Of a stretch of 64,000 nt of DNA, positions 1 through 64,000 are shown in pieces. The DNA is taken from the NCBI RefSeq assembly GCF_001556045.1, contig NZ_LSIC01000022.1, positions 1 through 64,000 on the forward strand, read 5' to 3'. The DNA comes from Bradyrhizobium sp. CCH5-F6 (lineage in GTDB: Bacteria > Pseudomonadota > Alphaproteobacteria > Rhizobiales > Xanthobacteraceae). The notes beneath the pieces were generated by a model. The model saw nothing but the letters and a program-made list of their open reading frames with translations. It did no database searches and had not been told where the DNA came from. How positions within the stretch are numbered: position 1 is the first letter of the stretch; each line of letters opens with the position of its first letter. Both the position numbers and the translations under genes were made by a program.

Positions 1-260
1 GTCCGACCATCGCGCAGGGAAGGCCGTGTGTTGGGCTTCACCTGTATGCTGCTGTGCGGTTCTTCCTGCGTGTGCATTTTCGCGCAGCGGACCGCGGGTG
101 CCGCCGGCACTCGGCCTTCCCTGCGCCCTCTTGGCTCGAGAGGGTAGAGCGACGAAGCAAAGCTCGGGCGGATTGCGCCGCGAGAACGCGACGGCGCGCC
201 TGGCGCCCTTTGCTCCGCAATTGCGGGACCAGTTCGAGGGCAGACGCGCGCTGGATCAAA
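1..260. repeat. Interspersed Bradyrhizobium-type repeat (cut at left edge)
   Basis: A perfect 15-bp inverted repeat, GCGCAGGGAAGGCCG at 12-26 and its complement at 113-127, encloses a divergent loop. It is followed by text resembling a family of dispersed non-coding repeats I recall from Bradyrhizobium genomes ('agggaaggccg ... cggccttccct'). All three frames on both strands give only arginine-rich nonsense ORFs. The family assignment rests on memory; the inverted repeat is seen directly. The right boundary is approximate. Confidence 0.5.
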
Positions 261-450
261 CTTAGAATCTCTCCAAGAAACTCTCCGGACTCACTTCGCT
301 GCGCACGCAATGCAACTCTGAAAGATATTGCTCATTACTCTTGCGGGAGGGTCAGGTGCGCGTCTCGCAGCGATTTCTTTCCGCTGCTCGATCTTTCGCA
401 AGTCCTGCGTCGTCATCCCAGGCTGTGTGGCCGGGGCCTAACCGTACGCC

Positions 451-1086
451 TCACCCCTGGCTCGACACGCGCGCGGGGTCGAGATGCTGCTCGATCTTGG
501 GGCGGTCACGCGTGCGCTCGAAACTGGTGCACAGCAACTCGGTCTCCTCGAGCGAGATCGGAGCGCGATAGAGCCGGCACATGAATTCGGCGGTGGCACG
601 TCCCTTGACGGTCCCCGGGCCGCGCTCCGCGAGGAACATGCAATCCCGGCAGATGCTGGCATCGAGCCGCTGATGGGCCGCATCGAGGTGATTGAGGATC
701 TCGCGGAGAGAGTCGCGCAGCCTGATGCACTCGTCGGTGCCGAGCGCCGTGACCGCGTTCACGACGTGGTTGATAGGGTCGTGCTGGCTCAGGCATTTCT
801 CGCCCTGGGCGGTGACGTGGAGGACGACGGAACGTTTGTCTTCCTGCGAAGGCTTTCGCACCAGAAAGGACTTGCTCTCCAGAGTCTTCACGATCTGCGA
901 CGCAGTCGCCCGCGTCGCGCCGATGAAGCCGGCCAGCGCGGACGGAGTGCGCGAAAACCTGTTGGCGCGGCCGAGGAAGCGCAGCGCCATCCACTCCCGA
1001 TCGCGCAATCCATGCTGATTGCCTTCGAAATACCAAGCCCTCGCCGCCTGAACCAGCAGCTCGACGGCTTCCCGCGCCAATGGCAT
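451..1086 (-). CDS. MarR-family winged-helix regulator with four-Cys C-terminus (paralogue 1)
   Basis: About 211 aa when started at the Met at 1086 (MPLAREAVELL); the upstream in-frame extension to 1197 is low-complexity and has no counterpart in the paralogue. The winged-helix region spans roughly residues 25-100, with GLRDREWMALRFL and RANRFSRTPSALA shared exactly or nearly so with the protein encoded at 38507-39085. The C-terminal part carries C-x2-C-x20-C-x15-C, which classical MarR proteins lack and which suggests a zinc or Fe-S ligand set (inference). It lies beyond the 3' end of fliI and points away from the flagellar genes. Target genes are unknown. Confidence 0.82.
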   Translation of the reverse strand: MPLAREAVELLVQAARAWYFEGNQHGLRDREWMALRFLGRANRFSRTPSALAGFIGATRATASQIVKTLESKSFLVRKPSQEDKRSVVLHVTAQGEKCLSQHDPINHVVNAVTALGTDECIRLRDSLREILNHLDAAHQRLDASICRDCMFLAERGPGTVKGRATAEFMCRLYRAPISLEETELLCTSFERTRDRPKIEQHLDPARVSSQG

Positions 1087-1900
1087 GGATCTACCTCGTC
1101 CCCGGAGCTTCGTCGGCGGCGTCTCGAAGCCGCTTCGCGCCCTGAGGTTCCGACCAGCATGTCGTGTCGAACTCTCGCGCAAACGCACCGACCGCAACGC
1201 GCCGGATCTGGGCCGATCGGCGCCGCGTTGTCCGAAGCGAGAGGCTGTGGCGCCGATGGCATGCCAGCAGCATCGCCATCGCGGGGGAGCCCGGGTCGCC
1301 GTCGCCGGCAGACGGTGGATCGGAGTAGCTCAACCGAAGCCCCCAAAGTTCAAGTCACAAGCAGACGTTTCTTGTAATCCGCGGAAACGATGAATGAGCT
1401 TCTCAACAAAATCAAGTCAAGACGCTCGCGGAGACTGGATGTCGTCGCAGCCGAACGTAACGTTCAAGACAATCTCGCTCTCTCGGACACATGATGGTGA
1501 ACGCACATTCTCTGCCCGGCGCGCGAGATGCGTCAGATCCACGACGGTTGGATTTCATTGGCATGTTGCTGTCCGCCGTTGACGCAAACTGATCGAAGCT
1601 TGTGCATGACGACGATGTGTGTCGGCACGTCATCCACAACTTGTGCGTTCTGCCCGGGAATCCTCAGGGGAACTCGCAAGGATTACTCGTGATGGTTGTC
1701 AGGGCCGTAGTCGCAGGATCGACCGCCCCGTCGCACCTGGGGCGCGTTCTCACCCGAACGGAGGATACGCCGACGAGGGAAATTGGTCGTAGATGTGCGC
1801 GCGCATGCACGGGAAGCGTAGCGACATGCGCAATCTCCTGTCGATAACCACGGGCTGGACGGGTGACAGGCTTGTGTTGCACGCCGTCCCACCTTTCCGA
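1087..1900. other. 814-bp gap without a convincing gene
   Basis: This stretch lies between the marR-type start and the fliI stop. Short ORFs occur on both strands, but none has a recognisable domain, plausible start context or alphaproteobacterial codon use. The first ~100 bp must hold the promoter of the minus-strand regulator. I see nothing else I can support. Confidence 0.5.
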
Positions 1901-3226
1901 CTAGTCGCCCTTGAGCATGTCCCGGAGCTCGCGGAACGGATCGGCGCTCGGCGGAGCCGAAGCGCCTTGGCGCATCGCGCTGTAGATTCTCGGAACCATC
2001 TCAACCGCCTGATCGAGGCTCGAATCACGTCCCGACTGGTATCCGCCCATCAGGCGGAGGTCGCGCGTGTCCTCGTATTTCGCGATCATGGCGCGCAGCT
2101 TGCTCACCAGTTCGCGCTCCTCGGGATCCCAGACGTTGTGGGCGAGGCGCGAGACCGAGGCCAGCACGTCCACGGCCGGATAGCGCGCCTGGTCGGCGAT
2201 GTGCCTGGAGAGCACGATGTGCCCATCGAGTGTGCTGCGGATGGTGTCCGCGATCGGCTCGTTGTGATCGTCGCCGTCGACCAGCACGGAGAAGATCCCG
2301 GTGATCGTGCCGGATCCCTCCTCGCCGGGACCGGCGCGCTCCAGGAGGCGCGGCAGATCGGTGAAGACCGTCGGCGCGTAGCCGCGCGCGACCGCGGGCT
2401 CCCCGGCGGCGAGCGCGACCTCGCGAGCGGCATGGGCGAAGCGGGTGATCGAATCGACCATCAGCAGCACCGACTCGCCCCGGTCGCGGAAATATTCGGC
2501 GACCGCCATCGCGGTCTTCGGCGCCAGCCGCCGCATCATCGGGCTCTCGTCCCCCGTCGAGACGATCGTGACGGCGCGCTGACGGTCGGTGCCCAGCACG
2601 TCCTCGATGAACTCGCGCACCTCGCGGCCGCGCTCGCCGACCAGCGCCAGGACGACGGTGTCAAAACCCTGGCTGCGGGCGAGCATCGCCAGCAGCGTCG
2701 ATTTGCCGACGCCGGAACCGGCGAAGATGCCGACGCGCTGGCCGGCGCAAATCGGCGCGAACAGGTCGATGACGCGTACGCCGGTGCGCAGCGGCTTGTG
2801 CACGCGAGCGCGCTTCATGGCCGACGGCGCCTCCGCTTCCGCCGAGACCGCCTGGGCTCCCTGGGTGAGGGGACCCTGTGCGTCCAGCGGCTCGCCGAGA
2901 GCGTTGATGACGCGGCCCTTCCAGCTCGGATCTGGCGCGAAGGACAGAGGCGGCATCCGGTAGGCGACCGAGCCGAGGCCGCCGGAAAATTGCCGGTCGA
3001 ACGGCTTGGCAACGATGCCGTCGCTGTCGATCCGCACCACCTCGCCGATCTGGCGCTTGCCGGCCGAATTGACGCCGATGAGCTCGCCGAGCCTGACGAA
3101 GCGCGACAGGCCGGAGACGCGGAAATGCGTCGGCGCGATCTCGGAGATCGCGCCGCTGACGCTTGCCAGGGGAGTGCTCTGCTGGAGCTCCAGCAGCGCC
3201 CACTCGAGTTGCCGAAGAGCGTTCAA
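1901..3226 (-). CDS. fliI: Flagellar export ATPase FliI
   Basis: 441 aa, normal for FliI. It is the cytoplasmic ATPase of the flagellar type III export apparatus and unloads chaperone-substrate complexes at FlhA/FlhB. The Walker A loop GSGVGKST lies at about residues 170-177, and the following segment contains the F1-beta-like ALVGERGREVREF. The N-terminal beta-barrel (about 20-95) precedes the catalytic domain, and the C-terminal helical domain ends with FRELRDMLKGD. It is the last gene of a minus-strand unit DUF1217-flgF-fliI, 42 bp after flgF. FliH and FliJ, its usual partners, are not adjacent; candidates lie at 20356 and 33755. Confidence 0.97.
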   Translation of the reverse strand: MNALRQLEWALLELQQSTPLASVSGAISEIAPTHFRVSGLSRFVRLGELIGVNSAGKRQIGEVVRIDSDGIVAKPFDRQFSGGLGSVAYRMPPLSFAPDPSWKGRVINALGEPLDAQGPLTQGAQAVSAEAEAPSAMKRARVHKPLRTGVRVIDLFAPICAGQRVGIFAGSGVGKSTLLAMLARSQGFDTVVLALVGERGREVREFIEDVLGTDRQRAVTIVSTGDESPMMRRLAPKTAMAVAEYFRDRGESVLLMVDSITRFAHAAREVALAAGEPAVARGYAPTVFTDLPRLLERAGPGEEGSGTITGIFSVLVDGDDHNEPIADTIRSTLDGHIVLSRHIADQARYPAVDVLASVSRLAHNVWDPEERELVSKLRAMIAKYEDTRDLRLMGGYQSGRDSSLDQAVEMVPRIYSAMRQGASAPPSADPFRELRDMLKGD

Positions 3227-3268
3227 GGAAACCGTCCAACCTCAATCTCAATGCGCGCGAGGCGCAGT

Positions 3269-3997
3269 CTACTTGCCGGGTTCGCCGAGTGTCCGGATGG
3301 CGTTCTGGAGCGAGCTCTCGGTGCCCTCGATCATCGAATTGGTGCCGTCGAAGGCGCGAGAGGCCGAGATCAGCCGCGTCAGTTCGAGCATCGGATTGGC
3401 GCCGGAGCCCTCGACATAGCCCTGCTTGAAGCCGTCCCGGGAGAAATCGGCGATGGCGGTCGCGGGCCGGTCGGGCGTCACGCCGGAATTGCCGTAGCGT
3501 TCGAGATTGGCGTCGGCCGGAATGCTGAACAGGCCGATCGTGCCGATCTCGTTGTTGTCCTGGGTGATCGCGCCGCTGCGCGCGATCGAGATCGGTCCGC
3601 CGTTCGGGTCGAGCGTGATCTGCGCGCCGCCGGAATCGACGACGGGGAAGCCGCTCACGGTCTGGAGGTCGCCGTTGGGCGCGATCTGGAGGCGGCCGTC
3701 GCGCGTGTAGACGGTGCCGTTCGGACCGGCGAAGGCGATCCAGCCCTGTCCGACCACGGCGACGTCGAGGGGGTTGCCGCTCTCGGTGATGTTGCCCATC
3801 TCGCGCGAGATGATGTTGTCGCCGGGCGAGGAGAACGCGACCGGGGTCGGCCCCGCCTTGGACAGCACGGTCTCGAACTTCACCACGTCGGTGCGGAATG
3901 CCGCCGTGTTGACGTTGGCGACGTTGTTGGCGATCGTCTGGAGGCGCTTTTCGAGAGCGACCTGCGCCGACAATCCCACATAGAGGGCGGATTGCAT
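3269..3997 (-). CDS. flgF: Flagellar basal-body rod protein FlgF
   Basis: 242 aa. FlgF is a proximal rod component exported by the flagellar type III system. The N-terminal rod signature is present (ALEKRLQTIANNVANVNTAAFR, about residues 12-33), followed by the GDNIISREMGNI region and the C-terminal heptad region (LTRLISASRAFDGTNSMIEG) typical of FlgF/FlgG/FlgE proteins. It lies 3 bp downstream of the DUF1217 gene and upstream of fliI in one minus-strand unit, the same order as in rhizobial flagellar regions. It is shorter than the paralogue FlgG at 10899. Confidence 0.95.
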   Translation of the reverse strand: MQSALYVGLSAQVALEKRLQTIANNVANVNTAAFRTDVVKFETVLSKAGPTPVAFSSPGDNIISREMGNITESGNPLDVAVVGQGWIAFAGPNGTVYTRDGRLQIAPNGDLQTVSGFPVVDSGGAQITLDPNGGPISIARSGAITQDNNEIGTIGLFSIPADANLERYGNSGVTPDRPATAIADFSRDGFKQGYVEGSGANPMLELTRLISASRAFDGTNSMIEGTESSLQNAIRTLGEPGK

Positions 3998-4000
3998 GAC

Positions 4001-4789
4001 TTACCTGTTGAACTTGATGTTCTGAAGCGTCGCGAGCATGTTGGTGTCCATGCTGATCGACGTCGACGCGCCGGCGATCAGGACCAGCGCGGGATTGGTC
4101 GAGGGGTCGTTCTGGGCCTGGGTCGCATCCCACATCGCCGCGAAACGCTGCACGAATTTGGTGACCTTGGCCGGGTCCTGGAAATCGGCGAGATCGATCT
4201 TGTCCGTGATCATCTTGGCCTGGGCGTCGATGTCGGACGAGCTGATCGTCGACGGCCAGCCCATTGCCGTCTGCACCACCTGCGTCAGCGCCTTGTCGGC
4301 GAGGATCTGGTAGGGGGTCGTGATCGTGGAAGCCTTGCGGGCGAAGTAGAGCGCCAACCGCAGGCCTTCGTTCTGGTCGCCGGCCTTCTCCTCCATCGTC
4401 TGGGTGACGTATTGGGTCGCCGTGCCGGTCGTGGCCGCGGTGGCCTGGGTTGCCTTGTCGCCGAGGGCGGCGAAGTCGAAGGCGGCGGCAAATTGCCGGT
4501 AGCGGGTGTCGGTCAGCTTGTTGGCGAAGGCGTCCTTGCTCGCAACACCCTCGGTCAGAACCTTGCGCATGAATGCCTTGGCATAGGTCATGTCGCTGAG
4601 GCCGTAAGCCTTCATCGCGTAGGAATAGAGACGATAGTCCTTCAGGAAATCGTCGATGGTCTTCACGTTGCCGATATGGCTGAGGAAATAGTCGGTTTCG
4701 CGGCTGACGTCCGGCTGCTTCGCGACCTGCGTCAGCGACTTGCCCATGTCCTTCGTCAGTCTGGTGTAATCCGCGATGGTGGATAGCAT
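4001..4789 (-). CDS. DUF1217 flagellar-locus protein
   Basis: 262 aa, mainly alpha-helical and hydrophilic, with no signal peptide or membrane segment. I recognise it as the DUF1217 family found next to flgF in alphaproteobacterial flagellar loci. Pairs such as DYFLSHIGNVKTIDDFLKD and GLSDMTYAKAFMRKVL look like repeated helical units. Its biochemical role is not known to me; an export or rod/hook-associated role is only inferred from location. It is the first gene of the minus-strand unit, with a candidate laf box about 51 bp upstream (4841-4857). Confidence 0.85.
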   Translation of the reverse strand: MLSTIADYTRLTKDMGKSLTQVAKQPDVSRETDYFLSHIGNVKTIDDFLKDYRLYSYAMKAYGLSDMTYAKAFMRKVLTEGVASKDAFANKLTDTRYRQFAAAFDFAALGDKATQATAATTGTATQYVTQTMEEKAGDQNEGLRLALYFARKASTITTPYQILADKALTQVVQTAMGWPSTISSSDIDAQAKMITDKIDLADFQDPAKVTKFVQRFAAMWDATQAQNDPSTNPALVLIAGASTSISMDTNMLATLQNIKFNR

Positions 4790-4840
4790 GACGCGCGCCC
4801 CTCTGGCCCCTGTTGCGGCTTCGTCTCAGGCTGCCGTGAA

Positions 4841-4857
4841 TTGCTTGCGCGGGGCTG
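4841..4857 (-). promoter_or_regulatory. Candidate laf box upstream of DUF1217-flgF-fliI
   Basis: On the minus strand this reads CAGCCCCGCGCAAGCAA, a 17-nt string that recurs exactly upstream of flgE at 25479-25495. It sits about 51 nt before the DUF1217 start, against 43 nt for flgE. It belongs to the wider CGCRCAAGCTTCG box family described in the findings. Confidence 0.55.
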
Positions 4858-4875
4858 GCGAGACCGAAGCCAGCT

Positions 4876-4897
4876 TCGCGCAAGCGTCGCCGACTAG
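4876..4897 (+). promoter_or_regulatory. Candidate laf box upstream of motA
   Basis: TCGCGCAAGCGTCGCCGAC followed by TAG matches the lafA2 box (TCGCACAAGCTTCGCCCGC then TAA) over most positions. It lies 47 nt upstream of the preferred GTG start of motA and would fall inside the coding sequence if the earlier ATG at 4776 were used. Confidence 0.55.
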
Positions 4898-4943
4898 ATA
4901 CTTTCGACGGGATCGGCGATGGAGCGGCGCGTTGGGCAGTTTC

Positions 4944-5828
4944 GTGGGGATATTCATCACGGTAGCGGCGCTGCTCGGCGGCTTTGCCGCCATGGGCGGG
5001 CATCTGGCCGTGCTCATGCAGCCGTGGGAATTCGTCATCATCGTGGGCACCGCGGTCGGCACCTTCATCGTCGCCAATCCCTGGAAGACCGTCGTGGACA
5101 CCGGCGTTGCCTGCATGCAGGCCATCACCGGGTCGGTACCGGGCCAGCGCTACTATCTCGACCTGCTCGGGGCGCTGCACGCGCTGATGCGTGAATTGCG
5201 GGGCAAGGGCCGCAACGAGGTGGAAGCGCATATCGACGATCCCTCTTCTTCCGAGATCTTCAAGGCGTTCCCCAGCGTGCTCGGCGACCCGTCGCTGCTC
5301 CAGTTCATCTGCGACTATATTCGCCTCATCATCATGGGCAACGCGCGCACGCACGAGATCGAAGCGCTGATGGACGAGGAAATCCACACCATCGTGAAGA
5401 GCAAGCTGACCCCCTACCATTCGCTGGTTACTGTCTCCGAAGCGCTGCCGGCACTCGGCATCGTCGCTGCGGTGCTCGGCGTCATCAAGGCGATGGGCGC
5501 GCTCGACCAGTCGCCGAAGCTGCTGGGCGGCTACATCGGCGCGGCCCTCGTCGGCACATTCGCCGGCATTTTCCTGTCCTACGGCATCATTTCGCCCTTC
5601 GCGCTGAAGATCAAGATGACGCGCGAGAAGAAATGCCGGCCATACATCATCGTCAAGCAGACGCTGTTGGCGTTCATGAACGGTGCCATGCCGCAGATCG
5701 CGGTCGAGCACGGCCGCAAGATGATCGCGAGTTCCGAACGGCCGTCGATCGATGTCGTCGAGAATGAGACCATCGCAGGTCCCAAGGCGGTCGTGACCGA
5801 GCCCGAACCCAAGGCGGCGCGCGCATGA
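4944..5828 (+). CDS. motA: Flagellar motor stator protein MotA
   Basis: About 294 aa from the GTG at 4944, matching the usual MotA length. An ATG at 4776 is also open, but it would add about 56 aa of non-conserved sequence, overlap the divergent DUF1217 start and engulf a candidate promoter box. Transmembrane segments open the protein (GIFITVAALLGGFAAMGG, VIIVGTAVGTFIVAN), followed by the large cytoplasmic loop, and a second pair appears at ALPALGIVAAVLGVIKAMGAL and GGYIGAALVGTFAGIFLSYG. MotA forms the proton-driven stator with MotB (21055). It heads the motA-fliM-fliN-fliG-flhB run. Confidence 0.95.
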   Translation: MGIFITVAALLGGFAAMGGHLAVLMQPWEFVIIVGTAVGTFIVANPWKTVVDTGVACMQAITGSVPGQRYYLDLLGALHALMRELRGKGRNEVEAHIDDPSSSEIFKAFPSVLGDPSLLQFICDYIRLIIMGNARTHEIEALMDEEIHTIVKSKLTPYHSLVTVSEALPALGIVAAVLGVIKAMGALDQSPKLLGGYIGAALVGTFAGIFLSYGIISPFALKIKMTREKKCRPYIIVKQTLLAFMNGAMPQIAVEHGRKMIASSERPSIDVVENETIAGPKAVVTEPEPKAARA

Positions 5829-6766
5829 TGATGGAAGACACCGAGGTCGATCAGCGGAAGCAGCTGCCGAACTACCTGCTGGACGCCGCCGGCATATCGA
5901 TCGATCGCATGCCGATGCTCAATGTGATCTTCGATCGCATGGCGGCATCGTGCACGGACAGCCTGCAGCCGATGGCCGGAACGCCCTGCTATTTCTCCGT
6001 CAACGGCATCAGCAACGACCGGGTCGGCGACATCATCAAGGACTACGAGGCCAACGCGGTCGCGGCGGTGCTCTATGCCGAGCAGTGGGATTCCCGCATC
6101 ATCATCATGCTCGACCGCGACTTCGTGTTCACCATGGTCGAGGCGATGTTCGGCTCCGACGGGGCCGAGCCGCCGCTCGACGTCGAGCGCTCGTTCTCGA
6201 ACATCGAGCTCCGCCTGGTCCAGGCGCTGTTCGAACGGTTCGCCAAGGCGCTGCAATCCGCCTTCGCCGGCACCTCCAACGTCACCTTTCGCGTGGAACG
6301 GGTCGAGACCGCGATGGCATCGCTGGCGATCGGGCGGAGCGGCAACATGTCGATCTGCGCGAACATCATGCTGCAGGCGCTCTACCGCGGCGGCCAGATG
6401 TTCCTCATCATTCCGCACTCCGCGCTCAATCCGCTCAGGCAGAAGCTCGCGCACGTCGTCGTCAGCGACGGCCGCGCCGCCGATCCGCGCTGGCGGGAGC
6501 AGATGGAGAGCGAGGTTCAGCGTACCGAGGTGACGCTGAGCGCGGTGCTGGACGAGAAGACGATATCCCTCGGCGACATCGTGAAGTTCCATGTCGGGCA
6601 GGTGCTCGAGCTCGAAGCCACGCCGCGCACGCTCGCTCGCCTCGAAAGCAACAACCAGGTGCTGTTCTGGTGCCAGATCGGCCAGCTCGATGGCTATTAC
6701 GCCATGCAGGTGGCCGATCCCGTCGATCAGAAACGGGAGTTCGTCGATGATATCCTATCTCGTTGA
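5825..6766 (+). CDS. fliM: Flagellar motor switch protein FliM
   Basis: 313 aa; it overlaps the end of motA by four bases (ATGA). FliM forms the middle of the C-ring, binds phospho-CheY at its N-terminus and FliG through its central domain. The central CheC-like domain covers about residues 40-220, and the C-terminal SpoA-like domain is the segment from about 240 (EVTLSAVLDEKTISLGDIV). The N-terminal CheY-binding peptide is not obvious, as in other rhizobial FliM proteins. The position between motA and fliN supports the call. Confidence 0.92.
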   Translation: MMMEDTEVDQRKQLPNYLLDAAGISIDRMPMLNVIFDRMAASCTDSLQPMAGTPCYFSVNGISNDRVGDIIKDYEANAVAAVLYAEQWDSRIIIMLDRDFVFTMVEAMFGSDGAEPPLDVERSFSNIELRLVQALFERFAKALQSAFAGTSNVTFRVERVETAMASLAIGRSGNMSICANIMLQALYRGGQMFLIIPHSALNPLRQKLAHVVVSDGRAADPRWREQMESEVQRTEVTLSAVLDEKTISLGDIVKFHVGQVLELEATPRTLARLESNNQVLFWCQIGQLDGYYAMQVADPVDQKREFVDDILSR

Positions 6767-7061
6767 TGCCGTACTGCTGATTGCGCTCGCCTTCACCAGC
6801 ATGCGGGTGACCCGGATGCACCGCGAGCTGGCACGGCTTCGCAGCTATCAGGGCGAATTCTCGACCGTCATGCACGAAACTGCGGGCGCCTTCGACACGG
6901 TCATCACCGCGGCGCACGATTCGACGGCAAGTCTCGGACGGCTCGCCAACGTGCTCAGCACGAAGATCGACCAGGCGCACGAGGCCATCGCGGCGCTCGA
7001 TGCGCGGACCGGGTTCGCGCCCGCCGCGACCGCAGGCGGCGCCGACCTGAACAAGCACTGA
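6747..7061 (+). CDS. Small single-TM flagellar-locus protein, probable DUF6468
   Basis: 104 aa, starting at the ATG at 6747, 20 bases before the end of fliM in another frame. A single N-terminal membrane helix (residues 1-19, ISYLVDAVLLIALAFTSM) is followed by a predicted coiled coil (MHRELARLRSYQGEFSTVM) and a helix rich in Ala, Asp and Thr. I recognise it as the DUF6468 type, found beside fliM/fliN in alphaproteobacteria; the function is unknown to me. Translational coupling to fliM and lack of any laf box make a role in the C-ring or motor plausible (inference). Confidence 0.75.
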   Translation: MISYLVDAVLLIALAFTSMRVTRMHRELARLRSYQGEFSTVMHETAGAFDTVITAAHDSTASLGRLANVLSTKIDQAHEAIAALDARTGFAPAATAGGADLNKH

Positions 7062-7137
7062 AGCCGAAGCCGGCGGAACGAATACGATCGGAACGCCACG
7101 GCGCTCCGGGAGCGGAAATACCAAAAGGCGATACAAG

Positions 7138-7512
7138 ATGGCGCAATCCTTCGACTATGAGTCTGCACATGAATCGGCAGAATCCGAGACGTCTCCGCTG
7201 GAGCGGCTGGCGGAGATTGCCCAGCGCACGGCCGAGGAAACCGGCAAGTTCGCCAATGTCGACGCGATCCTGCGCATTCCCGTCACCATGCAGGTGGTGC
7301 TCGGCTCGGCCACCATCCCGGTGGCAAACTTGATGAAGCTCGGACGCGGTGCGGTGGTTCCGCTCGATCACCGGGTCGGAGAGCCCGTCGACGTGGTCGT
7401 CAACGGCCGTATCGTCGCTCGCGGCGAGGTGGTCGTCGTCGAAGAGGACAATTCCCGCTTCGGCGTCTCGCTCACGGAGATCGTCGGACCGCTGGGGCAG
7501 GGTGATACCTGA
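7138..7512 (+). CDS. fliN: Flagellar motor switch protein FliN
   Basis: 124 aa. FliN forms the base of the C-ring with FliM and docks FliH-FliI cargo. The SpoA domain is complete from about residue 45: IPVTMQVVLGSATIPVANLM, then LGRGAVVPLDH, VVVNGRIVARGEVVVVE and FGVSLTEIVG. The N-terminal 40 residues are acidic and variable, as usual. A 76-bp gap separates it from the preceding small gene, and fliG starts 2 bp after its stop, so co-translation is likely. Confidence 0.96.
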   Translation: MAQSFDYESAHESAESETSPLERLAEIAQRTAEETGKFANVDAILRIPVTMQVVLGSATIPVANLMKLGRGAVVPLDHRVGEPVDVVVNGRIVARGEVVVVEEDNSRFGVSLTEIVGPLGQGDT

Positions 7513-7514
7513 CC

Positions 7515-8555
7515 ATGGCGGCACCGGTCGGCATCGCTCCCGTCAAGCAGCGAGGCGTTACCACGCTCGGCGGCACGGAAAAGGTCGCCGCGCTCCTGCT
7601 GGCGATGGGACGGCAGGCGGCCGCCAGCGTGCTGCAGCAGTTCGAGCCGCAGGAGATCCGCATCGTCACCAAGGCGGCGGCGGAACTGCGGCCGATCACC
7701 GCGCAGGAGCTGGAGGGCATCGTCGAGGAGTTCGCCCAGCAGTTCTCGATGGGCGCCAACATTCTCGGCACCCTCGGCGGCCTGGAAGCCGTGCTCGGCG
7801 ATGTGCTTCCGGCCGACCAGGTCTCGCAGATCATGTCGGATCTGCTCGGCAATTCCAGCCGGTCGGTGTGGGACCGCGTCTCGTCAGTGTCCGAAAACTC
7901 GCTCGCGAGCTACCTGTCCAAGGAGCATCCGCAGACCGCGGCGCTGATCCTGTCCAAGGTCAAGCCGGCCTGCGCCGCCAAGGTCATGAGCCAGCTGCCC
8001 TCGAGCCTGCGTAACGAACTGATGCGGCGCGTCCTGAGCCTCAAGCCGATCGTCGATGACGCCATGCGCATCATCGAGAAGACGCTGCACGAGGATCTGA
8101 CGCTGAACTTCGCCCGAAACCTCGGCGCGGATACCTATGCCCGGGTCGCGGACATCATCAACAAGATGGAACGCGGCCACATCGAGGACATGTTGAAGAG
8201 CCTGTCGGAGAAGCGGCCGAAGTCGGCCGAAGTGCTGAAGGAGCTGCTGTTCACCTTCGACGACGTCGTCAACCTGACGCCGAAGGCGCGCACCATGATC
8301 TTCGACCAGGTGCCGACCGATCGCATCGTCGTCGCGCTGAAGGGCACCGACAAGAATTTCCGCGAGCTGATCCTGTCCTCGGTCGCCTCTCGCGTGCGTC
8401 GCGTCGTCGAGCACGAGCTCGCCATCGGCGAGCCGTCGAACCAGCGCGACGTGCTGGAGGCGCGACGGGTGATCACCGACCTTGCGCTTGACCTGGCGGA
8501 GAAGGGCGAAATCGAGCTCAACCCCGAGCAGGAGGATGAGCTGGTCTTCCGCTGA
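7515..8555 (+). CDS. fliG: Flagellar motor switch protein FliG
   Basis: 346 aa, usual length. FliG links the MS ring (FliF) to the C-ring and contacts MotA to generate torque. The N-terminal FliF-binding part (GGTEKVAALLLAMGRQAAASVLQ), the middle armadillo-type domain (SYLSKEHPQTAALILSKVKP, with the EHPQ motif) and the C-terminal charged torque helix (VPTDRIVVALKGTDKNFRELIL) are all recognisable. It sits between fliN and flhB. Confidence 0.97.
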   Translation: MAAPVGIAPVKQRGVTTLGGTEKVAALLLAMGRQAAASVLQQFEPQEIRIVTKAAAELRPITAQELEGIVEEFAQQFSMGANILGTLGGLEAVLGDVLPADQVSQIMSDLLGNSSRSVWDRVSSVSENSLASYLSKEHPQTAALILSKVKPACAAKVMSQLPSSLRNELMRRVLSLKPIVDDAMRIIEKTLHEDLTLNFARNLGADTYARVADIINKMERGHIEDMLKSLSEKRPKSAEVLKELLFTFDDVVNLTPKARTMIFDQVPTDRIVVALKGTDKNFRELILSSVASRVRRVVEHELAIGEPSNQRDVLEARRVITDLALDLAEKGEIELNPEQEDELVFR

Positions 8556-8568
8556 CCGCTGAACGGGC

Positions 8569-9654
8569 ATGGCAGAAACATCCGATCAGGAGAGTAAGAC
8601 AGAAGAGCCGACCGAGAAGAAAGTCCGTGATGCGCTCGAACAGGGCAAGATCCCGGTCTCTCGGGAGGCCTCCATTTTCGCCTCGATGGCCGCGCTCATG
8701 GTGATCCAGGCGTTCCTGATCGGCCAGGGCGTGCAGCAATTGACGCCGACGCTGAAGAGCCTCCTCGACGATCCCGAGGGCTTTCCGCTCAGCACCGGCG
8801 CGGACGCGCAGAACTTGCTCACGGTGGTCGGCCTCCAGGCGCTGCGGTTCCTGGTGCCGCTGGTTGTCATCCTGATGGTGTTCGGGCTCGCCGCTTCGCT
8901 GCTGCAAAACGCGCCGCGCGTGGTGCTCGAGCGCATCAAACCGGACCTGAATCGAATCTCTCCGGTCAGCGGCTGGAGCCGGCTGTTCGGGACGCAGGGC
9001 CTGATCGAGTTCGCCAAGTCGCTGTTCAAGCTCGGCGCGGTGACCGCCGTCGTCGCCTTCGTGCTGCGCTCGTCCGAAGCAAGGGCGTTCGAGGCGATGT
9101 ACACCGATCCGGTCGCGCTGCCGGAGATGATTCTCAACATCGCGATGCGAATCGTCTCGGCGATCTGCATCGCGACCATCGTCCTGGTGGCGATCGATCT
9201 CGCCTGGGCGCGTTTCCACTGGCGGCGCGAGCTGCGCATGACCAAGCAGGAGATCAAGGACGAGCACAAGCAGGCGGAAGGCGATCCGCTGGTCAAGGCG
9301 CGCCTGCGTTCGCTGGCGCGCGACCGTTCGCGCCAGCGCATGATCGCTTCGGCCTCGCGCGCGACGCTGGTGATCGCCAACCCCACGCATTTCGCGATCG
9401 CGCTGCGCTACAAGCGCGAGGAAAACGCCGCGCCGCTCGTCGTGGCCAAGGGCATGGACGTGATCGCGCTGAAGATTCGCGAAGTCGCCGAGCAGAACCG
9501 AATCCCGGTGATCGAAAACAAGGCGCTGGCGCGCGCGCTGTACGAGGCGGTCCAGGTCGACCAGGTGATTCCGGCGGAGTTTTTCCGGCCCGTCGCCGAG
9601 ATCATCTACTTCCTCCAGTCCAAGCAGGCGGCGCGGCCCGAGAAGGTTCAGTAG
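8569..9654 (+). CDS. flhB: Flagellar export gate protein FlhB
   Basis: 361 aa. FlhB is the membrane component of the type III export gate that switches substrate class after autocleavage. The NPTH cleavage motif is intact at about residues 271-274 (LVIANPTHFAIALRY). Four hydrophobic segments precede it (about 35-53, 90-112, 152-168, 188-212), and the acidic N-terminus TSDQESKTEEPTEKKVRDA is typical. It ends the motA-to-flhB run; the flgB laf box lies just downstream. Confidence 0.97.
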   Translation: MAETSDQESKTEEPTEKKVRDALEQGKIPVSREASIFASMAALMVIQAFLIGQGVQQLTPTLKSLLDDPEGFPLSTGADAQNLLTVVGLQALRFLVPLVVILMVFGLAASLLQNAPRVVLERIKPDLNRISPVSGWSRLFGTQGLIEFAKSLFKLGAVTAVVAFVLRSSEARAFEAMYTDPVALPEMILNIAMRIVSAICIATIVLVAIDLAWARFHWRRELRMTKQEIKDEHKQAEGDPLVKARLRSLARDRSRQRMIASASRATLVIANPTHFAIALRYKREENAAPLVVAKGMDVIALKIREVAEQNRIPVIENKALARALYEAVQVDQVIPAEFFRPVAEIIYFLQSKQAARPEKVQ

Positions 9655-9684
9655 ATTTCGGAGGACGGCGTCTGCCTCATCAGC

Positions 9685-9707
9685 CTGACGAAAGCTTGCC
9701 GCCCTAA
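9685..9707 (+). promoter_or_regulatory. Candidate laf box upstream of flgB
   Basis: TGACGAAAGCTTGCCGCCC then TAA keeps the AAGCTT core and the downstream CTAA of the box family. It ends about 33 nt before the GTG at 9740, consistent with the other sites, but only about 11 nt before the ATG at 9719. Confidence 0.5.
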
Positions 9708-9739
9708 GCTTCTCCCGAATGGATCAGAATGGGGCCGTC

Positions 9740-10120
9740 GTGGGACCGCTTTATCTCTTCGAACTCGCATCGTCGCAGGCGCGGTACCTCGAACTACGCC
9801 AGTCGACCATCGCGACCAACGTCGCCAACGTCAACACGCCGGGCTTTCGCGCGCGCGACGTCGAGCCGTTCAACAAGGTGCTCGACGGCATGCCGGTCAG
9901 GCTTGCGACGACGTCGCCGTCGCACATGCAATTGTCCGCGACCGAGACCGACACGCGGGCGACCGCGAAGAAGGACAGCTGGGAGGTGGTTCACTCCGGC
10001 AACTCCGTCAGCCTCGAGCAGGAAATGATCAAGGGCAGCGACGTCAATCGCGATTATTCGATGAACTCTGCAATCGTGCGGTCGTTCCACCGCATGGTTC
10101 TGTCGAGTGCAAAGGCTTGA
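9740..10120 (+). CDS. flgB: Flagellar basal-body rod protein FlgB
   Basis: 126 aa from GTG 9740 (VGPLYLFELASSQARYLELRQ), which aligns with the usual M-x-P-I-x-L-F start of alphaproteobacterial FlgB; an in-frame ATG at 9719 would add seven residues and crowd the candidate promoter. The N-terminal rod signature (LRQSTIATNVANVNTPGFRA) is clear. FlgB is the most proximal rod subunit, exported without cleavage. It starts the flgB-flgC-fliE-flgG-flgA-flgI series; flgC follows 11 bp after the stop. Confidence 0.93.
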   Translation: MGPLYLFELASSQARYLELRQSTIATNVANVNTPGFRARDVEPFNKVLDGMPVRLATTSPSHMQLSATETDTRATAKKDSWEVVHSGNSVSLEQEMIKGSDVNRDYSMNSAIVRSFHRMVLSSAKA

Positions 10121-10131
10121 GGTGAACTGAT

Positions 10132-10548
10132 ATGCTGGACTCCCTGCAGGCGTCATTGACGGTCGCAAGCTCCGGGCTCGAAGCGCAGTCGACACGCATG
10201 CGCATCGTCTCGGAAAATCTCGCCAACGCCACTTCGACGGGACGCGCCGCCGGCGCCGATCCGTATCAGCGCAAGACGATCACCTTCGACGCCGCGATGG
10301 ATCGTGCTTCGGGCACGCAGCTCGCGAAGGTCAAGGAGATCGGGGTCGACACCACGCCGTACCGCGTGGAGTACGACCCCGGGCATCCCGCCGCCGACAA
10401 GGCCGGCTACGTCAAGCTGCCGAACGTCAACATGATGATCGAAATGGCCGACATGCGGGAAGTCAATCGGTCCTATGAAGCCAATCTCCAGGTCGTGAAG
10501 CAGGTGAGATCCATGCTCGGCATGACCATCGACCTTCTGAGGAGCTGA
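10132..10548 (+). CDS. flgC: Flagellar basal-body rod protein FlgC
   Basis: 138 aa, standard size. The N-terminal rod motif ([30 protein letters not shown]) and the C-terminal heptad region ([30 protein letters not shown]) typical of rod proteins are present. FlgC polymerises in the proximal rod together with FlgB and FlgF. The gene is tightly packed between flgB (11 bp) and fliE (2 bp). Confidence 0.97.
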
Positions 10549-10550
10549 CA

Positions 10551-10880
10551 ATGCTTGAGGCGATTTCATCCACGGCGATCTCCGCTGGCCAGGCGGCGAC
10601 CCGCGCGACCGAGACGCAGGTCGTCTCGCCCGCGGCGACCACGGCGACTCAGGCCAGCGACGACCTCGGATTCGAATCCGTGATGAAGCAGGTGACCACC
10701 GACGCGATCGGGACGCTGAAGGCCGGCGAGGCGGCGTCGATCTCGGCGATGCAGGGCAAGGAATCGACGCGCCGCGTCGTCGAAGCCCTGATGTCGGCCG
10801 AGCAGGCCCTGCAGACGGCAGTCGCGGTTCGCGACAAGGTCGTGCAGGCCTACCAGGAAGTCGTTCGGATGTCGATCTGA
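10551..10880 (+). CDS. fliE: Flagellar hook-basal body complex protein FliE
   Basis: 109 aa. FliE joins the MS ring to the rod and is required for rod export. The C-terminal segment (VVEALMSAEQALQTAVAVRDKVVQAYQEVVRMSI) is the conserved FliE domain; the N-terminal 45 residues are Ala/Thr-rich and variable. It follows flgC by 2 bp and precedes flgG by 18 bp, the classic flgB-flgC-fliE arrangement. Confidence 0.96.
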   Translation: MLEAISSTAISAGQAATRATETQVVSPAATTATQASDDLGFESVMKQVTTDAIGTLKAGEAASISAMQGKESTRRVVEALMSAEQALQTAVAVRDKVVQAYQEVVRMSI

Positions 10881-10898
10881 TCTGAAGGGATGAGATAA

Positions 10899-11687
10899 GT
10901 GAAATCGCTCGCCATTGCGGCCACGGGCATGAACGCCCAGCAGACCAACATCGAAGTCATCGCGAACAACATCGCCAACATCAACTCGACCTCCTACAAG
11001 CGGGCGCGCGCGGAGTTCACCGATCTGTTCTACCAGATGGACCGCATGCAGGGTGTCGCGAACGTCAACGGCTCCTCGCCGATCCCTGAAGGCGCCAATC
11101 TCGGCCTCGGCGTCAAGTCGGCGGCGATCCGCAAGCTTCACATCCAGGGCGCGCTCACGCAGACCGGCAACCCCTACGACCTCGCGATCAACGGGCGCGG
11201 CTGGTTTCAGGTGCTCGGCCCGAACAACGAGGTGCAGTACACCCGCGCGGGCTCGTTCAACACCAATGCCAACGCCCAGCTCGTCACGATCGACGGCTAC
11301 CTGCTGGATCCCGCGATCACCGTGCCGCAGGGAACGGTGGAGGTCACGGTCAACGCCACCGGCCAGGTGTTTGCCAAGCTCGATACGGAAGTGAACCCGC
11401 GGCAGATCGGCCAGCTCAACCTCGCCAACTTCGCCAACGAAGCCGGCCTCGAGCCCCTCGGAGGAAATCTCTATCGCGAGACCACCGCGTCCGGCACGCC
11501 GGTCGTCGGACTGCCCGGCGATGCAGGCTATGGCAAGATCAACCAGAAATATCTCGAAGCCTCGAACGTCGACCCGGTCAAGGAAATCACCGAGCTGATC
11601 TCGGCGCAGCGTGCCTACGAAATGAATGCCAAGGTCATCCAGGCCTCGGACGAAATGGCCCAGACGGTCTCGAAGGGCATGCGCTAG
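10899..11687 (+). CDS. flgG: Flagellar distal rod protein FlgG
   Basis: 262 aa, GTG start ([20 protein letters not shown]). The N-terminal rod motif ([28 protein letters not shown]) and C-terminal domain ([30 protein letters not shown]) are archetypal. FlgG forms the distal rod between FlgF and the hook. Its length and the full 'LEASNVD' signature separate it from FlgF at 3269. The stop lies 13 bp before flgA. Confidence 0.98.
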
Positions 11688-11700
11688 TTCCGGTGTCTCG

Positions 11701-12177
11701 ATGTTGAAGAGGGTGGGCCTGATCATACGCGGGTTGGCCGCCGTGCTGCTGGTTCTCGGCGCGGCCCGGGTCGCTGCGGCCGAGGAGAAGCGGCTTCCCG
11801 TGCCGGCCGTCTCGATCCGGGCCGGCGAGCTGATCCGGGAGGAGATGATCACCGAACGCGCCTTCGCGCCGAGTCTGCTCGGCGTCGCCATGTTCATCGA
11901 GGGGCGTCAGGTGCTAGTCGGCCGCATGGCGCGGCGCGCGCTGTTCCCTGGCCAGCCCATTCCGACCAATGCGGTGGAAGATCCCTGGACCGTGGCCCGC
12001 GGCGCCATGGTCAAGGTCGTGGTGGAAGACAGCGGCCTCTCCATCGTCACTTACGGCTCGGCGATGCAGTCGGGTGCGGCTGGCGCACTGATCCCCGTGC
12101 GCAATACGGACACCGGGGTGATCATCAGGGGCGTCGTCCAGCCGGATGGCACCGTCAAGGTCGTGGACGGGTCATGA
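11701..12177 (+). CDS. flgA: P-ring assembly chaperone FlgA
   Basis: 158 aa from the ATG at 11701. A Sec signal peptide covers about residues 1-26 (LIIRGLAAVLLVLGAARVAAA), followed by the SAF domain (VSIRAGELIREEMITERAF, then VGRMARRALFPGQPIPTNAV) that defines FlgA. FlgA is a periplasmic chaperone for FlgI. The stop overlaps the flgI start by four bases (ATGA), indicating translational coupling between chaperone and client. Confidence 0.95.
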   Translation: MLKRVGLIIRGLAAVLLVLGAARVAAAEEKRLPVPAVSIRAGELIREEMITERAFAPSLLGVAMFIEGRQVLVGRMARRALFPGQPIPTNAVEDPWTVARGAMVKVVVEDSGLSIVTYGSAMQSGAAGALIPVRNTDTGVIIRGVVQPDGTVKVVDGS

Positions 12178-13304
12178 CCAGACTCCTGCTTGCGCTTGCT
12201 CTGCTCATGTCGGTCGCCAGCGCCCAGGCCGCCGTCCGCATCAAGGACATCGCGGACATCAAGGGTCTGCGCGAGAACCAGATCGTCGGTTACGGCCTCG
12301 TCATTGGCCTGAACGGCACGGGCGACACGCTTCGCAACGCTCCGTTCACGGAACAATCCCTGCAATCGATGCTCGAGAACATGGGCATCAACGTCAGGAA
12401 CGAGACCACGAGCACAAACAACCCCCCGCGTCCGACGACGCTGCGCACGCGCAACGTCGCGGCGGTGATGGTGACTGCGGATCTGTCGCCCTCGATCGGG
12501 CCCGGCGAGCGCATGGACGTCACCGTGTCGTCGCTCGGCGACGCGACCTCGCTGCTCGGCGGCACGCTGGTCATGACCTCGCTGCGCGCGGCAGACGGCG
12601 CCGTCTATGCGGTGGCGCAGGGCGCGATCACCGTCGCCGGCTACAGCGTCGGAGGCCAGGCACAGAACGTCAGCCAGGGCACGCCGACGGCTGGCCGCAT
12701 CCCGAACGGTGCGCTGGTCGAGCGTGAGGTGCCGGGAAGTCTCCACGAGATGGAGTTCCTGGTGCTGCAGCTGAAGAACCCCGACTTCGTCACCGCAACG
12801 CGCATCCTCGACGCCATCAACCGCTACGCCGGCGGCCGCTACCGCGCGCAGATCGCCTTCGAGCGCGACTACCGCACCATCGTGTTGTCGAAGCCGCGCC
12901 ATATCGGTCCTGTCCGCTTCCTCGCCGAAATCGGCGAATTGTCGGTCGAGCCGGATACGCCTGCGCGGGTCGTGATCAACGAGCGGACCGGCACGGTGGT
13001 GATCGGGCGCGACGTGCGGATATCGACGGTGGCCGTGACCCACGGCAATCTGACGGTCCGTGTCACGGAGATGCCCGTCGTCTCGCAGCCGGCGCCGTTC
13101 TCGCGAGGGCAGACGGTGGTCGTTCCGCAGACCGTGGTCGAAGCCAACGAGGCGGGGTCGCAGGTGGCGATCCTGAGCGGGGTCGATCTCCAGCGCCTGG
13201 TGCGCGGGCTGAACCAGATCGGCCTGAAGCCATCGGGGATCATCGCGATCCTCCAGGCGATCAAGTCGGCAGGCGCTCTCCAGGCCGATGTCGTCGTGCA
13301 ATGA
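12174..13304 (+). CDS. flgI: Flagellar P-ring protein FlgI
   Basis: 376 aa, normal length. The signal peptide (LLLALALLMSVASAQA, cleavage likely before AVRIKD) is followed by the highly conserved RIKDIADIKGLRENQIVGYG and VIGLNGTGDTL motifs. FlgI assembles in the periplasm around the rod as a bushing at the peptidoglycan layer. The four-base overlap with flgA and the hairpin immediately after its stop (13306-13330) mark it as the last gene of the flgB unit. Confidence 0.98.
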   Translation: MTRLLLALALLMSVASAQAAVRIKDIADIKGLRENQIVGYGLVIGLNGTGDTLRNAPFTEQSLQSMLENMGINVRNETTSTNNPPRPTTLRTRNVAAVMVTADLSPSIGPGERMDVTVSSLGDATSLLGGTLVMTSLRAADGAVYAVAQGAITVAGYSVGGQAQNVSQGTPTAGRIPNGALVEREVPGSLHEMEFLVLQLKNPDFVTATRILDAINRYAGGRYRAQIAFERDYRTIVLSKPRHIGPVRFLAEIGELSVEPDTPARVVINERTGTVVIGRDVRISTVAVTHGNLTVRVTEMPVVSQPAPFSRGQTVVVPQTVVEANEAGSQVAILSGVDLQRLVRGLNQIGLKPSGIIAILQAIKSAGALQADVVVQ

Positions 13305-13305
13305 T

Positions 13306-13330
13306 GCACAAGCGTCATGCAAGCTTGTGC
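13306..13330 (+). terminator. Hairpin directly after flgI
   Basis: A perfect 8-bp inverted repeat, GCACAAGC at 13306-13313 and GCTTGTGC at 13323-13330, with a 9-nt loop, starts two bases after the flgI stop codon. No T-run follows, so it may act as a weak terminator or as an mRNA end-stabilising hairpin. Its right arm also forms the core of a candidate laf box for the next unit. Confidence 0.5.
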
Positions 13331-13337
13331 GCTCAAT
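13315..13337 (+). promoter_or_regulatory. Candidate laf box upstream of motE
   Basis: TCATGCAAGCTTGTGCGCTC followed by AAT matches the GCAAGCTTCGGC-CTAA pattern moderately well and ends about 34 nt before the preferred motE start. It is embedded in the palindrome after flgI. Confidence 0.4.
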
Positions 13338-13371
13338 GCTGAGGTCTCGACCGAGAATCGCACGCGGCCCG

Positions 13372-14133
13372 ATGCTGAAGCTGGATCACAAAGCCAAACT
13401 CCTCCTGCTCGCCGTAGCCACAGCGCTCGCGAGCGCGTCGCCCGTGCTGGCGCTGGAGGAGGCCAAGCCGTCGAAGCCGCTCAATTTGCTCTCCTTCGCG
13501 CGCGCCCGCGCGCCTGGACCGCAGAGGCCGCCGGTTGCCTCGTTACCAGGCGGCGATGCCTCGATCCGGGCGACGGCTTGGGCGGCCGAAAATTCGGGAC
13601 CCGCGATCACCGGCGCGATGCCGTCTTCCGAGACGCCGCCCCCTGCGCCGGCGCCCGCGCCGGCACGCCCGGCAAAGCCCGGCAGCGCCGCGCCTGCGAA
13701 ACCAATGCCGACGCAAGCCGCGGCGGCTCCGGACAACGAAATCGCGCTGTTCTGCAGCAACGTCGCCGATTCCGCCGTCGACGCCAGGCTGGCGTGGCAG
13801 CTCAAGGAGCTGGAGAAGGCCGAGAGCCTGCTGCGTGAGCGGATCGCCGAAGTCGAGGCCAAGCGCGCCGAATACGAGAAATGGATGGCGCTGCGCGACG
13901 ACTTCCTGAAGAAGGCCGAAGCGAGCGTGGTCGAGATCTATTCCCGCATGAAGCCCGACGCTGCGGCGACACAGATCGCCGGCATGGCCGACGAGACCGC
14001 CGCCGCCGTGCTCGCCAAGCTCAGCCCGAGGAGCTCGAGCGCAATCTTCAATGAAATGGACACGGCGCGCGCGGCACACCTCGCCGACCTGCTCGGCGGC
14101 ATGCGTCGCGTGGATGACGGAAAGCCAAAATAG
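13372..14133 (+). CDS. motE: MotE-family periplasmic motility chaperone
   Basis: About 253 aa from the ATG at 13372 (MLKLDHKAKLLLLAVATALA), chosen because a signal peptide begins there; ATG 13336 is an alternative. A Pro/Ala-rich linker spans roughly residues 70-120. A coiled coil follows (AWQLKELEKAESLLRERIAE), then the MgtE-N-like C-terminal domain (RMKPDAAATQIAGMADETAA). In Sinorhizobium MotE is a chaperone that stabilises MotC, and motC is at 22362 here. It starts the motE-flgH-fliL-fliP series and is separated from flgH by no spacer. Confidence 0.88.
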   Translation: MLKLDHKAKLLLLAVATALASASPVLALEEAKPSKPLNLLSFARARAPGPQRPPVASLPGGDASIRATAWAAENSGPAITGAMPSSETPPPAPAPAPARPAKPGSAAPAKPMPTQAAAAPDNEIALFCSNVADSAVDARLAWQLKELEKAESLLRERIAEVEAKRAEYEKWMALRDDFLKKAEASVVEIYSRMKPDAAATQIAGMADETAAAVLAKLSPRSSSAIFNEMDTARAAHLADLLGGMRRVDDGKPK

Positions 14134-14841
14134 ATGAACAAGCCGATCCTCGTCCTCTCGCTGCTGGCCGCTTCCGTGCTCCTGGCCGGATGCTTGCATG
14201 ACCCGGCCGAAGTGCTGATCGGTCCGCAAATGTCGCCCGTCGGCAGCGGCCTGAGGATGCAGGCCGATCCGATCCCGGTGACGCCGCGCATGCGCACGCC
14301 TGTCAGCTATCGTTCGACCTGGGACGACGGCACCGATCTCTACCGCGATCCCCGCGCCCGGCGCACCGGTGACGTCGTGACGGTGATCATCTCGATGCAG
14401 GACAAGGCCAAGCTCGACAACAAGACCGGCCGCTCCCGCGATTCGCAGGTCAAGTTCGGGCTCGACTGGCTGATGGACGTCGCAGGCTGGAGCGATACGG
14501 GCCAGGCTAACGCCAACCTCAGCACAAATACGCAGATCAAGGGCAACGGCCAGATCGACCGCACCGAGGACATCAAGCTGTCGATCGCGGCCATCGTCAC
14601 CGACGTGCTGCCGAACGGCAACATGATGATCAGCGGCTCGCAGGAATTTCGCGTCAACACGGAGATGCGCGTGCTCAACGTCGGCGGTATCGTGCGTCCG
14701 CGCGATATCTCCCGGACCAACACGATCTCCTACGAGAAGATCGCCGAGGCGCGCGTGTCCTATGGCGGGCGCGGAAATCTGTCGGACGTGCAACAGCCTG
14801 GATGGGGACACCGGATCTATGACGCCGTGGCACCATTCTGA
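14134..14841 (+). CDS. flgH: Flagellar L-ring lipoprotein FlgH
   Basis: 235 aa. The lipoprotein signal ends in a lipobox (LAGC, Cys at about residue 20), so the mature protein is anchored in the outer membrane, where it forms the L ring. The conserved RRTGDVVTVIISMQDKAKLDN and DVLPNGNMMISGSQEFRVN segments of FlgH are present. The start codon follows the motE stop directly, and fliL begins 42 bp after the stop. Confidence 0.97.
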   Translation: MNKPILVLSLLAASVLLAGCLHDPAEVLIGPQMSPVGSGLRMQADPIPVTPRMRTPVSYRSTWDDGTDLYRDPRARRTGDVVTVIISMQDKAKLDNKTGRSRDSQVKFGLDWLMDVAGWSDTGQANANLSTNTQIKGNGQIDRTEDIKLSIAAIVTDVLPNGNMMISGSQEFRVNTEMRVLNVGGIVRPRDISRTNTISYEKIAEARVSYGGRGNLSDVQQPGWGHRIYDAVAPF

Positions 14842-14883
14842 AGTTCGTCCCGCCCGGGTCGCGTCACGACGGCAGGGAATGGC

Positions 14884-15327
14884 ATGCGCCTGATTGCCGC
14901 CATCGTCGTGCTGACCCTGATCGCGATCGGCGCGGGCGCCCTTGCCGGTCTGCACCTGATTGCGACCGCCGAGCGCGTTGCCGATGCGAGGAAGAGCGCC
15001 ACGCCGCCGCCGATCGCGTCGAGTTACGCCGGCAGCGCGCGGCTCCGGAAATTGTCTCCGATCGTGACCAATCTTGCCGCGCCTGCCAACAACTGGGCGC
15101 GCATCGAAGCCTCCATGGTGACTGACAGCATGAGCGACGAGGACGCCGGCATTCTGGCCGCCCACATCAGCGAGGACATCGTCACCTATCTGCGATCGGC
15201 GACGGTTGCGCAGTTCGAGGGATCGCGCGGGCTCCAGCATCTGCGTGACGACCTGACCGAGCGCGCCAACATCCGCTCGTCTGGCAAGGTCCGCGAATTG
15301 ATCATCGAGACGCTGGTGATCCAGTGA
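14884..15327 (+). CDS. fliL: Flagellar basal-body-associated protein FliL
   Basis: 147 aa with one N-terminal membrane helix (LIAAIVVLTLIAIGAGALAG) and a periplasmic domain ending in VRELIIETLVIQ, the position where FliL proteins end in a stator-facing strand. FliL forms a stomatin-like ring around the stator in characterised systems. It is diverged and short compared with enterobacterial FliL, as in other rhizobia. Its stop overlaps the fliP GTG. A second possible FliL-like protein lies at 35198. Confidence 0.87.
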   Translation: MRLIAAIVVLTLIAIGAGALAGLHLIATAERVADARKSATPPPIASSYAGSARLRKLSPIVTNLAAPANNWARIEASMVTDSMSDEDAGILAAHISEDIVTYLRSATVAQFEGSRGLQHLRDDLTERANIRSSGKVRELIIETLVIQ

Positions 15328-16064
15328 GGGTGAGGGTCCTGCTGCTCGCGTTGGTTCTGGTCGCTCTGCCCGAAGCGGCGCTGGCCCAGATTCCGGACCT
15401 GAATTCCCTGCTGCCGCCCGGCAACGGCTCGACCAGCGGTCGGATCATCCAGCTGATGGCGCTGATCACGGTGCTGTCGGTGGCGCCGGGGCTGCTCATC
15501 ATGGTGACGAGCTTCACGCGATTTGCGGTGGCGTTGTCGTTCCTGCGCGCCGGTCTCGGCCTGCAGACGACGCCTGCCAACCTGGTGCTGATCAGTCTCG
15601 CGCTGTTCATGACCTTCTACGTCATGGCGCCGACCTTCGACAGGGCCTGGGAGACCGGCGTCCAGCCGCTGATGAAGAACGAGATCTCGGAAGAGGAAGC
15701 CTATCTGAAGATCACCGATCCGTTCCGCGAGTTCATGCTGGCGCATGTGCGCGACAAGGATCTCCAGACCTTCGAAGCGCTCGCCGCGGAGAGCTTCCGA
15801 AAGAAGTTCGACGACAAGCGCATCGATCTGCGGGTCATCATTCCGGCCTTCATGATCTCCGAGCTCAGGCGCTCGTTCGAAATCGGATTCCTCATCATCC
15901 TGCCGTTCCTGGTGATCGACATGATCGTGGCGACGCTGACCATGTCGATGGGCATGATGATGATGCCGCCGACGATCCTGGCGTTGCCGTTCAAGATGCT
16001 GTTCTTCGTGCTGATCGATGGCTGGAACCTGCTGGCCTCCGGCCTGGTGCGCTCGTTCTCTTAA
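15324..16064 (+). CDS. fliP: Flagellar export gate protein FliP
   Basis: 246 aa, GTG start overlapping the fliL stop by four bases. FliP has a cleaved signal peptide (LLLALVLVALPEAALA), then the conserved LITVLSVAPGLLIMVTSFTR segment, and the C-terminal helices (ILPFLVIDMIVATLTMSMGM and FKMLFFVLIDGWNLL). It forms the pentameric core of the export gate with FliQ (30572) and FliR (32995). FliO is not seen, which is usual in rhizobia. It ends the motE unit. Confidence 0.97.
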   Translation: MRVRVLLLALVLVALPEAALAQIPDLNSLLPPGNGSTSGRIIQLMALITVLSVAPGLLIMVTSFTRFAVALSFLRAGLGLQTTPANLVLISLALFMTFYVMAPTFDRAWETGVQPLMKNEISEEEAYLKITDPFREFMLAHVRDKDLQTFEALAAESFRKKFDDKRIDLRVIIPAFMISELRRSFEIGFLIILPFLVIDMIVATLTMSMGMMMMPPTILALPFKMLFFVLIDGWNLLASGLVRSFS

Positions 16065-16178
16065 CCGCCGAAATCGCTGACCGGCTGGATATGGTTAAGC
16101 GATACGCGCTGGTTATGGTTAGCGGCGAGTAATCTTAACCATATGATTTTACAGCTAAATTCAGGCGCGCCTTAATCC

Positions 16179-16201
16179 GGAAGCAAGATTCGGCGTGCTA
16201 G
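16179..16201 (+). promoter_or_regulatory. Candidate laf box upstream of lafA1
   Basis: CGGAAGCAAGATTCGGCGTG followed by CTAG keeps the GCAAG-x-TTCGGC core and CTA of the family. It ends 127 nt upstream of the lafA1 start, nearly the same distance as the matching site of lafA2 (131 nt), leaving room for the structured leader. Confidence 0.5.
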
Positions 16202-16239
16202 CAATGCGGCACGGCGGGTTGGACCCCACCCACATCAGT

Positions 16240-16327
16240 CCAAAGGCATGATGCCGCCCTTCCGTACCGGTGAAAGCCCGGTATGTCCCCTCGTGAAATG
16301 TAACGCGTACATAAAGGGACATTCGCA
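16240..16327 (+). promoter_or_regulatory. Structured 5' leader of lafA1 with sequestered ribosome-binding site
   Basis: Three blocks shared with the lafA2 leader occur in the same order. The first is CCAAAGGCATGATGCC (16240-16255). Nine nt later comes stem 1, TACCGG 16265-16270 with CCGGTA 16278-16283 around a 7-nt loop. Stem 2 follows without a gap: TGTCCC 16284-16289 with GGGACA 16316-16321. Stem 2 includes the AAAGGGA Shine-Dalgarno sequence 6-10 nt before the ATG, so translation should be inhibited while it is closed. FlbT binds a flagellin leader in Caulobacter; FlbT is encoded at 29727 here. Confidence 0.7.
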
Positions 16328-17236
16328 ATGTCAAGCCTGCTTACGAACTCGACTGCCATGACCGCACTCCAGACCCTGCGGTCTGTGAGTTCGCAACTCT
16401 CCACCACGCAGAACCGGATCTCCACCGGTCAGCGCGTGGCCACCGCGTCGGACAACGCCGCCTACTGGTCGATCGCCACCTCGATGCGCGCCGACAACGC
16501 CGCGCTCTCCGCGGTCTCGGACTCGCTCGGTCTGTCGGCCGCGACCATCGACACCGAATACACCGCTCTGACCTCGGTGATCGGCGACAAGGACTCGGGT
16601 CTGACCAAGCTCCAGGCGCTGCTGGTCCAATCCAAGACCGCCGGTATCGACCGCACCAAGATCCAGGCGGACATCACCCAGATCCAGCAGGACATGAAGC
16701 TGAAGGCCAATTCGGCGACCTTCAACGGCATCAACTGGCTGAGCACCACGACCGGTACCACACCGACGAGCTTCAGCCTGGTGTCGTCCTACTCGCGCGT
16801 CGGCGGCACGCCCACCATCGGCTCGATCACGGTGACGACGGCCAACTACACGCTCTACTCGACCACGCAAACCGGCATTCTGGACACCGTGGCCGGCAGT
16901 GCGTCGGTCGACACGATCAACATCTCCGCGCTGACCGACTCGGCCGCCGACCAGACCACGCTCGATGGCTACATCTCGAAGGTCACCGCGGCGATCAACT
17001 CCGTGGCCTCGGCCGCTGCCGATCTCGGTGCCGTCAAGAACCGCATCTCGACCAACACGAACTTCGTGAAGTCGCTGATGGACTCGGTTGACCGCGGTGT
17101 CGGCCAGCTCGTCGACGCGGACATGAATGCGGAATCGACCCGCCTGGCTGCCTTGCAGGTGCAGCAGCAGCTCGGCGTGCAGGCACTCTCGATCGCCAAC
17201 AACAGCAGCCAGAGCATCCTGTCGCTGTTCCGCTAG
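16328..17236 (+). CDS. lafA1: Lateral flagellin LafA1
   Basis: 302 aa. The N-terminal D0/D1 helices (SLLTNSTAMTALQTLRSVSS, LSTTQNRISTGQRVATASDN) and C-terminal helix (QQQLGVQALSIANNSSQSIL) are canonical. The central exposed region (about residues 135-215) is short and Ser/Thr/Gly-rich, consistent with a thin filament. No cleavable signal is expected; export is by the flagellar type III route, probably aided by FlaF (29383). It is a tandem near-duplicate of the next gene, including the leader. The symbol follows Bradyrhizobium lateral-flagellin usage. Confidence 0.93.
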   Translation: MSSLLTNSTAMTALQTLRSVSSQLSTTQNRISTGQRVATASDNAAYWSIATSMRADNAALSAVSDSLGLSAATIDTEYTALTSVIGDKDSGLTKLQALLVQSKTAGIDRTKIQADITQIQQDMKLKANSATFNGINWLSTTTGTTPTSFSLVSSYSRVGGTPTIGSITVTTANYTLYSTTQTGILDTVAGSASVDTINISALTDSAADQTTLDGYISKVTAAINSVASAAADLGAVKNRISTNTNFVKSLMDSVDRGVGQLVDADMNAESTRLAALQVQQQLGVQALSIANNSSQSILSLFR

Positions 17237-17253
17237 GACCAGATCATCGGAGG

Positions 17254-17290
17254 AAGGGCCGCGCTTCAAGCGAAGCGCGGCCCTTTCGTT
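17254..17290 (+). terminator. Rho-independent terminator after lafA1
   Basis: A perfect 14-bp stem (AAGGGCCGCGCTTC at 17254-17267 with its complement at 17272-17285) with a four-base loop, followed by TCGTTT, begins 18 bp after the lafA1 stop. It should separate lafA1 from lafA2, so each flagellin has its own promoter and mRNA. Confidence 0.9.
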
Positions 17291-17354
17291 TGGCGTGTCG
17301 CGGCGCGTACGCCGTCATTTCGGCTGCCTGTTGCGCGCGGAGCACAGAGCCACA

Positions 17355-17381
17355 AGCCTCGCACAAGCTTCGCCCGCTAAC
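17355..17381 (+). promoter_or_regulatory. Candidate laf box upstream of lafA2
   Basis: AGCCTCGCACAAGCTTCGCC followed by CGCTAAC is the best example of the family. Its first 12 bases (AGCCTCGCACAA) recur exactly upstream of fliF. Downstream bases TCGCC and CGACAGAT also match the site at 37467, so similarity extends about 40 nt there. It ends 131 nt before the lafA2 start. Confidence 0.6.
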
Positions 17382-17427
17382 CTCGCCGTTACGACAGATT
17401 GGGCCTTGAACCTGCGCTTGCGGGAGC

Positions 17428-17511
17428 CCAAAGGCATGACGCCGTTCTGTCGTACCGGTGCAAGCCCGGTATGTCCCCTCAGCACGATTCAATCTCCAAA
17501 GGGACATCAAA
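17428..17511 (+). promoter_or_regulatory. Structured 5' leader of lafA2 with sequestered ribosome-binding site
   Basis: The architecture matches the lafA1 leader. CCAAAGGCATGACGCC (17428-17443) is followed after nine nt by stem 1, TACCGG 17453-17458 with CCGGTA 17466-17471 and a 7-nt loop, then stem 2, TGTCCC 17472-17477 with GGGACA 17501-17506. The loop of stem 2 differs in sequence and length from lafA1 while both arms are unchanged, which argues that the pairing is selected. Confidence 0.7.
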
Positions 17512-18426
17512 ATGGGTTCTAGTCTCCTCACCAACTCCTCCGCCATGACCGCGCTCCAGACCCTGCGGTCTGTCAGCGCCCAACTCGCTACCACGCAGAA
17601 CCGGATCTCCACCGGCCAGCGCGTCGCCACCGCGTCGGACAACGCCGCCTACTGGTCGATCGCCACCTCGATGCGCTCCGACAACGCCGCGCTCTCCGCG
17701 GTGTCCGACTCGCTCGGGCTGTCGGCCGCGACCGTGGACACCGAATATACTGCTCTGACGTCGGTGATCGGCGACAAGGACTCGGGTCTGACCAAGCTCC
17801 AGGCGCTGCTGGTCGAAGCCAAGACCGCGGGTATCGACCGCACCAAGATCCAGGCGGACATCACCCAGATCCAGCAGGACATGAAGCTGAAGGCCAACTC
17901 GGCCACCTTCAACGGCATCAACTGGCTGAGCACCACAACGGGTACCACCCCGACGAGCTTCAACCTCGTTTCGTCCTACTCGCGCGTCGGCGGCACCCCG
18001 ACAATCGGTTCGATCACCATCACGACCGCCAACTACACGCTCTACTCCACCACGCAGACCGGCATTCTGGACACCGTGGCCGCCAGCGCCTCGGTCGACA
18101 CGATCAACATCTCTGCGTTGACCGACTCGGCGGCCGACCAGACCACGCTCGATGGCTATATCTCTAAGGTCACCGCTGCGATCAACTCGGTGGCCTCGGC
18201 CGCTGCCGATCTCGGCGCGGTCAAGAACCGCATCTCGACCAACTCGGAGTTCGTCAAGACCCTGATGGACTCGGTTGACCGCGGTGTCGGCCAGCTCGTC
18301 GACGCCGACATGAACGCGGAATCGACCCGCCTCCAGGCGCTGCAGACTCAGCAGCAGCTCGGCGTTCAGGCGCTCTCGATCGCCAACCAGAACAGCCAGA
18401 GCATCCTGTCGCTGTTCCGCAGCTAA
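17512..18426 (+). CDS. lafA2: Lateral flagellin LafA2
   Basis: 304 aa from the ATG at 17512, placed after AAAGGGACATCAAA; an in-frame GTG at 17458 would translate through the conserved RNA leader and is rejected. The protein is nearly identical to LafA1, with substitutions concentrated near the N-terminus (GSSLLTNSSAMTALQ) and C-terminus (ALQTQQQLGVQALSIANQNSQ) and one extra terminal Ser. D0/D1 domains are intact and the variable domain is short. The filament is probably a mixture of both subunits (inference). Separate terminators suggest separate transcripts. Confidence 0.93.
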   Translation: MGSSLLTNSSAMTALQTLRSVSAQLATTQNRISTGQRVATASDNAAYWSIATSMRSDNAALSAVSDSLGLSAATVDTEYTALTSVIGDKDSGLTKLQALLVEAKTAGIDRTKIQADITQIQQDMKLKANSATFNGINWLSTTTGTTPTSFNLVSSYSRVGGTPTIGSITITTANYTLYSTTQTGILDTVAASASVDTINISALTDSAADQTTLDGYISKVTAAINSVASAAADLGAVKNRISTNSEFVKTLMDSVDRGVGQLVDADMNAESTRLQALQTQQQLGVQALSIANQNSQSILSLFRS

Positions 18427-18443
18427 GCGACGCTCCCGAAAAC

Positions 18444-18470
18444 GACCGTGCTCCCTCAGGGAGCACGGTC
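18444..18470 (+). terminator. Strong hairpin after lafA2
   Basis: GACCGTGCTCCC (18444-18455) pairs perfectly with GGGAGCACGGTC (18459-18470) around a 3-nt loop, 17 bp past the lafA2 stop. No T-run follows, so intrinsic termination may be weak; it may also protect the mRNA 3' end. Confidence 0.75.
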
Positions 18471-18664
18471 CCCGCCACGTTTCGCGGACGTGACGGCACG
18501 GGACGTGCCGGCAATCGACCTTCCGGCCCCAGACTTCGTGCAACTCGCCGCAGCCGATCGCGCTGCCACGCGCCCGAGCGTGCGCTTGTAGCTGCTGAGC
18601 CGACTGGGCCCGCCCGAGCTTCATGTAAAATTGCAACGCCTCGCCAGCGAAACGACACATTGGT

Positions 18665-18692
18665 AGCCTCGCACAACCTTCAGACAAGGTTG
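18665..18692 (+). promoter_or_regulatory. Candidate laf box and palindrome upstream of fliF
   Basis: AGCCTCGCACAA is identical to the start of the lafA2 box. It runs into CAACCTT (18674-18680), which forms a perfect 7-bp inverted repeat with AAGGTTG (18686-18692). The element ends 41 nt before the preferred fliF ATG at 18734. Confidence 0.55.
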
Positions 18693-18733
18693 AAGGCTGA
18701 GTGTCCTCTGCGTTCGCATTGGTACGAGGTCAC

Positions 18734-20359
18734 ATGCTCAGTCGTGCGCAGGTACAGCAGCTGCTCAATAATCTGCTGGAGCTTGGGCCGCGTCGCCTGA
18801 TGGCCCTGGGACTGATCGGCTTTGCGGTTCTCGTCACGGTCGTCGGCGGCGCCTATTACCTCAGCCGGCCCGAGTTCGAAGCGCTCTACACCGGCCTCAC
18901 CCGAGAAGACGTGACGCGCATCGGTGCGGCGCTGCGCGAGCAGAACATCGCGTTCGACGTCAATTCGGCAGGCGATGCGGTCTCGGTGCGCCCGAGCCAG
19001 ACCATGCAGGCGCGGATGCTGCTCGCCGAGAAGGGGCTGCCGACCAGCGCCAATTCCGGTTACGAGCTGTTCGACAAGATCGGCTCGCTCGGCCTGACCT
19101 CGTTCATGCAGGAGGTCACCAAGCTGCGGGCCCTGGAAGGCGAGATTGCCCGCACAGTCCAGCTGATGAAAGGCGTGAAGGCGGCGCGGGTGCATATCGT
19201 GCTGCCGGTGCGCGGCTCGTTCCGCGCGACGCAGCAGCCGCCTTCGGCATCGGTCGTGCTGCGCACCGACGGCGCGATCGAGGCACGAACGGCGCAGTCG
19301 ATTCGTCATCTCGTCGCCGCTGCCATCCCCGGCATGAGCCGCGACAAGGTGACGGTGCTGGATGCCGACGGCTCGATGCTGCTCGCCGAAGAGGACGAGG
19401 CGAGCGCTGCGCCGGCCAAGATGGCGAGCCTGCAGAAGACGGTCAGCGGCATGGTGCAGGAGAACATCCGCAAGGCGCTGACGCCGTATCTGGGCATCGA
19501 CAATTTCGAGGTGAGCGTTGCGCCGCAGCTGTCCACCGACAAGCGGCAGATCAACGAGACCGTCTACGATCCGGAGAACCGCGCCGAGCGCTCGGTGCGG
19601 AACGTGCGCGAGAAGGAGTCCTCGCAGAACGCCGACCGCTCGACGCCGACCACGGTGCAGCAGAATCTTCCCGACCAGCAGGTGAATGCCGGTGGAGGCA
19701 AGAACTCCAGCGAGGACAAGACCCGCCGCGAGGACGTCACCAACTTCGAGGTTTCGTCCAAGACCACGACGACAGTGAGCGACGGCTATTCGGTCAAGAA
19801 GTTGTTCATCGCCGTGCTGGTCAACCGCGCGCGACTGGTCGCCGAGCTCGGCGACAAGAGCAACCAGGCTATCGTCGACAGCAAGCTCGCCGAGATCAGT
19901 CAGCTCGCGGCGACGGCGGGAGGACTGGACAAGGCGCGCGGCGATCAGATCCAGGTCACGGCCGTCGACTTCATCGAGGGCTCGCGTGAGCTGGCACCGG
20001 TGCCGCCGATCAGCTTCGTCGAGATGATCAACAAGCAGCTCGGCAGCGTCATCAACGCGGTGACGATCCTGGCCGTTGCTTCGATGCTGGTCTGGTTCGG
20101 GCTTCGGCCCGCGGTCAACGGCATTCTGACCCATCGCGCGGAGCAGGAGCAGGCAGAAGCGGCCGAGGCCGCCCAGCTCGAAGCTGCGGGGACCCTGGCA
20201 CTGTCGGATGGCGAGGAGGCCGAGCTCAACCTCGTCGAAGACCTCGAAGGCAAGATGCAGCGAACGCCGCAGAAGCGGCTGGAGCAGATCGTCCGGCTCG
20301 ACCAGATGCAGGCGGCGGCGATCCTTAAGGACTGGATGCGACGCGAGGAGGCGGCATGA
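18734..20359 (+). CDS. fliF: Flagellar MS-ring protein FliF
   Basis: About 541 aa from the ATG at 18734, which has GAGG four nt upstream; a GTG at 18701 is an alternative 11 codons earlier. An N-terminal membrane helix (LMALGLIGFAVLVTVVGGAY) precedes the ring-building motifs (YTGLTREDVTRIGAALREQN; KVTVLDADGSMLLAEEDE). A second membrane helix (VINAVTILAVASMLVWFGL) is followed by the C-terminal FliG-binding tail (RLEQIVRLDQMQAAAILKDWM). FliF is the base of the flagellum and the housing of the export gate. It opens the fliF-motB-motC-fliK run. Confidence 0.97.
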   Translation: MLSRAQVQQLLNNLLELGPRRLMALGLIGFAVLVTVVGGAYYLSRPEFEALYTGLTREDVTRIGAALREQNIAFDVNSAGDAVSVRPSQTMQARMLLAEKGLPTSANSGYELFDKIGSLGLTSFMQEVTKLRALEGEIARTVQLMKGVKAARVHIVLPVRGSFRATQQPPSASVVLRTDGAIEARTAQSIRHLVAAAIPGMSRDKVTVLDADGSMLLAEEDEASAAPAKMASLQKTVSGMVQENIRKALTPYLGIDNFEVSVAPQLSTDKRQINETVYDPENRAERSVRNVREKESSQNADRSTPTTVQQNLPDQQVNAGGGKNSSEDKTRREDVTNFEVSSKTTTTVSDGYSVKKLFIAVLVNRARLVAELGDKSNQAIVDSKLAEISQLAATAGGLDKARGDQIQVTAVDFIEGSRELAPVPPISFVEMINKQLGSVINAVTILAVASMLVWFGLRPAVNGILTHRAEQEQAEAAEAAQLEAAGTLALSDGEEAELNLVEDLEGKMQRTPQKRLEQIVRLDQMQAAAILKDWMRREEAA

Positions 20360-21048
20360 ACGCGGCAATCGGAAAGCTCCTGACGCAGTTCGACGCGAAT
20401 GGCCGGGCCAAGTCGCCGCCGTCTCCACCGCCGAAAATCCAGGACGTGCTGACGAGACCCAAGGATGCGCGGCGCGAGCCGTCGCCTCAACCGCCGCCTC
20501 AAGCGCCCACGCAGCCGCAGCTTCAGGCGCCGACGCCTGCCACGGAAGCTCCGCAGTTCAATCTCCTTGACGATGCCTATCGGCGAGGCCATGCGGCCGG
20601 CGTCGCGGAAGGCGACGCAAGGCTGGCCGAGGAGCGCGTCCGCAGCGCGATCCGGCTCGGCGAGGAGCGGGCCAAATGGTCCGACCAGCAGGCACTCGCG
20701 ATCGTCAGCGGCTTCGAGGCGGCCTGTCGCGAGATCGAGACCAACATCGCAAGCTCCGTTGCGCGGATATTGCTCCCGTTCCTTGCTGAGGCGGTGCGCG
20801 ACAAGGCGATCGGATCGCTGGTCGAGCAGATCTCGGCGCTGACCGGCAATTCGTCCGTTCCGGCCTTCAAGGTCACCGGCCCGAGCGAGTTGCTCGACCT
20901 CGTGAAGACGCAGCTCGAGGCTTCGAGGCGAACGGGCATCACGTACGAGTCGGCCGACACCTTCGAGGTCCGCGTCGTGGCCGACCAGACCGTGATCGAG
21001 ACCCGGATCGCCGCCTGGAGTGAACGCCTCAAGGAAGCGCGCCGGTAA
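20356..21048 (+). CDS. FliH-like protein (candidate)
   Basis: 230 aa, overlapping the end of fliF by four bases. The N-terminus (about residues 15-65) is Pro/Gln-rich and probably disordered. A charged helix follows (DDAYRRGHAAGVAEGDARLA, with the x-G-x-x-x-G pattern of FliH/HrpE proteins). The C-terminal domain (residues about 110-230) is predominantly helical and ends in TVIETRIAAWSERLKE, as FliH proteins do. FliH regulates FliI and links it to FliN. No other FliH is visible, and position after fliF fits; sequence evidence alone is moderate. Confidence 0.7.
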   Translation: MNAAIGKLLTQFDANGRAKSPPSPPPKIQDVLTRPKDARREPSPQPPPQAPTQPQLQAPTPATEAPQFNLLDDAYRRGHAAGVAEGDARLAEERVRSAIRLGEERAKWSDQQALAIVSGFEAACREIETNIASSVARILLPFLAEAVRDKAIGSLVEQISALTGNSSVPAFKVTGPSELLDLVKTQLEASRRTGITYESADTFEVRVVADQTVIETRIAAWSERLKEARR

Positions 21049-21054
21049 TCTGCC

Positions 21055-22365
21055 ATGGAAGAGGTCAAGCATGAGATCGTGATCATCCGCCGGCGCAGCG
21101 CCTTCGCCGAGGAGGCGCATCATGGCGGCGTCTGGAAGATCGCGTACGCGGATTTCATGACCGCGATGATGGCGTTCTTCCTGGTCATGTGGCTGCTCAA
21201 CGCGCTCAACCAGGACCAGAAGCAGGTTGTCGCGAGCTATTTCAACCCGATCAAGCTCGCGGAGAACGCGCCTGCCCCGAAAGGCCTCAAGGATCTCTCC
21301 AAGAAGGAGCCGTCGTCGTTCGAAGGCCAGGATGGCAAGCGCCAGCCGGCAGGGCCGAACGAGGAACGTCGTGGTGACTCTCCGACCGCCGAGAAGCGGG
21401 CCTCCTACGAGGAGAAGGTCCTGTTCCGCGATCCCTATGCGACGCTCGCCGAGATCGCAAACAGTGCGAACCAGTCCTCGGGACAGCGGCGTGTGGGCGC
21501 GCTCACCTCCGCCGAAGAGGAGGGCCTGAAGGGTGGCGATGCCTACCGCGATCCCTTCGATCCCGGCTATTGGAGGCTGGCGCCGCAGACGTCCAAGGAC
21601 GCGGATCGTTTCATCGAGAGCGAACCCAAGCCGAATGCCTCCGCCCGCGATGCGTCGGGAGCCGCTCAGAGTGAGCCGCAGGCGCGCCGTGCCAAGGTGG
21701 ACGAGGCCGACGGAAGCGTGGCGCCGAACGCAGAGAGCTCGTCCGCAAGCCTGTCGCCCCTGCTGCCGCCGGGTCCCGCACCGACGCAATCCTCACGCGA
21801 GGGCAGCGCCCAGGCTGGCGTTCAGGCCAGCGCCACCCCGCAGGCGCGTCCAAACGAAACGGCGAAGGAGTCCGAACCGCGCGATGCGGCGCAAGCGCAG
21901 CAACCGACGTTGAAGCAGCTTCAGTCGGCGATCGCGGATGCGCTGTCGGACATCAAGGCGGGCGCGGGGCCGGCCGCCGAGGTGCGTCAGGTCGAAGAGG
22001 GGCTCCTGGTCAGTCTGACCGACGATGCGAGCTTCGGCATGTTCGCGGTCGGCTCGGCCGAGCCGCGGCCGGAGTTGATCCGTGTGATCGACAAGATCGG
22101 GCCGCTGCTGACCAAGCGCCAGGGCGTGATCATCGTCCGCGGCCATACCGACAATCGGCCCTATCGTTCGGAAACCTACGACAACTGGCGGCTGTCGACC
22201 GCTCGTGCCCAGATGGCCTATTACATGCTGGTTCGCTCCGGCGTCGACGCCCGGCGGATCGAACATGTCGAGGGCTACGCCGACCGGCGACCGAAGCTTC
22301 CGAACGATCCGGCGGCCGCGCAGAACCGCCGGATCGAGATCCTGATCCGGGAGAAGCGCCCTTGA
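21055..22365 (+). CDS. motB: Flagellar stator protein MotB
   Basis: 436 aa, long because of a disordered Ser/Pro/Ala-rich insert between the membrane anchor and the C-terminal domain (about residues 90-290). The single membrane helix YADFMTAMMAFFLVMWLLNA carries the proton-carrying Asp at about residue 33. The OmpA-like peptidoglycan-binding domain contains VIIVRGHTDNRPYRSETYDNW and ends with QNRRIEILI. It pairs with MotA (4944). Its stop overlaps the TTG start of motC (TTGA). Confidence 0.97.
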   Translation: MEEVKHEIVIIRRRSAFAEEAHHGGVWKIAYADFMTAMMAFFLVMWLLNALNQDQKQVVASYFNPIKLAENAPAPKGLKDLSKKEPSSFEGQDGKRQPAGPNEERRGDSPTAEKRASYEEKVLFRDPYATLAEIANSANQSSGQRRVGALTSAEEEGLKGGDAYRDPFDPGYWRLAPQTSKDADRFIESEPKPNASARDASGAAQSEPQARRAKVDEADGSVAPNAESSSASLSPLLPPGPAPTQSSREGSAQAGVQASATPQARPNETAKESEPRDAAQAQQPTLKQLQSAIADALSDIKAGAGPAAEVRQVEEGLLVSLTDDASFGMFAVGSAEPRPELIRVIDKIGPLLTKRQGVIIVRGHTDNRPYRSETYDNWRLSTARAQMAYYMLVRSGVDARRIEHVEGYADRRPKLPNDPAAAQNRRIEILIREKRP

Positions 22366-23540
22366 TCAGGCTGCTGCGCCGCGCCGCCTTGCTGCTGCTG
22401 CCGTTCGCGGCGGCGAATGCGCTTGCTCAGCCTGCGCCTCGGCCCGGCGAACCCTATGAGCTCGTCCGTGCGTTACAGGCTGTGCAGGACGGCATCGCTA
22501 ACGGCGACACCGCCGCGCACGGCAGCCACATCGCGATGATCCGGCAGATCGGCGAGAAATTCCTCGCGGCCGATCCCGCCGTGTGGAGCAATCCGCAAAA
22601 CAGCCAGGCCGTGGTCATCTACCTGCTCAGCGGCGGCGCGCCGCAAATCGTCCGCAAGCTGCCGCGCGACAAGATGAACGTGGACGAGCGGCTGTTCAAC
22701 GGCGCGCTCGCCTATGTCGAGGGTCGACAGGACGAAGCGCGGGAGCTGCTCAAGGAGGTCAAGCCGCGGACGCTTTCCTCGGGGCTGGGCGGACAGGTCG
22801 CGTTGGTTCAGGGCGCGTTGTTCGCGCGCGCCGAAGCATCGTTCGCGATCGAGCGTCTGGACGATGCGCGCCTGCTGTTGCCCGGCACGCTCGTCGAGGA
22901 GGCGGCGTTGCGGCGCGAGATCCTGCTGGTGGGGCAGGCGGAGGACTTCGAGAAGTTCGAGTTCCTCGCGCTCGCCTATATCCGCCACTACCGCAACTCG
23001 ATCTATGCCGGCGATTTCTGGCAGCGCTTTTCCACGGGGCTGACGCAATCGAGCATGGCGCTCGACGAGCGTCGTTTTGCGCGGGTCGCAGCTCTGCTGG
23101 AGCAGATCGATCGCGCCGGCCGCCTCAAGCTGTATCTCGTGATCGCGCGGGATGCGATGGTGCGCGGACGGCTGGCCGTGACCCGGCTCGCCAGCGAGCG
23201 GGCGCTGACGCTCAGCGCCGACGCCTCGGCTGATCGCGAGCGGGCCCATTTTTTCCGCGGCGCCTCGCGGGCGCTCACCGACGAATATGACGGCGGTCTC
23301 GCCGAGCTGAAGGCGCTCGACCGGTCGAAGCTGCCGGAGCGCGACGTCCCCCTTTTGAATGCCACGATGCAGCTCGCGCTCGACGTCCGCAAGCCGTTCG
23401 CAGGCGGGTCCGCCGCCGCAGCCGACAAGCCTCCGGCAACGCCGGCGCGACTCGATCTGGCGTCATCAACCGTGACGCTTGCCCGCGCGCAGAAGCAGCT
23501 CGGCGAACTCGAACTCCTTACCAGGGACCGCCGTCGATGA
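22362..23540 (+). CDS. motC: Periplasmic motility protein MotC
   Basis: 392 aa, TTG start overlapping the motB stop. A signal peptide (LLRRAALLLLPFAAANALAQ) leads to a helical, TPR-like periplasmic domain (SGGAPQIVRKLPRDKMNVDE, FLALAYIRHYRNSIYAGDFW). MotC is characteristic of rhizobia, where it associates with MotB in the periplasm and depends on MotE. The four-base overlaps on both sides imply equimolar translation of motB, motC and fliK. Confidence 0.93.
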   Translation: MIRLLRRAALLLLPFAAANALAQPAPRPGEPYELVRALQAVQDGIANGDTAAHGSHIAMIRQIGEKFLAADPAVWSNPQNSQAVVIYLLSGGAPQIVRKLPRDKMNVDERLFNGALAYVEGRQDEARELLKEVKPRTLSSGLGGQVALVQGALFARAEASFAIERLDDARLLLPGTLVEEAALRREILLVGQAEDFEKFEFLALAYIRHYRNSIYAGDFWQRFSTGLTQSSMALDERRFARVAALLEQIDRAGRLKLYLVIARDAMVRGRLAVTRLASERALTLSADASADRERAHFFRGASRALTDEYDGGLAELKALDRSKLPERDVPLLNATMQLALDVRKPFAGGSAAAADKPPATPARLDLASSTVTLARAQKQLGELELLTRDRRR

Positions 23541-24886
23541 CCAAGCTCAACGGAACCTCCGGACAGCTCTTCTCGGGTCTCGCCGAGAGCCTCAACATCC
23601 GCGGGACGTCGCGTTCGGCCAAGAGCGCGGGGACCAAATCGCAGGCAAATTCGTCGTTCAACGATCTGCTCCGCACCGTCTCGAACCTTGCGAAGCAGGC
23701 ACTGAGCGATGATGGCAGCGATACGACCGCGAAGACCGGAGCGCCGCGCACGCATCTGGCCGGCCCGACCGAGAAGGACAAGAAGGGCGCGACGGCGCAC
23801 GACCGCATCGCGGCGACCGCGCATCCAAAGTCCAAAGAGGAGCCTTCCGACACCAGGACCGACGGGTCGTCGGAGAATCAGCGTCCGATCGATCACGCCG
23901 CGGGGACAGACGTCCACGACCAGTCCGGCATCACCTTGGTAGCCGGGCAGGAGATCGCCGTTGCGCCTGCCGTGACGCCGCAGATGCAATTGCAATCCGC
24001 CGACAAGGACGCGCCCGCGCGTGACGAGCGGCTCTTCACGGCGAAGCGCGAGGCTCCGGGCGCGAGCGCGGCGAAGGCGGCGTCGGTCGACGCCGCCCCA
24101 TCCGGTATCGCTCCGACTGCCGCGCGCTCGGAGGCCGCAGCTTCGCAAGGCATGACTGCGGCGCAGCCGGCGCCGACGCAAGGCGCGGAGACTTCGAGCG
24201 CAATGCCTGCATCACCCGGCTTCGAGGCGGTCACGGCCAATGTCGAGCGGGCTGCCAAGGCGTCAGCTCGCGCCGCGCTGCCCGAGACGACCAAGGTCAC
24301 CGTGGTCCAGCAGGAGACGCACCTGCCTCCGGCGCAGTTCGGCCCGCCGCAACAGGTCGCCAATGCAGTCGTCGCCGAGCTGAAGGAGTCCTCGGCGCCG
24401 GCAGCATCCGCAGCGTCCGATCTCGCGGCGTCCCAGACCAATGCGCCGGATCAGCCTCTCAAGATCCTGACCGTCAATCTCGAGCCACCCGCGCTCGGCA
24501 ACGTCACCGTACGTCTTCGTCTCGTCGGCACCGAAGTGTCCGTGCAGCTTGCAGCCGAGCGCAAGGACACGAGCCAAATGCTCGACCAGCAGCGCGACCA
24601 GATCCGCGATCTGATGCAGTCGGCCGGGTATGTCGCCGACGTCGCGCCGGTCCAGCACGGCTCGCTGGACGGATTCCAGAGCGGATCCGGCCAATCGCAG
24701 CCGCAGCTTTCCGGCCAGCAGCAATCGTCGCCGCAGTCGCAAGGCACGTCCGGCGGTGCGGGCACGTCCTCGGGGCAGTCCGACGGCGGCGCGAAGCAGG
24801 GGCGCCAGGAGCGCCAGTTCAACCAGGAGACGCGTCATGATCAGGACGTGGGGCCGCATCATCGCCGCGGCCCTGTTTATCTCTAA
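23537..24886 (+). CDS. fliK: Flagellar hook-length control protein FliK
   Basis: 449 aa, low-complexity Ala/Ser/Thr-rich for most of its length, as expected for a molecular ruler. The globular C-terminal FliK domain begins at about residue 310 (LKILTVNLEPPALGNVTVRL, VSVQLAAERKDTSQMLDQQRDQIRDLMQSAGY). FliK switches FlhB specificity when the hook reaches its length. In rhizobia this gene was formerly called motD. It overlaps motC by four bases and the next gene by 50. Confidence 0.9.
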   Translation: MTKLNGTSGQLFSGLAESLNIRGTSRSAKSAGTKSQANSSFNDLLRTVSNLAKQALSDDGSDTTAKTGAPRTHLAGPTEKDKKGATAHDRIAATAHPKSKEEPSDTRTDGSSENQRPIDHAAGTDVHDQSGITLVAGQEIAVAPAVTPQMQLQSADKDAPARDERLFTAKREAPGASAAKAASVDAAPSGIAPTAARSEAAASQGMTAAQPAPTQGAETSSAMPASPGFEAVTANVERAAKASARAALPETTKVTVVQQETHLPPAQFGPPQQVANAVVAELKESSAPAASAASDLAASQTNAPDQPLKILTVNLEPPALGNVTVRLRLVGTEVSVQLAAERKDTSQMLDQQRDQIRDLMQSAGYVADVAPVQHGSLDGFQSGSGQSQPQLSGQQQSSPQSQGTSGGAGTSSGQSDGGAKQGRQERQFNQETRHDQDVGPHHRRGPVYL

Positions 24887-25418
24887 TGCGAGTGTCGCCG
24901 AGGCGGCCGCCGAAACTGCGCGGCCCTGCGAGCGGGAAATGGCGCGGGCGGCCCATCAGCACGGGATTCCGCTCGGCATTCTCTACGCGGTCGGCCTCAC
25001 CGAGACCGGACGGCGCGGTGCACTCCATCCCTACGCGCTCGGCGCGGATGGTCAGACCGTGTTCGCCAAGGACGTGAACGATGCAATCGCGAACTTCGAG
25101 GCGATGCGCAGCAAAGGCATCAAGCTGATCGACCTCGGCTGCATGCAGATCAATCACTACTATCACGGCGAGAAGTTCGCCTCGGTGCGGGCGATGTTCG
25201 ATCCTGCCAGGAACGTCGAATACGCCGCGCGTTTCCTGAAAGAGCTGAAACAGCGCGAAGGAAGCTGGACCATGGCGGTCGCCCGTTACAACGCAGGCCC
25301 CAACAATCAGCCGGCGCAGAAGCGATACGTCTGTCACATCGTCGCTCATCTCGTCTCGAGCGGCTTCGGCGCGTGGACCGAAAAGGCGCGCTCCTTCTGT
25401 CAACCCAGAACGACCTGA
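24837..25418 (+). CDS. Exported lytic transglycosylase (SLT fold) of the flagellar locus
   Basis: 193 aa from the ATG at 24837, preceded by AGGAG; the start lies 50 bases inside fliK in another frame, and the next Met would remove the signal peptide. Signal peptide about 1-22 (IIAAALFISNASVAEA). The catalytic Glu sits in GILYAVGLTETGRRG, followed by the SLT motifs GCMQINHYYHG and VARYNAGPN. It probably opens peptidoglycan for rod passage, a role often fused to FlgJ elsewhere; the FlgJ-like protein here (34171) lacks such a domain. Rhizobial loci carry the same gene between fliK and rem. Confidence 0.9.
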   Translation: MIRTWGRIIAAALFISNASVAEAAAETARPCEREMARAAHQHGIPLGILYAVGLTETGRRGALHPYALGADGQTVFAKDVNDAIANFEAMRSKGIKLIDLGCMQINHYYHGEKFASVRAMFDPARNVEYAARFLKELKQREGSWTMAVARYNAGPNNQPAQKRYVCHIVAHLVSSGFGAWTEKARSFCQPRTT

Positions 25419-25478
25419 AGCGGCAAACCGAAGCGACAACCGACGGACCACGACAAGTTGTGCATCGCTTCCAATCAT

Positions 25479-25495
25479 CAGCCCCGCGCAAGCAA
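25479..25495 (+). promoter_or_regulatory. Candidate laf box upstream of flgE
   Basis: CAGCCCCGCGCAAGCAA is identical over 17 nt to the minus-strand site before DUF1217 (4841-4857) and ends 42 nt before the flgE ATG. The typical TTCG extension is replaced by AGACC. Confidence 0.55.
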
Positions 25496-25537
25496 GACCC
25501 CCCATTGTAGCTGCAACCTACCAAAGGAGCCCAATTC

Positions 25538-26770
25538 ATGAGCCTGTATGGTGTTATGCGCACCGGCGTTTCCGGCATGTCTGCGCAGTCCAACAAGCTG
25601 TCGACGGTCTCGGACAACATCGCCAACGTCAACACGACCGGCTACAAGCGGGCTTCCACGGAGTTCTCCTCGCTGATCCTGAAGAGCGGCTCCGGCAACT
25701 ACGATTCCGGCGCCGTCGAAACCACGGTCCGCTACGCCATCACCGATCCCGGGCATACGCAGTTCACCACCTCGAGCACGGACCTCGCCGTTCAGGGCAA
25801 TGGCTTCTTCGTGGTGTCGAACGCAAACAACACGCAGCAGTATCTGACGCGCGCTGGCGCCTTCGTGCCGGACAGTCAGGGCAATCTGGTCAACGCGGCC
25901 GGCTACTATCTTCTGGGACAGCCCGGTCTCGTGACCAACTTCTCGCAGAACAGCCTGTCCGGCATGCAGATCGTCAACATTGCCCAGATTCCGCAGGTGC
26001 CGGTGCCGTCGACGGCGGCGACGCTCACGACCGGCAATCTGGATCCGGATGCGGCCGTCATCGCCGGTCCGCCCGGCCCGGCGTCATACTCGTCGAAGAG
26101 CTCGATCGTGGCCTACGACAATATCGGCCAGGCCGTTACGCTGGACGTCTACATGTCCCACACGGCGACGGCTGCCGGCTCGGATACCTGGCAGATCGAG
26201 GTCTACGACTCCGCGACGGGCACCTCGCTCGGCGCCGCCACCACTTTCACCTTCGACACCACGGCAGCCGGCAGGGGCGCGCTGGCGGCGGCGAGCCCGA
26301 CCGGTCTCACCGTGACCGTCCCCGGCGGTGCGCCGCTGACCATGGACCTCTCGAACATGACGCAGGTCGGAACCGACTTCAGCTTCAAGGCGACCGTCAA
26401 TGGCAGCGTTCCCGCGGCCATCGAAAAGGTCGACGTCGACGGTGCGGGCCACGTGACGGCGATTCTCAAGAACGGTCAGCAACTGACGCTCTACACGATC
26501 ATGCTCGCCGACGTCGCGAGCCCCGACAATCTGACGCCCGAGCCGGGCAACGTCTATTCCACCAACCTGAATTCCGGCAACGCCCAGGCTGGAAATGCCG
26601 GCACCGGCGGGCTCGGCACGATCCAGTCCGGCGCACTGGAAGCCTCCAACGTCGACCTCGCGGACGAACTCACCGGGATGATCGAGGCGCAGCGCGGCTT
26701 CACGGCGAACTCGAAATCGTTCCAGACCGGCGCGGACCTGCTGGACGTCGTCGTCAACCTGAAGCGCTGA
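25538..26770 (+). CDS. flgE: Flagellar hook protein FlgE
   Basis: 410 aa with AAAGGAG ten nt upstream. The N-terminal rod/hook motif (KLSTVSDNIANVNTTGYKRA) and C-terminal domain (GALEASNVDLADELTGMIEA, FTANSKSFQTGADLLDVVV) are complete; the middle holds the FlgE D2 domain. FlgE builds the universal joint outside the cell. In Sinorhizobium a rem regulator precedes flgE; here nothing but a 119-bp promoter region lies between the transglycosylase and flgE, and the regulator is at 35940. Confidence 0.97.
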   Translation: MSLYGVMRTGVSGMSAQSNKLSTVSDNIANVNTTGYKRASTEFSSLILKSGSGNYDSGAVETTVRYAITDPGHTQFTTSSTDLAVQGNGFFVVSNANNTQQYLTRAGAFVPDSQGNLVNAAGYYLLGQPGLVTNFSQNSLSGMQIVNIAQIPQVPVPSTAATLTTGNLDPDAAVIAGPPGPASYSSKSSIVAYDNIGQAVTLDVYMSHTATAAGSDTWQIEVYDSATGTSLGAATTFTFDTTAAGRGALAAASPTGLTVTVPGGAPLTMDLSNMTQVGTDFSFKATVNGSVPAAIEKVDVDGAGHVTAILKNGQQLTLYTIMLADVASPDNLTPEPGNVYSTNLNSGNAQAGNAGTGGLGTIQSGALEASNVDLADELTGMIEAQRGFTANSKSFQTGADLLDVVVNLKR

Positions 26771-26804
26771 ATTCTCCAGCGCTCGCTTCGGTCAAGAGCA
26801 CGCC

Positions 26805-28280
26805 ATGTCGCTTACCGCCGCTCTCAACTCGGCTCGTTCCTCGCTCTCTGCGTCGAGCGTCCAGTCGTCGGTCATTTCGCGCAACATCGCCGGCGCGAGC
26901 GCCGACGGCTACTCGCGCAAGCTCGCCGTGCTGGACAATCTGCCCGGTGCCGGCGTCTATGTCGCGGCAATCCAGCGTGCCGCCAGCTCGGGCCTCTACG
27001 ACAACGTCCTGATCGCCACCTCGTCGTCGGCCAAGCAGACTGCGATCTTTGATGGTCTCCAGAAGATCGCGGCTTCGACCGTGGACGATCCGGAGCTCGA
27101 CCAGTCGCCGACGGCGCAGCTCAATGCGCTGAAGCAGGCGCTGCAGAAATACGCCAACGCTCCGGACAACACCACGCTGGCACAGGCGGCGGTGGCGTCC
27201 GCCAAGGACATGGCAACCGCGCTCAACCAGGCGACGAAGACCGTGCAGTCGGTCCGCGAGAGCGCCGATGCCGACATGAAGACGTCGGTTCAGAACATCA
27301 ACCAGTTGCTCTCCCAGTTCGAGACCGTGAACACCGCGATCGTGAAGGGCACGATCTCCGGCGACGACATCACCGATTACCTCGACCAGCGCGACAGCAT
27401 CGTCTCGCAGCTGTCGCAGGAGGTCGGCGTCACGATGTCGATCCGTCCCAACGGCGATGCGGCGCTCTACGCCGACAGCGGCGTCGTGCTGTTCGACAAG
27501 ACGGCGCGGACGGTGAGCTTTGCGCCGACGAACGTCTACACCGCCGGCACCACGGGCAATGCGGTCTACATCGACGGCGTCCCCGTGACCGGGGCCAATT
27601 CGGTGATGCCGCTGAAGTCGGGCAAGCTCGCAGGCCTCGCTCAGCTGCGCGACCAGGACACCGTCACCTATCAGAGCCAGCTCGACGAAATCGCGCGCGG
27701 CCTGATCAACACTTTCAGGGAAATCGATCAGACCGCCGCGGCGCTGCCCGACGTCCCCGGGCTCTTCACCTATCCCGGGGCGCCGGCCATGCCCGCGAGC
27801 GCCACCGTCTCGGTGGGCCTCGCCGGCACGATCTCGGTTGCCGCATCGGTCGATCCGGCCCAGGGCGGCAATCCGAACCTGCTGCGCGACGGCGCGATCA
27901 GCGGCAACCCTGCCTACCAATACAACACCGCCGGTAACGGCGGCTACTCGACCCGGCTGCAGCAGCTCATCGACGGCATGGATGCGTCGCAGCCGTTCGA
28001 TCCGGCAACGCAAGGCAAGCCGACCGGCAATTTGATCGACTTTGCGTCGTCGTCGACGAGCTGGATCGAGAACCAGCGCAAGACCGCCAACGACAACTCC
28101 GAGTACCAGAACACGCTGCTCAACCGCAGCATCACGGCGCTGTCGAACGTCAACGGCGTCAACATGGACGACGAGATGGCGTTGATGCTCCAGGTCGAGC
28201 GCACCTATTCGGCGTCGTCAAAGATCATCTCGACCGTCGATGAAATGCTGCAGAGCCTGCTGGCTGCCGTGGGGAATTAA
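26805..28280 (+). CDS. flgK: Hook-filament junction protein FlgK (HAP1)
   Basis: 491 aa. The N-terminus (ALNSARSSLSASSVQSSVIS, RNIAGASADGYSRK) and C-terminus (SNVNGVNMDDEMALMLQVER, YSASSKIISTVDEMLQSLL) are the paired coiled-coil ends typical of FlgK. It forms the first junction zone between hook and filament. A 34-bp gap follows flgE, and flgL starts 3 bp after the stop. Confidence 0.96.
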   Translation: MSLTAALNSARSSLSASSVQSSVISRNIAGASADGYSRKLAVLDNLPGAGVYVAAIQRAASSGLYDNVLIATSSSAKQTAIFDGLQKIAASTVDDPELDQSPTAQLNALKQALQKYANAPDNTTLAQAAVASAKDMATALNQATKTVQSVRESADADMKTSVQNINQLLSQFETVNTAIVKGTISGDDITDYLDQRDSIVSQLSQEVGVTMSIRPNGDAALYADSGVVLFDKTARTVSFAPTNVYTAGTTGNAVYIDGVPVTGANSVMPLKSGKLAGLAQLRDQDTVTYQSQLDEIARGLINTFREIDQTAAALPDVPGLFTYPGAPAMPASATVSVGLAGTISVAASVDPAQGGNPNLLRDGAISGNPAYQYNTAGNGGYSTRLQQLIDGMDASQPFDPATQGKPTGNLIDFASSSTSWIENQRKTANDNSEYQNTLLNRSITALSNVNGVNMDDEMALMLQVERTYSASSKIISTVDEMLQSLLAAVGN

Positions 28281-28283
28281 GTC

Positions 28284-29330
28284 ATGATGAGCGCAAACTA
28301 CGTTTCCACCCTGATGTTGTCCTCGTCGTTGAGATATTCGATCACGAGTAACCAGGCGGCGCTGACCAGGGCCTCGACGGAGGCGACCACCGGCCGTTTC
28401 TACGACGTTGGGCTCGAGCTTGGTGCCACGACGGGAAGCGACCTCACGCTGCGGGCCGACTTCAGCTTCGCCGATCAGCTCGTCGACACGAACGGGCTCG
28501 TCGCGGGACGCCTGGACGTGACGCAGAACCGGATCACCCAGCTCAGCAAGACGGCGACTGACTTCCTCAAGGACCTGATCGCGGCTCGCAGTACCGACGG
28601 CGGCGGGCGGGTCATCCTGCCGCCTGCGGCGTCCAATCTCCAGGATCTGATCGGCGCCTTGAACGTCTCTTATAACGGCTCGTATCTGTTCTCGGGCATC
28701 AACACGCAGAACGAGCCCATCACGGCTTACGCCGCGGGCTCGGCCAGCAAGAACCAGGTCGATGCGGATTTCCTCGCGACCTTCGGCTTCTCGCAATCCT
28801 CGCCCAATGTGGGCACCATCACCCCGGCCCAGATGCAGACCTTCCTCGACACCACCTTCGATGCGGAGTTCGCGAGCCCGGCCTGGAACACCAACTGGTC
28901 GTCGGCCACCGACCAGACCATGCAAAGCCGCATCTCCACGACCGAGATCGCCGAAACGTCCGTCAGCGCCAACGAGGCCGGCTTCCGCAAGCTCGCCGAG
29001 GCCTACACCATGATGGCCGATCTCGGGAATGTGAACCTGAGTCAGGAGACGTTCCAGGTCGTCGTGGACAAGGCGATCGGGCTCGTCGGCAACGCCATCA
29101 ACGACCTCGCAGCGCTCGGCGGCTCCGTCGGCACGGTCCAGCAGCGGATCACCACCGCGACGGCCAAGCTCAAGACGCAGCAGGACATCCTGAACAATCA
29201 GATCGTTGGCATGGAGAAGGTCGACCCGACCGAAGCCTCGGTCCGGGTCAATACCCTGCAGACCCAGATCCAGACCGCGTTGGCGCTTACCTCGCAGCTC
29301 CAGAAGATCAGTCTCATCAACTATCTCTGA
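28284..29330 (+). CDS. flgL: Hook-filament junction protein FlgL (HAP3)
   Basis: 348 aa, flagellin-like ends: N-terminal RYSITSNQAALTRASTEATT and C-terminal VDPTEASVRVNTLQTQIQTA with LTSQLQKISLINYL. Longer than flagellin and without the flagellin signature, it matches FlgL, the second junction protein that seats the filament. The gene follows flgK with a 3-bp gap. Confidence 0.94.
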   Translation: MMSANYVSTLMLSSSLRYSITSNQAALTRASTEATTGRFYDVGLELGATTGSDLTLRADFSFADQLVDTNGLVAGRLDVTQNRITQLSKTATDFLKDLIAARSTDGGGRVILPPAASNLQDLIGALNVSYNGSYLFSGINTQNEPITAYAAGSASKNQVDADFLATFGFSQSSPNVGTITPAQMQTFLDTTFDAEFASPAWNTNWSSATDQTMQSRISTTEIAETSVSANEAGFRKLAEAYTMMADLGNVNLSQETFQVVVDKAIGLVGNAINDLAALGGSVGTVQQRITTATAKLKTQQDILNNQIVGMEKVDPTEASVRVNTLQTQIQTALALTSQLQKISLINYL

Positions 29331-29337
29331 GGCGGGG

Positions 29338-29355
29338 CTCGTAACCTTTGTCTAG
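29338..29355 (+). promoter_or_regulatory. Weak candidate laf box upstream of flaF
   Basis: CTCGTAACCTTTGTCTAG resembles the flhA and fliF sites with one base missing in the spacer. It ends 27 nt before the flaF start. It is the weakest member of the set, and flaF could equally be read through from flgL. Confidence 0.35.
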
Positions 29356-29382
29356 TTGTTCGGTCTTCGAAGAGTGGTCCTG

Positions 29383-29727
29383 ATGACGTTTGAAGCCTAT
29401 GAAGCGGTCGTTGACGAAAGCGGCTATGAAGCGCGAAGCCGCGAGCGGCAGGCGCTCAGCCTCGGCATCGACCGGCTCGAGCGGATCCAGAAGGGGCGTT
29501 TCAGCCTCGAGGACCTGGTCGAGAGTCTGCTCTATGTGCGGCGGCTGTGGACGATCTTCATCGAGGATCTCGCTCACCCGGAAAACGGGCTGCCGGACAA
29601 GCTGCGCGCCGACATCATCTCGATCGGCTTGTGGGTCGTCAAGGAAGCCGACCGTCTCCGCGAGGAGAAGTCGAACGACGTGGCGCAACTCATCGAAATC
29701 AACCGCCTGATCAGAGACGCGCTCTAA
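29383..29727 (+). CDS. flaF: Flagellin assembly regulator FlaF
   Basis: 114 aa from the ATG at 29383; an upstream in-frame ATG at 29356 would add nine non-conserved residues. The all-helical FlaF fold is recognisable (YEAVVDESGYEARSRERQAL, LYVRRLWTIFIEDLAHPENG, LPDKLRADIISIGLWVVKEA). FlaF is an alphaproteobacterial protein needed for flagellin synthesis and secretion, acting against FlbT; it substitutes functionally for FliS, which is absent here. Its stop shares one base with the flbT start (TAATG). Confidence 0.95.
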   Translation: MTFEAYEAVVDESGYEARSRERQALSLGIDRLERIQKGRFSLEDLVESLLYVRRLWTIFIEDLAHPENGLPDKLRADIISIGLWVVKEADRLREEKSNDVAQLIEINRLIRDAL

Positions 29728-30137
29728 TGAAGATCTCCTTGCGGGCGGGCGAACGGATCTACGTCAACGGGGCAGTGCTTCGTGTGGACCGCAAGGTGTC
29801 CGTCGAGCTCGTCAACGACGTGATGTTTCTGCTCGAAGGGCAGGTCATGCAGGCTTCCGACGCCACCACGGCCCTGCGGCAGCTCTATTTCATCGTCCAG
29901 CTCATGCTGATGAACCCGACCGATGTCCGCGACGCTGCGGCGCTCTACGCGCAGCATCACGCAGCCCTGTGCGCCGTGTGTGAGAACCGCGAGATGCTGG
30001 ATGGACTCGGCGCGGTCGACGAGCTGGTCGGGGCGACGCGTTACTTCGAGGCGCTCAAGCGGATTCGGGCGCTGTTTCCGGTGGAGCAGGCCATCCTGGC
30101 CGGAGCCGCCACCGTTTCCCCATTCGAGGCTGCCTGA
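29727..30137 (+). CDS. flbT: Flagellin mRNA regulator FlbT
   Basis: 136 aa starting at the ATG that overlaps the flaF stop. The N-terminal beta-rich part (ISLRAGERIYVNGAVLRVDR, VSVELVNDVMFLLEGQVMQ) and helical C-terminus (ALRQLYFIVQLMLMNPTD) fit the FlbT family. In Caulobacter FlbT binds the flagellin 5' untranslated region and promotes its decay until the hook is finished. The two flagellin genes here have a conserved structured leader (16240-16327 and 17428-17511), the natural target. Confidence 0.95.
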   Translation: MKISLRAGERIYVNGAVLRVDRKVSVELVNDVMFLLEGQVMQASDATTALRQLYFIVQLMLMNPTDVRDAAALYAQHHAALCAVCENREMLDGLGAVDELVGATRYFEALKRIRALFPVEQAILAGAATVSPFEAA

Positions 30138-30152
30138 CAGCGGAGAGGCCAG

Positions 30153-30575
30153 ATGAACGTCACCAGCGCGACCGACACGACCGGAAATGCGTCCAGTTCG
30201 AACAGCTCCAGCTCGACGACGTCGAGCAGCAGCGTGGATTACAACACGTTTCTTCAACTCCTGATCGCCCAGATGAAGAACCAGGATCCGACCAATCCGA
30301 TGGATACCTCGGAATATATGAGCCAGTTCGCCCAGCTCTCGACGGTGGAGCAGGCGATGCAGACGAACTCGAAGCTGGACGCGCTGCTGTCATCGCAGTC
30401 GTTGTCGCAGGCTAACGGGCTGATCGGGAAGACGGTCAGCTTCACCGACTCGACCGGCGCGAGTTTCAGCGGCAAGGTGGTCTCGGTCTCCATCAACAGC
30501 GACGGCTCCATCGCGACGCTTCAGGACGGCACGAAGGTCGCCGTCGGGCCGGGGCTCACGATCAGCCAGTCATGA
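30153..30575 (+). CDS. flgD: Flagellar hook cap/assembly protein FlgD
   Basis: 140 aa, short like other rhizobial FlgD. After a Ser/Thr-rich start the conserved core YNTFLQLLIAQMKNQDPTNP, with MDTSEYMSQFAQLSTVEQAM, is complete. The C-terminal beta domain is reduced to one small barrel (GKTVSFTDSTGASFSGKVVS). FlgD is the scaffold for hook polymerisation. It overlaps fliQ by four bases. Confidence 0.96.
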   Translation: MNVTSATDTTGNASSSNSSSSTTSSSSVDYNTFLQLLIAQMKNQDPTNPMDTSEYMSQFAQLSTVEQAMQTNSKLDALLSSQSLSQANGLIGKTVSFTDSTGASFSGKVVSVSINSDGSIATLQDGTKVAVGPGLTISQS

Positions 30576-30838
30576 ACGAGCGGGATGCCCTCGATATCGT
30601 CCAGGCCGCGATCTGGACCATCATCGTCGCCTCCGGACCCGCGGTCGGCGCCGCGATGCTGGTCGGCACCGTCATCGCGCTGATCCAGGCCCTGACCCAG
30701 ATCCAGGAGGTGACGCTGACCTTCGTTCCGAAGATCATCGTCATTCTCGTCGTCGTTGCCGTCTCGGGCTCCTTCATCGGAGCGCATCTCTCGACGTTCA
30801 CCGAGATGGTCTACTCGCATATCGAGCGTGGCTTCTGA
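30572..30838 (+). CDS. fliQ: Flagellar export gate protein FliQ
   Basis: 88 aa, two membrane helices (AIWTIIVASGPAVGAAMLVG, IIVILVVVAVSGSFIGAHL) separated by LIQALTQIQEVTLTFVPKI, the hallmark FliQ loop. It completes the FliPQR gate with fliP (15324) and fliR (32995). It overlaps flgD and is followed by a laf box and flhA. Confidence 0.97.
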   Translation: MNERDALDIVQAAIWTIIVASGPAVGAAMLVGTVIALIQALTQIQEVTLTFVPKIIVILVVVAVSGSFIGAHLSTFTEMVYSHIERGF

Positions 30839-30862
30839 TCCAGCGGGGGCCGCGGCCACCAC

Positions 30863-30885
30863 CCTCGCGTAAGCTTTGCGCGGCA
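30863..30885 (+). promoter_or_regulatory. Candidate laf box upstream of flhA
   Basis: CCTCGCGTAAGCTTTGCGCG followed by GCA retains CTCGC and AAGCTT at the same spacing as in the lafA2 site. It ends 31 nt before the flhA ATG, in the only sizeable gap (78 bp) between fliQ and flhA. Confidence 0.5.
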
Positions 30886-30916
30886 GATTACGGGCGGACC
30901 CCTCTGCCGGTGACCC

Positions 30917-32998
30917 ATGGCCGATACGTTAGCTGCTAGCCTGCCCAATCAGCGCCGCCTCGGGGCGGATGCCTTTTTCGCCGCCGGCATCGTGGCCATG
31001 CTCACGATCCTGTTCCTGCCGATCCCTCCGATCCTGATCGATCTCGGCCTCGCATTCTCGATCGCATTGTCGGCGCTGATCCTGATGGTCGCGCTATGGA
31101 TCCAGCGGCCGCTCGACTTCTCGGCCTTCCCGACCGTGTTGCTGATCGCGACGATCCTGCGCCTGGCGCTGAACATCGCGACGACCCGCCTGATCCTCTC
31201 GCGCGGCGGCGAGGGCGAACATGCCGCGGGCCATGTCGTTGCCGGCTTCTCGAAATTCGTCATGGGCGGTGACTTCGTCATCGGCCTGATCATCTTCGCG
31301 ATCCTGGTCACCGTGAACTTCGTCGTGATCACCAAGGGTGCGACCCGTATCGCCGAAGTCGGCGCCCGCTTCACTTTGGACGCCATTCCCGGCAAGCAGA
31401 TGGCGATCGACGCGGACTTGTCCGCGGGCCTGATCGACGACAAGGAAGCCCAGCGCCGCCGGCGCGAGCTCGAAGAGGAGAGCGCGTTCTTCGGCGCCAT
31501 GGACGGCGCCTCGAAGTTCGTCCGTGGCGACGCCATCGCCGGCCTCATCATTACCGCGATCAACATCTTCGGCGGCATCGTCATCGGCGTCACCCATCAC
31601 GGATTGACGCTCTCCCGCGCCGCCGACGTCTACACCAAGCTTTCCGTCGGCGATGGTCTGGTGTCGCAGATGCCGGCGCTGATCGTGTCGCTGTCGGCGG
31701 GCCTCCTGGTCTCCAAGGGCGGCACCCGGGGCTCGGCCGAGCAGGCGGTGCTGCGGCAGCTCGGCGGCTATCCGCGCGCGGTGTCGGCTGCCGCGCTGAT
31801 GATGTTCGTGCTTGCCCTGATGCCGGGGCTGCCCATGGCGCCGTTCGTGCTTCTTGGCGGTGTCATGGCTTTCGTCGGCTATTCGCTGCCGAAGCGGGAG
31901 GCCGCGCGGAGACAGAAGGAGGATGCCCGCAAGGCCGACGAGCGCGCCCAGACCGACGCCAAGGAATCAGTGAAGGAGCAGCTCAAGACCGCCGAGATCG
32001 AGCTGGCGCTCGGCGGCCACCTTTCGGTCCATCTCCTGGGCTCGCGCACCGAGCTTGCCCACCGCGTGGCCAAGATACGCAAGAAGTTCGCCAAGCAATA
32101 CGGTTTCGTCATTCCCGAGATCAAGCTCACCGACAATCTGTCGATCGATCCCAAGAGCTACCAGATCCGGATCCACGACACGCGCATTGCCCATGGCGAG
32201 CTCAGGCTCGGCGAAGTTCTGGTGCTCGTCGACAAGGACGGCAAGCCCGACGTGCCGGGCGACGAGGTGATCGAGCCGGCCTTCGGCATGAAGGCGCTGT
32301 GGGTGACGGAAGCCTTCACCGATGAAGTCAAGCGGCAGGGCTGCAAGCCGGTCGACAATCTGTCGGTGCTGCTCACCCATTTGAGCGAAGTGATCAGGGC
32401 GAACCTCGCCCAGCTGCTGTCCTACAAGGACATGCGCGGGCTGCTCGACCGGCTCGATCCCGAATACAAGCGCCTGATCGAGGATCTCTGCCCCTCGCAG
32501 ATCTCCTATTCGGGCCTGTTGGCGATCCTGAAGATCCTGCTGGCCGAGCGCGTATCGATTCGCAACCTCCATCTGATCCTCGAGGCAATCGCCGAGATCG
32601 CGCCACACGTGCGGCGCTCCGAGCAGGTCGCAGAGCACGTGCGGACGCGGCTGGCCCAACAGATCTGCGGCGATCTCTCCGACAATGGCGTGCTCAACGT
32701 GGTGCGTCTCGGCAACCGCTGGGACCTCGCCTTCCACCAGAGCCTGAAGCGCGACGCCAAGGGCGACGTCGTCGAGTTCGACGCCGATCCGCGCCTGATC
32801 GAGCAGTTCGCGACCGAAGCCAGCGCCGCGATCCGCAAGTTCACCGAGAACGGCACCAGCGTGGTGCTGGCTGTGACCCCTGAAGCCCGTCCCTATGTCC
32901 GGATGATCCTGGAGCGGGTGTTCCCGACCTTGCCGATCCTGTCGCATGTCGAAGTCGCGCGCAGCGCCGAGATCAGGGCGCTCGGAGCCATATCGTGA
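30917..32998 (+). CDS. flhA: Flagellar export gate protein FlhA
   Basis: 693 aa, normal size. The N-terminal half has eight membrane helices, with the FHIPEP signature region in the cytoplasmic loop ([38 protein letters not shown]). The C-terminal cytoplasmic domain, the docking site of chaperone-substrate complexes, starts near residue 335 after a charged linker ([19 protein letters not shown]). It overlaps fliR by four bases. Confidence 0.98.
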
Positions 32999-33747
32999 TC
33001 AGCAGCCTTGCCGACAGCGTGCTGGTGACGTTCATCGTGTTCTGCCGCATCGGCGCCTGCCTGATGCTGGTGCCCGGCTATTCCAGCGTCAATGTTCCGC
33101 CCCAGGTGCGCCTGTTCGTGGCGCTGGTCACGACCTTTGCGCTGACGCCGATCCTGATCGCCGTGCTGAAGCCGCTCACGGACAATGCGGCGCCGCTGAC
33201 GCTGGCGCTCCTGATCTGCTCCGAACTCGTGATCGGCAGTGTCATCGGCCTCGGCGGTCGCGTGTTCTTCCTCGCACTCCAGACCATGGCGACCATGATG
33301 GCGAGCGCGATCGGGCTGAGCAACATCCCGGGCACTCCGGTCGGCGACACCGATCCGGCGCCGGCCCTGGTGCCGCTGATCATGGCGGCCGTCACCACGC
33401 TGTTCTTCATGACCGACCAGCACTGGCAGGTGCTGCGTGGGCTGATGAACTCCTACGACGTCTGGCATCCCGGCAGCAGGCTTGGTGGCAGCATGGCGCT
33501 CGATCTGCTCGTCGGCCGTCTTTCGGAAGCGTTCGTGCTGACGCTGCGGATCACGAGCCCATTCATCGTCTATTCGGTAATCGTCAACCTGGCGGTTGGC
33601 CTGATCAACAAGCTGACGCCGGCAATTCCCGTCTACTTCATCTCCGTGCCCTTCGTGCTATTCGGCGGCTTCCTGCTGCTCTATCTCACCAGCGACGAAC
33701 TGCTGACGCAGTTCATGCTCGGCCTCTCATCGTGGCTGGCGGAGTGA
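32995..33747 (+). CDS. fliR: Flagellar export gate protein FliR
   Basis: 250 aa, GTG start overlapping flhA. Hydrophobic segments with the conserved FliR features are present: [20 protein letters not shown] near the N-terminus, [20 protein letters not shown] in the middle and [20 protein letters not shown] at the C-terminus. It is the third part of the FliPQR gate. Confidence 0.96.
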
Positions 33748-33754
33748 CCAAGTC

Positions 33755-34174
33755 ATGACGTCGCGCGCGGACAAGCTCGGACGGATGGTTTCGCTGGTGA
33801 AACTCCAGCTTCGGCTGTCCGAATGGCACCTCGCGCAACTGCGGCAGCAGGAGCGCAGCCTGCAGGACGAGCAGGAATGGCTGGTCGGAGCCCTGAACGA
33901 CGGCAGGCCGCCGGCGGGATCGTCCAGCGAATCGATCGCGCGGCGCTTGAACAGGACGAGCGTCGGCGCACGCGCGGTGCAGGCACAGGCCGCACAGCAG
34001 CTTGACCAGATTCGGGCGGAAAGCCGCCGCGTGAAGCAGCTCGAGGAGGTCGCGAAGGCGGCGCTCGCCGACAAGCTCCGTGACGCGGAGAAACGCTCGC
34101 TCGAAGAGATGACGGGAATAAGCCCCGTCGTGCACGCGTGGATGCCGCGGCCAGCCAACCGGACCAAGACATGA
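33755..34174 (+). CDS. Coiled-coil protein, candidate FliJ
   Basis: 139 aa, almost entirely a charged antiparallel coiled coil (LVKLQLRLSEWHLAQLRQQE, QAAQQLDQIRAESRRVKQLE, ALADKLRDAEKRSLEEM), without signal peptide or membrane segment. Size, shape and placement directly after fliR fit FliJ, the stalk-like partner of the FliI ring, for which no other gene is visible. Sequence similarity to known FliJ is too weak for certainty. It overlaps the next gene by four bases. Confidence 0.6.
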   Translation: MTSRADKLGRMVSLVKLQLRLSEWHLAQLRQQERSLQDEQEWLVGALNDGRPPAGSSSESIARRLNRTSVGARAVQAQAAQQLDQIRAESRRVKQLEEVAKAALADKLRDAEKRSLEEMTGISPVVHAWMPRPANRTKT

Positions 34175-34674
34175 TCGTGACAGCAACCCCCGACCTCGTT
34201 CTCGATGTCCTCGATGCCGCCGATCCCGCGACGCAGCGCGCGGCCACAGCGAAGCTCGACGCGTTGAAATCCGCCGATGCCGACTTCGGCGCCACGATGA
34301 AAGCAGAGATCGGCAAGGCCGCAGCGGCCACTGCCGATCAATCCGCGGCGAAGGCGTCGGAAGCGCAGTCGGGCGCAGTCAACGGTCCGCCCGTGCAGGT
34401 GATCAAGGCGCCGGCATCCGGCGAAGTCTACCGGAAGTTCGAAGCCTTCATCCTCCAGACCTTCGTCGAGACGATGTTGCCGAAGGAGTCGGAGGAGGTC
34501 TTTGGCAAGGGCACTGCCGGCGGCGTCTGGAAGTCGATGCTTGCAGAGCAGCTTGGCAGCCAGCTGGCCAAGGGCAAGGGCATCGGCATCGCCAAGCAGC
34601 TCGCCGCCGCACATCCGGCCGGGCCGGACGCCGCGGGGAAGGTCGGATCAGATTTGCGAACGGGTGAAAGTTGA
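34171..34674 (+). CDS. FlgJ-like rod-binding protein without muramidase domain
   Basis: 167 aa, starting in an ATGA overlap. The rod-binding core is KFEAFILQTFVETMLPKESE followed by VFGKGTAGGVWKSMLAEQLG and SQLAKGKGIGIAKQL, about residues 90-150. This is the FlgJ N-terminal domain that caps the growing rod; the peptidoglycan hydrolase domain found in enterobacterial FlgJ is absent and is likely supplied by the transglycosylase at 24837. Confidence 0.88.
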   Translation: MIVTATPDLVLDVLDAADPATQRAATAKLDALKSADADFGATMKAEIGKAAAATADQSAAKASEAQSGAVNGPPVQVIKAPASGEVYRKFEAFILQTFVETMLPKESEEVFGKGTAGGVWKSMLAEQLGSQLAKGKGIGIAKQLAAAHPAGPDAAGKVGSDLRTGES

Positions 34675-34688
34675 GGGGTGAATTTCCT

Positions 34689-35201
34689 ATGCAGCTAGAA
34701 GAAGGCGCCGTGGCCATGGCGATGGACCAGCCGGTCGCGGACGGCGAGGTGATGACGACGGAAGCGGCGGCAAGCGATGTGCTGCTGCCCGTCCTGCTGC
34801 CGATCGGGGGTGGCGAAGCGATGATCGATGCCGCGGATGCGGTGAGATCGGACGAGGTGCGCGGCCTGCTGGCCGCAATCCGCCGGCTCGCCAGTATCGT
34901 CGAGGAAGAGACGGTCGCGCTCACGACGGGTCAGAAGATCGATTTCGACGACTTCAGCGCCCGGAAGAGCCGGAGCATGCTCGAATTCGTCCGCCTGATG
35001 CGGGCCCGAATGCACCTCGGCGGCGAAGTCGAGATCACCGAGGAGATTCAGCGGCTGCGCGAGAAGCTGGAGCGGAATCGCTCGATTCTCGAAATGCACT
35101 ACGATGCGGTGCGCGAGGTCGCGAGCATCATCGTCAAGGCGGTCAAGGAAGCCGAGTCGGACGGCACCTATACCGGCCGCGCAGCGCAGGACGGAAAATG
35201 A
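34689..35201 (+). CDS. FlgN-like export chaperone (candidate)
   Basis: About 170 aa from the ATG at 34689 (AGGGG ten nt upstream); a TTG at 34671 overlapping the previous stop is an alternative. The second half is helical: LLAAIRRLASIVEEETVALT, FDDFSARKSRSMLEFVRLM, EITEEIQRLREKLERNRSIL. FlgN chaperones FlgK and FlgL, whose genes lie at 26805 and 28284. The short-helix pattern 'I-x-x-E-x-x-A-L' plus 'K-x-x-x-L-x-x' fits FlgN, but the assignment is inference from pattern and context. Confidence 0.6.
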   Translation: MQLEEGAVAMAMDQPVADGEVMTTEAAASDVLLPVLLPIGGGEAMIDAADAVRSDEVRGLLAAIRRLASIVEEETVALTTGQKIDFDDFSARKSRSMLEFVRLMRARMHLGGEVEITEEIQRLREKLERNRSILEMHYDAVREVASIIVKAVKEAESDGTYTGRAAQDGK

Positions 35202-35656
35202 TCAGACTGGTGCTGGCCGGGCTGTGGGTATGCATCCTCACTGCGGGCACGAGCTATGCCGTCGCCTATTGGAAGGAAAACGGCAGCCTGCTGCCGGCGA
35301 AGGACGAATATCTCGACGGGCTGCAATATCAGAAGACGCGGGCCCTGAGCGTGCCCATGGTCGAGAACGGCAGCGTGCAGGGCTACATCGTCGCGCGCTT
35401 CGTCTACACCGTGGAGGGACGAACCATGCACCAGCTCAACGTTCCGCCGGAGCCGTTCGTCGTCGACGAGGCCTTTCGCCGGATCTATGCCGACGAGCGC
35501 CTCGACTTCAGGAAGCTCGCCCGTTACGACCTCTCCATCCTGACGACGGCCATCAAGCAGCGCGTCAACGAGCGGATGCAGGCTGAAGTCGTCCAGGACG
35601 TCCTGGTCGAGGACTTCAACTACGTGTCCAGGGAAGAATTCCGGCAGAAGCCGTAG
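35198..35656 (+). CDS. Single-TM flagellar-locus protein with FliL-like C-terminus
   Basis: 152 aa, overlapping the previous gene by four bases. One N-terminal membrane helix (LVLAGLWVCILTAGTSYAVA) precedes a soluble domain with strands (VQGYIVARFVYTVEGRTM) and a C-terminal helix-strand unit (ILTTAIKQRVNERMQAEVVQ, DVLVEDFNYVS). The 'helix then V-x-D-V-L-x-x-x-F' ending resembles FliL, so a second FliL/stomatin-like stator ring component is possible. I do not recognise a named family. It is the last gene of the flhA unit. Confidence 0.7.
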   Translation: MIRLVLAGLWVCILTAGTSYAVAYWKENGSLLPAKDEYLDGLQYQKTRALSVPMVENGSVQGYIVARFVYTVEGRTMHQLNVPPEPFVVDEAFRRIYADERLDFRKLARYDLSILTTAIKQRVNERMQAEVVQDVLVEDFNYVSREEFRQKP

Positions 35657-35699
35657 CGCGCGACGCCTCGAAGCCGCGTTGAGAGCACTTCCGTGCGGC

Positions 35700-35830
35700 C
35701 ATCCTTCGAGACGCCCGCCAGAGGCGGGCCCCTCAGGATGAGACTGAACGCGTGGCGGCTGCCTCAACGGGTACTGCCGCTGCTTAGCCTCATCCTGAGG
35801 AGACCGCGTAGCGGTCGTCTCGAAGGACGA
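35700..35830. repeat. Inverted pair of Bradyrhizobium-type palindromic repeats
   Basis: Two ~40-bp palindromic units face each other. The first has ATCCTTCGAGACG, an inner hairpin GCCCGCC-aga-GGCGGGC (35713-35729) and CCTCAGGATGAG. The second (from 35789) reads CTCATCCTGAGG, an inner hairpin ACCGC-gta-GCGGT, then CTCGAAGGA. Conserved outer arms with exchangeable inner hairpins are typical of REP/RPE elements placed in 3' intergenic space between convergent genes. Confidence 0.8.
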
Positions 35831-35876
35831 GGCGTGCGCTCGAACGGCTGCTTGCCGCCTCTACCCCAAAAACTGC

Positions 35877-35911
35877 AACGGCCTCCGCGAAGGTGCTTCG
35901 CAGAGGCCGTT
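35877..35911 (-). terminator. Terminator of the lafR-type regulator
   Basis: AACGGCCTC (35877-35885) pairs with GAGGCCGTT (35903-35911), with an inner GCGAAG/CTTCGC stem. On the minus strand it is followed by GCAGTTTTTGGGG, so it is an intrinsic terminator for the regulator ending at 35940. Confidence 0.85.
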
Positions 35912-35939
35912 GTCTTTGCGCCCGCAGGCTTGCGCCGTG

Positions 35940-36710
35940 TCAGTTTCCGGCCGGGTATGCGGCCGGGGCGGCGTGCGCCCTGTTCAGGAGGATGCCGACC
36001 TCGTCGAGCTCCTGCACCGGCTCGTCGAGGGTCTCGCCGGCCGGGATGTTGAGGCGGTATCCGACGTAACGCCGGGCCACGATCGCGTCGAAGCCGAGGC
36101 GGTCGCGGAGCTTCTTGCGCAGCTTGCTGACGTGACTCTCGATCACGCTCTCGTCGAAGGTGGACTCGAAGATGCCGTAGATCGCGTTGAAGATCTGCGT
36201 CTTGGTGATCCACTTGCCGTGGTTGGCGACCATATATTCGAGAATGCGCAGTTCGCGGCGGGGCAGGGTGAGGGCGTGGCCCGCGATCTCGGGGTCACGG
36301 CCGTTGAAGAAGACCTGGATCCTGCTCTCGCAGGGCCTCGGCAGCTCGCCCACCCGGCGGCGCGCGATCGCGGCCGTTCGGGCAAGGATTTCGCGCAGGT
36401 GAATCGGGACGTGCACGACGTCGTCGACGCCCGATTCGAACAGCTCCAGCGTGTTCTTGAGCATCTTCTGGCCGCTCATGGCGATGATGGGAGCCGAGGA
36501 ACGCTTGCGCATCGCCCGCGGCAGGCTTCCGCGGGCATCGCAATCCCCGAGGAGAAAGGCATCCACCGCCGCGAGATCCGATTCACTCGCAGATCGCAGC
36601 CAGTCCCAGAACTCCCCGGAGGAGAACCCGATGGACGACACGCCTTCGCGAACGAGCCCTCCGACGTAGCTGTTCGCGACGCTCTCGCGATCATCAACGA
36701 TAATATACAT
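35940..36710 (-). CDS. lafR: OmpR-type flagellar master regulator (LafR/FtcR/Rem family)
   Basis: 256 aa from the ATG at 36710 (MYIIVDDRESVANSYVGGLV). The N-terminal half is a degenerate receiver: the acidic pair D6-D7 and a possible acceptor D50 are present, but the conserved Lys is replaced (VVHVPIHLRE). The C-terminal half is a winged-helix Trans_reg_C domain (RRELRILEYMVANHGKWITK, DESVIESHVSKLRKKLRDRL, RYVGYRL). FtcR in Brucella and Rem in Sinorhizobium activate flagellar operons; LafR is the Bradyrhizobium name. It is the likely reader of the laf boxes (inference). Convergent with the flhA unit. Confidence 0.9.
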   Translation of the reverse strand: MYIIVDDRESVANSYVGGLVREGVSSIGFSSGEFWDWLRSASESDLAAVDAFLLGDCDARGSLPRAMRKRSSAPIIAMSGQKMLKNTLELFESGVDDVVHVPIHLREILARTAAIARRRVGELPRPCESRIQVFFNGRDPEIAGHALTLPRRELRILEYMVANHGKWITKTQIFNAIYGIFESTFDESVIESHVSKLRKKLRDRLGFDAIVARRYVGYRLNIPAGETLDEPVQELDEVGILLNRAHAAPAAYPAGN

Positions 36711-37466
36711 CAGTCTTTCGCCCCTGTTTCGCACTTGTTGCGGCCGGTTGTTTGTTGTGATGCTCCGGCTCGGCAACGATGCTGTTTGACGACATTCCTT
36801 CCCGCGAACCGTTGTTATGGTGTCGATGTTCGCGGGCAGCCCTACGCATTCAGTGCCTGCGTTCGCAGGCCTGCTACTTCGACTCGATACTGAACGCTTA
36901 CGACGTGAGGCTCGGCGGGTGTCCTACGGATCACCGCGCGGAGCGGATTGAGAAACGACCTAGAACAGTTGCGCCAAGTTGCTCATCGCGTCCGAACACC
37001 GCTGGACTGTGTCGATCTCCTCGCCAACTCGCGAGAATCACTTGAGTAGGACCGTAACAACTGCCGATTTCCGATCAAGCGTGCGTCGTAAAGCGATTGC
37101 TACACGTGCTTGATGCTGTTGATTCGTTTCGGGTTGTTTCTTGGTGTGTTCAATCGCATCAGTTGATTTGCATGTTTAACTACTTTTGCACCGTGGCGGT
37201 TGCAAGGTTCCGCATCCCCGTGGAATTACTGCCATTTTGAGTGCTGCTGCGGGTCGTGCAAGTTGCGGTGTTTTCAACCGCGGATTGACGCCGACGTCCG
37301 CCTTTCCATATGCGACAATTCGACTCACACGAGGCGAGATGACTCAAGCTTGGCGAAATCTCGGCGAGTGTGTGTCTTTCGAGTCGCACTATCGCCACGT
37401 GCGTGACCCGATTGCTCATGCGGTGTCGCATCGCGCGAGATGAAAAGTTCTTCGCTGCGTACGTTT
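36711..37466. other. Long divergent regulatory gap, no gene seen
   Basis: About 750 bp between the regulator start and the laf box of the 37529 gene, visibly richer in A and T than its surroundings. Short ORFs on both strands lack domains or good starts. A long upstream region is expected for a master regulator that integrates several inputs. No laf box is seen immediately upstream of the regulator; one isolated AAGCTT occurs near 37348. Confidence 0.5.
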
Positions 37467-37488
37467 CAGGCAAGCTTCGGCAACTAAC
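37467..37488 (+). promoter_or_regulatory. Candidate laf box upstream of the 37529 gene
   Basis: CAGGCAAGCTTCGGCAACTA then AC. Compared with lafA2, the match continues downstream: CTAAC, TCGCC, and CGACAGAT at equal spacing over about 40 nt. It ends 40 nt before the ATG at 37529. Outside the flagellin pair this is the closest match between any two sites. Confidence 0.6.
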
Positions 37489-37528
37489 GTCGCCATTCGA
37501 CAGATCGAACCGAACGGAGCATTTTCAC

Positions 37529-38494
37529 ATGTTGTCCGATGGACAAGTTCGTCCAAACGCGACCGCGGATGCTTCCGCGGCGGCGAAGCCAGCTTCGGAG
37601 ACGCGCGATCCGAACAATACGACGGGAGCGGGCAAGCCTGCTGGGGGCGCGAAGCGTGCATCGGCCGCGACGAGCGACGAAGTCCTCGCGAAAGAGGCAC
37701 TCGAGGGGCTGAAGCGTATTCGTGCCAAGGCGCGCCTCGACAAGATGGCGATCCCGAAACCTGCGCCGGCCGTGATCAAGCCGGCCGTGATCGTGGCGAA
37801 GCCGCCGCCACCCCGTCCGACATGGGTCGCGCCGCTCGCAACTCTGGCAGTTGCTGCCATGCTGGTGGTCTGCGCCTGCACCGGCGTGATCGCCTATCTC
37901 ACCACGCAGCCCGCTCAGAACAACGCTGCGGCCAATGCCGAGATCAGGAATCTGCGAGAGACCGTCGCGCAACTGCGCAAGCAGGTGTCGGGCGTGTCGG
38001 AAAATCTCGACGGGTTGCGCACGGCGGTCGATCAATCGAGCAAGGTGACGAATGATCGCTTCGGCAGGTTTGCCGAGAACCTGGACCGGATCGAGCGGGT
38101 GAGTTCGTCCTCGACCGCCAAGCTCGACAAGCTCGCTCAGGTGCAGGCCCAGGTTCAGCCCCAGGTCCAGACTCCGGCGCAGGCAATGGTGCAATCGCAG
38201 CCGGCGTCACAGCAAGGGCCGATGATGGCCTCGGTTGCAGCGCCCGAATTCACGGGCTCGGTGCCTGCGCCCGAGCGTATGTCGGCGCCGCGCAAGACGA
38301 TCAAGGGCTGGTCGGTCCGACAGGCCTATGAAGGGATTGCGATCCTGCAAGGCCCGAACGGCGTCGTCGAGGCCGTGCTGGGGCAACAGGTGCCCGGCCT
38401 TGGCCGGATCGAGGAGATCAGGAATGAGAACGGGCGCCTCGTGGTGGAAGCCAGCGGCGGCGTCATCTATTCGTCACGCAAGCCAGCGCCTTGA
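37529..38494 (+). CDS. Unknown single-TM coiled-coil protein with flagellin-like promoter
   Basis: 321 aa from the ATG at 37529 (CGGAGC nine nt upstream). N-terminal 96 residues are cytoplasmic, Ala/Pro/Lys-rich. A membrane helix covers about 98-126 (LATLAVAAMLVVCACTGVIA), a coiled coil about 138-202 (IRNLRETVAQLRKQVSGV), then a Gln/Pro-rich linker, and a small beta-type domain at 258-317 (GWSVRQAYEGIAILQGPNGV, VVEASGGVIYSS). No known family is recognised. The topology, with periplasmic coil and terminal domain, resembles envelope-spanning motility or pilus parts. The shared promoter box places it in the flagellar regulon (inference). Confidence 0.85.
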   Translation: MLSDGQVRPNATADASAAAKPASETRDPNNTTGAGKPAGGAKRASAATSDEVLAKEALEGLKRIRAKARLDKMAIPKPAPAVIKPAVIVAKPPPPRPTWVAPLATLAVAAMLVVCACTGVIAYLTTQPAQNNAAANAEIRNLRETVAQLRKQVSGVSENLDGLRTAVDQSSKVTNDRFGRFAENLDRIERVSSSSTAKLDKLAQVQAQVQPQVQTPAQAMVQSQPASQQGPMMASVAAPEFTGSVPAPERMSAPRKTIKGWSVRQAYEGIAILQGPNGVVEAVLGQQVPGLGRIEEIRNENGRLVVEASGGVIYSSRKPAP

Positions 38495-38506
38495 TCGAGC
38501 CGCCTT

Positions 38507-39085
38507 CTATTGACGGTGATGCTCGAAGCTGGTGCATAGCAGATCGACCTCCGCCTCCGCGATCGCTGCGCGAAACAGGCGGCAACTGAACTCGACGGTC
38601 GACTTGCCGTCCGTGGTGGTGCGATCTTCCCGCAGGAAGATGCATCGCTTGCAAACGTCGGTGTGGTGGCGCTGCTCGGCGGCATCCGACTGGTCCAGCA
38701 CGTGCCGGAAGGTGTCGCGGAAACGGATCTTGACCTCGTCGTCGAGGACGGCAATCGCCTCGACGAGGACGTTGACGGGATCGCGCACCAGGAACTTCTT
38801 GCCCTGCTGCGTCACGCTCAACATCACCGACCGCTTGTCCGTGGCCGAGCGCTTTCTTTCGAGGTAGCCGAGCCGCTCGAGCTCTCCGATGATGAACGAG
38901 GCGGTGCCGCGCGTGGTGCCGACGTAGCTCGCCAGCGCCGACGGTGTTCGCGAGAACCGGTTGGCCCGGGAGAGGAAGCGCAGCGCCATCCATTCGCGGT
39001 CGCGCAAGCCGTGCTTGGTGCCTTCGAACCAAAGAATTCGCGCAGCCTGCTCCAACAGTTCAATCGATTCGCGAGCCAAATTCAT
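38507..39085 (-). CDS. MarR-family winged-helix regulator with four-Cys C-terminus (paralogue 2)
   Basis: 192 aa from the ATG at 39085; the longer open frame to 39310 is not conserved with paralogue 1. It shares GLRDREWMALRFL, RANRFSRTPSALA and KRSVMLSVTQQGKK-like blocks with the protein at 451-1086. The cysteines C-x2-C-x19-C-x15-C are retained although the segment between the second and third differs in sequence, so selection on the ligands is plausible. Convergent with the 37529 gene (12 bp apart). Regulated genes are unknown. Confidence 0.85.
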   Translation of the reverse strand: MNLARESIELLEQAARILWFEGTKHGLRDREWMALRFLSRANRFSRTPSALASYVGTTRGTASFIIGELERLGYLERKRSATDKRSVMLSVTQQGKKFLVRDPVNVLVEAIAVLDDEVKIRFRDTFRHVLDQSDAAEQRHHTDVCKRCIFLREDRTTTDGKSTVEFSCRLFRAAIAEAEVDLLCTSFEHHRQ

Positions 39086-39789
39086 TTCAGTTCCAGATAG
39101 AAACAACGTGCAGTCAATTGACCTTGGACAGCGCAATCGGCGTGGACGAGATGAAGCCCTCGGGCGCTCCTTCGTCCGTTGCCGGACGGCTGATCGCGCG
39201 TGGGGAGAAGCCTGCCCGTTTCCGGAGAAGGAGCTTTCCGGCCGTGGAACTAGGGCGTCACAAAGAAAGTTCGAGTAAATCGCGCGGCGCAGATTTTCCG
39301 AAAATTTCAATCAAATGACGATGGCCTGCAGGCGAATTGGCGGGGATGTGCGATGTGCGAGCAACATCATGTGTCATTGTCGCCACTGCAGCTGCCATTT
39401 GTTGCGCCTGGGCGCTCCGCGTACGCCAGCAAGAGCATTCGCTGCAACGGCTGGTGGCTTGGCCGGCCGGGAGAGAACCGCTTTCTTCGGTTAATGGATG
39501 TTGCGATGCAATGCAGCTAGACCGTTAAATCCTGCACACGCGATACCGGGAATGCCGGCCTGACATTGGGAGTCCGGCTCCGTTCAACGTCAACATCCCG
39601 CCTTGGCAGCCGCGATCGCGGGCATCCTGGCATTCGGCGACTTCATGCAGCAGCGGCTTGCGCGATTGCGGGCCTGACGGCTTGGCGCGAAAGCGAGCGG
39701 GCTCGCAGGCTGGTGACTTGCGTTTGGCCGGCAACTATTGGCGAATGCGCCGCCCCCGAGGGTAGCAATGAGCAGGAAGGAATAGAGCG
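39086..39789. other. 704-bp gap, no convincing gene
   Basis: The region holds the divergent promoters of the MarR-type gene and the dienelactone hydrolase gene. A 63-codon ORF at 39337-39528 has poor codon use and no domain. Nothing else is supported. Confidence 0.5.
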
Positions 39790-40677
39790 ATGAGCTTCGA
39801 AACCACCATGACATCCGACGTCGTCGGGCTGACCAAAAGCGCCCCGGTCTCACGCCGCGGATTCATGAGCGCCACCGCGGCCGTGGCGGCAGGCTATACG
39901 CTTGCGGCAGGTCCGGTCCGCGCCGAGGCGATCACGACCGACACCAGCGGCCTCCAGGCCGGCGATGCCAGGATCAAGGTCGGTTCCGAGGAGATGCCCG
40001 CCTATTTCGCCCGGCCGGCCGGCAACCCAAAGGCGCCGGTGATCATCGTGGCGATGGAGATCTTCGGCCTGCATGAATACGTCAAGGACGTGACGCGGCG
40101 CCTCGCCAAGCTCGGCGCGTTCGCGGTCGCACCCGACTATTACTTCCGCAAGGGCACTGATCTCACCAAGGTCGCGGACATCAAGGATCTGCTCCCGATC
40201 GTCAATGCGAAGCCGGACGCCGAGCTGTTGTCCGATCTCGACGCGACGGCGGCATGGGCGGGATCGCAAGGCGGCGACACGACGAGGCTCGGCATCATCG
40301 GCTTCTGCCGGGGCGGCCGCACGGTCTGGGAATATGCCGCCCACAGCGGCACGCTCAAGGCGGGTGTGGCCTTCTATGGCACGTTGGTCGATCCTGCCAA
40401 TCCGGTGTGGCCGAAGAGCCCGATGCAGCTTGCGCCCGAGATGAAGGCGCCGGTGCTCGGTCTCTATGGCGGCGCCGATTCGGGTATTCCCGTCGCCCAG
40501 GTCGAACAGATGAAGGCGGCGCTCGAGCAGAGCAAGAAGCCAGCCGACTTCAAGATCTACCCCGAAGCGCCGCACGGCTTCCATGCCGACTATCGCGGCA
40601 GCTATCGCAAGGAGGCCGCGGAAGATGCCTGGAAGCAGGCGCAGGCCTGGTTCAAGAAATATGGCGTCTTGAGCTGA
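39790..40677 (+). CDS. Tat-exported dienelactone hydrolase family protein
   Basis: 295 aa. A twin-arginine signal is visible at about residues 20-50 (VSRRGFMSATAAVAAGYTLA, cleavage near RAEA). The alpha/beta-hydrolase domain has the DLH nucleophile motif G-x-C-x-G (IIGFCRGGRTVWEY), a candidate acid (LYGGADSGIP) and the terminal His (EAPHGFHADY). Dienelactone hydrolases open lactone rings in chloroaromatic breakdown, but periplasmic family members often have other ester substrates, so the substrate is open. Monocistronic, with a terminator downstream. Confidence 0.92.
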   Translation: MSFETTMTSDVVGLTKSAPVSRRGFMSATAAVAAGYTLAAGPVRAEAITTDTSGLQAGDARIKVGSEEMPAYFARPAGNPKAPVIIVAMEIFGLHEYVKDVTRRLAKLGAFAVAPDYYFRKGTDLTKVADIKDLLPIVNAKPDAELLSDLDATAAWAGSQGGDTTRLGIIGFCRGGRTVWEYAAHSGTLKAGVAFYGTLVDPANPVWPKSPMQLAPEMKAPVLGLYGGADSGIPVAQVEQMKAALEQSKKPADFKIYPEAPHGFHADYRGSYRKEAAEDAWKQAQAWFKKYGVLS

Positions 40678-40689
40678 TGCATGGTTTCG

Positions 40690-40716
40690 AAGGGCGGCCC
40701 GATCGGCCGCCCTTTT
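40690..40716 (+). terminator. Rho-independent terminator after the dienelactone hydrolase gene
   Basis: AAGGGCGGCC (40690-40699) pairs with GGCCGCCCTT (40705-40714) around a five-base loop and is followed by TT. It starts 13 bp after the stop. It is nearly symmetrical and may also serve the convergent gene ending at 40831. Confidence 0.88.
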
Positions 40717-40830
40717 GAGATCAGGTTTAATAGCTGCAGCGGGAGAGGTGAACGAGCCGCGGCAATCGATTCAACCTAAGCCCATTCCGCTTTAGACATC
40801 GCGCGAGCCAAGACATAACGGGTGCGCCAC

Positions 40831-41679
40831 CTATCGTCCTTCGCCTGTCCGCCACAGCGCATCCAGGCCGTGCCGGTAGGTCGGGTAGGCCAGCGTGACG
40901 CCGAGCTCGCGCTTCAAATTCGCGTTGGAGACACGGGCGCTGCCGGCATAGAAGCTGCGGGCCATCGCCGACATTTCGGCGGTGGCGAACGCCTCTTCGG
41001 GCGGCGGCGCAACGCCCATCAGCTGCGCCGCATAGGAGATCACGTCCTGCGGCGGTGCGGGCTCGTCGTCGCAGACGTTCCAAATGCCGCCGCCGTGGCG
41101 ATGAATCGCGGCCATGATCGCACGCGCGATGTCGTCGACGTGGATGCGGTTGAAGACCTGTCCCGGCTTGATGATGCGCCGAGCGTTTCCCGCGCGCAGC
41201 GTCGCCAGCGCGTTGCGGCCAGGGCCGTAGATGCCGGCAAGCCGCAGGACCGCGGCATCGCCGTGTGTCACCTCTGTCCAGGCCTGCTCCGCAGCAACGC
41301 GCATGCGCGTTCTCTCGAGCGTCGCCTGCGGCGGCGTGCTCTCGTCGACCCATCCGCCGGCGTGATCGCCATAGACGCCGATGGTGGAGAGATAGACGAC
41401 CTTGCGCCGACCGTCCGCCAGCAGGTCGCCGAACGCCGCGATGGCGGGATCGCCGGTGGTGCCGGGCGGGATCGACACCACTAGCACGTCGGCCTCGCGA
41501 ACCTGTTGAGCCGTGTCGCTTGACGGGGCGCCGCCGGAAAAGGCATGCACCTCGAGGCCGGAGAGATCGTTCCGCTGCGCGGGGTCGCGCACGGTGCCGG
41601 CGATATGCGAGAAGCTGTCGCCGTGTTTGCGGACGAAGTGCCGGGCACTGTAGCCGAGGCCAAGGATGAAGAGCCGCAT
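40831..41679 (-). CDS. NAD-dependent epimerase/dehydratase-like protein (YeeZ type)
   Basis: 282 aa from the ATG at 41679. The Rossmann start is MRLFILGLGYSARHF (G-x-G-x-x-A). VVYLSTIGVYGDHAGGWVDE and LRLAGIYGPGRN match the epimerase family, but the usual Y-x-x-x-K catalytic pair is missing after VYG (YGDHA), as in YeeZ-like proteins, so classical sugar epimerase activity is doubtful. Divergent from the HAD phosphatase gene, with 153 bp between starts. Confidence 0.85.
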   Translation of the reverse strand: MRLFILGLGYSARHFVRKHGDSFSHIAGTVRDPAQRNDLSGLEVHAFSGGAPSSDTAQQVREADVLVVSIPPGTTGDPAIAAFGDLLADGRRKVVYLSTIGVYGDHAGGWVDESTPPQATLERTRMRVAAEQAWTEVTHGDAAVLRLAGIYGPGRNALATLRAGNARRIIKPGQVFNRIHVDDIARAIMAAIHRHGGGIWNVCDDEPAPPQDVISYAAQLMGVAPPPEEAFATAEMSAMARSFYAGSARVSNANLKRELGVTLAYPTYRHGLDALWRTGEGR

Positions 41680-41832
41680 GCGTCTCCTGTGCAGGTCGGA
41701 GTTCCCGTTCGCGCCGTCGTGCGCCTCTCGCTCATAAGAGATTTTTGGGTCCGGCAAAAGATATTGCGATTTGTCGCGCCTGTCGCTTCGCGGGATGCTC
41801 GCTCGTCACAGGCAGGTCGGGAGGAGGCATCG

Positions 41833-42621
41833 TTGGCGACCGGGTCGATCATTCAGGCGGAAGCGCCGGGGGCAATGCCATGTGATGCCGGGCCATGTGA
41901 TGCCGGCGAGCTGATCCGGCGCGCGGCGGCGCTGATCTTCGACGTCGACGGCACCCTCGCCGAGACCGAGGAACTGCACCGGCAGGCCTTCAACCTTGCC
42001 TTCGTCCGCCGAGGCCTCGACTGGCACTGGGACCGCGCCGTCTACAAGGAGCTCTTGCGCGTGACGGGGGGCAAGGAGCGCATGCGCGCCTACCACGCAA
42101 GGCTGGGGATCGCTCCACCATTATCCGACATGGATATCGCAGAGCTCCACCGCATCAAGACCGCGCATTATGCCGAACTGGTGGAGACCGGCTGCTGCCC
42201 CTTGAGGCCCGGCGTGACGGATCAGCTCGCTGCGGCCCGGGCACGCGGGCAGCGGCTGGCAATTGCGACCACCACCTCGCACGGCAATATCGATGCGTTG
42301 CTGTCGCGGGCGCTGGGCAAGCGCTGGGCGGGGGACTTCGACGCGATCGTCGCCGGCGATGACGTGCCGCACAAGAAGCCTGCGCCGGACGTCTATCTCG
42401 AGATCCTGGCGCGGCTGAAGCTGGACGCGTCGGATTGCGTCGCGATTGAGGATTCCGCCAACGGCCTGATTGCGGCCTCGCGCGCCGGCATCCCGGTTCT
42501 GATCACGCGCAGCATGTTCTTTGGAGACGATGACTTCACGGCGGCGCAGGTCGTGTTGGACGACCTGTCGGAACTCGGTGCCGCCCAACAAAAGATCGAA
42601 AAACAACCCCATGCACAGTAG
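41833..42621 (+). CDS. HAD-superfamily phosphatase, CbbY-like
   Basis: About 262 aa from a TTG at 41833 that has a strong GGGAGGAGG six nt upstream; the ATG at 41875 is the alternative and still precedes the domain. Motif I is FDVDGTLAETEELH; the beta-phosphoglucomutase-like cap follows; motif II is AIATTTSHGN; KKPAPDVY gives the conserved Lys and CVAIEDSANGL motif IV. CbbY-like enzymes dephosphorylate sugar phosphates such as xylulose-1,5-bisphosphate. No Calvin-cycle genes are nearby, so the substrate is uncertain. Confidence 0.9.
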   Translation: MATGSIIQAEAPGAMPCDAGPCDAGELIRRAAALIFDVDGTLAETEELHRQAFNLAFVRRGLDWHWDRAVYKELLRVTGGKERMRAYHARLGIAPPLSDMDIAELHRIKTAHYAELVETGCCPLRPGVTDQLAAARARGQRLAIATTTSHGNIDALLSRALGKRWAGDFDAIVAGDDVPHKKPAPDVYLEILARLKLDASDCVAIEDSANGLIAASRAGIPVLITRSMFFGDDDFTAAQVVLDDLSELGAAQQKIEKQPHAQ

Positions 42622-42645
42622 ATCACGCCCGCGTGATCGCTGCGT

Positions 42646-43053
42646 TCAGTGGACCCGGTGGCTCGTTCTATCGTCCTCAGCCTGTTCGATTATCTGCGCG
42701 ATCGGGCTGGACTGATGGTGCACCAGGCGCCAGTCGTCGCCGACGCGGCGAAAATGGTTCGCGGCGGCCAAAGCGGTGCCATCGACGATCTCGATGCAGA
42801 GCACGCGCGCGCTGTCGCCGTCGACGATCGCCTGCGGCTCGGCGCAGACGATCTGCGGCCGCTCCGGGTTTTGCAGGATGTCGCGCCAGCTCCCGATCAC
42901 GGTGGAGCGTCCGATGATGGCCGGCCAGCCGGGATGGATGCAGGAGATGGCGTCGTCATCCGCCCACATCCGCTCCATACCGGCAAAGTCGCCTGCTGAG
43001 AACGCGGCGTAAAAGGCCGCGTTGGCGGCGATGACCTTGCTGTCATTTCCCAT
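42646..43053 (-). CDS. NTF2-like (SnoaL/DUF4440-type) protein
   Basis: 135 aa from the ATG at 43053. The cone-shaped NTF2 fold is indicated by AANAAFYAAFSAGDFAGMER, MWADDDAISCIHPGWPAIIG and the last strand VGDDWRLVHHQSSP. Family members include small enzymes and ligand-binding proteins; no catalytic function can be assigned. Convergent with the HAD phosphatase gene. Confidence 0.85.
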   Translation of the reverse strand: MGNDSKVIAANAAFYAAFSAGDFAGMERMWADDDAISCIHPGWPAIIGRSTVIGSWRDILQNPERPQIVCAEPQAIVDGDSARVLCIEIVDGTALAAANHFRRVGDDWRLVHHQSSPIAQIIEQAEDDRTSHRVH

Positions 43054-43179
43054 CGCTCTCGGGTGGCGCAAGGACAGGCAAAAATCAAGCGCGACTTCCG
43101 TCGATCTTGGCCGCAGTGCAGCATTCAAGAGCGCGCCCGCTTCGTCGGCGATCCACGCGGGGAGGCGGGCGAAAACGCA

Positions 43180-43869
43180 TCATCCGATCGCAAAATCGGC
43201 TGCCGTCTCGGCGTGAATGGCCGTCGTGTCGAACGTTTCGACCGAGGTGTCGTCCTGGCCGACCAGCATCGTGATCTCGGTGCAGCCGAGGATCATGCAT
43301 TCGGCGCCGCGGGCGACGAGGGCTGCCATCACCTCCTGGTAGCGACGGCGCGAGGGAGCGGCGACGTTCCCGAGGCAGAGCTCGTCGTAGATGATGCGGT
43401 TCACGTCCGCGCGCGCGTCGGCCGGAGGAATCAGCACGTCGAGATCATGCGCGCGCAACCGGTCGATGTAGAAATCCTGCTCCATCGTGAACTTGGTGCC
43501 GAGCAGCCCGACCCGCCGGTATCCCTTGGCCCGAATTCGCTGCGCCGTCGCGTCGCCGATGTGAATGAACGGAACGGCCACGCTCGATATGATCTCGGGT
43601 GCCAGTTTATGCATCGTGTTCGTGCAGAGCACGATTGCACGCGCCCCGGCGCTTTCGAGCCGCTGTGCGACCTCCGCCAGGCTGGCCGCTGCCTCCTGCC
43701 AGCGGCCGGCGTATTGCATTTGTTTGATCTCCTCGAAATCGTAGGAATACATCAACAAGGGTGCCGAATGCAGCTTGCCCATGCGATCGCGGACCCGCTC
43801 GTTGATCAGCTTGTAGTAGAGCGCGGTGCTCTCCCAGCTCATGCCCCCGATCAGGCCAATGGTTTGCAT
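43180..43869 (-). CDS. Aspartate/glutamate racemase family protein
   Basis: 229 aa from the ATG at 43869 (QTIGLIGGMSWESTALYYK); the open frame extends upstream but the conserved start is clear. The two catalytic cysteines are present: AIVLCTNTMHKL and CMILGCTEITMLV. IGLIGGMSWEST is diagnostic of the YgeA/aspartate racemase group. It is monocistronic. D-amino acids are relevant to the DadA-like oxidase encoded at 46757, but no linkage is shown. Confidence 0.93.
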   Translation of the reverse strand: MQTIGLIGGMSWESTALYYKLINERVRDRMGKLHSAPLLMYSYDFEEIKQMQYAGRWQEAAASLAEVAQRLESAGARAIVLCTNTMHKLAPEIISSVAVPFIHIGDATAQRIRAKGYRRVGLLGTKFTMEQDFYIDRLRAHDLDVLIPPADARADVNRIIYDELCLGNVAAPSRRRYQEVMAALVARGAECMILGCTEITMLVGQDDTSVETFDTTAIHAETAADFAIG

Positions 43870-44089
43870 TCGAGTGCTCCAGAACAGTTGCCTCGGCCGG
43901 ATCGTAGACGAAGACGCCGAAGCTCGGAAGCCGTCCCTTGATTGTGGCAGCTCCGCCGTGCCATCATTCCCTCGCGCCGATTTGATCCTCAGCTTGCGGG
44001 CGCATCTAAAAATGCAGCTAAAGAGAACCGCTATCCCTGCATCGTCCCGCATTGCGTGAGCCGTCGGCCATCTCGACTGGGAGGGCCAA

Positions 44090-44836
44090 ATGAAACTTGC
44101 TGCGATCGCGGATGTGCACGGGAATCGTCCGGCGCTGGACGCCGTCCTTGCGGACATTGCCGCGCTCGGTATCGACGACGTCGTGAACCTTGGAGACCAC
44201 GTCAGCGGACCGCTCGAGGCGGCCGGAACTGCAGACCTGCTCATCGAGCGGGGATTTCCGTCGGTGCGGGGAGATCAGGACCGCATCCTACTGGAGCTCC
44301 GGCAGGCGGGCACTTCCTCACGGAGCGATTTTCAACAGCTTGAGCGCAGGCATTTCGAGTGGATGGCTGATATGCCGTCCACTCTGATGTACAAAGACCG
44401 GGTGTTCCTGTGCCACGCATCGCCTACCAACGATGCTGCCTTCTGGCTCGACACGATAAGTGAGAGCGGTGTGGTGCGCGCCAGTTCGATCGAGGAGATC
44501 GAGGTCGAGGCCGAAGGGATCGATGCCCAAATCATCCTGTGCGGGCACACTCACATTCCAAGGATTGTTCGTCTGAGGGATGGGCGACTGGTCGTAAATC
44601 CCGGCAGCGTTGGGTTGCCCGGTTACGATGGAAGATTGCCTGTGCCTTACGTCGTCGAGCTCGGCACGCCTCACGCGTGCTACGCCATATTGGAGCATGC
44701 CGGAGGAGGCTGGTCCGCGAGCATCCGCTACGTGCCCTACGATAGCGCCGCCATGGCCGCACTGGCGCGCCGCAAGGGCATGCTCACCTGGGCGAGCGCG
44801 ATTGCAACCGGTTGGGTTCGGCCGGAGCGGAGTTAG
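44090..44836 (+). CDS. Metallophosphoesterase (YfcE/MJ0936-like)
   Basis: 248 aa. Calcineurin-type motifs are in order: AAIADVHGN (D-x-H), VVNLGDHVSG (GD), VRGDQDR in place of the usual GNHD, LCHASP, and ILCGHTHIPR (GHTH). NPGSVGLP is the typical end of the core. The Asn-to-Asp change in the GNHD motif could alter activity. The family hydrolyses phosphodiesters such as cyclic nucleotides or phospholipid headgroups; the substrate is unknown. Monocistronic. Confidence 0.9.
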   Translation: MKLAAIADVHGNRPALDAVLADIAALGIDDVVNLGDHVSGPLEAAGTADLLIERGFPSVRGDQDRILLELRQAGTSSRSDFQQLERRHFEWMADMPSTLMYKDRVFLCHASPTNDAAFWLDTISESGVVRASSIEEIEVEAEGIDAQIILCGHTHIPRIVRLRDGRLVVNPGSVGLPGYDGRLPVPYVVELGTPHACYAILEHAGGGWSASIRYVPYDSAAMAALARRKGMLTWASAIATGWVRPERS

Positions 44837-45090
44837 GCCGGCACCGGGTCAGAAAGGCACGCCGCGCTCCTCTGAAGCTGCGGAGCTCCAAGCTCTCCGG
44901 TATCTGTTCGCGGGCCTGGTCAAGCGGCCGCGGCACCGGCGGTCGTGCAAACGGCAGGGACGGGCATGCCGCCTGCGCAGGCTGCGAAAAGCCTTTCGAT
45001 CTTGCGCGTCCTGTCGGCCTGTCCTACGCCACCTCCGAACGAATTTTGCGAGGCGGTGAGGGGCATCGCCGAAGTCTCGAGGGAGCCGAC

Positions 45091-46752
45091 ATGACCATCC
45101 GCAACACCCGCACCGGGGGCCAGATCCTGATCGATCAGCTCGTCGCCCAAGGCGTCGAGCGCGTCACCTGCGTGCCGGGCGAGAGCTATCTGGCGGCGCT
45201 CGATGCGCTGCATGACAGCCCGATCGACGTCGTGATCTGCCGCGCCGAAGGTGGCGCGGCGATGATGGCGGAGGCCTATGGCAAGCTCACGGGGCGGCCT
45301 GGTGTCTGCTTCGTCACCCGCGGCCCCGGCGCGACCAATGCCAGCCACGGCGTCCACATCGCGATGCAGGATTCGACGCCGATGATCCTGTTCGTCGGCC
45401 AGGTCGATACCGGCATGCGCGAGCGCGAGGCGTTCCAGGAGCTCGACTACAAGGCGGTGTTCGGCACCATGGCGAAATGGGCGGTCGAGATCGATCGCCC
45501 CGACCGCATTCCGGAGCTGGTCGCGCGCGCCTTCCGCGTCGCCATGCAGGGCCGCCCGGGCCCGGTGGTGATCGCGCTGCCGGAGAACATGCTGACCGAG
45601 ACCGCCGCCGTGGCCGATGCCAAGCGCATCGAGCCCGCCGTCAGTTGGCCGGCGCCTGCCGATATCGAACGCGTCGGTGCGATGCTTGCGAGCGCAAAGG
45701 CGCCGCTCGTCATTCTCGGCGGCACACGCTGGACCGATGAGGCGACCAAGAGCATCGCGCGCTTTGCCGAGCGCTTCGATCTGCCCGTCGCGACCTCGTT
45801 CCGCCGGGCCTCGCTGATCGATGCCGATCATTCGCACTATGCCGGCGATCTCGGCATCGGCCCGAGCCCGGGCCTGAAGGCGCGCATCGAGGGCGCCGAT
45901 GTCATCCTGCTCATCGGCGGCCGCATGTCGGAGATGCCGTCCTCGTCCTACACGCTGCTGGACATTCCGACGCCGCAACAGAAGCTGATCCATGTGCACC
46001 CGGGCTCGGAAGAGCTCGGCCGGGTCTATCAGCCGGCGCTTGCGATCCAGGCGACGCCGGCCGCCTTCGCTGCCGCCGTCGAGCCGCTGAAGCCCGCCGG
46101 CGCGGTGGCCTGGAAGGGCGAGGCCGCCAAGGCACATGCCGATTATCTCGCCTGGACCGACAAGGCGCGCGAGCTGCCGGGCAGGTTCCAGTACGGCCAG
46201 GTGATGACCTGGCTGCGCGACCGCCTGCCGAAGGACGCCATCGTTTGCAACGGCGCCGGCAATTATGCCGGCTGGATCCATCGCCATCACCGCTTCCACA
46301 GCTTTGCGGCCCAGCTCGCGCCAACCTCGGGCTCGATGGGCTACGGTGTGCCGGCGGGCGTGATGGCAAAGCGGCACTATCCGGATCGCGTCGTCGTCGC
46401 CTTTGCCGGCGACGGCTGCATCCTGATGAATGGCCAGGAATTCGCGACAGCCGTGCAGTATGACGCGCCACTGATCGTCATCATCATCGACAATTCGCAA
46501 TACGGCACCATCCGCATGCACCAGGAGCGCGACTATCCCGGCCGCGTCGTCGGCACCCAGCTCAAGAACCCGGATTTCGCGATGTACGCGAAAGCGTTCG
46601 GCGGCCATGGTGAGCGCGTGGAGCGCACCGAAGAGTTCGCGCCGGCATTCGAGCGCGCGCTGGCCTCGGGCAAGCCGGCGATCCTCCACTGCATCATCGA
46701 TCCGCGCGCGATCTCGGTCGGCAAGGACTTCGTCCCTGCGGTGAAGGCTTAA
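45091..46752 (+). CDS. Thiamine-diphosphate enzyme, acetolactate-synthase-like
   Basis: 553 aa from the ATG at 45091. The catalytic Glu is in VTCVPGESYLAAL, the N-terminal PYR domain contains RPGVCFVTRGPGATNASHG, and the C-terminal TPP motif is FAGDGCILMNGQEF through IIIDNSQYG. A regulatory subunit gene is absent and biosynthetic ilvB genes are usually elsewhere, so it is more likely a catabolic decarboxylase or carboligase. It is 4 bp upstream of the DadA-like gene, forming an operon of four to five genes. Confidence 0.88.
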   Translation: MTIRNTRTGGQILIDQLVAQGVERVTCVPGESYLAALDALHDSPIDVVICRAEGGAAMMAEAYGKLTGRPGVCFVTRGPGATNASHGVHIAMQDSTPMILFVGQVDTGMREREAFQELDYKAVFGTMAKWAVEIDRPDRIPELVARAFRVAMQGRPGPVVIALPENMLTETAAVADAKRIEPAVSWPAPADIERVGAMLASAKAPLVILGGTRWTDEATKSIARFAERFDLPVATSFRRASLIDADHSHYAGDLGIGPSPGLKARIEGADVILLIGGRMSEMPSSSYTLLDIPTPQQKLIHVHPGSEELGRVYQPALAIQATPAAFAAAVEPLKPAGAVAWKGEAAKAHADYLAWTDKARELPGRFQYGQVMTWLRDRLPKDAIVCNGAGNYAGWIHRHHRFHSFAAQLAPTSGSMGYGVPAGVMAKRHYPDRVVVAFAGDGCILMNGQEFATAVQYDAPLIVIIIDNSQYGTIRMHQERDYPGRVVGTQLKNPDFAMYAKAFGGHGERVERTEEFAPAFERALASGKPAILHCIIDPRAISVGKDFVPAVKA

Positions 46753-46756
46753 GGCA

Positions 46757-48022
46757 ATGGCGGCCGGCCGCCACGTTGCCATCATCGGGGCCGGCGCGGT
46801 CGGTGTGATCAGCGCGATCGAGGCGCTGCGCGAGGGCCATCGCGTCACGCTGATCGACCCGGGCGAGCCCGGCGGCGAACAGGCCGCCAGTTACGGCAAC
46901 GCCGGCTGGCTGTCGTCGCATTCGGTGATCCCGCCGGCCGAGCCGGGCATCTGGAGGAAGGTGCCGGGATATCTCTTGGACCCGCTCGGTCCGCTCGCGA
47001 TCCGCTGGTCTTATCTGCCGAAGGCGTTGCCCTGGCTGATCAAGTATCTGCTCTCGGGCTGGACCGCGGCGCGGGTCGAGACGACGGCATTTGCGCTGCG
47101 CGACCTGCTGAAGGACGCACCGCTACTGCACCGGAAGCTCGCGGAAGAGGCCGGCGTGCCCGAGCTGATCGAGCGCAACGGCGTGATGCATGTCTTCCCG
47201 TCGCGCGGCAATTTCGACAACGATCTCGGCTGGCGCCTGCGCAAGAAGGTCGGCGTCCAGTGGCTGGAGCTCAACGCCGATGAGATGCGTCAGCGCGAGC
47301 CCGATCTGCATCCGCGCTACACCTTTGGCGTGGTGGTGGAGGAGGCTGGCCGCTGCCGCAACCCCGGGGCTTATGTCGCAGCTCTCGCGCAGCATGCGTT
47401 CGCGAGCGGTGCCAGGCACGTGCGGGCCAAGGCGACGGGACTCAAGCTCGATGGCAACAAGCTCGTAGCCGTCCTCACTGAGACCGGCGAGATCGCTTGC
47501 GATGCCGCTGTTGTCGCCGCCGGCGCGCGATCGAAGCAGCTCACCGCGTCGGTCGGCGATCCCCTCCCGCTCGAGACCGAGCGTGGCTATCACGTCGTGA
47601 TCGAGAACCCGGAGTCCGGCCCGCGCAGCTCGATGATGGCATCCGACGCCAAGATGGTCGTGAACTGGACCGACAAGGGTCTGCGCGCTGCCGGTACGGT
47701 CGAGATCGCCGGCCTGGAGGCAGCGCCGAACTGGAAGCGCGCCGAAATCCTGCGCAACCACCTCCTCAGCATGTTCCCAAAGCTGCCGAAGGACATTCCA
47801 GCCTCCCGCGTCAAGACCTGGTTCGGCCATCGTCCGAGCATGCCGGATGGACGTCCCTGCATCGGCTATGCGCGCGCCTCGCGCGACATCGTCTATGCCT
47901 TCGGCCACGGCCATGTCGGCCTGGTCGGCTCGGCCCGCACCGGCCGTCTCGTCGCACAGCTCCTGAGCGGCAAGCAGCCTGAGATTCCGCTCGGTCCCTT
48001 CGCGCCCGATCGTTTCCTGTGA
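46757..48022 (+). CDS. FAD-dependent D-amino-acid dehydrogenase-like protein
   Basis: 421 aa. The dinucleotide-binding start is VAIIGAGAVGVISAIEALRE, then GGEQAASYGNAGWLSSHSV typical of DadA, and the C-terminal GHRPSMPDGRPCIGYARASR with YAFGHGHVGLVGSARTG. The enzyme would oxidise a D-amino or imino acid at the membrane. Its place between a TPP enzyme and a racemase-like protein suggests conversion of an amino acid to a keto acid for further breakdown (inference). Confidence 0.9.
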   Translation: MAAGRHVAIIGAGAVGVISAIEALREGHRVTLIDPGEPGGEQAASYGNAGWLSSHSVIPPAEPGIWRKVPGYLLDPLGPLAIRWSYLPKALPWLIKYLLSGWTAARVETTAFALRDLLKDAPLLHRKLAEEAGVPELIERNGVMHVFPSRGNFDNDLGWRLRKKVGVQWLELNADEMRQREPDLHPRYTFGVVVEEAGRCRNPGAYVAALAQHAFASGARHVRAKATGLKLDGNKLVAVLTETGEIACDAAVVAAGARSKQLTASVGDPLPLETERGYHVVIENPESGPRSSMMASDAKMVVNWTDKGLRAAGTVEIAGLEAAPNWKRAEILRNHLLSMFPKLPKDIPASRVKTWFGHRPSMPDGRPCIGYARASRDIVYAFGHGHVGLVGSARTGRLVAQLLSGKQPEIPLGPFAPDRFL

Positions 48023-48032
48023 GATTTGCACC

Positions 48033-48776
48033 ATGACCGCTTCAGCAAATCCGTCCTCCCGCATCGCTCGTGGCGGCAAGGCCATCTATGGCGCACCGCT
48101 CGGCATCCTGATGCTTGAGGCGCGCTTCCCCCGCATTCCCGGTGACATGGGCAACGGCACCACCTGGCCGTTCCCCGTGCTCTATCGCGTGGTGAGTGGC
48201 GCTTCGCCGGAAAAGGTGGTGCTGAAGGGCGCAGCCGGCCTGCTGCCTGACTTCATCGACGCCGCCAGGGATCTGGTGCGGCTCGGGGCCGAAGCCATCA
48301 CCACCAATTGCGGCTTCCTCTCGCTGTTCCAGAAGGAGATCGCGGCGGCCGTCGGCGTTCCCGTTGCGACCTCGTCGCTGATGCAGGTGCCCTGGGTGCA
48401 AGCGACCTTGCCGCCGGGCAAGCGCGTCGGCCTCGTCACGGTGTCGGGCTCGACCTTGACGCCGGCCCATCTCGAAGGCGCCGGCGTGCCGCTCGACACG
48501 CCGCTGGTCGGCACCGAGAACGGCAAGGAGTTCTTCCGTGTCCTGATCAAGGCCGAGAAGGACGACATGGACGTCGCGCAGGCCGAACGGGACGTGGTCG
48601 AGGCCGGCAAGGAGCTCGTCGCGAAGAACCCAGACGTCGGCGCCATCGTGCTCGAATGCACCAACATGCCGCCTTATGCCGCAGCGCTTCAGGCCGAAGT
48701 CGGGCTGCCGGTCTACGACATCTATTCCATGATCACCTGGTTTCACGCCGGACTGCGCCCGCGCGTCTTTGCGTGA
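48033..48776 (+). CDS. Asp/Glu/hydantoin racemase-like protein
   Basis: 247 aa. Cysteines in the positions expected of two-base racemases: EAITTNCGFLSLFQ and IVLECTNMPPYAA. The N-terminus (GAPLGILMLEARFPRIPGDM) and VGLVTVSGSTLTPAHL fit a distinct Asp/Glu-racemase-fold subgroup. It could interconvert enantiomers for the upstream DadA-like enzyme; decarboxylase members of the fold exist too. It is 11 bp after the DadA-like gene. Confidence 0.85.
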   Translation: MTASANPSSRIARGGKAIYGAPLGILMLEARFPRIPGDMGNGTTWPFPVLYRVVSGASPEKVVLKGAAGLLPDFIDAARDLVRLGAEAITTNCGFLSLFQKEIAAAVGVPVATSSLMQVPWVQATLPPGKRVGLVTVSGSTLTPAHLEGAGVPLDTPLVGTENGKEFFRVLIKAEKDDMDVAQAERDVVEAGKELVAKNPDVGAIVLECTNMPPYAAALQAEVGLPVYDIYSMITWFHAGLRPRVFA

Positions 48777-48815
48777 ACGCGTCCGCGAGATCGTCACAAG
48801 TCCTGGAGCGAAACC

Positions 48816-49595
48816 ATGAAGCTATCCGGCAAGGTCGCCGCCATCACCGGCGCGGCGCGCGGCATCGGCAAGGCCTGCGCGAAGAGATTCCTGGATGACG
48901 GCGTCAAGGTCGTCATCTCCGATATCGATGCAGACGGCCTGGCGGCGACGGCCGCCGAGCTCGGCCGTCCCGATGCCTTGCGCACAATCGTCGGCAATGT
49001 CGCCAGGCGCGCTGACGTGGATCAGCTCGTCGCGACCGCCGTGAAGGAGTTCGGCCGGCTCGACATCATGGTCAATAATGCGGGCGTGGCCCGCAACCGG
49101 GACATCCTCGACATTACCGAAGAGGAGTTCGACGAGATCATCGGCATCAACCTGAAGGGCGCGTTCTTCGGCGTGCAGGCGGCGGCCAGGCAGATGATCG
49201 CGCAGGGCGGTGGCGGGGTCATCATCAACATGTCCTCGGTGAATGCGCTGCTGGCGATCCCGGCGCTGGCGACTTACGCGATGTCCAAGGGCGGCATGAA
49301 GCAGCTCACCTCGGTCGCCGCGGTGGCCCTGGCTCCGCACAATATCCGCGTGGTCGCGGTCGGGCCCGGCACGATCCTGACCGACATGGTGGCCTCATCC
49401 ATCTACACCTCGGAGGAGGCCCGCAAGACCGTGATGTCGCGGACGCCCGCCGGCCGCGGCGGCGAGCCGAGCGAGGTGGCGTCGGTCGTGGCGTTCCTCG
49501 CCAGCGACGATGCGTCGTATATTACGGGCCAGACGATCTATCCGGACGGTGGAAGGCTGATCCTGAATTATACGGTGCCTGTGAAGGACAAGTAG
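48816..49595 (+). CDS. Short-chain dehydrogenase/reductase
   Basis: 259 aa. Classical SDR motifs: TGAARGIGKA (cofactor binding), NNAGVA, catalytic Ser in IINMSSVNAL and Y-x-x-x-K in TYAMSKGG. The residue after beta-2 is Asp (VVISDIDADGL), favouring NAD(H). The C-terminal EVASVVAFLASDDASYITGQ is typical of 3-oxoacyl reductase-like SDRs. It is 39 bp after the racemase-like gene and probably ends the operon. Confidence 0.93.
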   Translation: MKLSGKVAAITGAARGIGKACAKRFLDDGVKVVISDIDADGLAATAAELGRPDALRTIVGNVARRADVDQLVATAVKEFGRLDIMVNNAGVARNRDILDITEEEFDEIIGINLKGAFFGVQAAARQMIAQGGGGVIINMSSVNALLAIPALATYAMSKGGMKQLTSVAAVALAPHNIRVVAVGPGTILTDMVASSIYTSEEARKTVMSRTPAGRGGEPSEVASVVAFLASDDASYITGQTIYPDGGRLILNYTVPVKDK

Positions 49596-49614
49596 GAAGC
49601 GCGCTGCATCTCCG

Positions 49615-49703
49615 TCGTCATGCCCGGGCTTGACCCGGGCATCCACGTCTTCCGGCGATTGTCGCGATGCGTGGATGGCCGGGACAAGCCCGGCCATGAC
49701 GGC
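49615..49703. repeat. Inverted pair of Bradyrhizobium-type palindromic repeats
   Basis: The first unit reads CGTCATGCCCGGGCTTG then CCCGGGCATCCACG; the second, about 30 bp later, reads GCGTGGATGGCCGGGACAAG then CCCGGCCATGACGG. Outer arms GTCATG and ATCCACG are complementary between units. It lies between the convergent SDR and IclR genes, the usual position for such elements. Confidence 0.82.
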
Positions 49704-49716
49704 GTGGCTCAGACTC

Positions 49717-50511
49717 TCACTCCGCCGCGACCGTCATGCCGTGGCCGAGCCGTTTCGAGATGCCGCCGGCGCAGTCGCGCAGCGCATGCGCGATCGGGCT
49801 GTCCCAGCGCGCATCGAACGTGCCTTCCGGCCCCATCGCGGTGATGACCAGCGCGACGTGGCCGGAATGGTCGAACACCGGCGCCGAGAATGCGTTGACG
49901 CCGGGCAGGGGATCGCCGAGCGCGCGGGCAAGGCCGTGCTTGCGGACTTCGGCGAGCATCTCGGCGACCTTCGCGCCTTTCACCGCGCGCTTCGGATTGT
50001 AGCCGACGCCGTGACGATCGAGCCCGCTTTCGAGCGCGGCAGTGATCGTCTTCTCCGGCAGGAACGCCGCAAAGGCGCGGCCCGTCGCGGTCTCCAGCAG
50101 TGCCATCACCGAACCGGCCCGCATCACGATATGCACCGGCTGGGCCGGCTCTTCGAGTTGCACCACGGTTGGACCGTACGTGCCCCAGACGGCGAGCGAG
50201 ACTGCATGTCCGATCTGGTTCGCGAGCGCCGCGATCCTAGGACGCGCGATGCGCACGCCCGAGAGACGGCGCAGGCTGATCAGGCCGAGCTCCAGCGCCA
50301 GCGCGCCGATTTCGTAGCGGCCGGTGGTCTCGTCCTGCTCGATCAGGCCGATGCGGGAGAAGCTGGCGAGATAGGGATGCGCCTTGGCGGGCGTCATGCC
50401 GGCTTCGCGGGCGAGATCGCGCAGCATCATCGGCTCGCCGCTCCTCGCGAGCGCGCGGAGCAATTCGCCGCCGACCTCGATCGACTGGATGCCGCGGCTT
50501 TCCCTCTTCAT
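49717..50511 (-). CDS. IclR-family transcriptional regulator
   Basis: 264 aa. N-terminal winged helix (GIQSIEVGGELLRALARSGE, LRDLAREAGMTPAKAHPYLA) and C-terminal effector-binding domain with ATGRAFAAFLPE and AFSAPVFDHSGHVALVITAM. IclR proteins sense small organic acids and control adjacent catabolic genes; candidates here are both the minus-strand flavoprotein/binding-protein pair and the convergent TPP-enzyme operon. It lies 17 bp downstream of the flavoprotein gene. Confidence 0.94.
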   Translation of the reverse strand: MKRESRGIQSIEVGGELLRALARSGEPMMLRDLAREAGMTPAKAHPYLASFSRIGLIEQDETTGRYEIGALALELGLISLRRLSGVRIARPRIAALANQIGHAVSLAVWGTYGPTVVQLEEPAQPVHIVMRAGSVMALLETATGRAFAAFLPEKTITAALESGLDRHGVGYNPKRAVKGAKVAEMLAEVRKHGLARALGDPLPGVNAFSAPVFDHSGHVALVITAMGPEGTFDARWDSPIAHALRDCAGGISKRLGHGMTVAAE

Positions 50512-50528
50512 GCGCCTCCTGGCGTGGC

Positions 50529-52262
50529 TTACGCCGCGTTGCGCTTGGCGGCGTTGTCGGCGAGATGCCGGCCGGCAATGTAGCCGAAGGTCAGCGCCGG
50601 CCCAAGCGTGATGCCGGCGCCGGGATAGTTGCCGCCCATGATGCTCGCCATGTCGTTGCCGGCGGCATAGAGCCCGGGAATCACACGGCCCTCGGCGTCG
50701 AGCGCGCGGGCGTTCTCGTCGGTGACGATGCCGGCATAGGTGCCGAGATCGCCGACCACCATCTTGATCGCGTAAAACGGCCCGTTCTCGATCGGCGCGA
50801 CGCAGGGGTTGGGGCCGTGCATCGCGTCGCCCTGGTAGCGGTTATAGGCTTTCGAGCCCTTACCGAAGGCGGCATCGTGACCCAGCGGCGCGGTCGCATT
50901 GAACTGCCTGACCGTTTCGACGAACGCCTTGGCATCGATCCCGGCCTTGGCCGCCAGTGCCTCCAGCGTGTCGCCGCGCATGAGATAGCCGGTATTTAGG
51001 TGATGACCCAGCGGCATCGGGAAGGGCGGCACGCAGCCCAGGCCGTATTTGCGCAACGTCTTGTGATCGCAGACGAGGAAGGCCGCGATCTCCTCGCCGG
51101 GCCTGGCAGCCTTGATCATGGCCTGGACGAAGTCGTGATAGGAGTTGCCTTCATTGGCAAAACGTTTGCCGTCGCGCATCACCGCGATCACGCCGGGTTT
51201 GGCGCGATCGATGAAATGCGGCATCACGCCCTTCGAGCCGTCCTTGCGCGTGGTCAGCGACACCGGCACCCAGGCTGCCGCATTCGGCAGGCGATCCTCG
51301 ACATGCCCGCCGGCGGCTTCCGCCAGACGCAGTCCATCCCCGGTGTTGCCGGTCGGCCCCGGCGAATAATGCTCGTTGCCGGTCGGTGCATGCGGAAACA
51401 TCTTCTTGCGCCGTGCCACATCATGCGGAAAACCGCCGCAGGCGAGCACGACGCCCTGACGCGCACGCACGCGCACGTCGCGTCCATCGCGCGAGACGAT
51501 GGCGCCGGTGACGGTGCCATTCTCGACCGTCAGCTCGCGCACCGGCGAGGACAGCCACATCGGAATCTTCAGATCGAGCGCGGATTTTGCGAGACGCCCC
51601 GCCAGCGCGTTGCCGTTGGTCAGCGTCATGCCGCGGCCGTAGCGCAATACGTCCATCAGATGCCGCGACAGGCGCTTGGCGACGTAGGCCGCCGAGGTCA
51701 GCGACTTCGTCACCCGCATGAAATGGATGATCTCCTTGCCGCTTCCCAGCATCATGCCGAACACGGTCAGCTCGGGCAGCGGCATGCCCAGCGTCTTGAT
51801 GAGGTCGCCGAGCTCGCGCCCGTCGAACGGGCGCGTCACCATGGAGCGGCCGCCCTGGGCGCCGCCGGGTGCCTCCGCGTGATAATCCGGAAACACCAGC
51901 GGCATGTCGAAGCGCAACGCGGTCTTGGAGGTGAAGAAATCGACCGCCTCGGGGCCGGCGCTCAGGAAGGCATCGACGCGCGCGGCGTCGTAATTGTTGC
52001 CGGCTTCGTGGCGAAGATAGGTGCGGGCCTGTTCCGGCGTCTCCTCGATGCCGTAGGCTTTCGCCAGCGACGTCCCGGGAATCCAGAGCCAGCCGCCGGA
52101 GCGCGCGGTGGTGCCGCCGAAGCGCGGCTCCTTCTCGACGATCAGCACATCGAGGCCGCGATGGCGCGCGGTGATCGCGGCCGACATGCCGGAGCAGCCC
52201 GATCCGGCCACGAGCACGTCGCACTCGTAAGTCTCAATGGCGCTATGCTCGGTGCCGGTCAT
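50529..52262 (-). CDS. FAD-dependent oxidoreductase, 3-ketosteroid-dehydrogenase/fumarate-reductase type
   Basis: 577 aa. N-terminal FAD motif VLVAGSGCSGMSAAITARHR with IVEKEPRFGGTTARSGG, and the C-terminal GNYPGAGITLGPALTFGYIA that closes the FAD site. The middle carries MVTRPFDGRELGDL and VVLACGGFPHD. The family includes KstD and soluble fumarate reductases, which add or remove hydrogen at activated C-C bonds. Substrate unknown. It is 8 bp downstream of the binding-protein gene. Confidence 0.9.
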   Translation of the reverse strand: MTGTEHSAIETYECDVLVAGSGCSGMSAAITARHRGLDVLIVEKEPRFGGTTARSGGWLWIPGTSLAKAYGIEETPEQARTYLRHEAGNNYDAARVDAFLSAGPEAVDFFTSKTALRFDMPLVFPDYHAEAPGGAQGGRSMVTRPFDGRELGDLIKTLGMPLPELTVFGMMLGSGKEIIHFMRVTKSLTSAAYVAKRLSRHLMDVLRYGRGMTLTNGNALAGRLAKSALDLKIPMWLSSPVRELTVENGTVTGAIVSRDGRDVRVRARQGVVLACGGFPHDVARRKKMFPHAPTGNEHYSPGPTGNTGDGLRLAEAAGGHVEDRLPNAAAWVPVSLTTRKDGSKGVMPHFIDRAKPGVIAVMRDGKRFANEGNSYHDFVQAMIKAARPGEEIAAFLVCDHKTLRKYGLGCVPPFPMPLGHHLNTGYLMRGDTLEALAAKAGIDAKAFVETVRQFNATAPLGHDAAFGKGSKAYNRYQGDAMHGPNPCVAPIENGPFYAIKMVVGDLGTYAGIVTDENARALDAEGRVIPGLYAAGNDMASIMGGNYPGAGITLGPALTFGYIAGRHLADNAAKRNAA

Positions 52263-52270
52263 GTCTCACC

Positions 52271-53470
52271 TCATTTCTTCAGGAGCGGACATTTGGATTC
52301 GGAGACCGGGCGAAACGCGTCCTCGCCCTTCACGGTCTTGATGATGTCCAGATAGTCCCACGGCTCCTTCGATTGCTCGGGCTTCTTCACCTTGGCGAGA
52401 TACATGTCGCGGATGACGCGGCCGTCCTCGCGCAACTTGCCGCCATGGACGAAGATATCCTCGATCGGCAGCTCGCGCATCTTCGCCATCACCTTGGCGG
52501 AATCGTCGGTGCCGGCGGCCTTGATGGCCTTCAGATAATGCAGAACCGAGCCGTAGACGCCGGTCTGGATCATGGTCGGCATCACCTTGGTGCGCTCGTA
52601 GAACTTCTTCGACCAGGCGCGGGTGGCCTCGTCCATGTTCCAGTAGGAGGCCGTGGTCATGTAGGTGCCCTGCGCAGCCTTCAGGCCGATCGCGTGCACG
52701 TCGGTGTCGAACATCAGGAGGCCGACCAGCTTCTGGCCGCCCTGGACCAGGCCGAACTCGCCGGACTGCTTGATGGCGTTGTCCGTGTCCTGGCCGGCAT
52801 TGGCGAAGGCGACCACGTCGGATTTCGAGCTCTGCGCCTGGAGTGCGAAGGAGGAGAAGTCGGCGGTGTTGGTCGGATGTTTCACGCCGCCGAGCACCTT
52901 GCCGCCCATCTCGTTGATGAAGCGCGTCGCGTCCTTCTCGAGCTGCTGGCCGAAGGCGTAGTCCGCGGTGATGAAGTACCAGGACTTGCCGCCTTCCTTG
53001 ATGACGGCCGAGGCCGTCACCTTCGACAGCGCATAGGTGTCGTAGGTGAAATGCATCGTGTTCGGGCTGCACAGCTCGTCCGTCAGCGAGCTCGCGCCGG
53101 GACCCGAGAGCAGGGCGACCTTGCCCCGTTCGCGCACCATGTTGTGCACGGCGATTGCGATGCCTGAATTGGGGATGTCGACGACGGCGTCGACCTTGCC
53201 GTTGTCGAACCAGCCGCGCACGATCTGCACGCCGACGTCGGTCTTCATCTGGTGATCGGCGCTGATGATCTCGATGGGCTTGCCGAGCACGGTCGGCCCG
53301 AACTCCTCCACCGCCATCTTGGCCGCTTCGACCGAGCCCGGCCCGCTGTTGTCGCGGCCCCAGCTCGACAGGTCCGTCAGCACGCCGATCCGCACTGCGT
53401 CGTCGGAGATCTGCGCAGAAGCAGCTGAAGTCATGGCCGCGAGCATGGCGCAGGCCAGAAGCCCTCTCAT
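52271..53470 (-). CDS. Branched-chain-amino-acid-type ABC transporter substrate-binding protein
   Basis: 399 aa. Signal peptide 1-19 (LLACAMLAAMTSAASA), then the type I periplasmic binding fold typical of LivJ/LivK (AVRIGVLTDLSSWGRDNSGP, YDTYALSKVTASAVIKEGGK, VGLLMFDTDVHAIGL). No permease or ATPase gene is adjacent, so it is an orphan that must use a transporter encoded elsewhere. Such proteins in Bradyrhizobium often bind aromatic acids or amides rather than amino acids (inference). Confidence 0.93.
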   Translation of the reverse strand: MRGLLACAMLAAMTSAASAQISDDAVRIGVLTDLSSWGRDNSGPGSVEAAKMAVEEFGPTVLGKPIEIISADHQMKTDVGVQIVRGWFDNGKVDAVVDIPNSGIAIAVHNMVRERGKVALLSGPGASSLTDELCSPNTMHFTYDTYALSKVTASAVIKEGGKSWYFITADYAFGQQLEKDATRFINEMGGKVLGGVKHPTNTADFSSFALQAQSSKSDVVAFANAGQDTDNAIKQSGEFGLVQGGQKLVGLLMFDTDVHAIGLKAAQGTYMTTASYWNMDEATRAWSKKFYERTKVMPTMIQTGVYGSVLHYLKAIKAAGTDDSAKVMAKMRELPIEDIFVHGGKLREDGRVIRDMYLAKVKKPEQSKEPWDYLDIIKTVKGEDAFRPVSESKCPLLKK

Positions 53471-53860
53471 CGTCGTTTCCTCTCTTATTGAGCCGCTGGC
53501 GCGGCGGGCTTGTTCTGGCGGTAAATTAGATACTGACGAATGAGTTTGTCAATGGCGAATTTTGCGGGGGTCGGTTTCGACGATCGCCCGGCGACGCTTG
53601 GCATGTGCGCGCAATTGCCTCAGCACTATCACCGTGAGCGGCTTGTCCTTCGAAGCTTGAGGAGCCAAGGCGGAAGCAAAGCGATCCAGATCTTTCCGCG
53701 GAGGCATTCTGGATTGCTTCGTTGCAAGGGCTCCTCGCAATGACGGCGGTGGCAGTCGTGCGCAAAATCTCGCGCCGTATCGCGCGAGAGCCGACGCCTC
53801 CGCAGGTTGCAACGGCCGCTGCGATTGGCCATGATGCTCAAGGGAATCTTTGGGCAGGGC
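53471..53860. other. Intergenic gap with a dispersed repeat fragment
   Basis: The stretch between the binding-protein start and the transporter start contains GGATTGCTTCGTTGCAAGGG followed by CTCGCAATGACGG near 53711-53745, resembling another common Bradyrhizobium dispersed repeat. Promoters for both divergent genes must lie here. No gene is seen. Confidence 0.5.
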
Positions 53861-55162
53861 ATGACGGCAGCAGTGGGGGCCTCCGCTTCGGCGGAGAAAA
53901 CGACGACGGCGCATGTGGTGTGGGCGAGCGCGCTCGGCACGGCCATCGAGTGGTATGACTTCCTGATCTACGGCACGGCAGCAGCGCTCGTCTTCAACAA
54001 GCTGTTCTTTCCGAGCTTCGATCCCTTCGTCGGCACGCTCGCGGCGTTCTCGACCTATGCGGTCGGCTTCGTGGCCCGGCCGATCGGCGGCGCCATCATC
54101 GGGCATTACGGCGACCGGCTCGGCCGGAAGACCATGCTGGTCGCCACCATGATCGCAATGGGGCTCGGCACCTTCCTGATCGGCTGCCTGCCGACCTACA
54201 GCCAGATCGGCGTCTGGGCTCCAATCCTGCTCGTCATCCTCCGTTTCGTTCAGGGCATTGGGCTCGGGGGCGAGTGGAGCGGTGCGGTCGTGATGGTGGT
54301 CGAGCACGCCGGCAATCGACGCGGCTTCTACGGCAGCCTGGTGCAGGTGGGCTTTCCCGTCGGCGTTGCGGCCTCCACCGGCATCTTCGGCCTGATGACG
54401 AAGCTGCCCGAGGCGGACTTCCTCAGCTGGGGCTGGCGCGTGCCGTTCCTGATCAGCATTCTGCTCGTCGGCATCGGCTTCATCGTGCGACTCAAGCTCG
54501 CGGAGACGCCTCACTTCAAGGAGATCGTCGAACGCAAGGAGGTGCTGGCGCAGCCGGCCCTCGACGTGCTGCGCCGCGACTGGCGCAGCTTTCTGCTGGC
54601 GATCGGCATCACGGTGTCGGAGGTCGGGCTCGCATATCTCCTCACCGTGTTCACGGTGGTCTACGCGACGACAAGGCTCGGTCTGCCGCGGCAGGTGATC
54701 CTGGATGCCGTGGTCTATGCCGCCATCGTCGAATTCGCGACGCTGCCGCTTGCCGGCTGGCTGTCCGACATCTTCGGGCGCAAGGCGCTGTATCTCGCCG
54801 GCGGCATCTTCTCGGTTGCGCTGGCCTTTCCGCTGTTCTGGTTCCTCGACACCAGGGAGCCGGCGCTGATCACGCTCGCGCTCGTCGTCACGATGACACT
54901 GACCCATGCGCTGCTGTTCGGACCGAAGGCCGCGTTCATGCCGGAGCTGTTCCGCACCCAGGTGCGCTACAGCGGTGCTTCGCTCGGCGCCAACGTCGCG
55001 GCGGCGCTGAGCGGCGGCTTCTCGCCGCTGATCGCGACCGCGCTGCTGGCCTGGGCCGGCTCGTACTGGGCGGTGTCGGTCTACATCATCGCGCTGTCGA
55101 TCGTCACGATCATCTCGACGCTGCTGGCGCCGGAGACGGCGCGCGATGCGCTGAGATCCTGA
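53861..55162 (+). CDS. MFS transporter, metabolite:H+ symporter (MHS) family
   Basis: About 433 aa from the ATG at 53861; ATGs at 53831 and 53834 are in frame, so the start is uncertain. Twelve membrane helices. The first contains VVWASALGTAIEWYDFLIYG, diagnostic of the MHS group (ShiA, KgtP, ProP), and GDRLGRKTMLV is the MFS loop 2-3 motif. Substrates of the group are organic acids, osmolytes or aromatic acids. It may serve the catabolic island but is divergent and not linked. Confidence 0.92.
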   Translation: MTAAVGASASAEKTTTAHVVWASALGTAIEWYDFLIYGTAAALVFNKLFFPSFDPFVGTLAAFSTYAVGFVARPIGGAIIGHYGDRLGRKTMLVATMIAMGLGTFLIGCLPTYSQIGVWAPILLVILRFVQGIGLGGEWSGAVVMVVEHAGNRRGFYGSLVQVGFPVGVAASTGIFGLMTKLPEADFLSWGWRVPFLISILLVGIGFIVRLKLAETPHFKEIVERKEVLAQPALDVLRRDWRSFLLAIGITVSEVGLAYLLTVFTVVYATTRLGLPRQVILDAVVYAAIVEFATLPLAGWLSDIFGRKALYLAGGIFSVALAFPLFWFLDTREPALITLALVVTMTLTHALLFGPKAAFMPELFRTQVRYSGASLGANVAAALSGGFSPLIATALLAWAGSYWAVSVYIIALSIVTIISTLLAPETARDALRS

Positions 55163-55223
55163 AGATCAATGCCCGCCGCCAGGGTGGCGGGGCGGGGGCC
55201 TCGAAATTTTTTCAGGCGGGCCT

Positions 55224-55250
55224 CTTGAAACCGATTTCCGGCTTTCTAAG
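55224..55250 (+). promoter_or_regulatory. Candidate RpoH (sigma-32-type) promoter of the hsp20 operon
   Basis: CTTGAAA at 55224-55230 is a good -35 element for alphaproteobacterial RpoH; CTTTCTAAG at 55242-55250 is an imperfect -10. It lies about 135 nt upstream of the first hsp20 start, leaving space for the RNA thermometer leader. Confidence 0.45.
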
Positions 55251-55289
55251 TCGTTTTTCGCCGCGAGAGCGGTGTGCCGGATGCCAGAA

Positions 55290-55386
55290 TCGGGTCCGGC
55301 ACGGGCGCCGGACCGGTCTGCGGACCCCGTCTGAGACCCGGCCTTGCGCTCCTTCGTATCCATCTTGCTCTTTGGAGGACTTGGTT
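55290..55386 (+). promoter_or_regulatory. ROSE-type RNA thermometer before hsp20
   Basis: The 3' end, ATCTTGCTCTTTGGAGGACT, carries the ROSE signature: U-rich UUGCU facing UUGGAGGA so that the Shine-Dalgarno sequence is paired at low temperature. ROSE elements control small heat-shock genes in Bradyrhizobium japonicum (established knowledge). Upstream sequence (GGGTCCGGCACGGGCGCCGG, then ACCGG and CGGACCCCG) can form the additional leader hairpins. The upstream boundary is approximate. Confidence 0.75.
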
Positions 55387-55848
55387 ATGAGGACCAGTTT
55401 CGACTTTGCGCCCCTGTGGCGCTCCACCATCGGCTTCGATCATCTGGCCGACCTCGTCGACAGCACGCTGCGCCAGGCGACCGAGGACAACTATCCCCCC
55501 TACAACATCGAGCGTTCCGGCGAGGACCACTACCGGATCAGCCTTGCCGTGGCGGGCTTCGGCGTCAACGACATCACGGTGACGGCCGAACAGAACGCCC
55601 TGACCATCGAAGGCCGGAAGCCCGAGACCGCCGCGCGCGAATACCTCTACCAGGGCATCGCCGCGCGTCCGTTCCGGCGCGTGTTCAACCTCGCCGACTA
55701 TGTGCAGGTGAAGCAGGCCTCCTTCCAGGACGGGCTCCTGATCATCGACCTCGTCCGCGAGGTTCCGGAAGCCATGAAGCCGCGCCGGATTCCGATCGCG
55801 GGCGGAACACCTGCGGCATCGCAGATCGAGCAGAAGAAGGCTGCCTGA
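55387..55848 (+). CDS. Small heat-shock protein Hsp20 (class A type)
   Basis: 153 aa. N-terminus RTSFDFAPLWRSTIGFDHLA, then the alpha-crystallin domain (NIERSGEDHYRISLAVAGFG, ALTIEGRKP, ASFQDGLLIIDLVREVPE). FDFAPLWRSTIGFD marks the IbpA-like class A of rhizobia. It holds unfolding proteins for refolding by DnaK. Expression is predicted to rise on heating through the upstream ROSE element. Confidence 0.95.
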   Translation: MRTSFDFAPLWRSTIGFDHLADLVDSTLRQATEDNYPPYNIERSGEDHYRISLAVAGFGVNDITVTAEQNALTIEGRKPETAAREYLYQGIAARPFRRVFNLADYVQVKQASFQDGLLIIDLVREVPEAMKPRRIPIAGGTPAASQIEQKKAA

Positions 55849-55923
55849 GGGCTCGATCGATTGAGTGGCGGAACGCGGCGCGCCATGCGCGTCCGCGCTT
55901 CCCGATGCATGGAGGAGAGAACC

Positions 55924-56415
55924 ATGGGTTTTCGTGATCTCATTCCCTGGTCGAGAAACCAGGAGCTTGCGCCGGCGCGCGAGAGTTTCGATCCGTTGCT
56001 GACGCTTCACCGCGAGATGAACCGTCTGTTCGACGACGTATTCCGCGGCTTCGGCACGAACAGCCTGTCGCCGTTGATGGAGGGCCGTTTCGGCTGGCCG
56101 AAGGTCGAGCTCAGCGAGACCGACAAGACGCTGACCGTATCGGCCGAGCTTCCCGGCCTGACCGAAAAGGACGTCCAGGTCGAGATTGCCAATGGCGTGC
56201 TGACGGTCCGCGGCGAGAAGAAGGCAGAGCGCAACGGCGAAGGCAGGTACTTCACCGAGCGCTACTACGGCGCTTTCGAGCGGCAAATCCCGCTGGAGGG
56301 CGTCGAGGAGGACAAGGCCGAGGCGTCGTTCAGGAACGGCGTCCTCACCGTGTCGCTGCCAAAATCGGAGAAGGCACGCGAAGGCGTCAAGCGCATCGCC
56401 ATCAACACGCATTGA
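55924..56415 (+). CDS. Small heat-shock protein Hsp20 (class B type)
   Basis: 163 aa with GGAGGAGAG seven nt upstream. The alpha-crystallin domain (WPKVELSETDKTLTVSAELP, GLTEKDVQVEIANGVLTVRG, AEASFRNGVLTVSLPKSEKA) is typical of the HspC/HspF-like class B, distinct from its neighbour. Two classes of Hsp20 side by side are common in Bradyrhizobium and form separate oligomers. A perfect hairpin follows. Confidence 0.95.
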   Translation: MGFRDLIPWSRNQELAPARESFDPLLTLHREMNRLFDDVFRGFGTNSLSPLMEGRFGWPKVELSETDKTLTVSAELPGLTEKDVQVEIANGVLTVRGEKKAERNGEGRYFTERYYGAFERQIPLEGVEEDKAEASFRNGVLTVSLPKSEKAREGVKRIAINTH

Positions 56416-56423
56416 TGTCAAGC

Positions 56424-56452
56424 GGGACGGCGGCGATTGGCGCCGCCGTCCC
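56424..56452 (+). terminator. Hairpin after the second hsp20 gene
   Basis: GGGACGGCGGCG (56424-56435) pairs perfectly with CGCCGCCGTCCC (56441-56452) around a five-base loop, 9 bp after the stop. No T-run follows; partial terminator or RNA stabiliser. Confidence 0.65.
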
Positions 56453-56502
56453 ATCGTCAACAAGCCCGTCCCCCCGGAAAGGAGCATGAGGGAGACACAC
56501 CG

Positions 56503-56838
56503 ATGACCAACGTGAATATCGATCCCGGCGGCCTCAACCCGCTGTTTCACCCCGCGGCCCACTACGACTCGCCAGCCGACGTTCTCAATGCGCAGGAGCT
56601 CTCTTCGCCGGAGAAGCGCATCATCCTGTCGTCCTGGGCCTCCGACATGTACGCGGTCGAATCCTGTCCCGCCTTGCGCGAGATTCCCGGCATGAGCCAC
56701 ACGGTCCGGCTCGTCGATATCCTGGCCGCCTTGCGCAAGCTCGACGGCGACAATGACAATGACGACCCGCCGCGGGGCGGCGGCGTGCCGATGCGGCTGC
56801 GGCGGCCATGGGCCGCCGCAGAGAGGCGGGCCGCATGA
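56503..56838 (+). CDS. Small conserved hypothetical protein of the heat-shock operon
   Basis: 111 aa from the ATG at 56503, with GGAAAGGAG in the leader. It begins VNIDPGGLNPLFHPAAHYDS and has a helical core (LNAQELSSPEKRIILSSWAS, DMYAVESCPALREIPG), then an acidic DNDNDD patch and a basic tail. I do not recognise a named domain; similar proteins occur beside hsp20 genes in Bradyrhizobium (memory). Its stop overlaps the next small ORF by four bases. Confidence 0.75.
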   Translation: MTNVNIDPGGLNPLFHPAAHYDSPADVLNAQELSSPEKRIILSSWASDMYAVESCPALREIPGMSHTVRLVDILAALRKLDGDNDNDDPPRGGGVPMRLRRPWAAAERRAA

Positions 56839-56951
56839 TGTTCACGCCCACCGTGCTCGGACTCGTGCTGCTCGGCCAATCCCTGGCCGCCTGGGCCGTT
56901 CCGTTTCTGGCCCTGCAGGGCTGGATCGTCGCCCCACGCGACGAAGGCTGA
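56835..56951 (+). CDS. 38-aa single-helix membrane peptide
   Basis: ATG at 56835 in an ATGA overlap with the preceding gene; 38 codons encoding one hydrophobic helix (VLGLVLLGQSLAAWAVPFLA) and a short charged tail ending PRDEG. The composition is that of a membrane anchor rather than random translation, and the coupling supports a real gene. Function unknown; located between Hsp20 genes and a DegP protease, so a stress role is possible (inference). Confidence 0.6.
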   Translation: MMFTPTVLGLVLLGQSLAAWAVPFLALQGWIVAPRDEG

Positions 56952-56999
56952 CGCCACGAAGGCCTCGACTATCCACACAACACAAAGCGGCAGGTGACG

Positions 57000-58109
<1,110 letters not shown>

Positions 58110-58310
58110 GTCTATCGCGCCGGCAAGGGTTCGAAACTCCTGAAAGCACGGCCGGAATCAGGGGCGTTCGCTCAGCACGTCTCGCGCTGGTTGTCTGGCA
58201 TGAAACGGGGTGCCCGAGTTCCATATGGCGATTGCCTCTTGTTGGCCGGCAAGCGAACGTCGTCACGCCATATTTCGGCGGGAGTGATCTGCCGAGAGGG
58301 AGGCGCTCCG

Positions 58311-58691
58311 ATGACCAAGGCTCTGATCACCGCTATTGCAATCCTGGCCTGTGTGCCGGCGAGCGCGATTGCGCAGGAGCGTGCGGGCGATGCAGCGCTC
58401 GGTGCTCTATCCGGTGCCGTCGTGCTGGGCCCGGTCGGTGCGGTCGCCGGAGCTCTGGTTGGCTACACCGCCGGACCTTCCATCGCCCGATCCTGGGGCC
58501 TGAGAGGTTCTCGGCCGGCAACACACCGGCCGCCGCCAAGCCGCACGGTCGCGACCCGCGCTGCACCGCGCACGCGCGAGGCGATGAATGCCAACGGCCA
58601 GATGCGAGCTGCTGGCAGTCCGCCGCCGGTTCAAGCCGCGCCTGCCATGCCGGCGCAACCCCCGGCACCGCCCGTTCAGGGATTCGACTAA
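58311..58691 (+). CDS. Small exported protein with glycine-zipper segment
   Basis: 126 aa from the ATG at 58311 (GAGGGAGG 12 nt upstream). Signal peptide about 1-20 (LITAIAILACVPASAIAQ). Residues about 25-55 are a Gly/Ala-rich membrane-like stretch (ALGALSGAVVLGPVGAVAGA, LVGYTAGPSIA). The remainder is Pro/Ala/Arg-rich and disordered. No named family is recognised; such proteins are common in rhizobia. Confidence 0.75.
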   Translation: MTKALITAIAILACVPASAIAQERAGDAALGALSGAVVLGPVGAVAGALVGYTAGPSIARSWGLRGSRPATHRPPPSRTVATRAAPRTREAMNANGQMRAAGSPPPVQAAPAMPAQPPAPPVQGFD

Positions 58692-58756
58692 GGCCGAAAC
58701 TTCAAGCCGAAGCCTTCGGGCGCAGCCGATCGAACGGACGTGGCTTGCGCCCTGGT

Positions 58757-59608
58757 CTAGGGCTGGCCGAGAATCTTCTTCGCGGCGCGAAGATGCGGCT
58801 TATCGATCATCTGGCCATCGAGGCGCAGCGTGCCGGAATCGGGATTGCTCGCGAACGCCGCGATCACCTTCTCCGCCCATTTGCGCTCGGTGTCGGTCGG
58901 CTCGAAGGCCGCGTTGACGACGTCGACGTGCTTGGGATGGATCAGCGCCTTTGCGGAGAAGCCGTCGCGCCGTGCCGCGCGCGTCTCGGCTTCGAGGCCC
59001 GCGAGGTTGTCGATGTCGGTGTAGACCGTGTCGATCGGCGCGACCTCGGCCGCCGCCGCGGCCATCAGGCAGAGATCGCGCGCCAGCCGATAGGGGCTGT
59101 GAAACACGCCGCCGCTTGCTTTCTCGGTTGCGCCGAGCGAGGCGGAGAGATCCTCCGCGCCCCACATCAGGCCGGCAAGGCGAGGGGAGCAGCCCTTGTA
59201 GCTGCCGAGCCCGAAGATCGAGCCGGCGGTCTCCGTCGCGACGCAGACGATGCGCGTCGTGCCGATCGCGATGCCGGCCGCTGCTTCCAGGGCTTCGAGC
59301 CAGGTCGCGACCTGCCGCACGTCGTCGCCGCCCTGCGATTTCGGCAGCACGATGCCGTCGGGCCTGCCCGGCATCACCGCGGCGAGATCGGCCAGTGTCA
59401 TGCCGGTGTCGAGCGCGTTGACGCGGACATAGAGCTGATGTGGCTTGCTGCGGCCTTTCAACATCGCAAGCGTCAGCCCGCGCGCCTCAGCTTTCTTCTC
59501 GGTGACGACGGAATCCTCGAGATCGATGATCAGCGCGTCGGCCTTGCCTTCGCTCGCCTTTTCGAATTTGCGCGGGGAATCGCCCGGCACGAACAGCATC
59601 GAACGCAT
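58757..59608 (-). CDS. HpcH/HpaI- (CitE-) type CoA ester lyase
   Basis: 283 aa from the ATG at 59608 (RSMLFVPGDSPRKFEKASEG). ALIIDLEDSVVTEKK, YVRVNALDT and CVATETAGSIFGLGSYKG are the metal- and substrate-binding motifs of CitE-like lyases (malyl-, methylmalyl- or citramalyl-CoA lyases). It overlaps the MaoC-type gene by one base; a lyase-hydratase pair suggests breakdown of a branched dicarboxyl-CoA such as mesaconyl- or itaconyl-CoA (inference). Confidence 0.93.
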   Translation of the reverse strand: MRSMLFVPGDSPRKFEKASEGKADALIIDLEDSVVTEKKAEARGLTLAMLKGRSKPHQLYVRVNALDTGMTLADLAAVMPGRPDGIVLPKSQGGDDVRQVATWLEALEAAAGIAIGTTRIVCVATETAGSIFGLGSYKGCSPRLAGLMWGAEDLSASLGATEKASGGVFHSPYRLARDLCLMAAAAAEVAPIDTVYTDIDNLAGLEAETRAARRDGFSAKALIHPKHVDVVNAAFEPTDTERKWAEKVIAAFASNPDSGTLRLDGQMIDKPHLRAAKKILGQP

Positions 59609-60060
59609 CAGACCGGCCTCTTGTGCATCATCGCCATGCGGCGGCATTTGCCGACGATCTCGTCGTTCTGGTTCAAGGCATGGTGCTCGAACTCGACGAT
59701 GCCGGCCTTGGGCCGCGATTTGGAGTCCCGCACCGAGAGCACCTTTGTCGTGGCCCGCAACGTGTCGCCATGGAAGACCGGCTTAGGAAAGGTGACGTCG
59801 GTCATGCCGAGATTGGCGACGGTGGTCCCCAGAGTCGTATCATAGACCGTCATGCCGATCATGATGCCGAGGGTGTAAAGGCTGTTGAAAATGCGCTGGC
59901 CGAATTCGGTCTTCTCGGCGAAATGCGCGTCGATGTGCAGCGGCTGCGGATTGAGCGTCAGCAGGCTGAACATGGTGTTGTCCATTTCCGTGACCGTCCG
60001 GGTCAGCGGATGCCTGAACTCCTGGCCCACGGAAAAGTCTTCGAAATAAAGCCCGGCCAT
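59608..60060 (-). CDS. MaoC-type hydratase
   Basis: 150 aa from the ATG at 60060 (AGLYFEDFSVGQEFRHPLTR). The hot-dog fold with the MaoC hydratase motif is present: NTMFSLLTLNPQPLHIDAHF supplies the Asp/His pair. VFHGDTLRATTKVLS is also typical. It is translationally linked to the CitE-like lyase. The substrate is an enoyl- or mesaconyl-type CoA; which one cannot be read from sequence. Confidence 0.92.
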   Translation of the reverse strand: MAGLYFEDFSVGQEFRHPLTRTVTEMDNTMFSLLTLNPQPLHIDAHFAEKTEFGQRIFNSLYTLGIMIGMTVYDTTLGTTVANLGMTDVTFPKPVFHGDTLRATTKVLSVRDSKSRPKAGIVEFEHHALNQNDEIVGKCRRMAMMHKRPV

Positions 60061-60292
60061 CGCGGTTTCCTCCCTGCGAAATAACGGCGCGCTCGCACCG
60101 TCGCGCCGCATGACCCCATGCATGGTAGACACAGTTGATCGACAAATTCACGTATCTGTACCCGGTTTTTCAAGTTAAAGAACGCAAGTGAGGGAACGTC
60201 CGGGCGCAGTCATCGGCCACGGCCTTGGAATGGGAAACGCGAAGAGCAGGGAGATTGCGTGAATCGCGGCTCCCGACAAGGAGACCGGGAAC

Positions 60293-61459
60293 ATGGATTT
60301 CGCGCTCACGGATCAGCAGGAAGCCATTCGCGACGCCATCGCGAAGATCTGCGAGGGCTTTCCAGACGCATACTGGCTGAAGAAGGATCACGACGGCGGC
60401 TTCCCGCACGACTTCCACAAGGCGCTGGCGGACGCCGGCTGGCTCGGTATCTGCGTGCCGGAAGAATATGGCGGCTCCGGGCTCGGCATCACCGAAGCCG
60501 CGGTCATGATGCGAACCATCGCGGAGTCGGGGGCCGGCATGTCCGGCGCCTCCGCGGTGCACATCAACGTGTTCGGCCTCAATCCCGTCGTCGTGTTCGG
60601 CACGGAAGAACAGCGCAGGCGCATGCTGCCGCCGATGGTCGAAGGCCGTGAGAAGGCGTGCTTCGCCGTCACCGAGCCCAACACCGGTCTCAACACCACG
60701 CAGCTCAAGACCCGCGCGGTCGCCAAGAACGACCGTTACATCGTCAACGGCCAGAAGGTGTGGATCTCGACCGCGCAGGTCGCGCACAAGATCCTGCTGC
60801 TGGCGCGCACCACGCCGCTGGAAGAGGTGCGCTCGCCCACCCACGGCCTCAGCCTGTTCTACACCGATTTCGACCGCAACAGGATCAAGGTCCACGAGAT
60901 CGAGAAGATGGGCCGTAAGATCGTCGACTCCAACGAGCTGTTCTTCGAGGATTTCGAGATCCCGATGGAGGACCGTATCGGCGAGGAAGGGAAGGGCTTC
61001 GAGTACATCCTCGAAGGCATGAACCCCGAGCGCATCCTGATTGCCGCGGAGGCGGTCGGTCTCGGCAAGCTGGCGCTGTCGCGTGCGACCGAATACGCCA
61101 AGACCCGCGTCGTGTTCAACCGGCCCATCGGCAAGAACCAGGGCATCCAGCATCCGCTCGCAGTGAACTGGGTCGAGCTCGAGGCCGCTTGGCTGATGGT
61201 GATGTCGGCGGCCTGGCAATACGACAAGGGCATGCCGTGCGGCGCCGCGGCCAATGCCGCGAAATATCTCGCAGGCGAGGCGGGCTTCTCGGCCTGCGAG
61301 CAGGCGGTGATGACGCATGGCGGCTTCGGCTATGCCAAGGAATTCCACGTCGAGCGCTATCTGCGCGAAGTGCTGATCCCGCGCATCGCGCCGGTCAGTC
61401 CGCAACTCGCGCTCAGCTTCATCGCGGAAAAGGTGCTGGGGCTCGCAAAGTCGTACTGA
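60293..61459 (+). CDS. Acyl-CoA dehydrogenase
   Basis: 388 aa, start ATG 60293. All three domains are visible: helical N-terminus (DFALTDQQEAIRDAIAKICE), middle FAD/substrate domain (CFAVTEPNTGLNTTQLKTRA), and C-terminal helical domain (NRPIGKNQGIQHPLA, AVMTHGGFGYAKEFHVERYL). It oxidises an acyl-CoA and passes electrons to ETF. Divergent from the MaoC-lyase pair; the shared upstream region may coordinate them. Confidence 0.96.
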   Translation: MDFALTDQQEAIRDAIAKICEGFPDAYWLKKDHDGGFPHDFHKALADAGWLGICVPEEYGGSGLGITEAAVMMRTIAESGAGMSGASAVHINVFGLNPVVVFGTEEQRRRMLPPMVEGREKACFAVTEPNTGLNTTQLKTRAVAKNDRYIVNGQKVWISTAQVAHKILLLARTTPLEEVRSPTHGLSLFYTDFDRNRIKVHEIEKMGRKIVDSNELFFEDFEIPMEDRIGEEGKGFEYILEGMNPERILIAAEAVGLGKLALSRATEYAKTRVVFNRPIGKNQGIQHPLAVNWVELEAAWLMVMSAAWQYDKGMPCGAAANAAKYLAGEAGFSACEQAVMTHGGFGYAKEFHVERYLREVLIPRIAPVSPQLALSFIAEKVLGLAKSY

Positions 61460-61491
61460 GCGAGTCTTGTGTCCCAAATCAAAGAGGCCGC

Positions 61492-63066
61492 CTATTCGGC
61501 GGCGATCCGCTCCATCGCCATGGCACGAAGCCTGCCGCGCTGGATCTTGACGCCGTTGGCGCTGTCGGTGACGGGGAAGACGTCCACCACATAGATCCGC
61601 GCCGGCACCTTGTAGCCGGCGAGCCGCTCGCGCAGACGCGCCGTGAGCGCCTCCTGCTGCGGCGGCTCCCCTGCCGGGATCACGAAGGCGACGCAGCGTG
61701 CCTGGCCCTTCAGATCGACAGCGACCACCTGGGCGTCGGCAACGCCGGTGCACGATTTGAGCTCGTCCTCGATCTCCCCCGGCCCGACCAGGAAGCCGCC
61801 GAGCCGCATCGCATCGCCGGCGCGCGTCTCGTAGACGAAGGAGCCGTCGCCGCGCAGCCGGCCGATGTCGCCGGTGCGGAAGAACCCGTCGGCGGTGATC
61901 GCTTCGCGCGTCGCCTCGGGATTGTTGAAGTAGCCGAGGAAGCGTGACGGGGCGCTGATCTCGATTTCCCCGGAGACGCCCTGGGCCGCAAGCTCGCCCG
62001 TCTCGATGTCGCGGACGCGGACTTTCGCATTTGGCGACATTGGCCAGCCGCCGCCCTCGATGCGATCGGCGAAGGCATCACCGGCGCGGGCGATCGAGAA
62101 CAGCGCCTGCACCTCGCTGGAGCCGTAGAGGCCGAACAACGGCATGCCGCGCGTCTCGGCCTCCGCTGCAAGCTCGCGCCAGCCGGGCTGAAACGCGGCG
62201 AAGCCGCAGACCTCGAGATGTGGAAATGGGCGTGGCGCATCGGTGAGGGCGAGAATGCGCCGGAACATCTCGTCCGAGCCGAAGGAATGCGTGATCCTGC
62301 GCTCGCCAAGGATCTTCAGGGCCGGCGCGGCCTCGAAGGCGTCGAGTATATGGATGGTGGCGCCGGCTGCGATGAAACCAAGCAGGCTCGTCAGGCCGAA
62401 GGTGCCGCAGAACGGCAGCATGGCCAGCAGCGAATGACGTTGGTGATCGAGCTTGAGCGCCTTGGCGACGGAGGCGGCGTGCGTCGCCAGTGTCCGCTGC
62501 GAATGCGCGACGAGCTTCGGCCCCTTGGTCGTGCCCGACGTCGTGTAGAGCAGCACTGGCAGGTCGACGTCGCCTTGAGCAGGCGGAGCCAGCGGATAGG
62601 ATTGGTCGAAGGCATCGAACCGCACGCAGGGCCAGTGTGCCGGCATTGCATCCGCGCCGACCACGGCAAGCTTTTGCAGCGCGGGCACCTCGGCCTTGGC
62701 GATATCGGCAAGGATGGCGGCAAAGTCGATCGAGCGGAAGGCGGCCTCGACCACCATCAGCCTGGCACCGGACACCTTGAGCAGGTGCGCGACTTCTGCG
62801 CTGCGGTAGCGCGTATTGACGGCGGCGACGACCGCGCCGAGCCGTGCGGCGGCGAACAGCAGTGCCAGCCATTCGACCCGGTTGACCAGCCAGACCGCGA
62901 CGACGTCGCCCCTGCCGATGCCTTGGGCCGCAAGCCAGGCGGCGGTCTGCTCGACCTTCGTCGAGAATTCCGCACGAGAGAAGGGAGTGCCGTCGAATAC
63001 AAAGGCAGGATCGGCGGCGGTCTCGATCCGGATCAGCGATTGCAGCGAGAAATCGTTGGTGCTCAT
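61492..63066 (-). CDS. Acyl-CoA ligase (AMP-forming)
   Basis: 524 aa. ANL-family motifs: LYTTSGTTKGPKLVAHS (P-loop), LFGLYGSSEVQALFS (A5-like), FFRTGDIGRLRGDGSFVYET (hinge Asp region) and AGYKVPARIYVVDVFPVTDS (A10 Lys region ending NGVKIQRGRL). Activates a carboxylic acid with ATP and CoA. Convergent with the acyl-CoA dehydrogenase and probably part of the same acid catabolism. Confidence 0.94.
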   Translation of the reverse strand: MSTNDFSLQSLIRIETAADPAFVFDGTPFSRAEFSTKVEQTAAWLAAQGIGRGDVVAVWLVNRVEWLALLFAAARLGAVVAAVNTRYRSAEVAHLLKVSGARLMVVEAAFRSIDFAAILADIAKAEVPALQKLAVVGADAMPAHWPCVRFDAFDQSYPLAPPAQGDVDLPVLLYTTSGTTKGPKLVAHSQRTLATHAASVAKALKLDHQRHSLLAMLPFCGTFGLTSLLGFIAAGATIHILDAFEAAPALKILGERRITHSFGSDEMFRRILALTDAPRPFPHLEVCGFAAFQPGWRELAAEAETRGMPLFGLYGSSEVQALFSIARAGDAFADRIEGGGWPMSPNAKVRVRDIETGELAAQGVSGEIEISAPSRFLGYFNNPEATREAITADGFFRTGDIGRLRGDGSFVYETRAGDAMRLGGFLVGPGEIEDELKSCTGVADAQVVAVDLKGQARCVAFVIPAGEPPQQEALTARLRERLAGYKVPARIYVVDVFPVTDSANGVKIQRGRLRAMAMERIAAE

Positions 63067-63099
63067 GGCAATCGGAGTAACCCGATCGCGCCAGGCTGT

Positions 63100-63735
63100 C
63101 TACTTGGTGCCGAACATCCGGTCGCCGGCATCGCCCAAGCCCGGCACGATGTAGCCGTGGTCGTTGAGCCGCTCGTCGATCGCGGCGGTCCAGATCGGCA
63201 CGTCGGGATGCTCGCTCTCGAACTGGGCGATGCCCTCGGGCGCGGCCAGAAGACAGACGAAACGGATGTCGCGGGCACCGCGCGCCTTCAGCAGGGAGGC
63301 GCCGGCGCAGGCCGAGTTGCCGGTCGCCAGCATCGGGTCCATCAGGATCACGGTGCGGTCGGACAGGTCCTGCGGCGCCTTGAAGTAATATTCCACGGCC
63401 TGCAACGTCTCGGGGTCGCGGTAGAGCCCGATATGGGCGATGCGCGCCGAAGGCATCAAGGCGAGCATGCCGTCGAGGAAGCCGACGCCGGCGCGCAGGA
63501 TCGGCGCCAGCGTGAGCTTCTTGCCGGCGATCTTGGGCGCCCGCATCGGCGCGATCGGCGTCTCGATCTCGACCAGCTCCAGCGGCAGGTCACGCGTCAC
63601 CTCGTAGCAGAGCAGCATCCCGATCTCGTTCAGGATCTCGCGAAAGCTCTTGGTCGAGCGGTCCTTCTCCCGCATCAGGGAGAGCTTGTGCTGAACCAGG
63701 GGGTGCGCGACGACGTTGACGTTGCTGGCGCTCAT
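63100..63735 (-). CDS. upp: Uracil phosphoribosyltransferase
   Basis: 211 aa from the ATG at 63735 ([20 protein letters not shown]). PRPP-binding motif [20 protein letters not shown]; uracil-binding C-terminus [20 protein letters not shown]. Converts uracil and PRPP to UMP in pyrimidine salvage. Monocistronic, 33 bp upstream of the ligase start on the same strand with its own start context. Confidence 0.98.
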
Positions 63736-63804
63736 GAAAACCGCTCTACACCGTTCCATGAAATTGCGCCAGATCAGCCGGGTCTTTTCCGTGGAAGACG
63801 CGGC

Positions 63805-64000
63805 CTAACGGGGCATCGCGACCGCGCTGCGGGCGCGGTTGCTCGCCTCGTAGGCAGCCATCGTCAGCTCGCGGTCGATCGCCATGCGCATGGCGTCCAT
63901 GGACGGCTGGCGCAGGCGCCTCTTCGCGGTCGCATGCGACGGCTTGTGGATGGCGCGCAAGCCAGCGATGATCTCCGCGAGCGTGGTGTCGACCATCTCC
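63805..64000 (-). CDS. Hypothetical protein, probably cut by the right edge
   Basis: The frame is open from the stop at 63805 to the end of the window; the only Met (63996) lacks a properly spaced ribosome-binding site, so the start probably lies outside. The visible part is helical and basic (EIIAGLRAIHKPSHATAKRR, AYEASNRARSAVAMPR). No family is recognised. Confidence 0.4.
   Translation of the reverse strand, partial: EMVDTTLAEIIAGLRAIHKPSHATAKRRLRQPSMDAMRMAIDRELTMAAYEASNRARSAVAMPR

Follow-up and report, generated by a model that had tools for sequence, protein, structure and literature searches.

A conserved four-hairpin leader before flagellin genes of Bradyrhizobium and its relatives hides the Shine-Dalgarno sequence, with FlbT as a candidate partner

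INTRODUCTION

The 5′ untranslated region of a Caulobacter flagellin mRNA is reportedly read by FlbT, a finding that reviews trace to Anderson and Gober in 2000. Flagellin leaders in Bacillus and Campylobacter are controlled by CsrA and FliW, and the ROSE thermometer is an RNA element that hides a Shine-Dalgarno sequence.

Published accounts of FlbT do not agree in sign. Excerpts of a 2015 review describe FlbT control of flagellin translation as unresolved, with opposite signs in two organisms: FlbT promotes decay in Caulobacter and is a proposed activator in Brucella (PMC4347634). Part of a Brucella review also presents FlbT as a proposed activator; it describes FlaF as a repressor of FliC and states that cells with an unfinished hook still produce FliC (PMC8781033). 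Caulobacter FlbT acts as a repressor until the hook-basal body has formed (PMC3930126); according to excerpts of another paper, it acts with the flagellin paralogue FljJ, and FlaF is a flagellin secretion chaperone (PMC7591256). For the lateral flagella of Bradyrhizobium, a review excerpt reports that FlbT induces translation of LafA1 and LafA2 (PMC8429497). A structured RNA of the Rhizobiales, flg-Rhizobiales RNA (RF01736), is also flagellar and has three stem-loops, as described in part of its source (PMC3765529).

Here we describe a leader shared by two flagellin genes of Bradyrhizobium sp. CCH5-F6, found in a 64,000-nucleotide stretch of DNA that we call the window. Like the Caulobacter leader, it is a flagellin mRNA leader with FlbT in the same system and with candidate post-transcriptional control; unlike that leader, for which decay or repression is reported, it probably serves activation. 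It shares with the CsrA/FliW-controlled leaders its place at the Shine-Dalgarno sequence of a flagellin mRNA and a putative protein reader, but here GGGA lies inside the 3′ arm of a hairpin and is not exposed in a loop. Like ROSE it hides a Shine-Dalgarno sequence, although it does not match the ROSE model (RF00435).

RESULTS

Two flagellin genes in the window share a leader of four hairpins

The two genes, called lafA1 (16328..17236, ATG at 16328) and lafA2 (17512..18426, ATG at 17512) by position, lie on the plus strand and carry PF00669 and PF00700 domains. Direct reading located a 16-mer upstream of each (CCAAAGGCATGATGCC at 16240-16255 in leader 1 and CCAAAGGCATGACGCC at 17428-17443 in leader 2, both on the plus strand), with zero-mismatch occurrences in the window confined to these two leaders; at three or fewer mismatches there were 4 matches against 1.32 expected. 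Both leaders contain CCAAAGGCATGAYGCC, then 9 nt, then TACCGG-N7-CCGGTA and, without a gap, TGTCCC-N26/N23-GGGACA, which ends 6 nt (leader 1) or 5 nt (leader 2) before the flagellin ATG. This arrangement comprises three plus-strand hairpins. P1 is GGC-ATGAT-GCC at 16245..16255 in leader 1 and GGC-ATGAC-GCC at 17433..17443 in leader 2, as seen by direct reading, in the alignment and in the tree-aware test described below. P2 (16265..16283 and 17453..17471) pairs TACCGG (16265-16270 and 17453-17458) with CCGGTA (16278-16283 and 17466-17471) across a 7-nt loop. P3 (16284..16321 and 17472..17506) pairs TGTCCC (16284-16289 and 17472-17477) with GGGACA (16316-16321 and 17501-17506) across loops of 26 and 23 nt. 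The RNA consensus is GGC-AUGAY-GCC for P1, UACCGG-N7-CCGGUA for P2 and UGUCCC...GGGACA for P3, of which the 3′ arm is the Shine-Dalgarno sequence. The two leaders are not a chance resemblance: a covariance model of 30 sequences, with both among its training rows, scored them at 70.4 and 72.7 bits, and the next best site in the window scored 10.2.

A fourth hairpin, P0, ends one nucleotide 5′ of P1. In leader 1 (16219..16243, plus strand) it pairs TTGGAC (16219-16224) with GTCCAA (16238-16243), and in leader 2 (17399..17431, plus strand) TTGGGC (17399-17404) with GCCCAA (17426-17431), so that the two leaders already differ by a compensated pair. Complementarity is kept while the sequence changes, and the arms in relatives include TTGAACC/GGTTCAA, TTGGATC/GATCCAA, GTTAACC/GGTTAAC and others. 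With 55 distinct 3′ arms, the mean score for pairing with the upstream sequence was 13.15 for a leader's own arm, compared with 8.10 for foreign arms and 8.27 for shuffled upstream sequence; the observed sum for own arms was reached in 0 of 2,000 permutations, a test that keeps relatedness among leaders in. Not every leader has P0, since the weakest rows (L039, L063 and L045) scored no better with their own arms than with foreign ones, and best-fit loops ranged from 3 to more than 30 nt.

The original prediction placed the shared arms at the correct coordinates, and its loop lengths and invariant arms hold on direct reading. Its two-stem RNA survives as a conserved structured leader that hides the Shine-Dalgarno sequence and is kept across orthologues, but with four hairpins, and the CCAA that it took for free sequence is part of the 3′ arm of P0. 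A further gene with flagellin domains (28284-29330, plus strand), in an FlgL-like position after flgK, is without such a leader.

The leader is nearly exclusive to flagellin genes

Searches used covariance model R1, which covers P1 to P3 only. For this model, 41 of 138 parsed leaders were picked and the second window leader was added (42 rows); 39 aligned, and 9 of these were dropped for a misaligned P2 or P3 or a diverged P3, leaving 30 sequences. In the window and 78 further loci (79 sources, 500,795 bases), R1 gave 140 matches at E≤0.05. Of these, 138 adjoin called flagellin starts, out of 146 such starts; the structured leader is kept across orthologues. Both remaining matches lie near contig ends and, by reading, precede flagellin-like starts. 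Eight flagellin starts had no match, two of them with an upstream region cut by a contig end.

Among 199 genomes of the order to which Bradyrhizobium diversitatis (G006) belongs, 40 carried the leader at E≤1e-3, at 65 sites. Compared by eye, 60 of these sites precede a flagellin gene, 4 a chemoreceptor gene and 1 a flagellin-like open reading frame (ORF). A further 27 sites had E values from 1e-3 to 0.05: 7 precede flagellins, 9 were unfetched, and 11, where no flagellin was seen, look like chance matches. Because strict filters were applied in searches of more than 40 genomes, remote forms of the leader may be missed in these counts and in the search of 385 genomes of the class, where strong model matches were confined to G006 and G044. 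Five matches in class genomes, at E 0.0036 to 0.0052, had no flagellin in the fetched flanks.

The four chemoreceptor-associated leaders, all on the minus strand (L121 1655-1724, L122 1591-1654, L123 1619-1685 and L124 1709-1751), belong to two pairs of genomes. In G099 and G133 the downstream gene encodes HAMP and MCP signal domains, and in G196 and G032 protoglobin and MCP signal domains; one gene of each pair was run against Pfam and the other was read as its close relative. P3 is altered in the leaders of G099 and G133. In G196 and G032, P0 to P2 are kept and P3 is unrecognisable, a hint that P0-P2 is a portable recognition part.

The G094 leader lies before an ORF that contains flagellin-like stretches and neighbours a fliF-like ORF (L155 2793-3800, minus strand; both by reading). 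The first of these ORFs is perhaps a decayed or repurposed flagellin.

Comparison of leaders supports the structure

In the 30 aligned leaders, 95.1% of paired cells were complementary, compared with 22.4 to 49.6% when partners were slid. Shuffled columns still pair at 92.6% because the arms hardly vary; 95.1% was reached in 0 of 500 such shuffles, and the number of pair types in 59 of 500. Unaided, RNAalifold recovered P1, P3 and the four innermost pairs of P2.

A tree-aware covariation test was run on the 74 unique sequences among the 138 leaders, with the flagellin protein tree as the null. Two P2 pairs covaried, with E values of 0.017 and 0.03 when counted over the 15 pairs of the structure but near 1 over all 861 column pairs. 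The best P1 pair had p 0.03 and E 0.10 and the best P3 pair p 0.01 and E 0.27, values that are no more than suggestive given how little these two hairpins vary. No pair outside the structure did better than E 1.44 over 861 column pairs. The original prediction had called for a covariance model and compensatory changes in its two stems; the first of them (P2) covaries, but for the second (P3) the signal is suggestive only. In P3 the 5′ arm UGUCCC is nearly invariant; at one position its partner alternates between A and G, and a G-U pair preserves the helix.

The loop of P1 is also nearly invariant: AU is present in 74 of 74 leaders, the next G in 70 and the following A in 73. Part of this conservation reflects how the leaders were selected, since they were found with patterns for P1 (2 substitutions allowed) and P2-P3 (4 allowed) that bias these parts towards invariance. 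A partner that recognises the loop would account for its conservation, and pairing does not.

An upstream ORF starting at the AUG of P1 was considered and rejected. Its reading frame varies with respect to the flagellin start (56, 38 and 32 leaders in the three frames), its length varies from fewer than 10 to more than 25 codons, and the AUG is absent in 5 of 131 leaders. In 106 of 126 leaders the distance from this AUG to P2 falls in the same frame; a fixed structure would give the same result.

The Shine-Dalgarno sequence is paired in predicted folds

In predicted folds of 117 leaders, the GGGA of the Shine-Dalgarno sequence had a mean unpaired probability of 0.06. For 50 of these leaders, the value was 0.067, compared with 0.213 when the upstream part was shuffled (p 1.5e-12). 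The claim that structure hides the ribosome-binding site is supported in these predicted folds: GGGA is mostly paired, and pairing is partly lost on upstream shuffling.

Folding energies are ordinary and count against unusual stability of the leaders. Single-sequence z scores were -0.35 to -1.33 in four window stretches and averaged -0.96 over 40 leaders, with 4 of the 40 below -2. The case for structure consequently rests on comparison and not on energy. From 40 nt before P1 to +25, mean pair probabilities for P1, P2 and P3 were 0.15, 0.93 and 0.35 in leader 1 and 0.57, 0.58 and 0.87 in leader 2.

A helix between GGCAUG (P1) and YAUGUC (the P2-P3 junction) was examined as a built-in switch and is not supported. 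The two parts are fully complementary in 93 of 117 leaders, and a random 6-mer matches in 40 of 2,760 draws; covariation is uninformative here because both are nearly invariant. A fold with this helix is 14 kcal/mol less stable than the P1+P2+P3 state and 8 kcal/mol less stable than an open state lacking it.

A promoter-like block abuts P0

Directly 5′ of P0 in leader 1 lies a promoter-like block of CAYGRCRGG type, CACGGCGGG (16210..16218, plus strand). Its counterpart before leader 2, TACGACAGA (17390..17398, plus strand), has diverged by two mismatches to CAYGRCRGG and hence gives no match. When at most one mismatch is allowed, 32 of 68 dereplicated leaders have the motif with its start at -14 to -5 of P0, and in 19 of these the start is exactly -9; in 200 shuffles the mean was 0.53 and the largest count 3. 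P0 was placed by complementarity alone, so the fixed phase of this block supports P0 independently. CAAG occurs at -37 to -34 in 13 of 58 leaders. Judged from their sequence, CAYGRCRGG and CAAG may together form a promoter, with transcription starting near the 5′ arm of P0.

Consensus scans near the leaders found neither a sigma-70 consensus nor terminators, and published transcription start maps contain no mention of the flagellins in the main text of PMC4842269. By reading, a perfect 12-bp hairpin (GGGCCGCGCTTC/GAAGCGCGGCCC) followed by TTTCGTTT lies between the two flagellin genes (17256-17283, plus strand). It is likely a terminator, although absent from the consensus-scan output, and points to separate transcription of gene 2.

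Leader-bearing genomes share one clade of FlbT

In the window, the leaders adjoin flagellin genes and flbT (29727..30137, plus strand; PF07378) lies in the same flagellar cluster, which makes it the candidate reader. The flaF ORF, with TTG at 29356 and a start that is not settled, occupies 29356..29727 (plus strand; PF07309, E 3.7e-32). FlbT was found in 138 of 199 order genomes and 64 of 190 class genomes, mostly without the leader; Caulobacter vibrioides is among the genomes that match the FlbT search. Compared by eye, every leader genome except G122 has FlbT (39 of 40). As a marker for the leader, FlbT presence says little, since most leaderless genomes have it too. FlbT as such is not specific to the leader.

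In a tree of 61 FlbT rows, all 39 leader-genome rows fell on one side of a branch with 100/99 support, and 20 of 22 remaining rows, including the second paralogue of 8 leader-bearing genomes, fell on the other. The leader-genome rows were 37 of the 39 FlbT-positive leader genomes (not G116 or G147), G168 (weak leader, E 0.006) and the window; for genomes with two FlbTs, the copy nearer the leaders was used. The 22 other rows were hand-chosen and not random: 8 second paralogues, 12 leaderless genomes and 2 of a longer FlbT type. Seven of the 12 leaderless genomes were searched again with laxer filters, with best E values of 0.046 to 1.09. One of the two exceptions, G192, does carry a weak leader (E 0.0028) ahead of a flagellin gene; in the other, G129, no leader was seen. 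Several genomes, among them G168, G073, G144 and G173, carry FlbT at a distance from the leaders or on a different contig. The clade split may do no more than track the two flagellar systems and mirror the descent of the whole lateral one (PMC6406911, excerpts).

The leader matches no Rfam 15 family

No Rfam 15 family matched the leaders in a scan of the window and a lax scan of 15900-18800, and a scan of 20 flagellin loci gave nothing but tRNA at gathering thresholds. Below gathering, the lax scan gave matches that were set aside: a twister-sister match at 17454-17470 (15.8 bits, E 9.2), which is P2 of leader 2 resembling one ribozyme hairpin, taken as chance, and ACAT (18461-18635) and Clostridiales-2 (17902-17960) matches.

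RF01736 was rejected as the identity of the leader. It had no match up to E 10 in 15900-18800 and none at gathering (55 bits) in the 20 flagellin loci. In 2 of 9 genomes, G006 and G007, it exceeded the cut-off (109.1 and 98.9 bits) at sites other than the leaders. Unlike the leader, it lies in L079 over the start of a flagellar-rod-like ORF (flgF by reading) and has GGGA loops. In this Bradyrhizobium copy (1501-1645, minus strand) the GGGA loops recall CsrA sites; CsrA was not found in that genome.

CsrA was not found in five leader-bearing genomes (G006, G044, G032, G078 and G114). The N-terminal part of FlbT compared with CsrA over 10 to 13 columns at a probability of 0.5 to 17% (15 of 30 CsrA loci used), and further FlbT comparisons cover mainly residues 47 to 130. 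In the window, RF00435 matched only at 55277-55393 (plus strand; 53.8 bits, gathering 45).

DISCUSSION

The leader represents a new RNA family within a known type, the structured flagellin leaders, and FlbT is its candidate partner. No description of it was found in titles and abstract openings of the open-access literature. We propose, at about even odds (probability near 0.5), that a cis-regulatory RNA of about 110 nt, composed of P0, P1, P2 and P3, forms the start of each flagellin mRNA. By default, P3 would pair the Shine-Dalgarno sequence with the nearly invariant UGUCCC and hold translation at a low level or shut it off. The P0-P1-P2 part, in which the P1 loop offers AUGA and the P2 stem CCGG, would form a recognition module bound by the lateral-type FlbT encoded in the same cluster. 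FlbT binding would open P3, which begins immediately after P2, or hold it open, and flagellin would be made.

A role for FlbT as reader is plausible given its place in the same cluster, the matching clade and the reported induction of LafA1 and LafA2. The original prediction leaned on Caulobacter-style decay, which probably has the wrong sign, as FlbT is a reported inducer of Bradyrhizobium lateral flagellins and a proposed activator in Brucella; the candidate effect is likely activation. The suggestion that FlaF opposes FlbT would fit, by analogy, the FlaF repression of FliC described in part of the Brucella review (PMC8781033). Coupling to hook completion would likewise be carried over by analogy, from a report in Caulobacter (PMC3930126), and excerpts on Brucella offer a counter-example (PMC8781033).

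A switch built on P3 could also be read by something other than FlbT, such as FlaF, unexported flagellin, another protein, a small RNA or a metabolite. We consider this possible though rather unlikely. FlbT contact with the leader is something we infer, FlbT is common in genomes without the leader, and both the partnership of Caulobacter FlbT with a flagellin paralogue (PMC7591256, excerpts) and FlaF repression of FliC in Brucella (PMC8781033, in part) are in line with other readers. However, translation of LafA1 and LafA2 is reported, in a review excerpt, to depend on FlbT (PMC8429497), and leader genomes match one FlbT clade. Slightly less likely again is a leader without regulation, whose hairpins would shield an abundant mRNA from 5′ decay and fix its rate of translation. 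P0, in keeping structure and not sequence, does behave like a generic 5′ protective hairpin, but the nearly invariant unpaired AUGA loop of P1 and the buried Shine-Dalgarno sequence suggest recognition and control.

It is improbable that the hairpins are promoter or operator palindromes acting in DNA, with little of the region transcribed. The strongly placed CAYGRCRGG block abutting P0 would suit such elements, but P0 loops of 3 to more than 30 nt, compensating changes and the pairing of P3 with the Shine-Dalgarno sequence are traits of RNA, and the block, if a promoter, would cause the hairpins to be transcribed. An RNA thermometer in which P3 melts with temperature is less probable still: the paired Shine-Dalgarno sequence and the ROSE element elsewhere in the window bring it to mind, but the leaders match no Rfam thermometer, P3 combines a perfect helix with a large variable loop, and a thermometer would leave P0-P2 without a function.

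The FlbT-read switch might extend to a modular family, an idea that we hold only tentatively and regard as doubtful in full. P0-P1-P2 would be read by the lateral FlbT clade as a translational activator and joined to an exchangeable P3 platform; the module before chemoreceptors in two gene lineages would make a small regulon of filament and chemoreceptor, and two FlbT clades would read different leaders.

The leader is probably a switch that decides when the main building block of the flagellum is made. It offers a precisely drawn RNA target with nearly invariant positions, so that binding and switching become directly testable, and Rfam would gain a family now absent from Rfam 15. If the modular reading is true, filament and chemoreceptor form a small regulon under translational control by FlbT, and a genome with both FlbT clades tells its two flagella apart because each clade reads a different leader. 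The leader also suggests a way in which cells with two flagella could separate their flagellin programmes.
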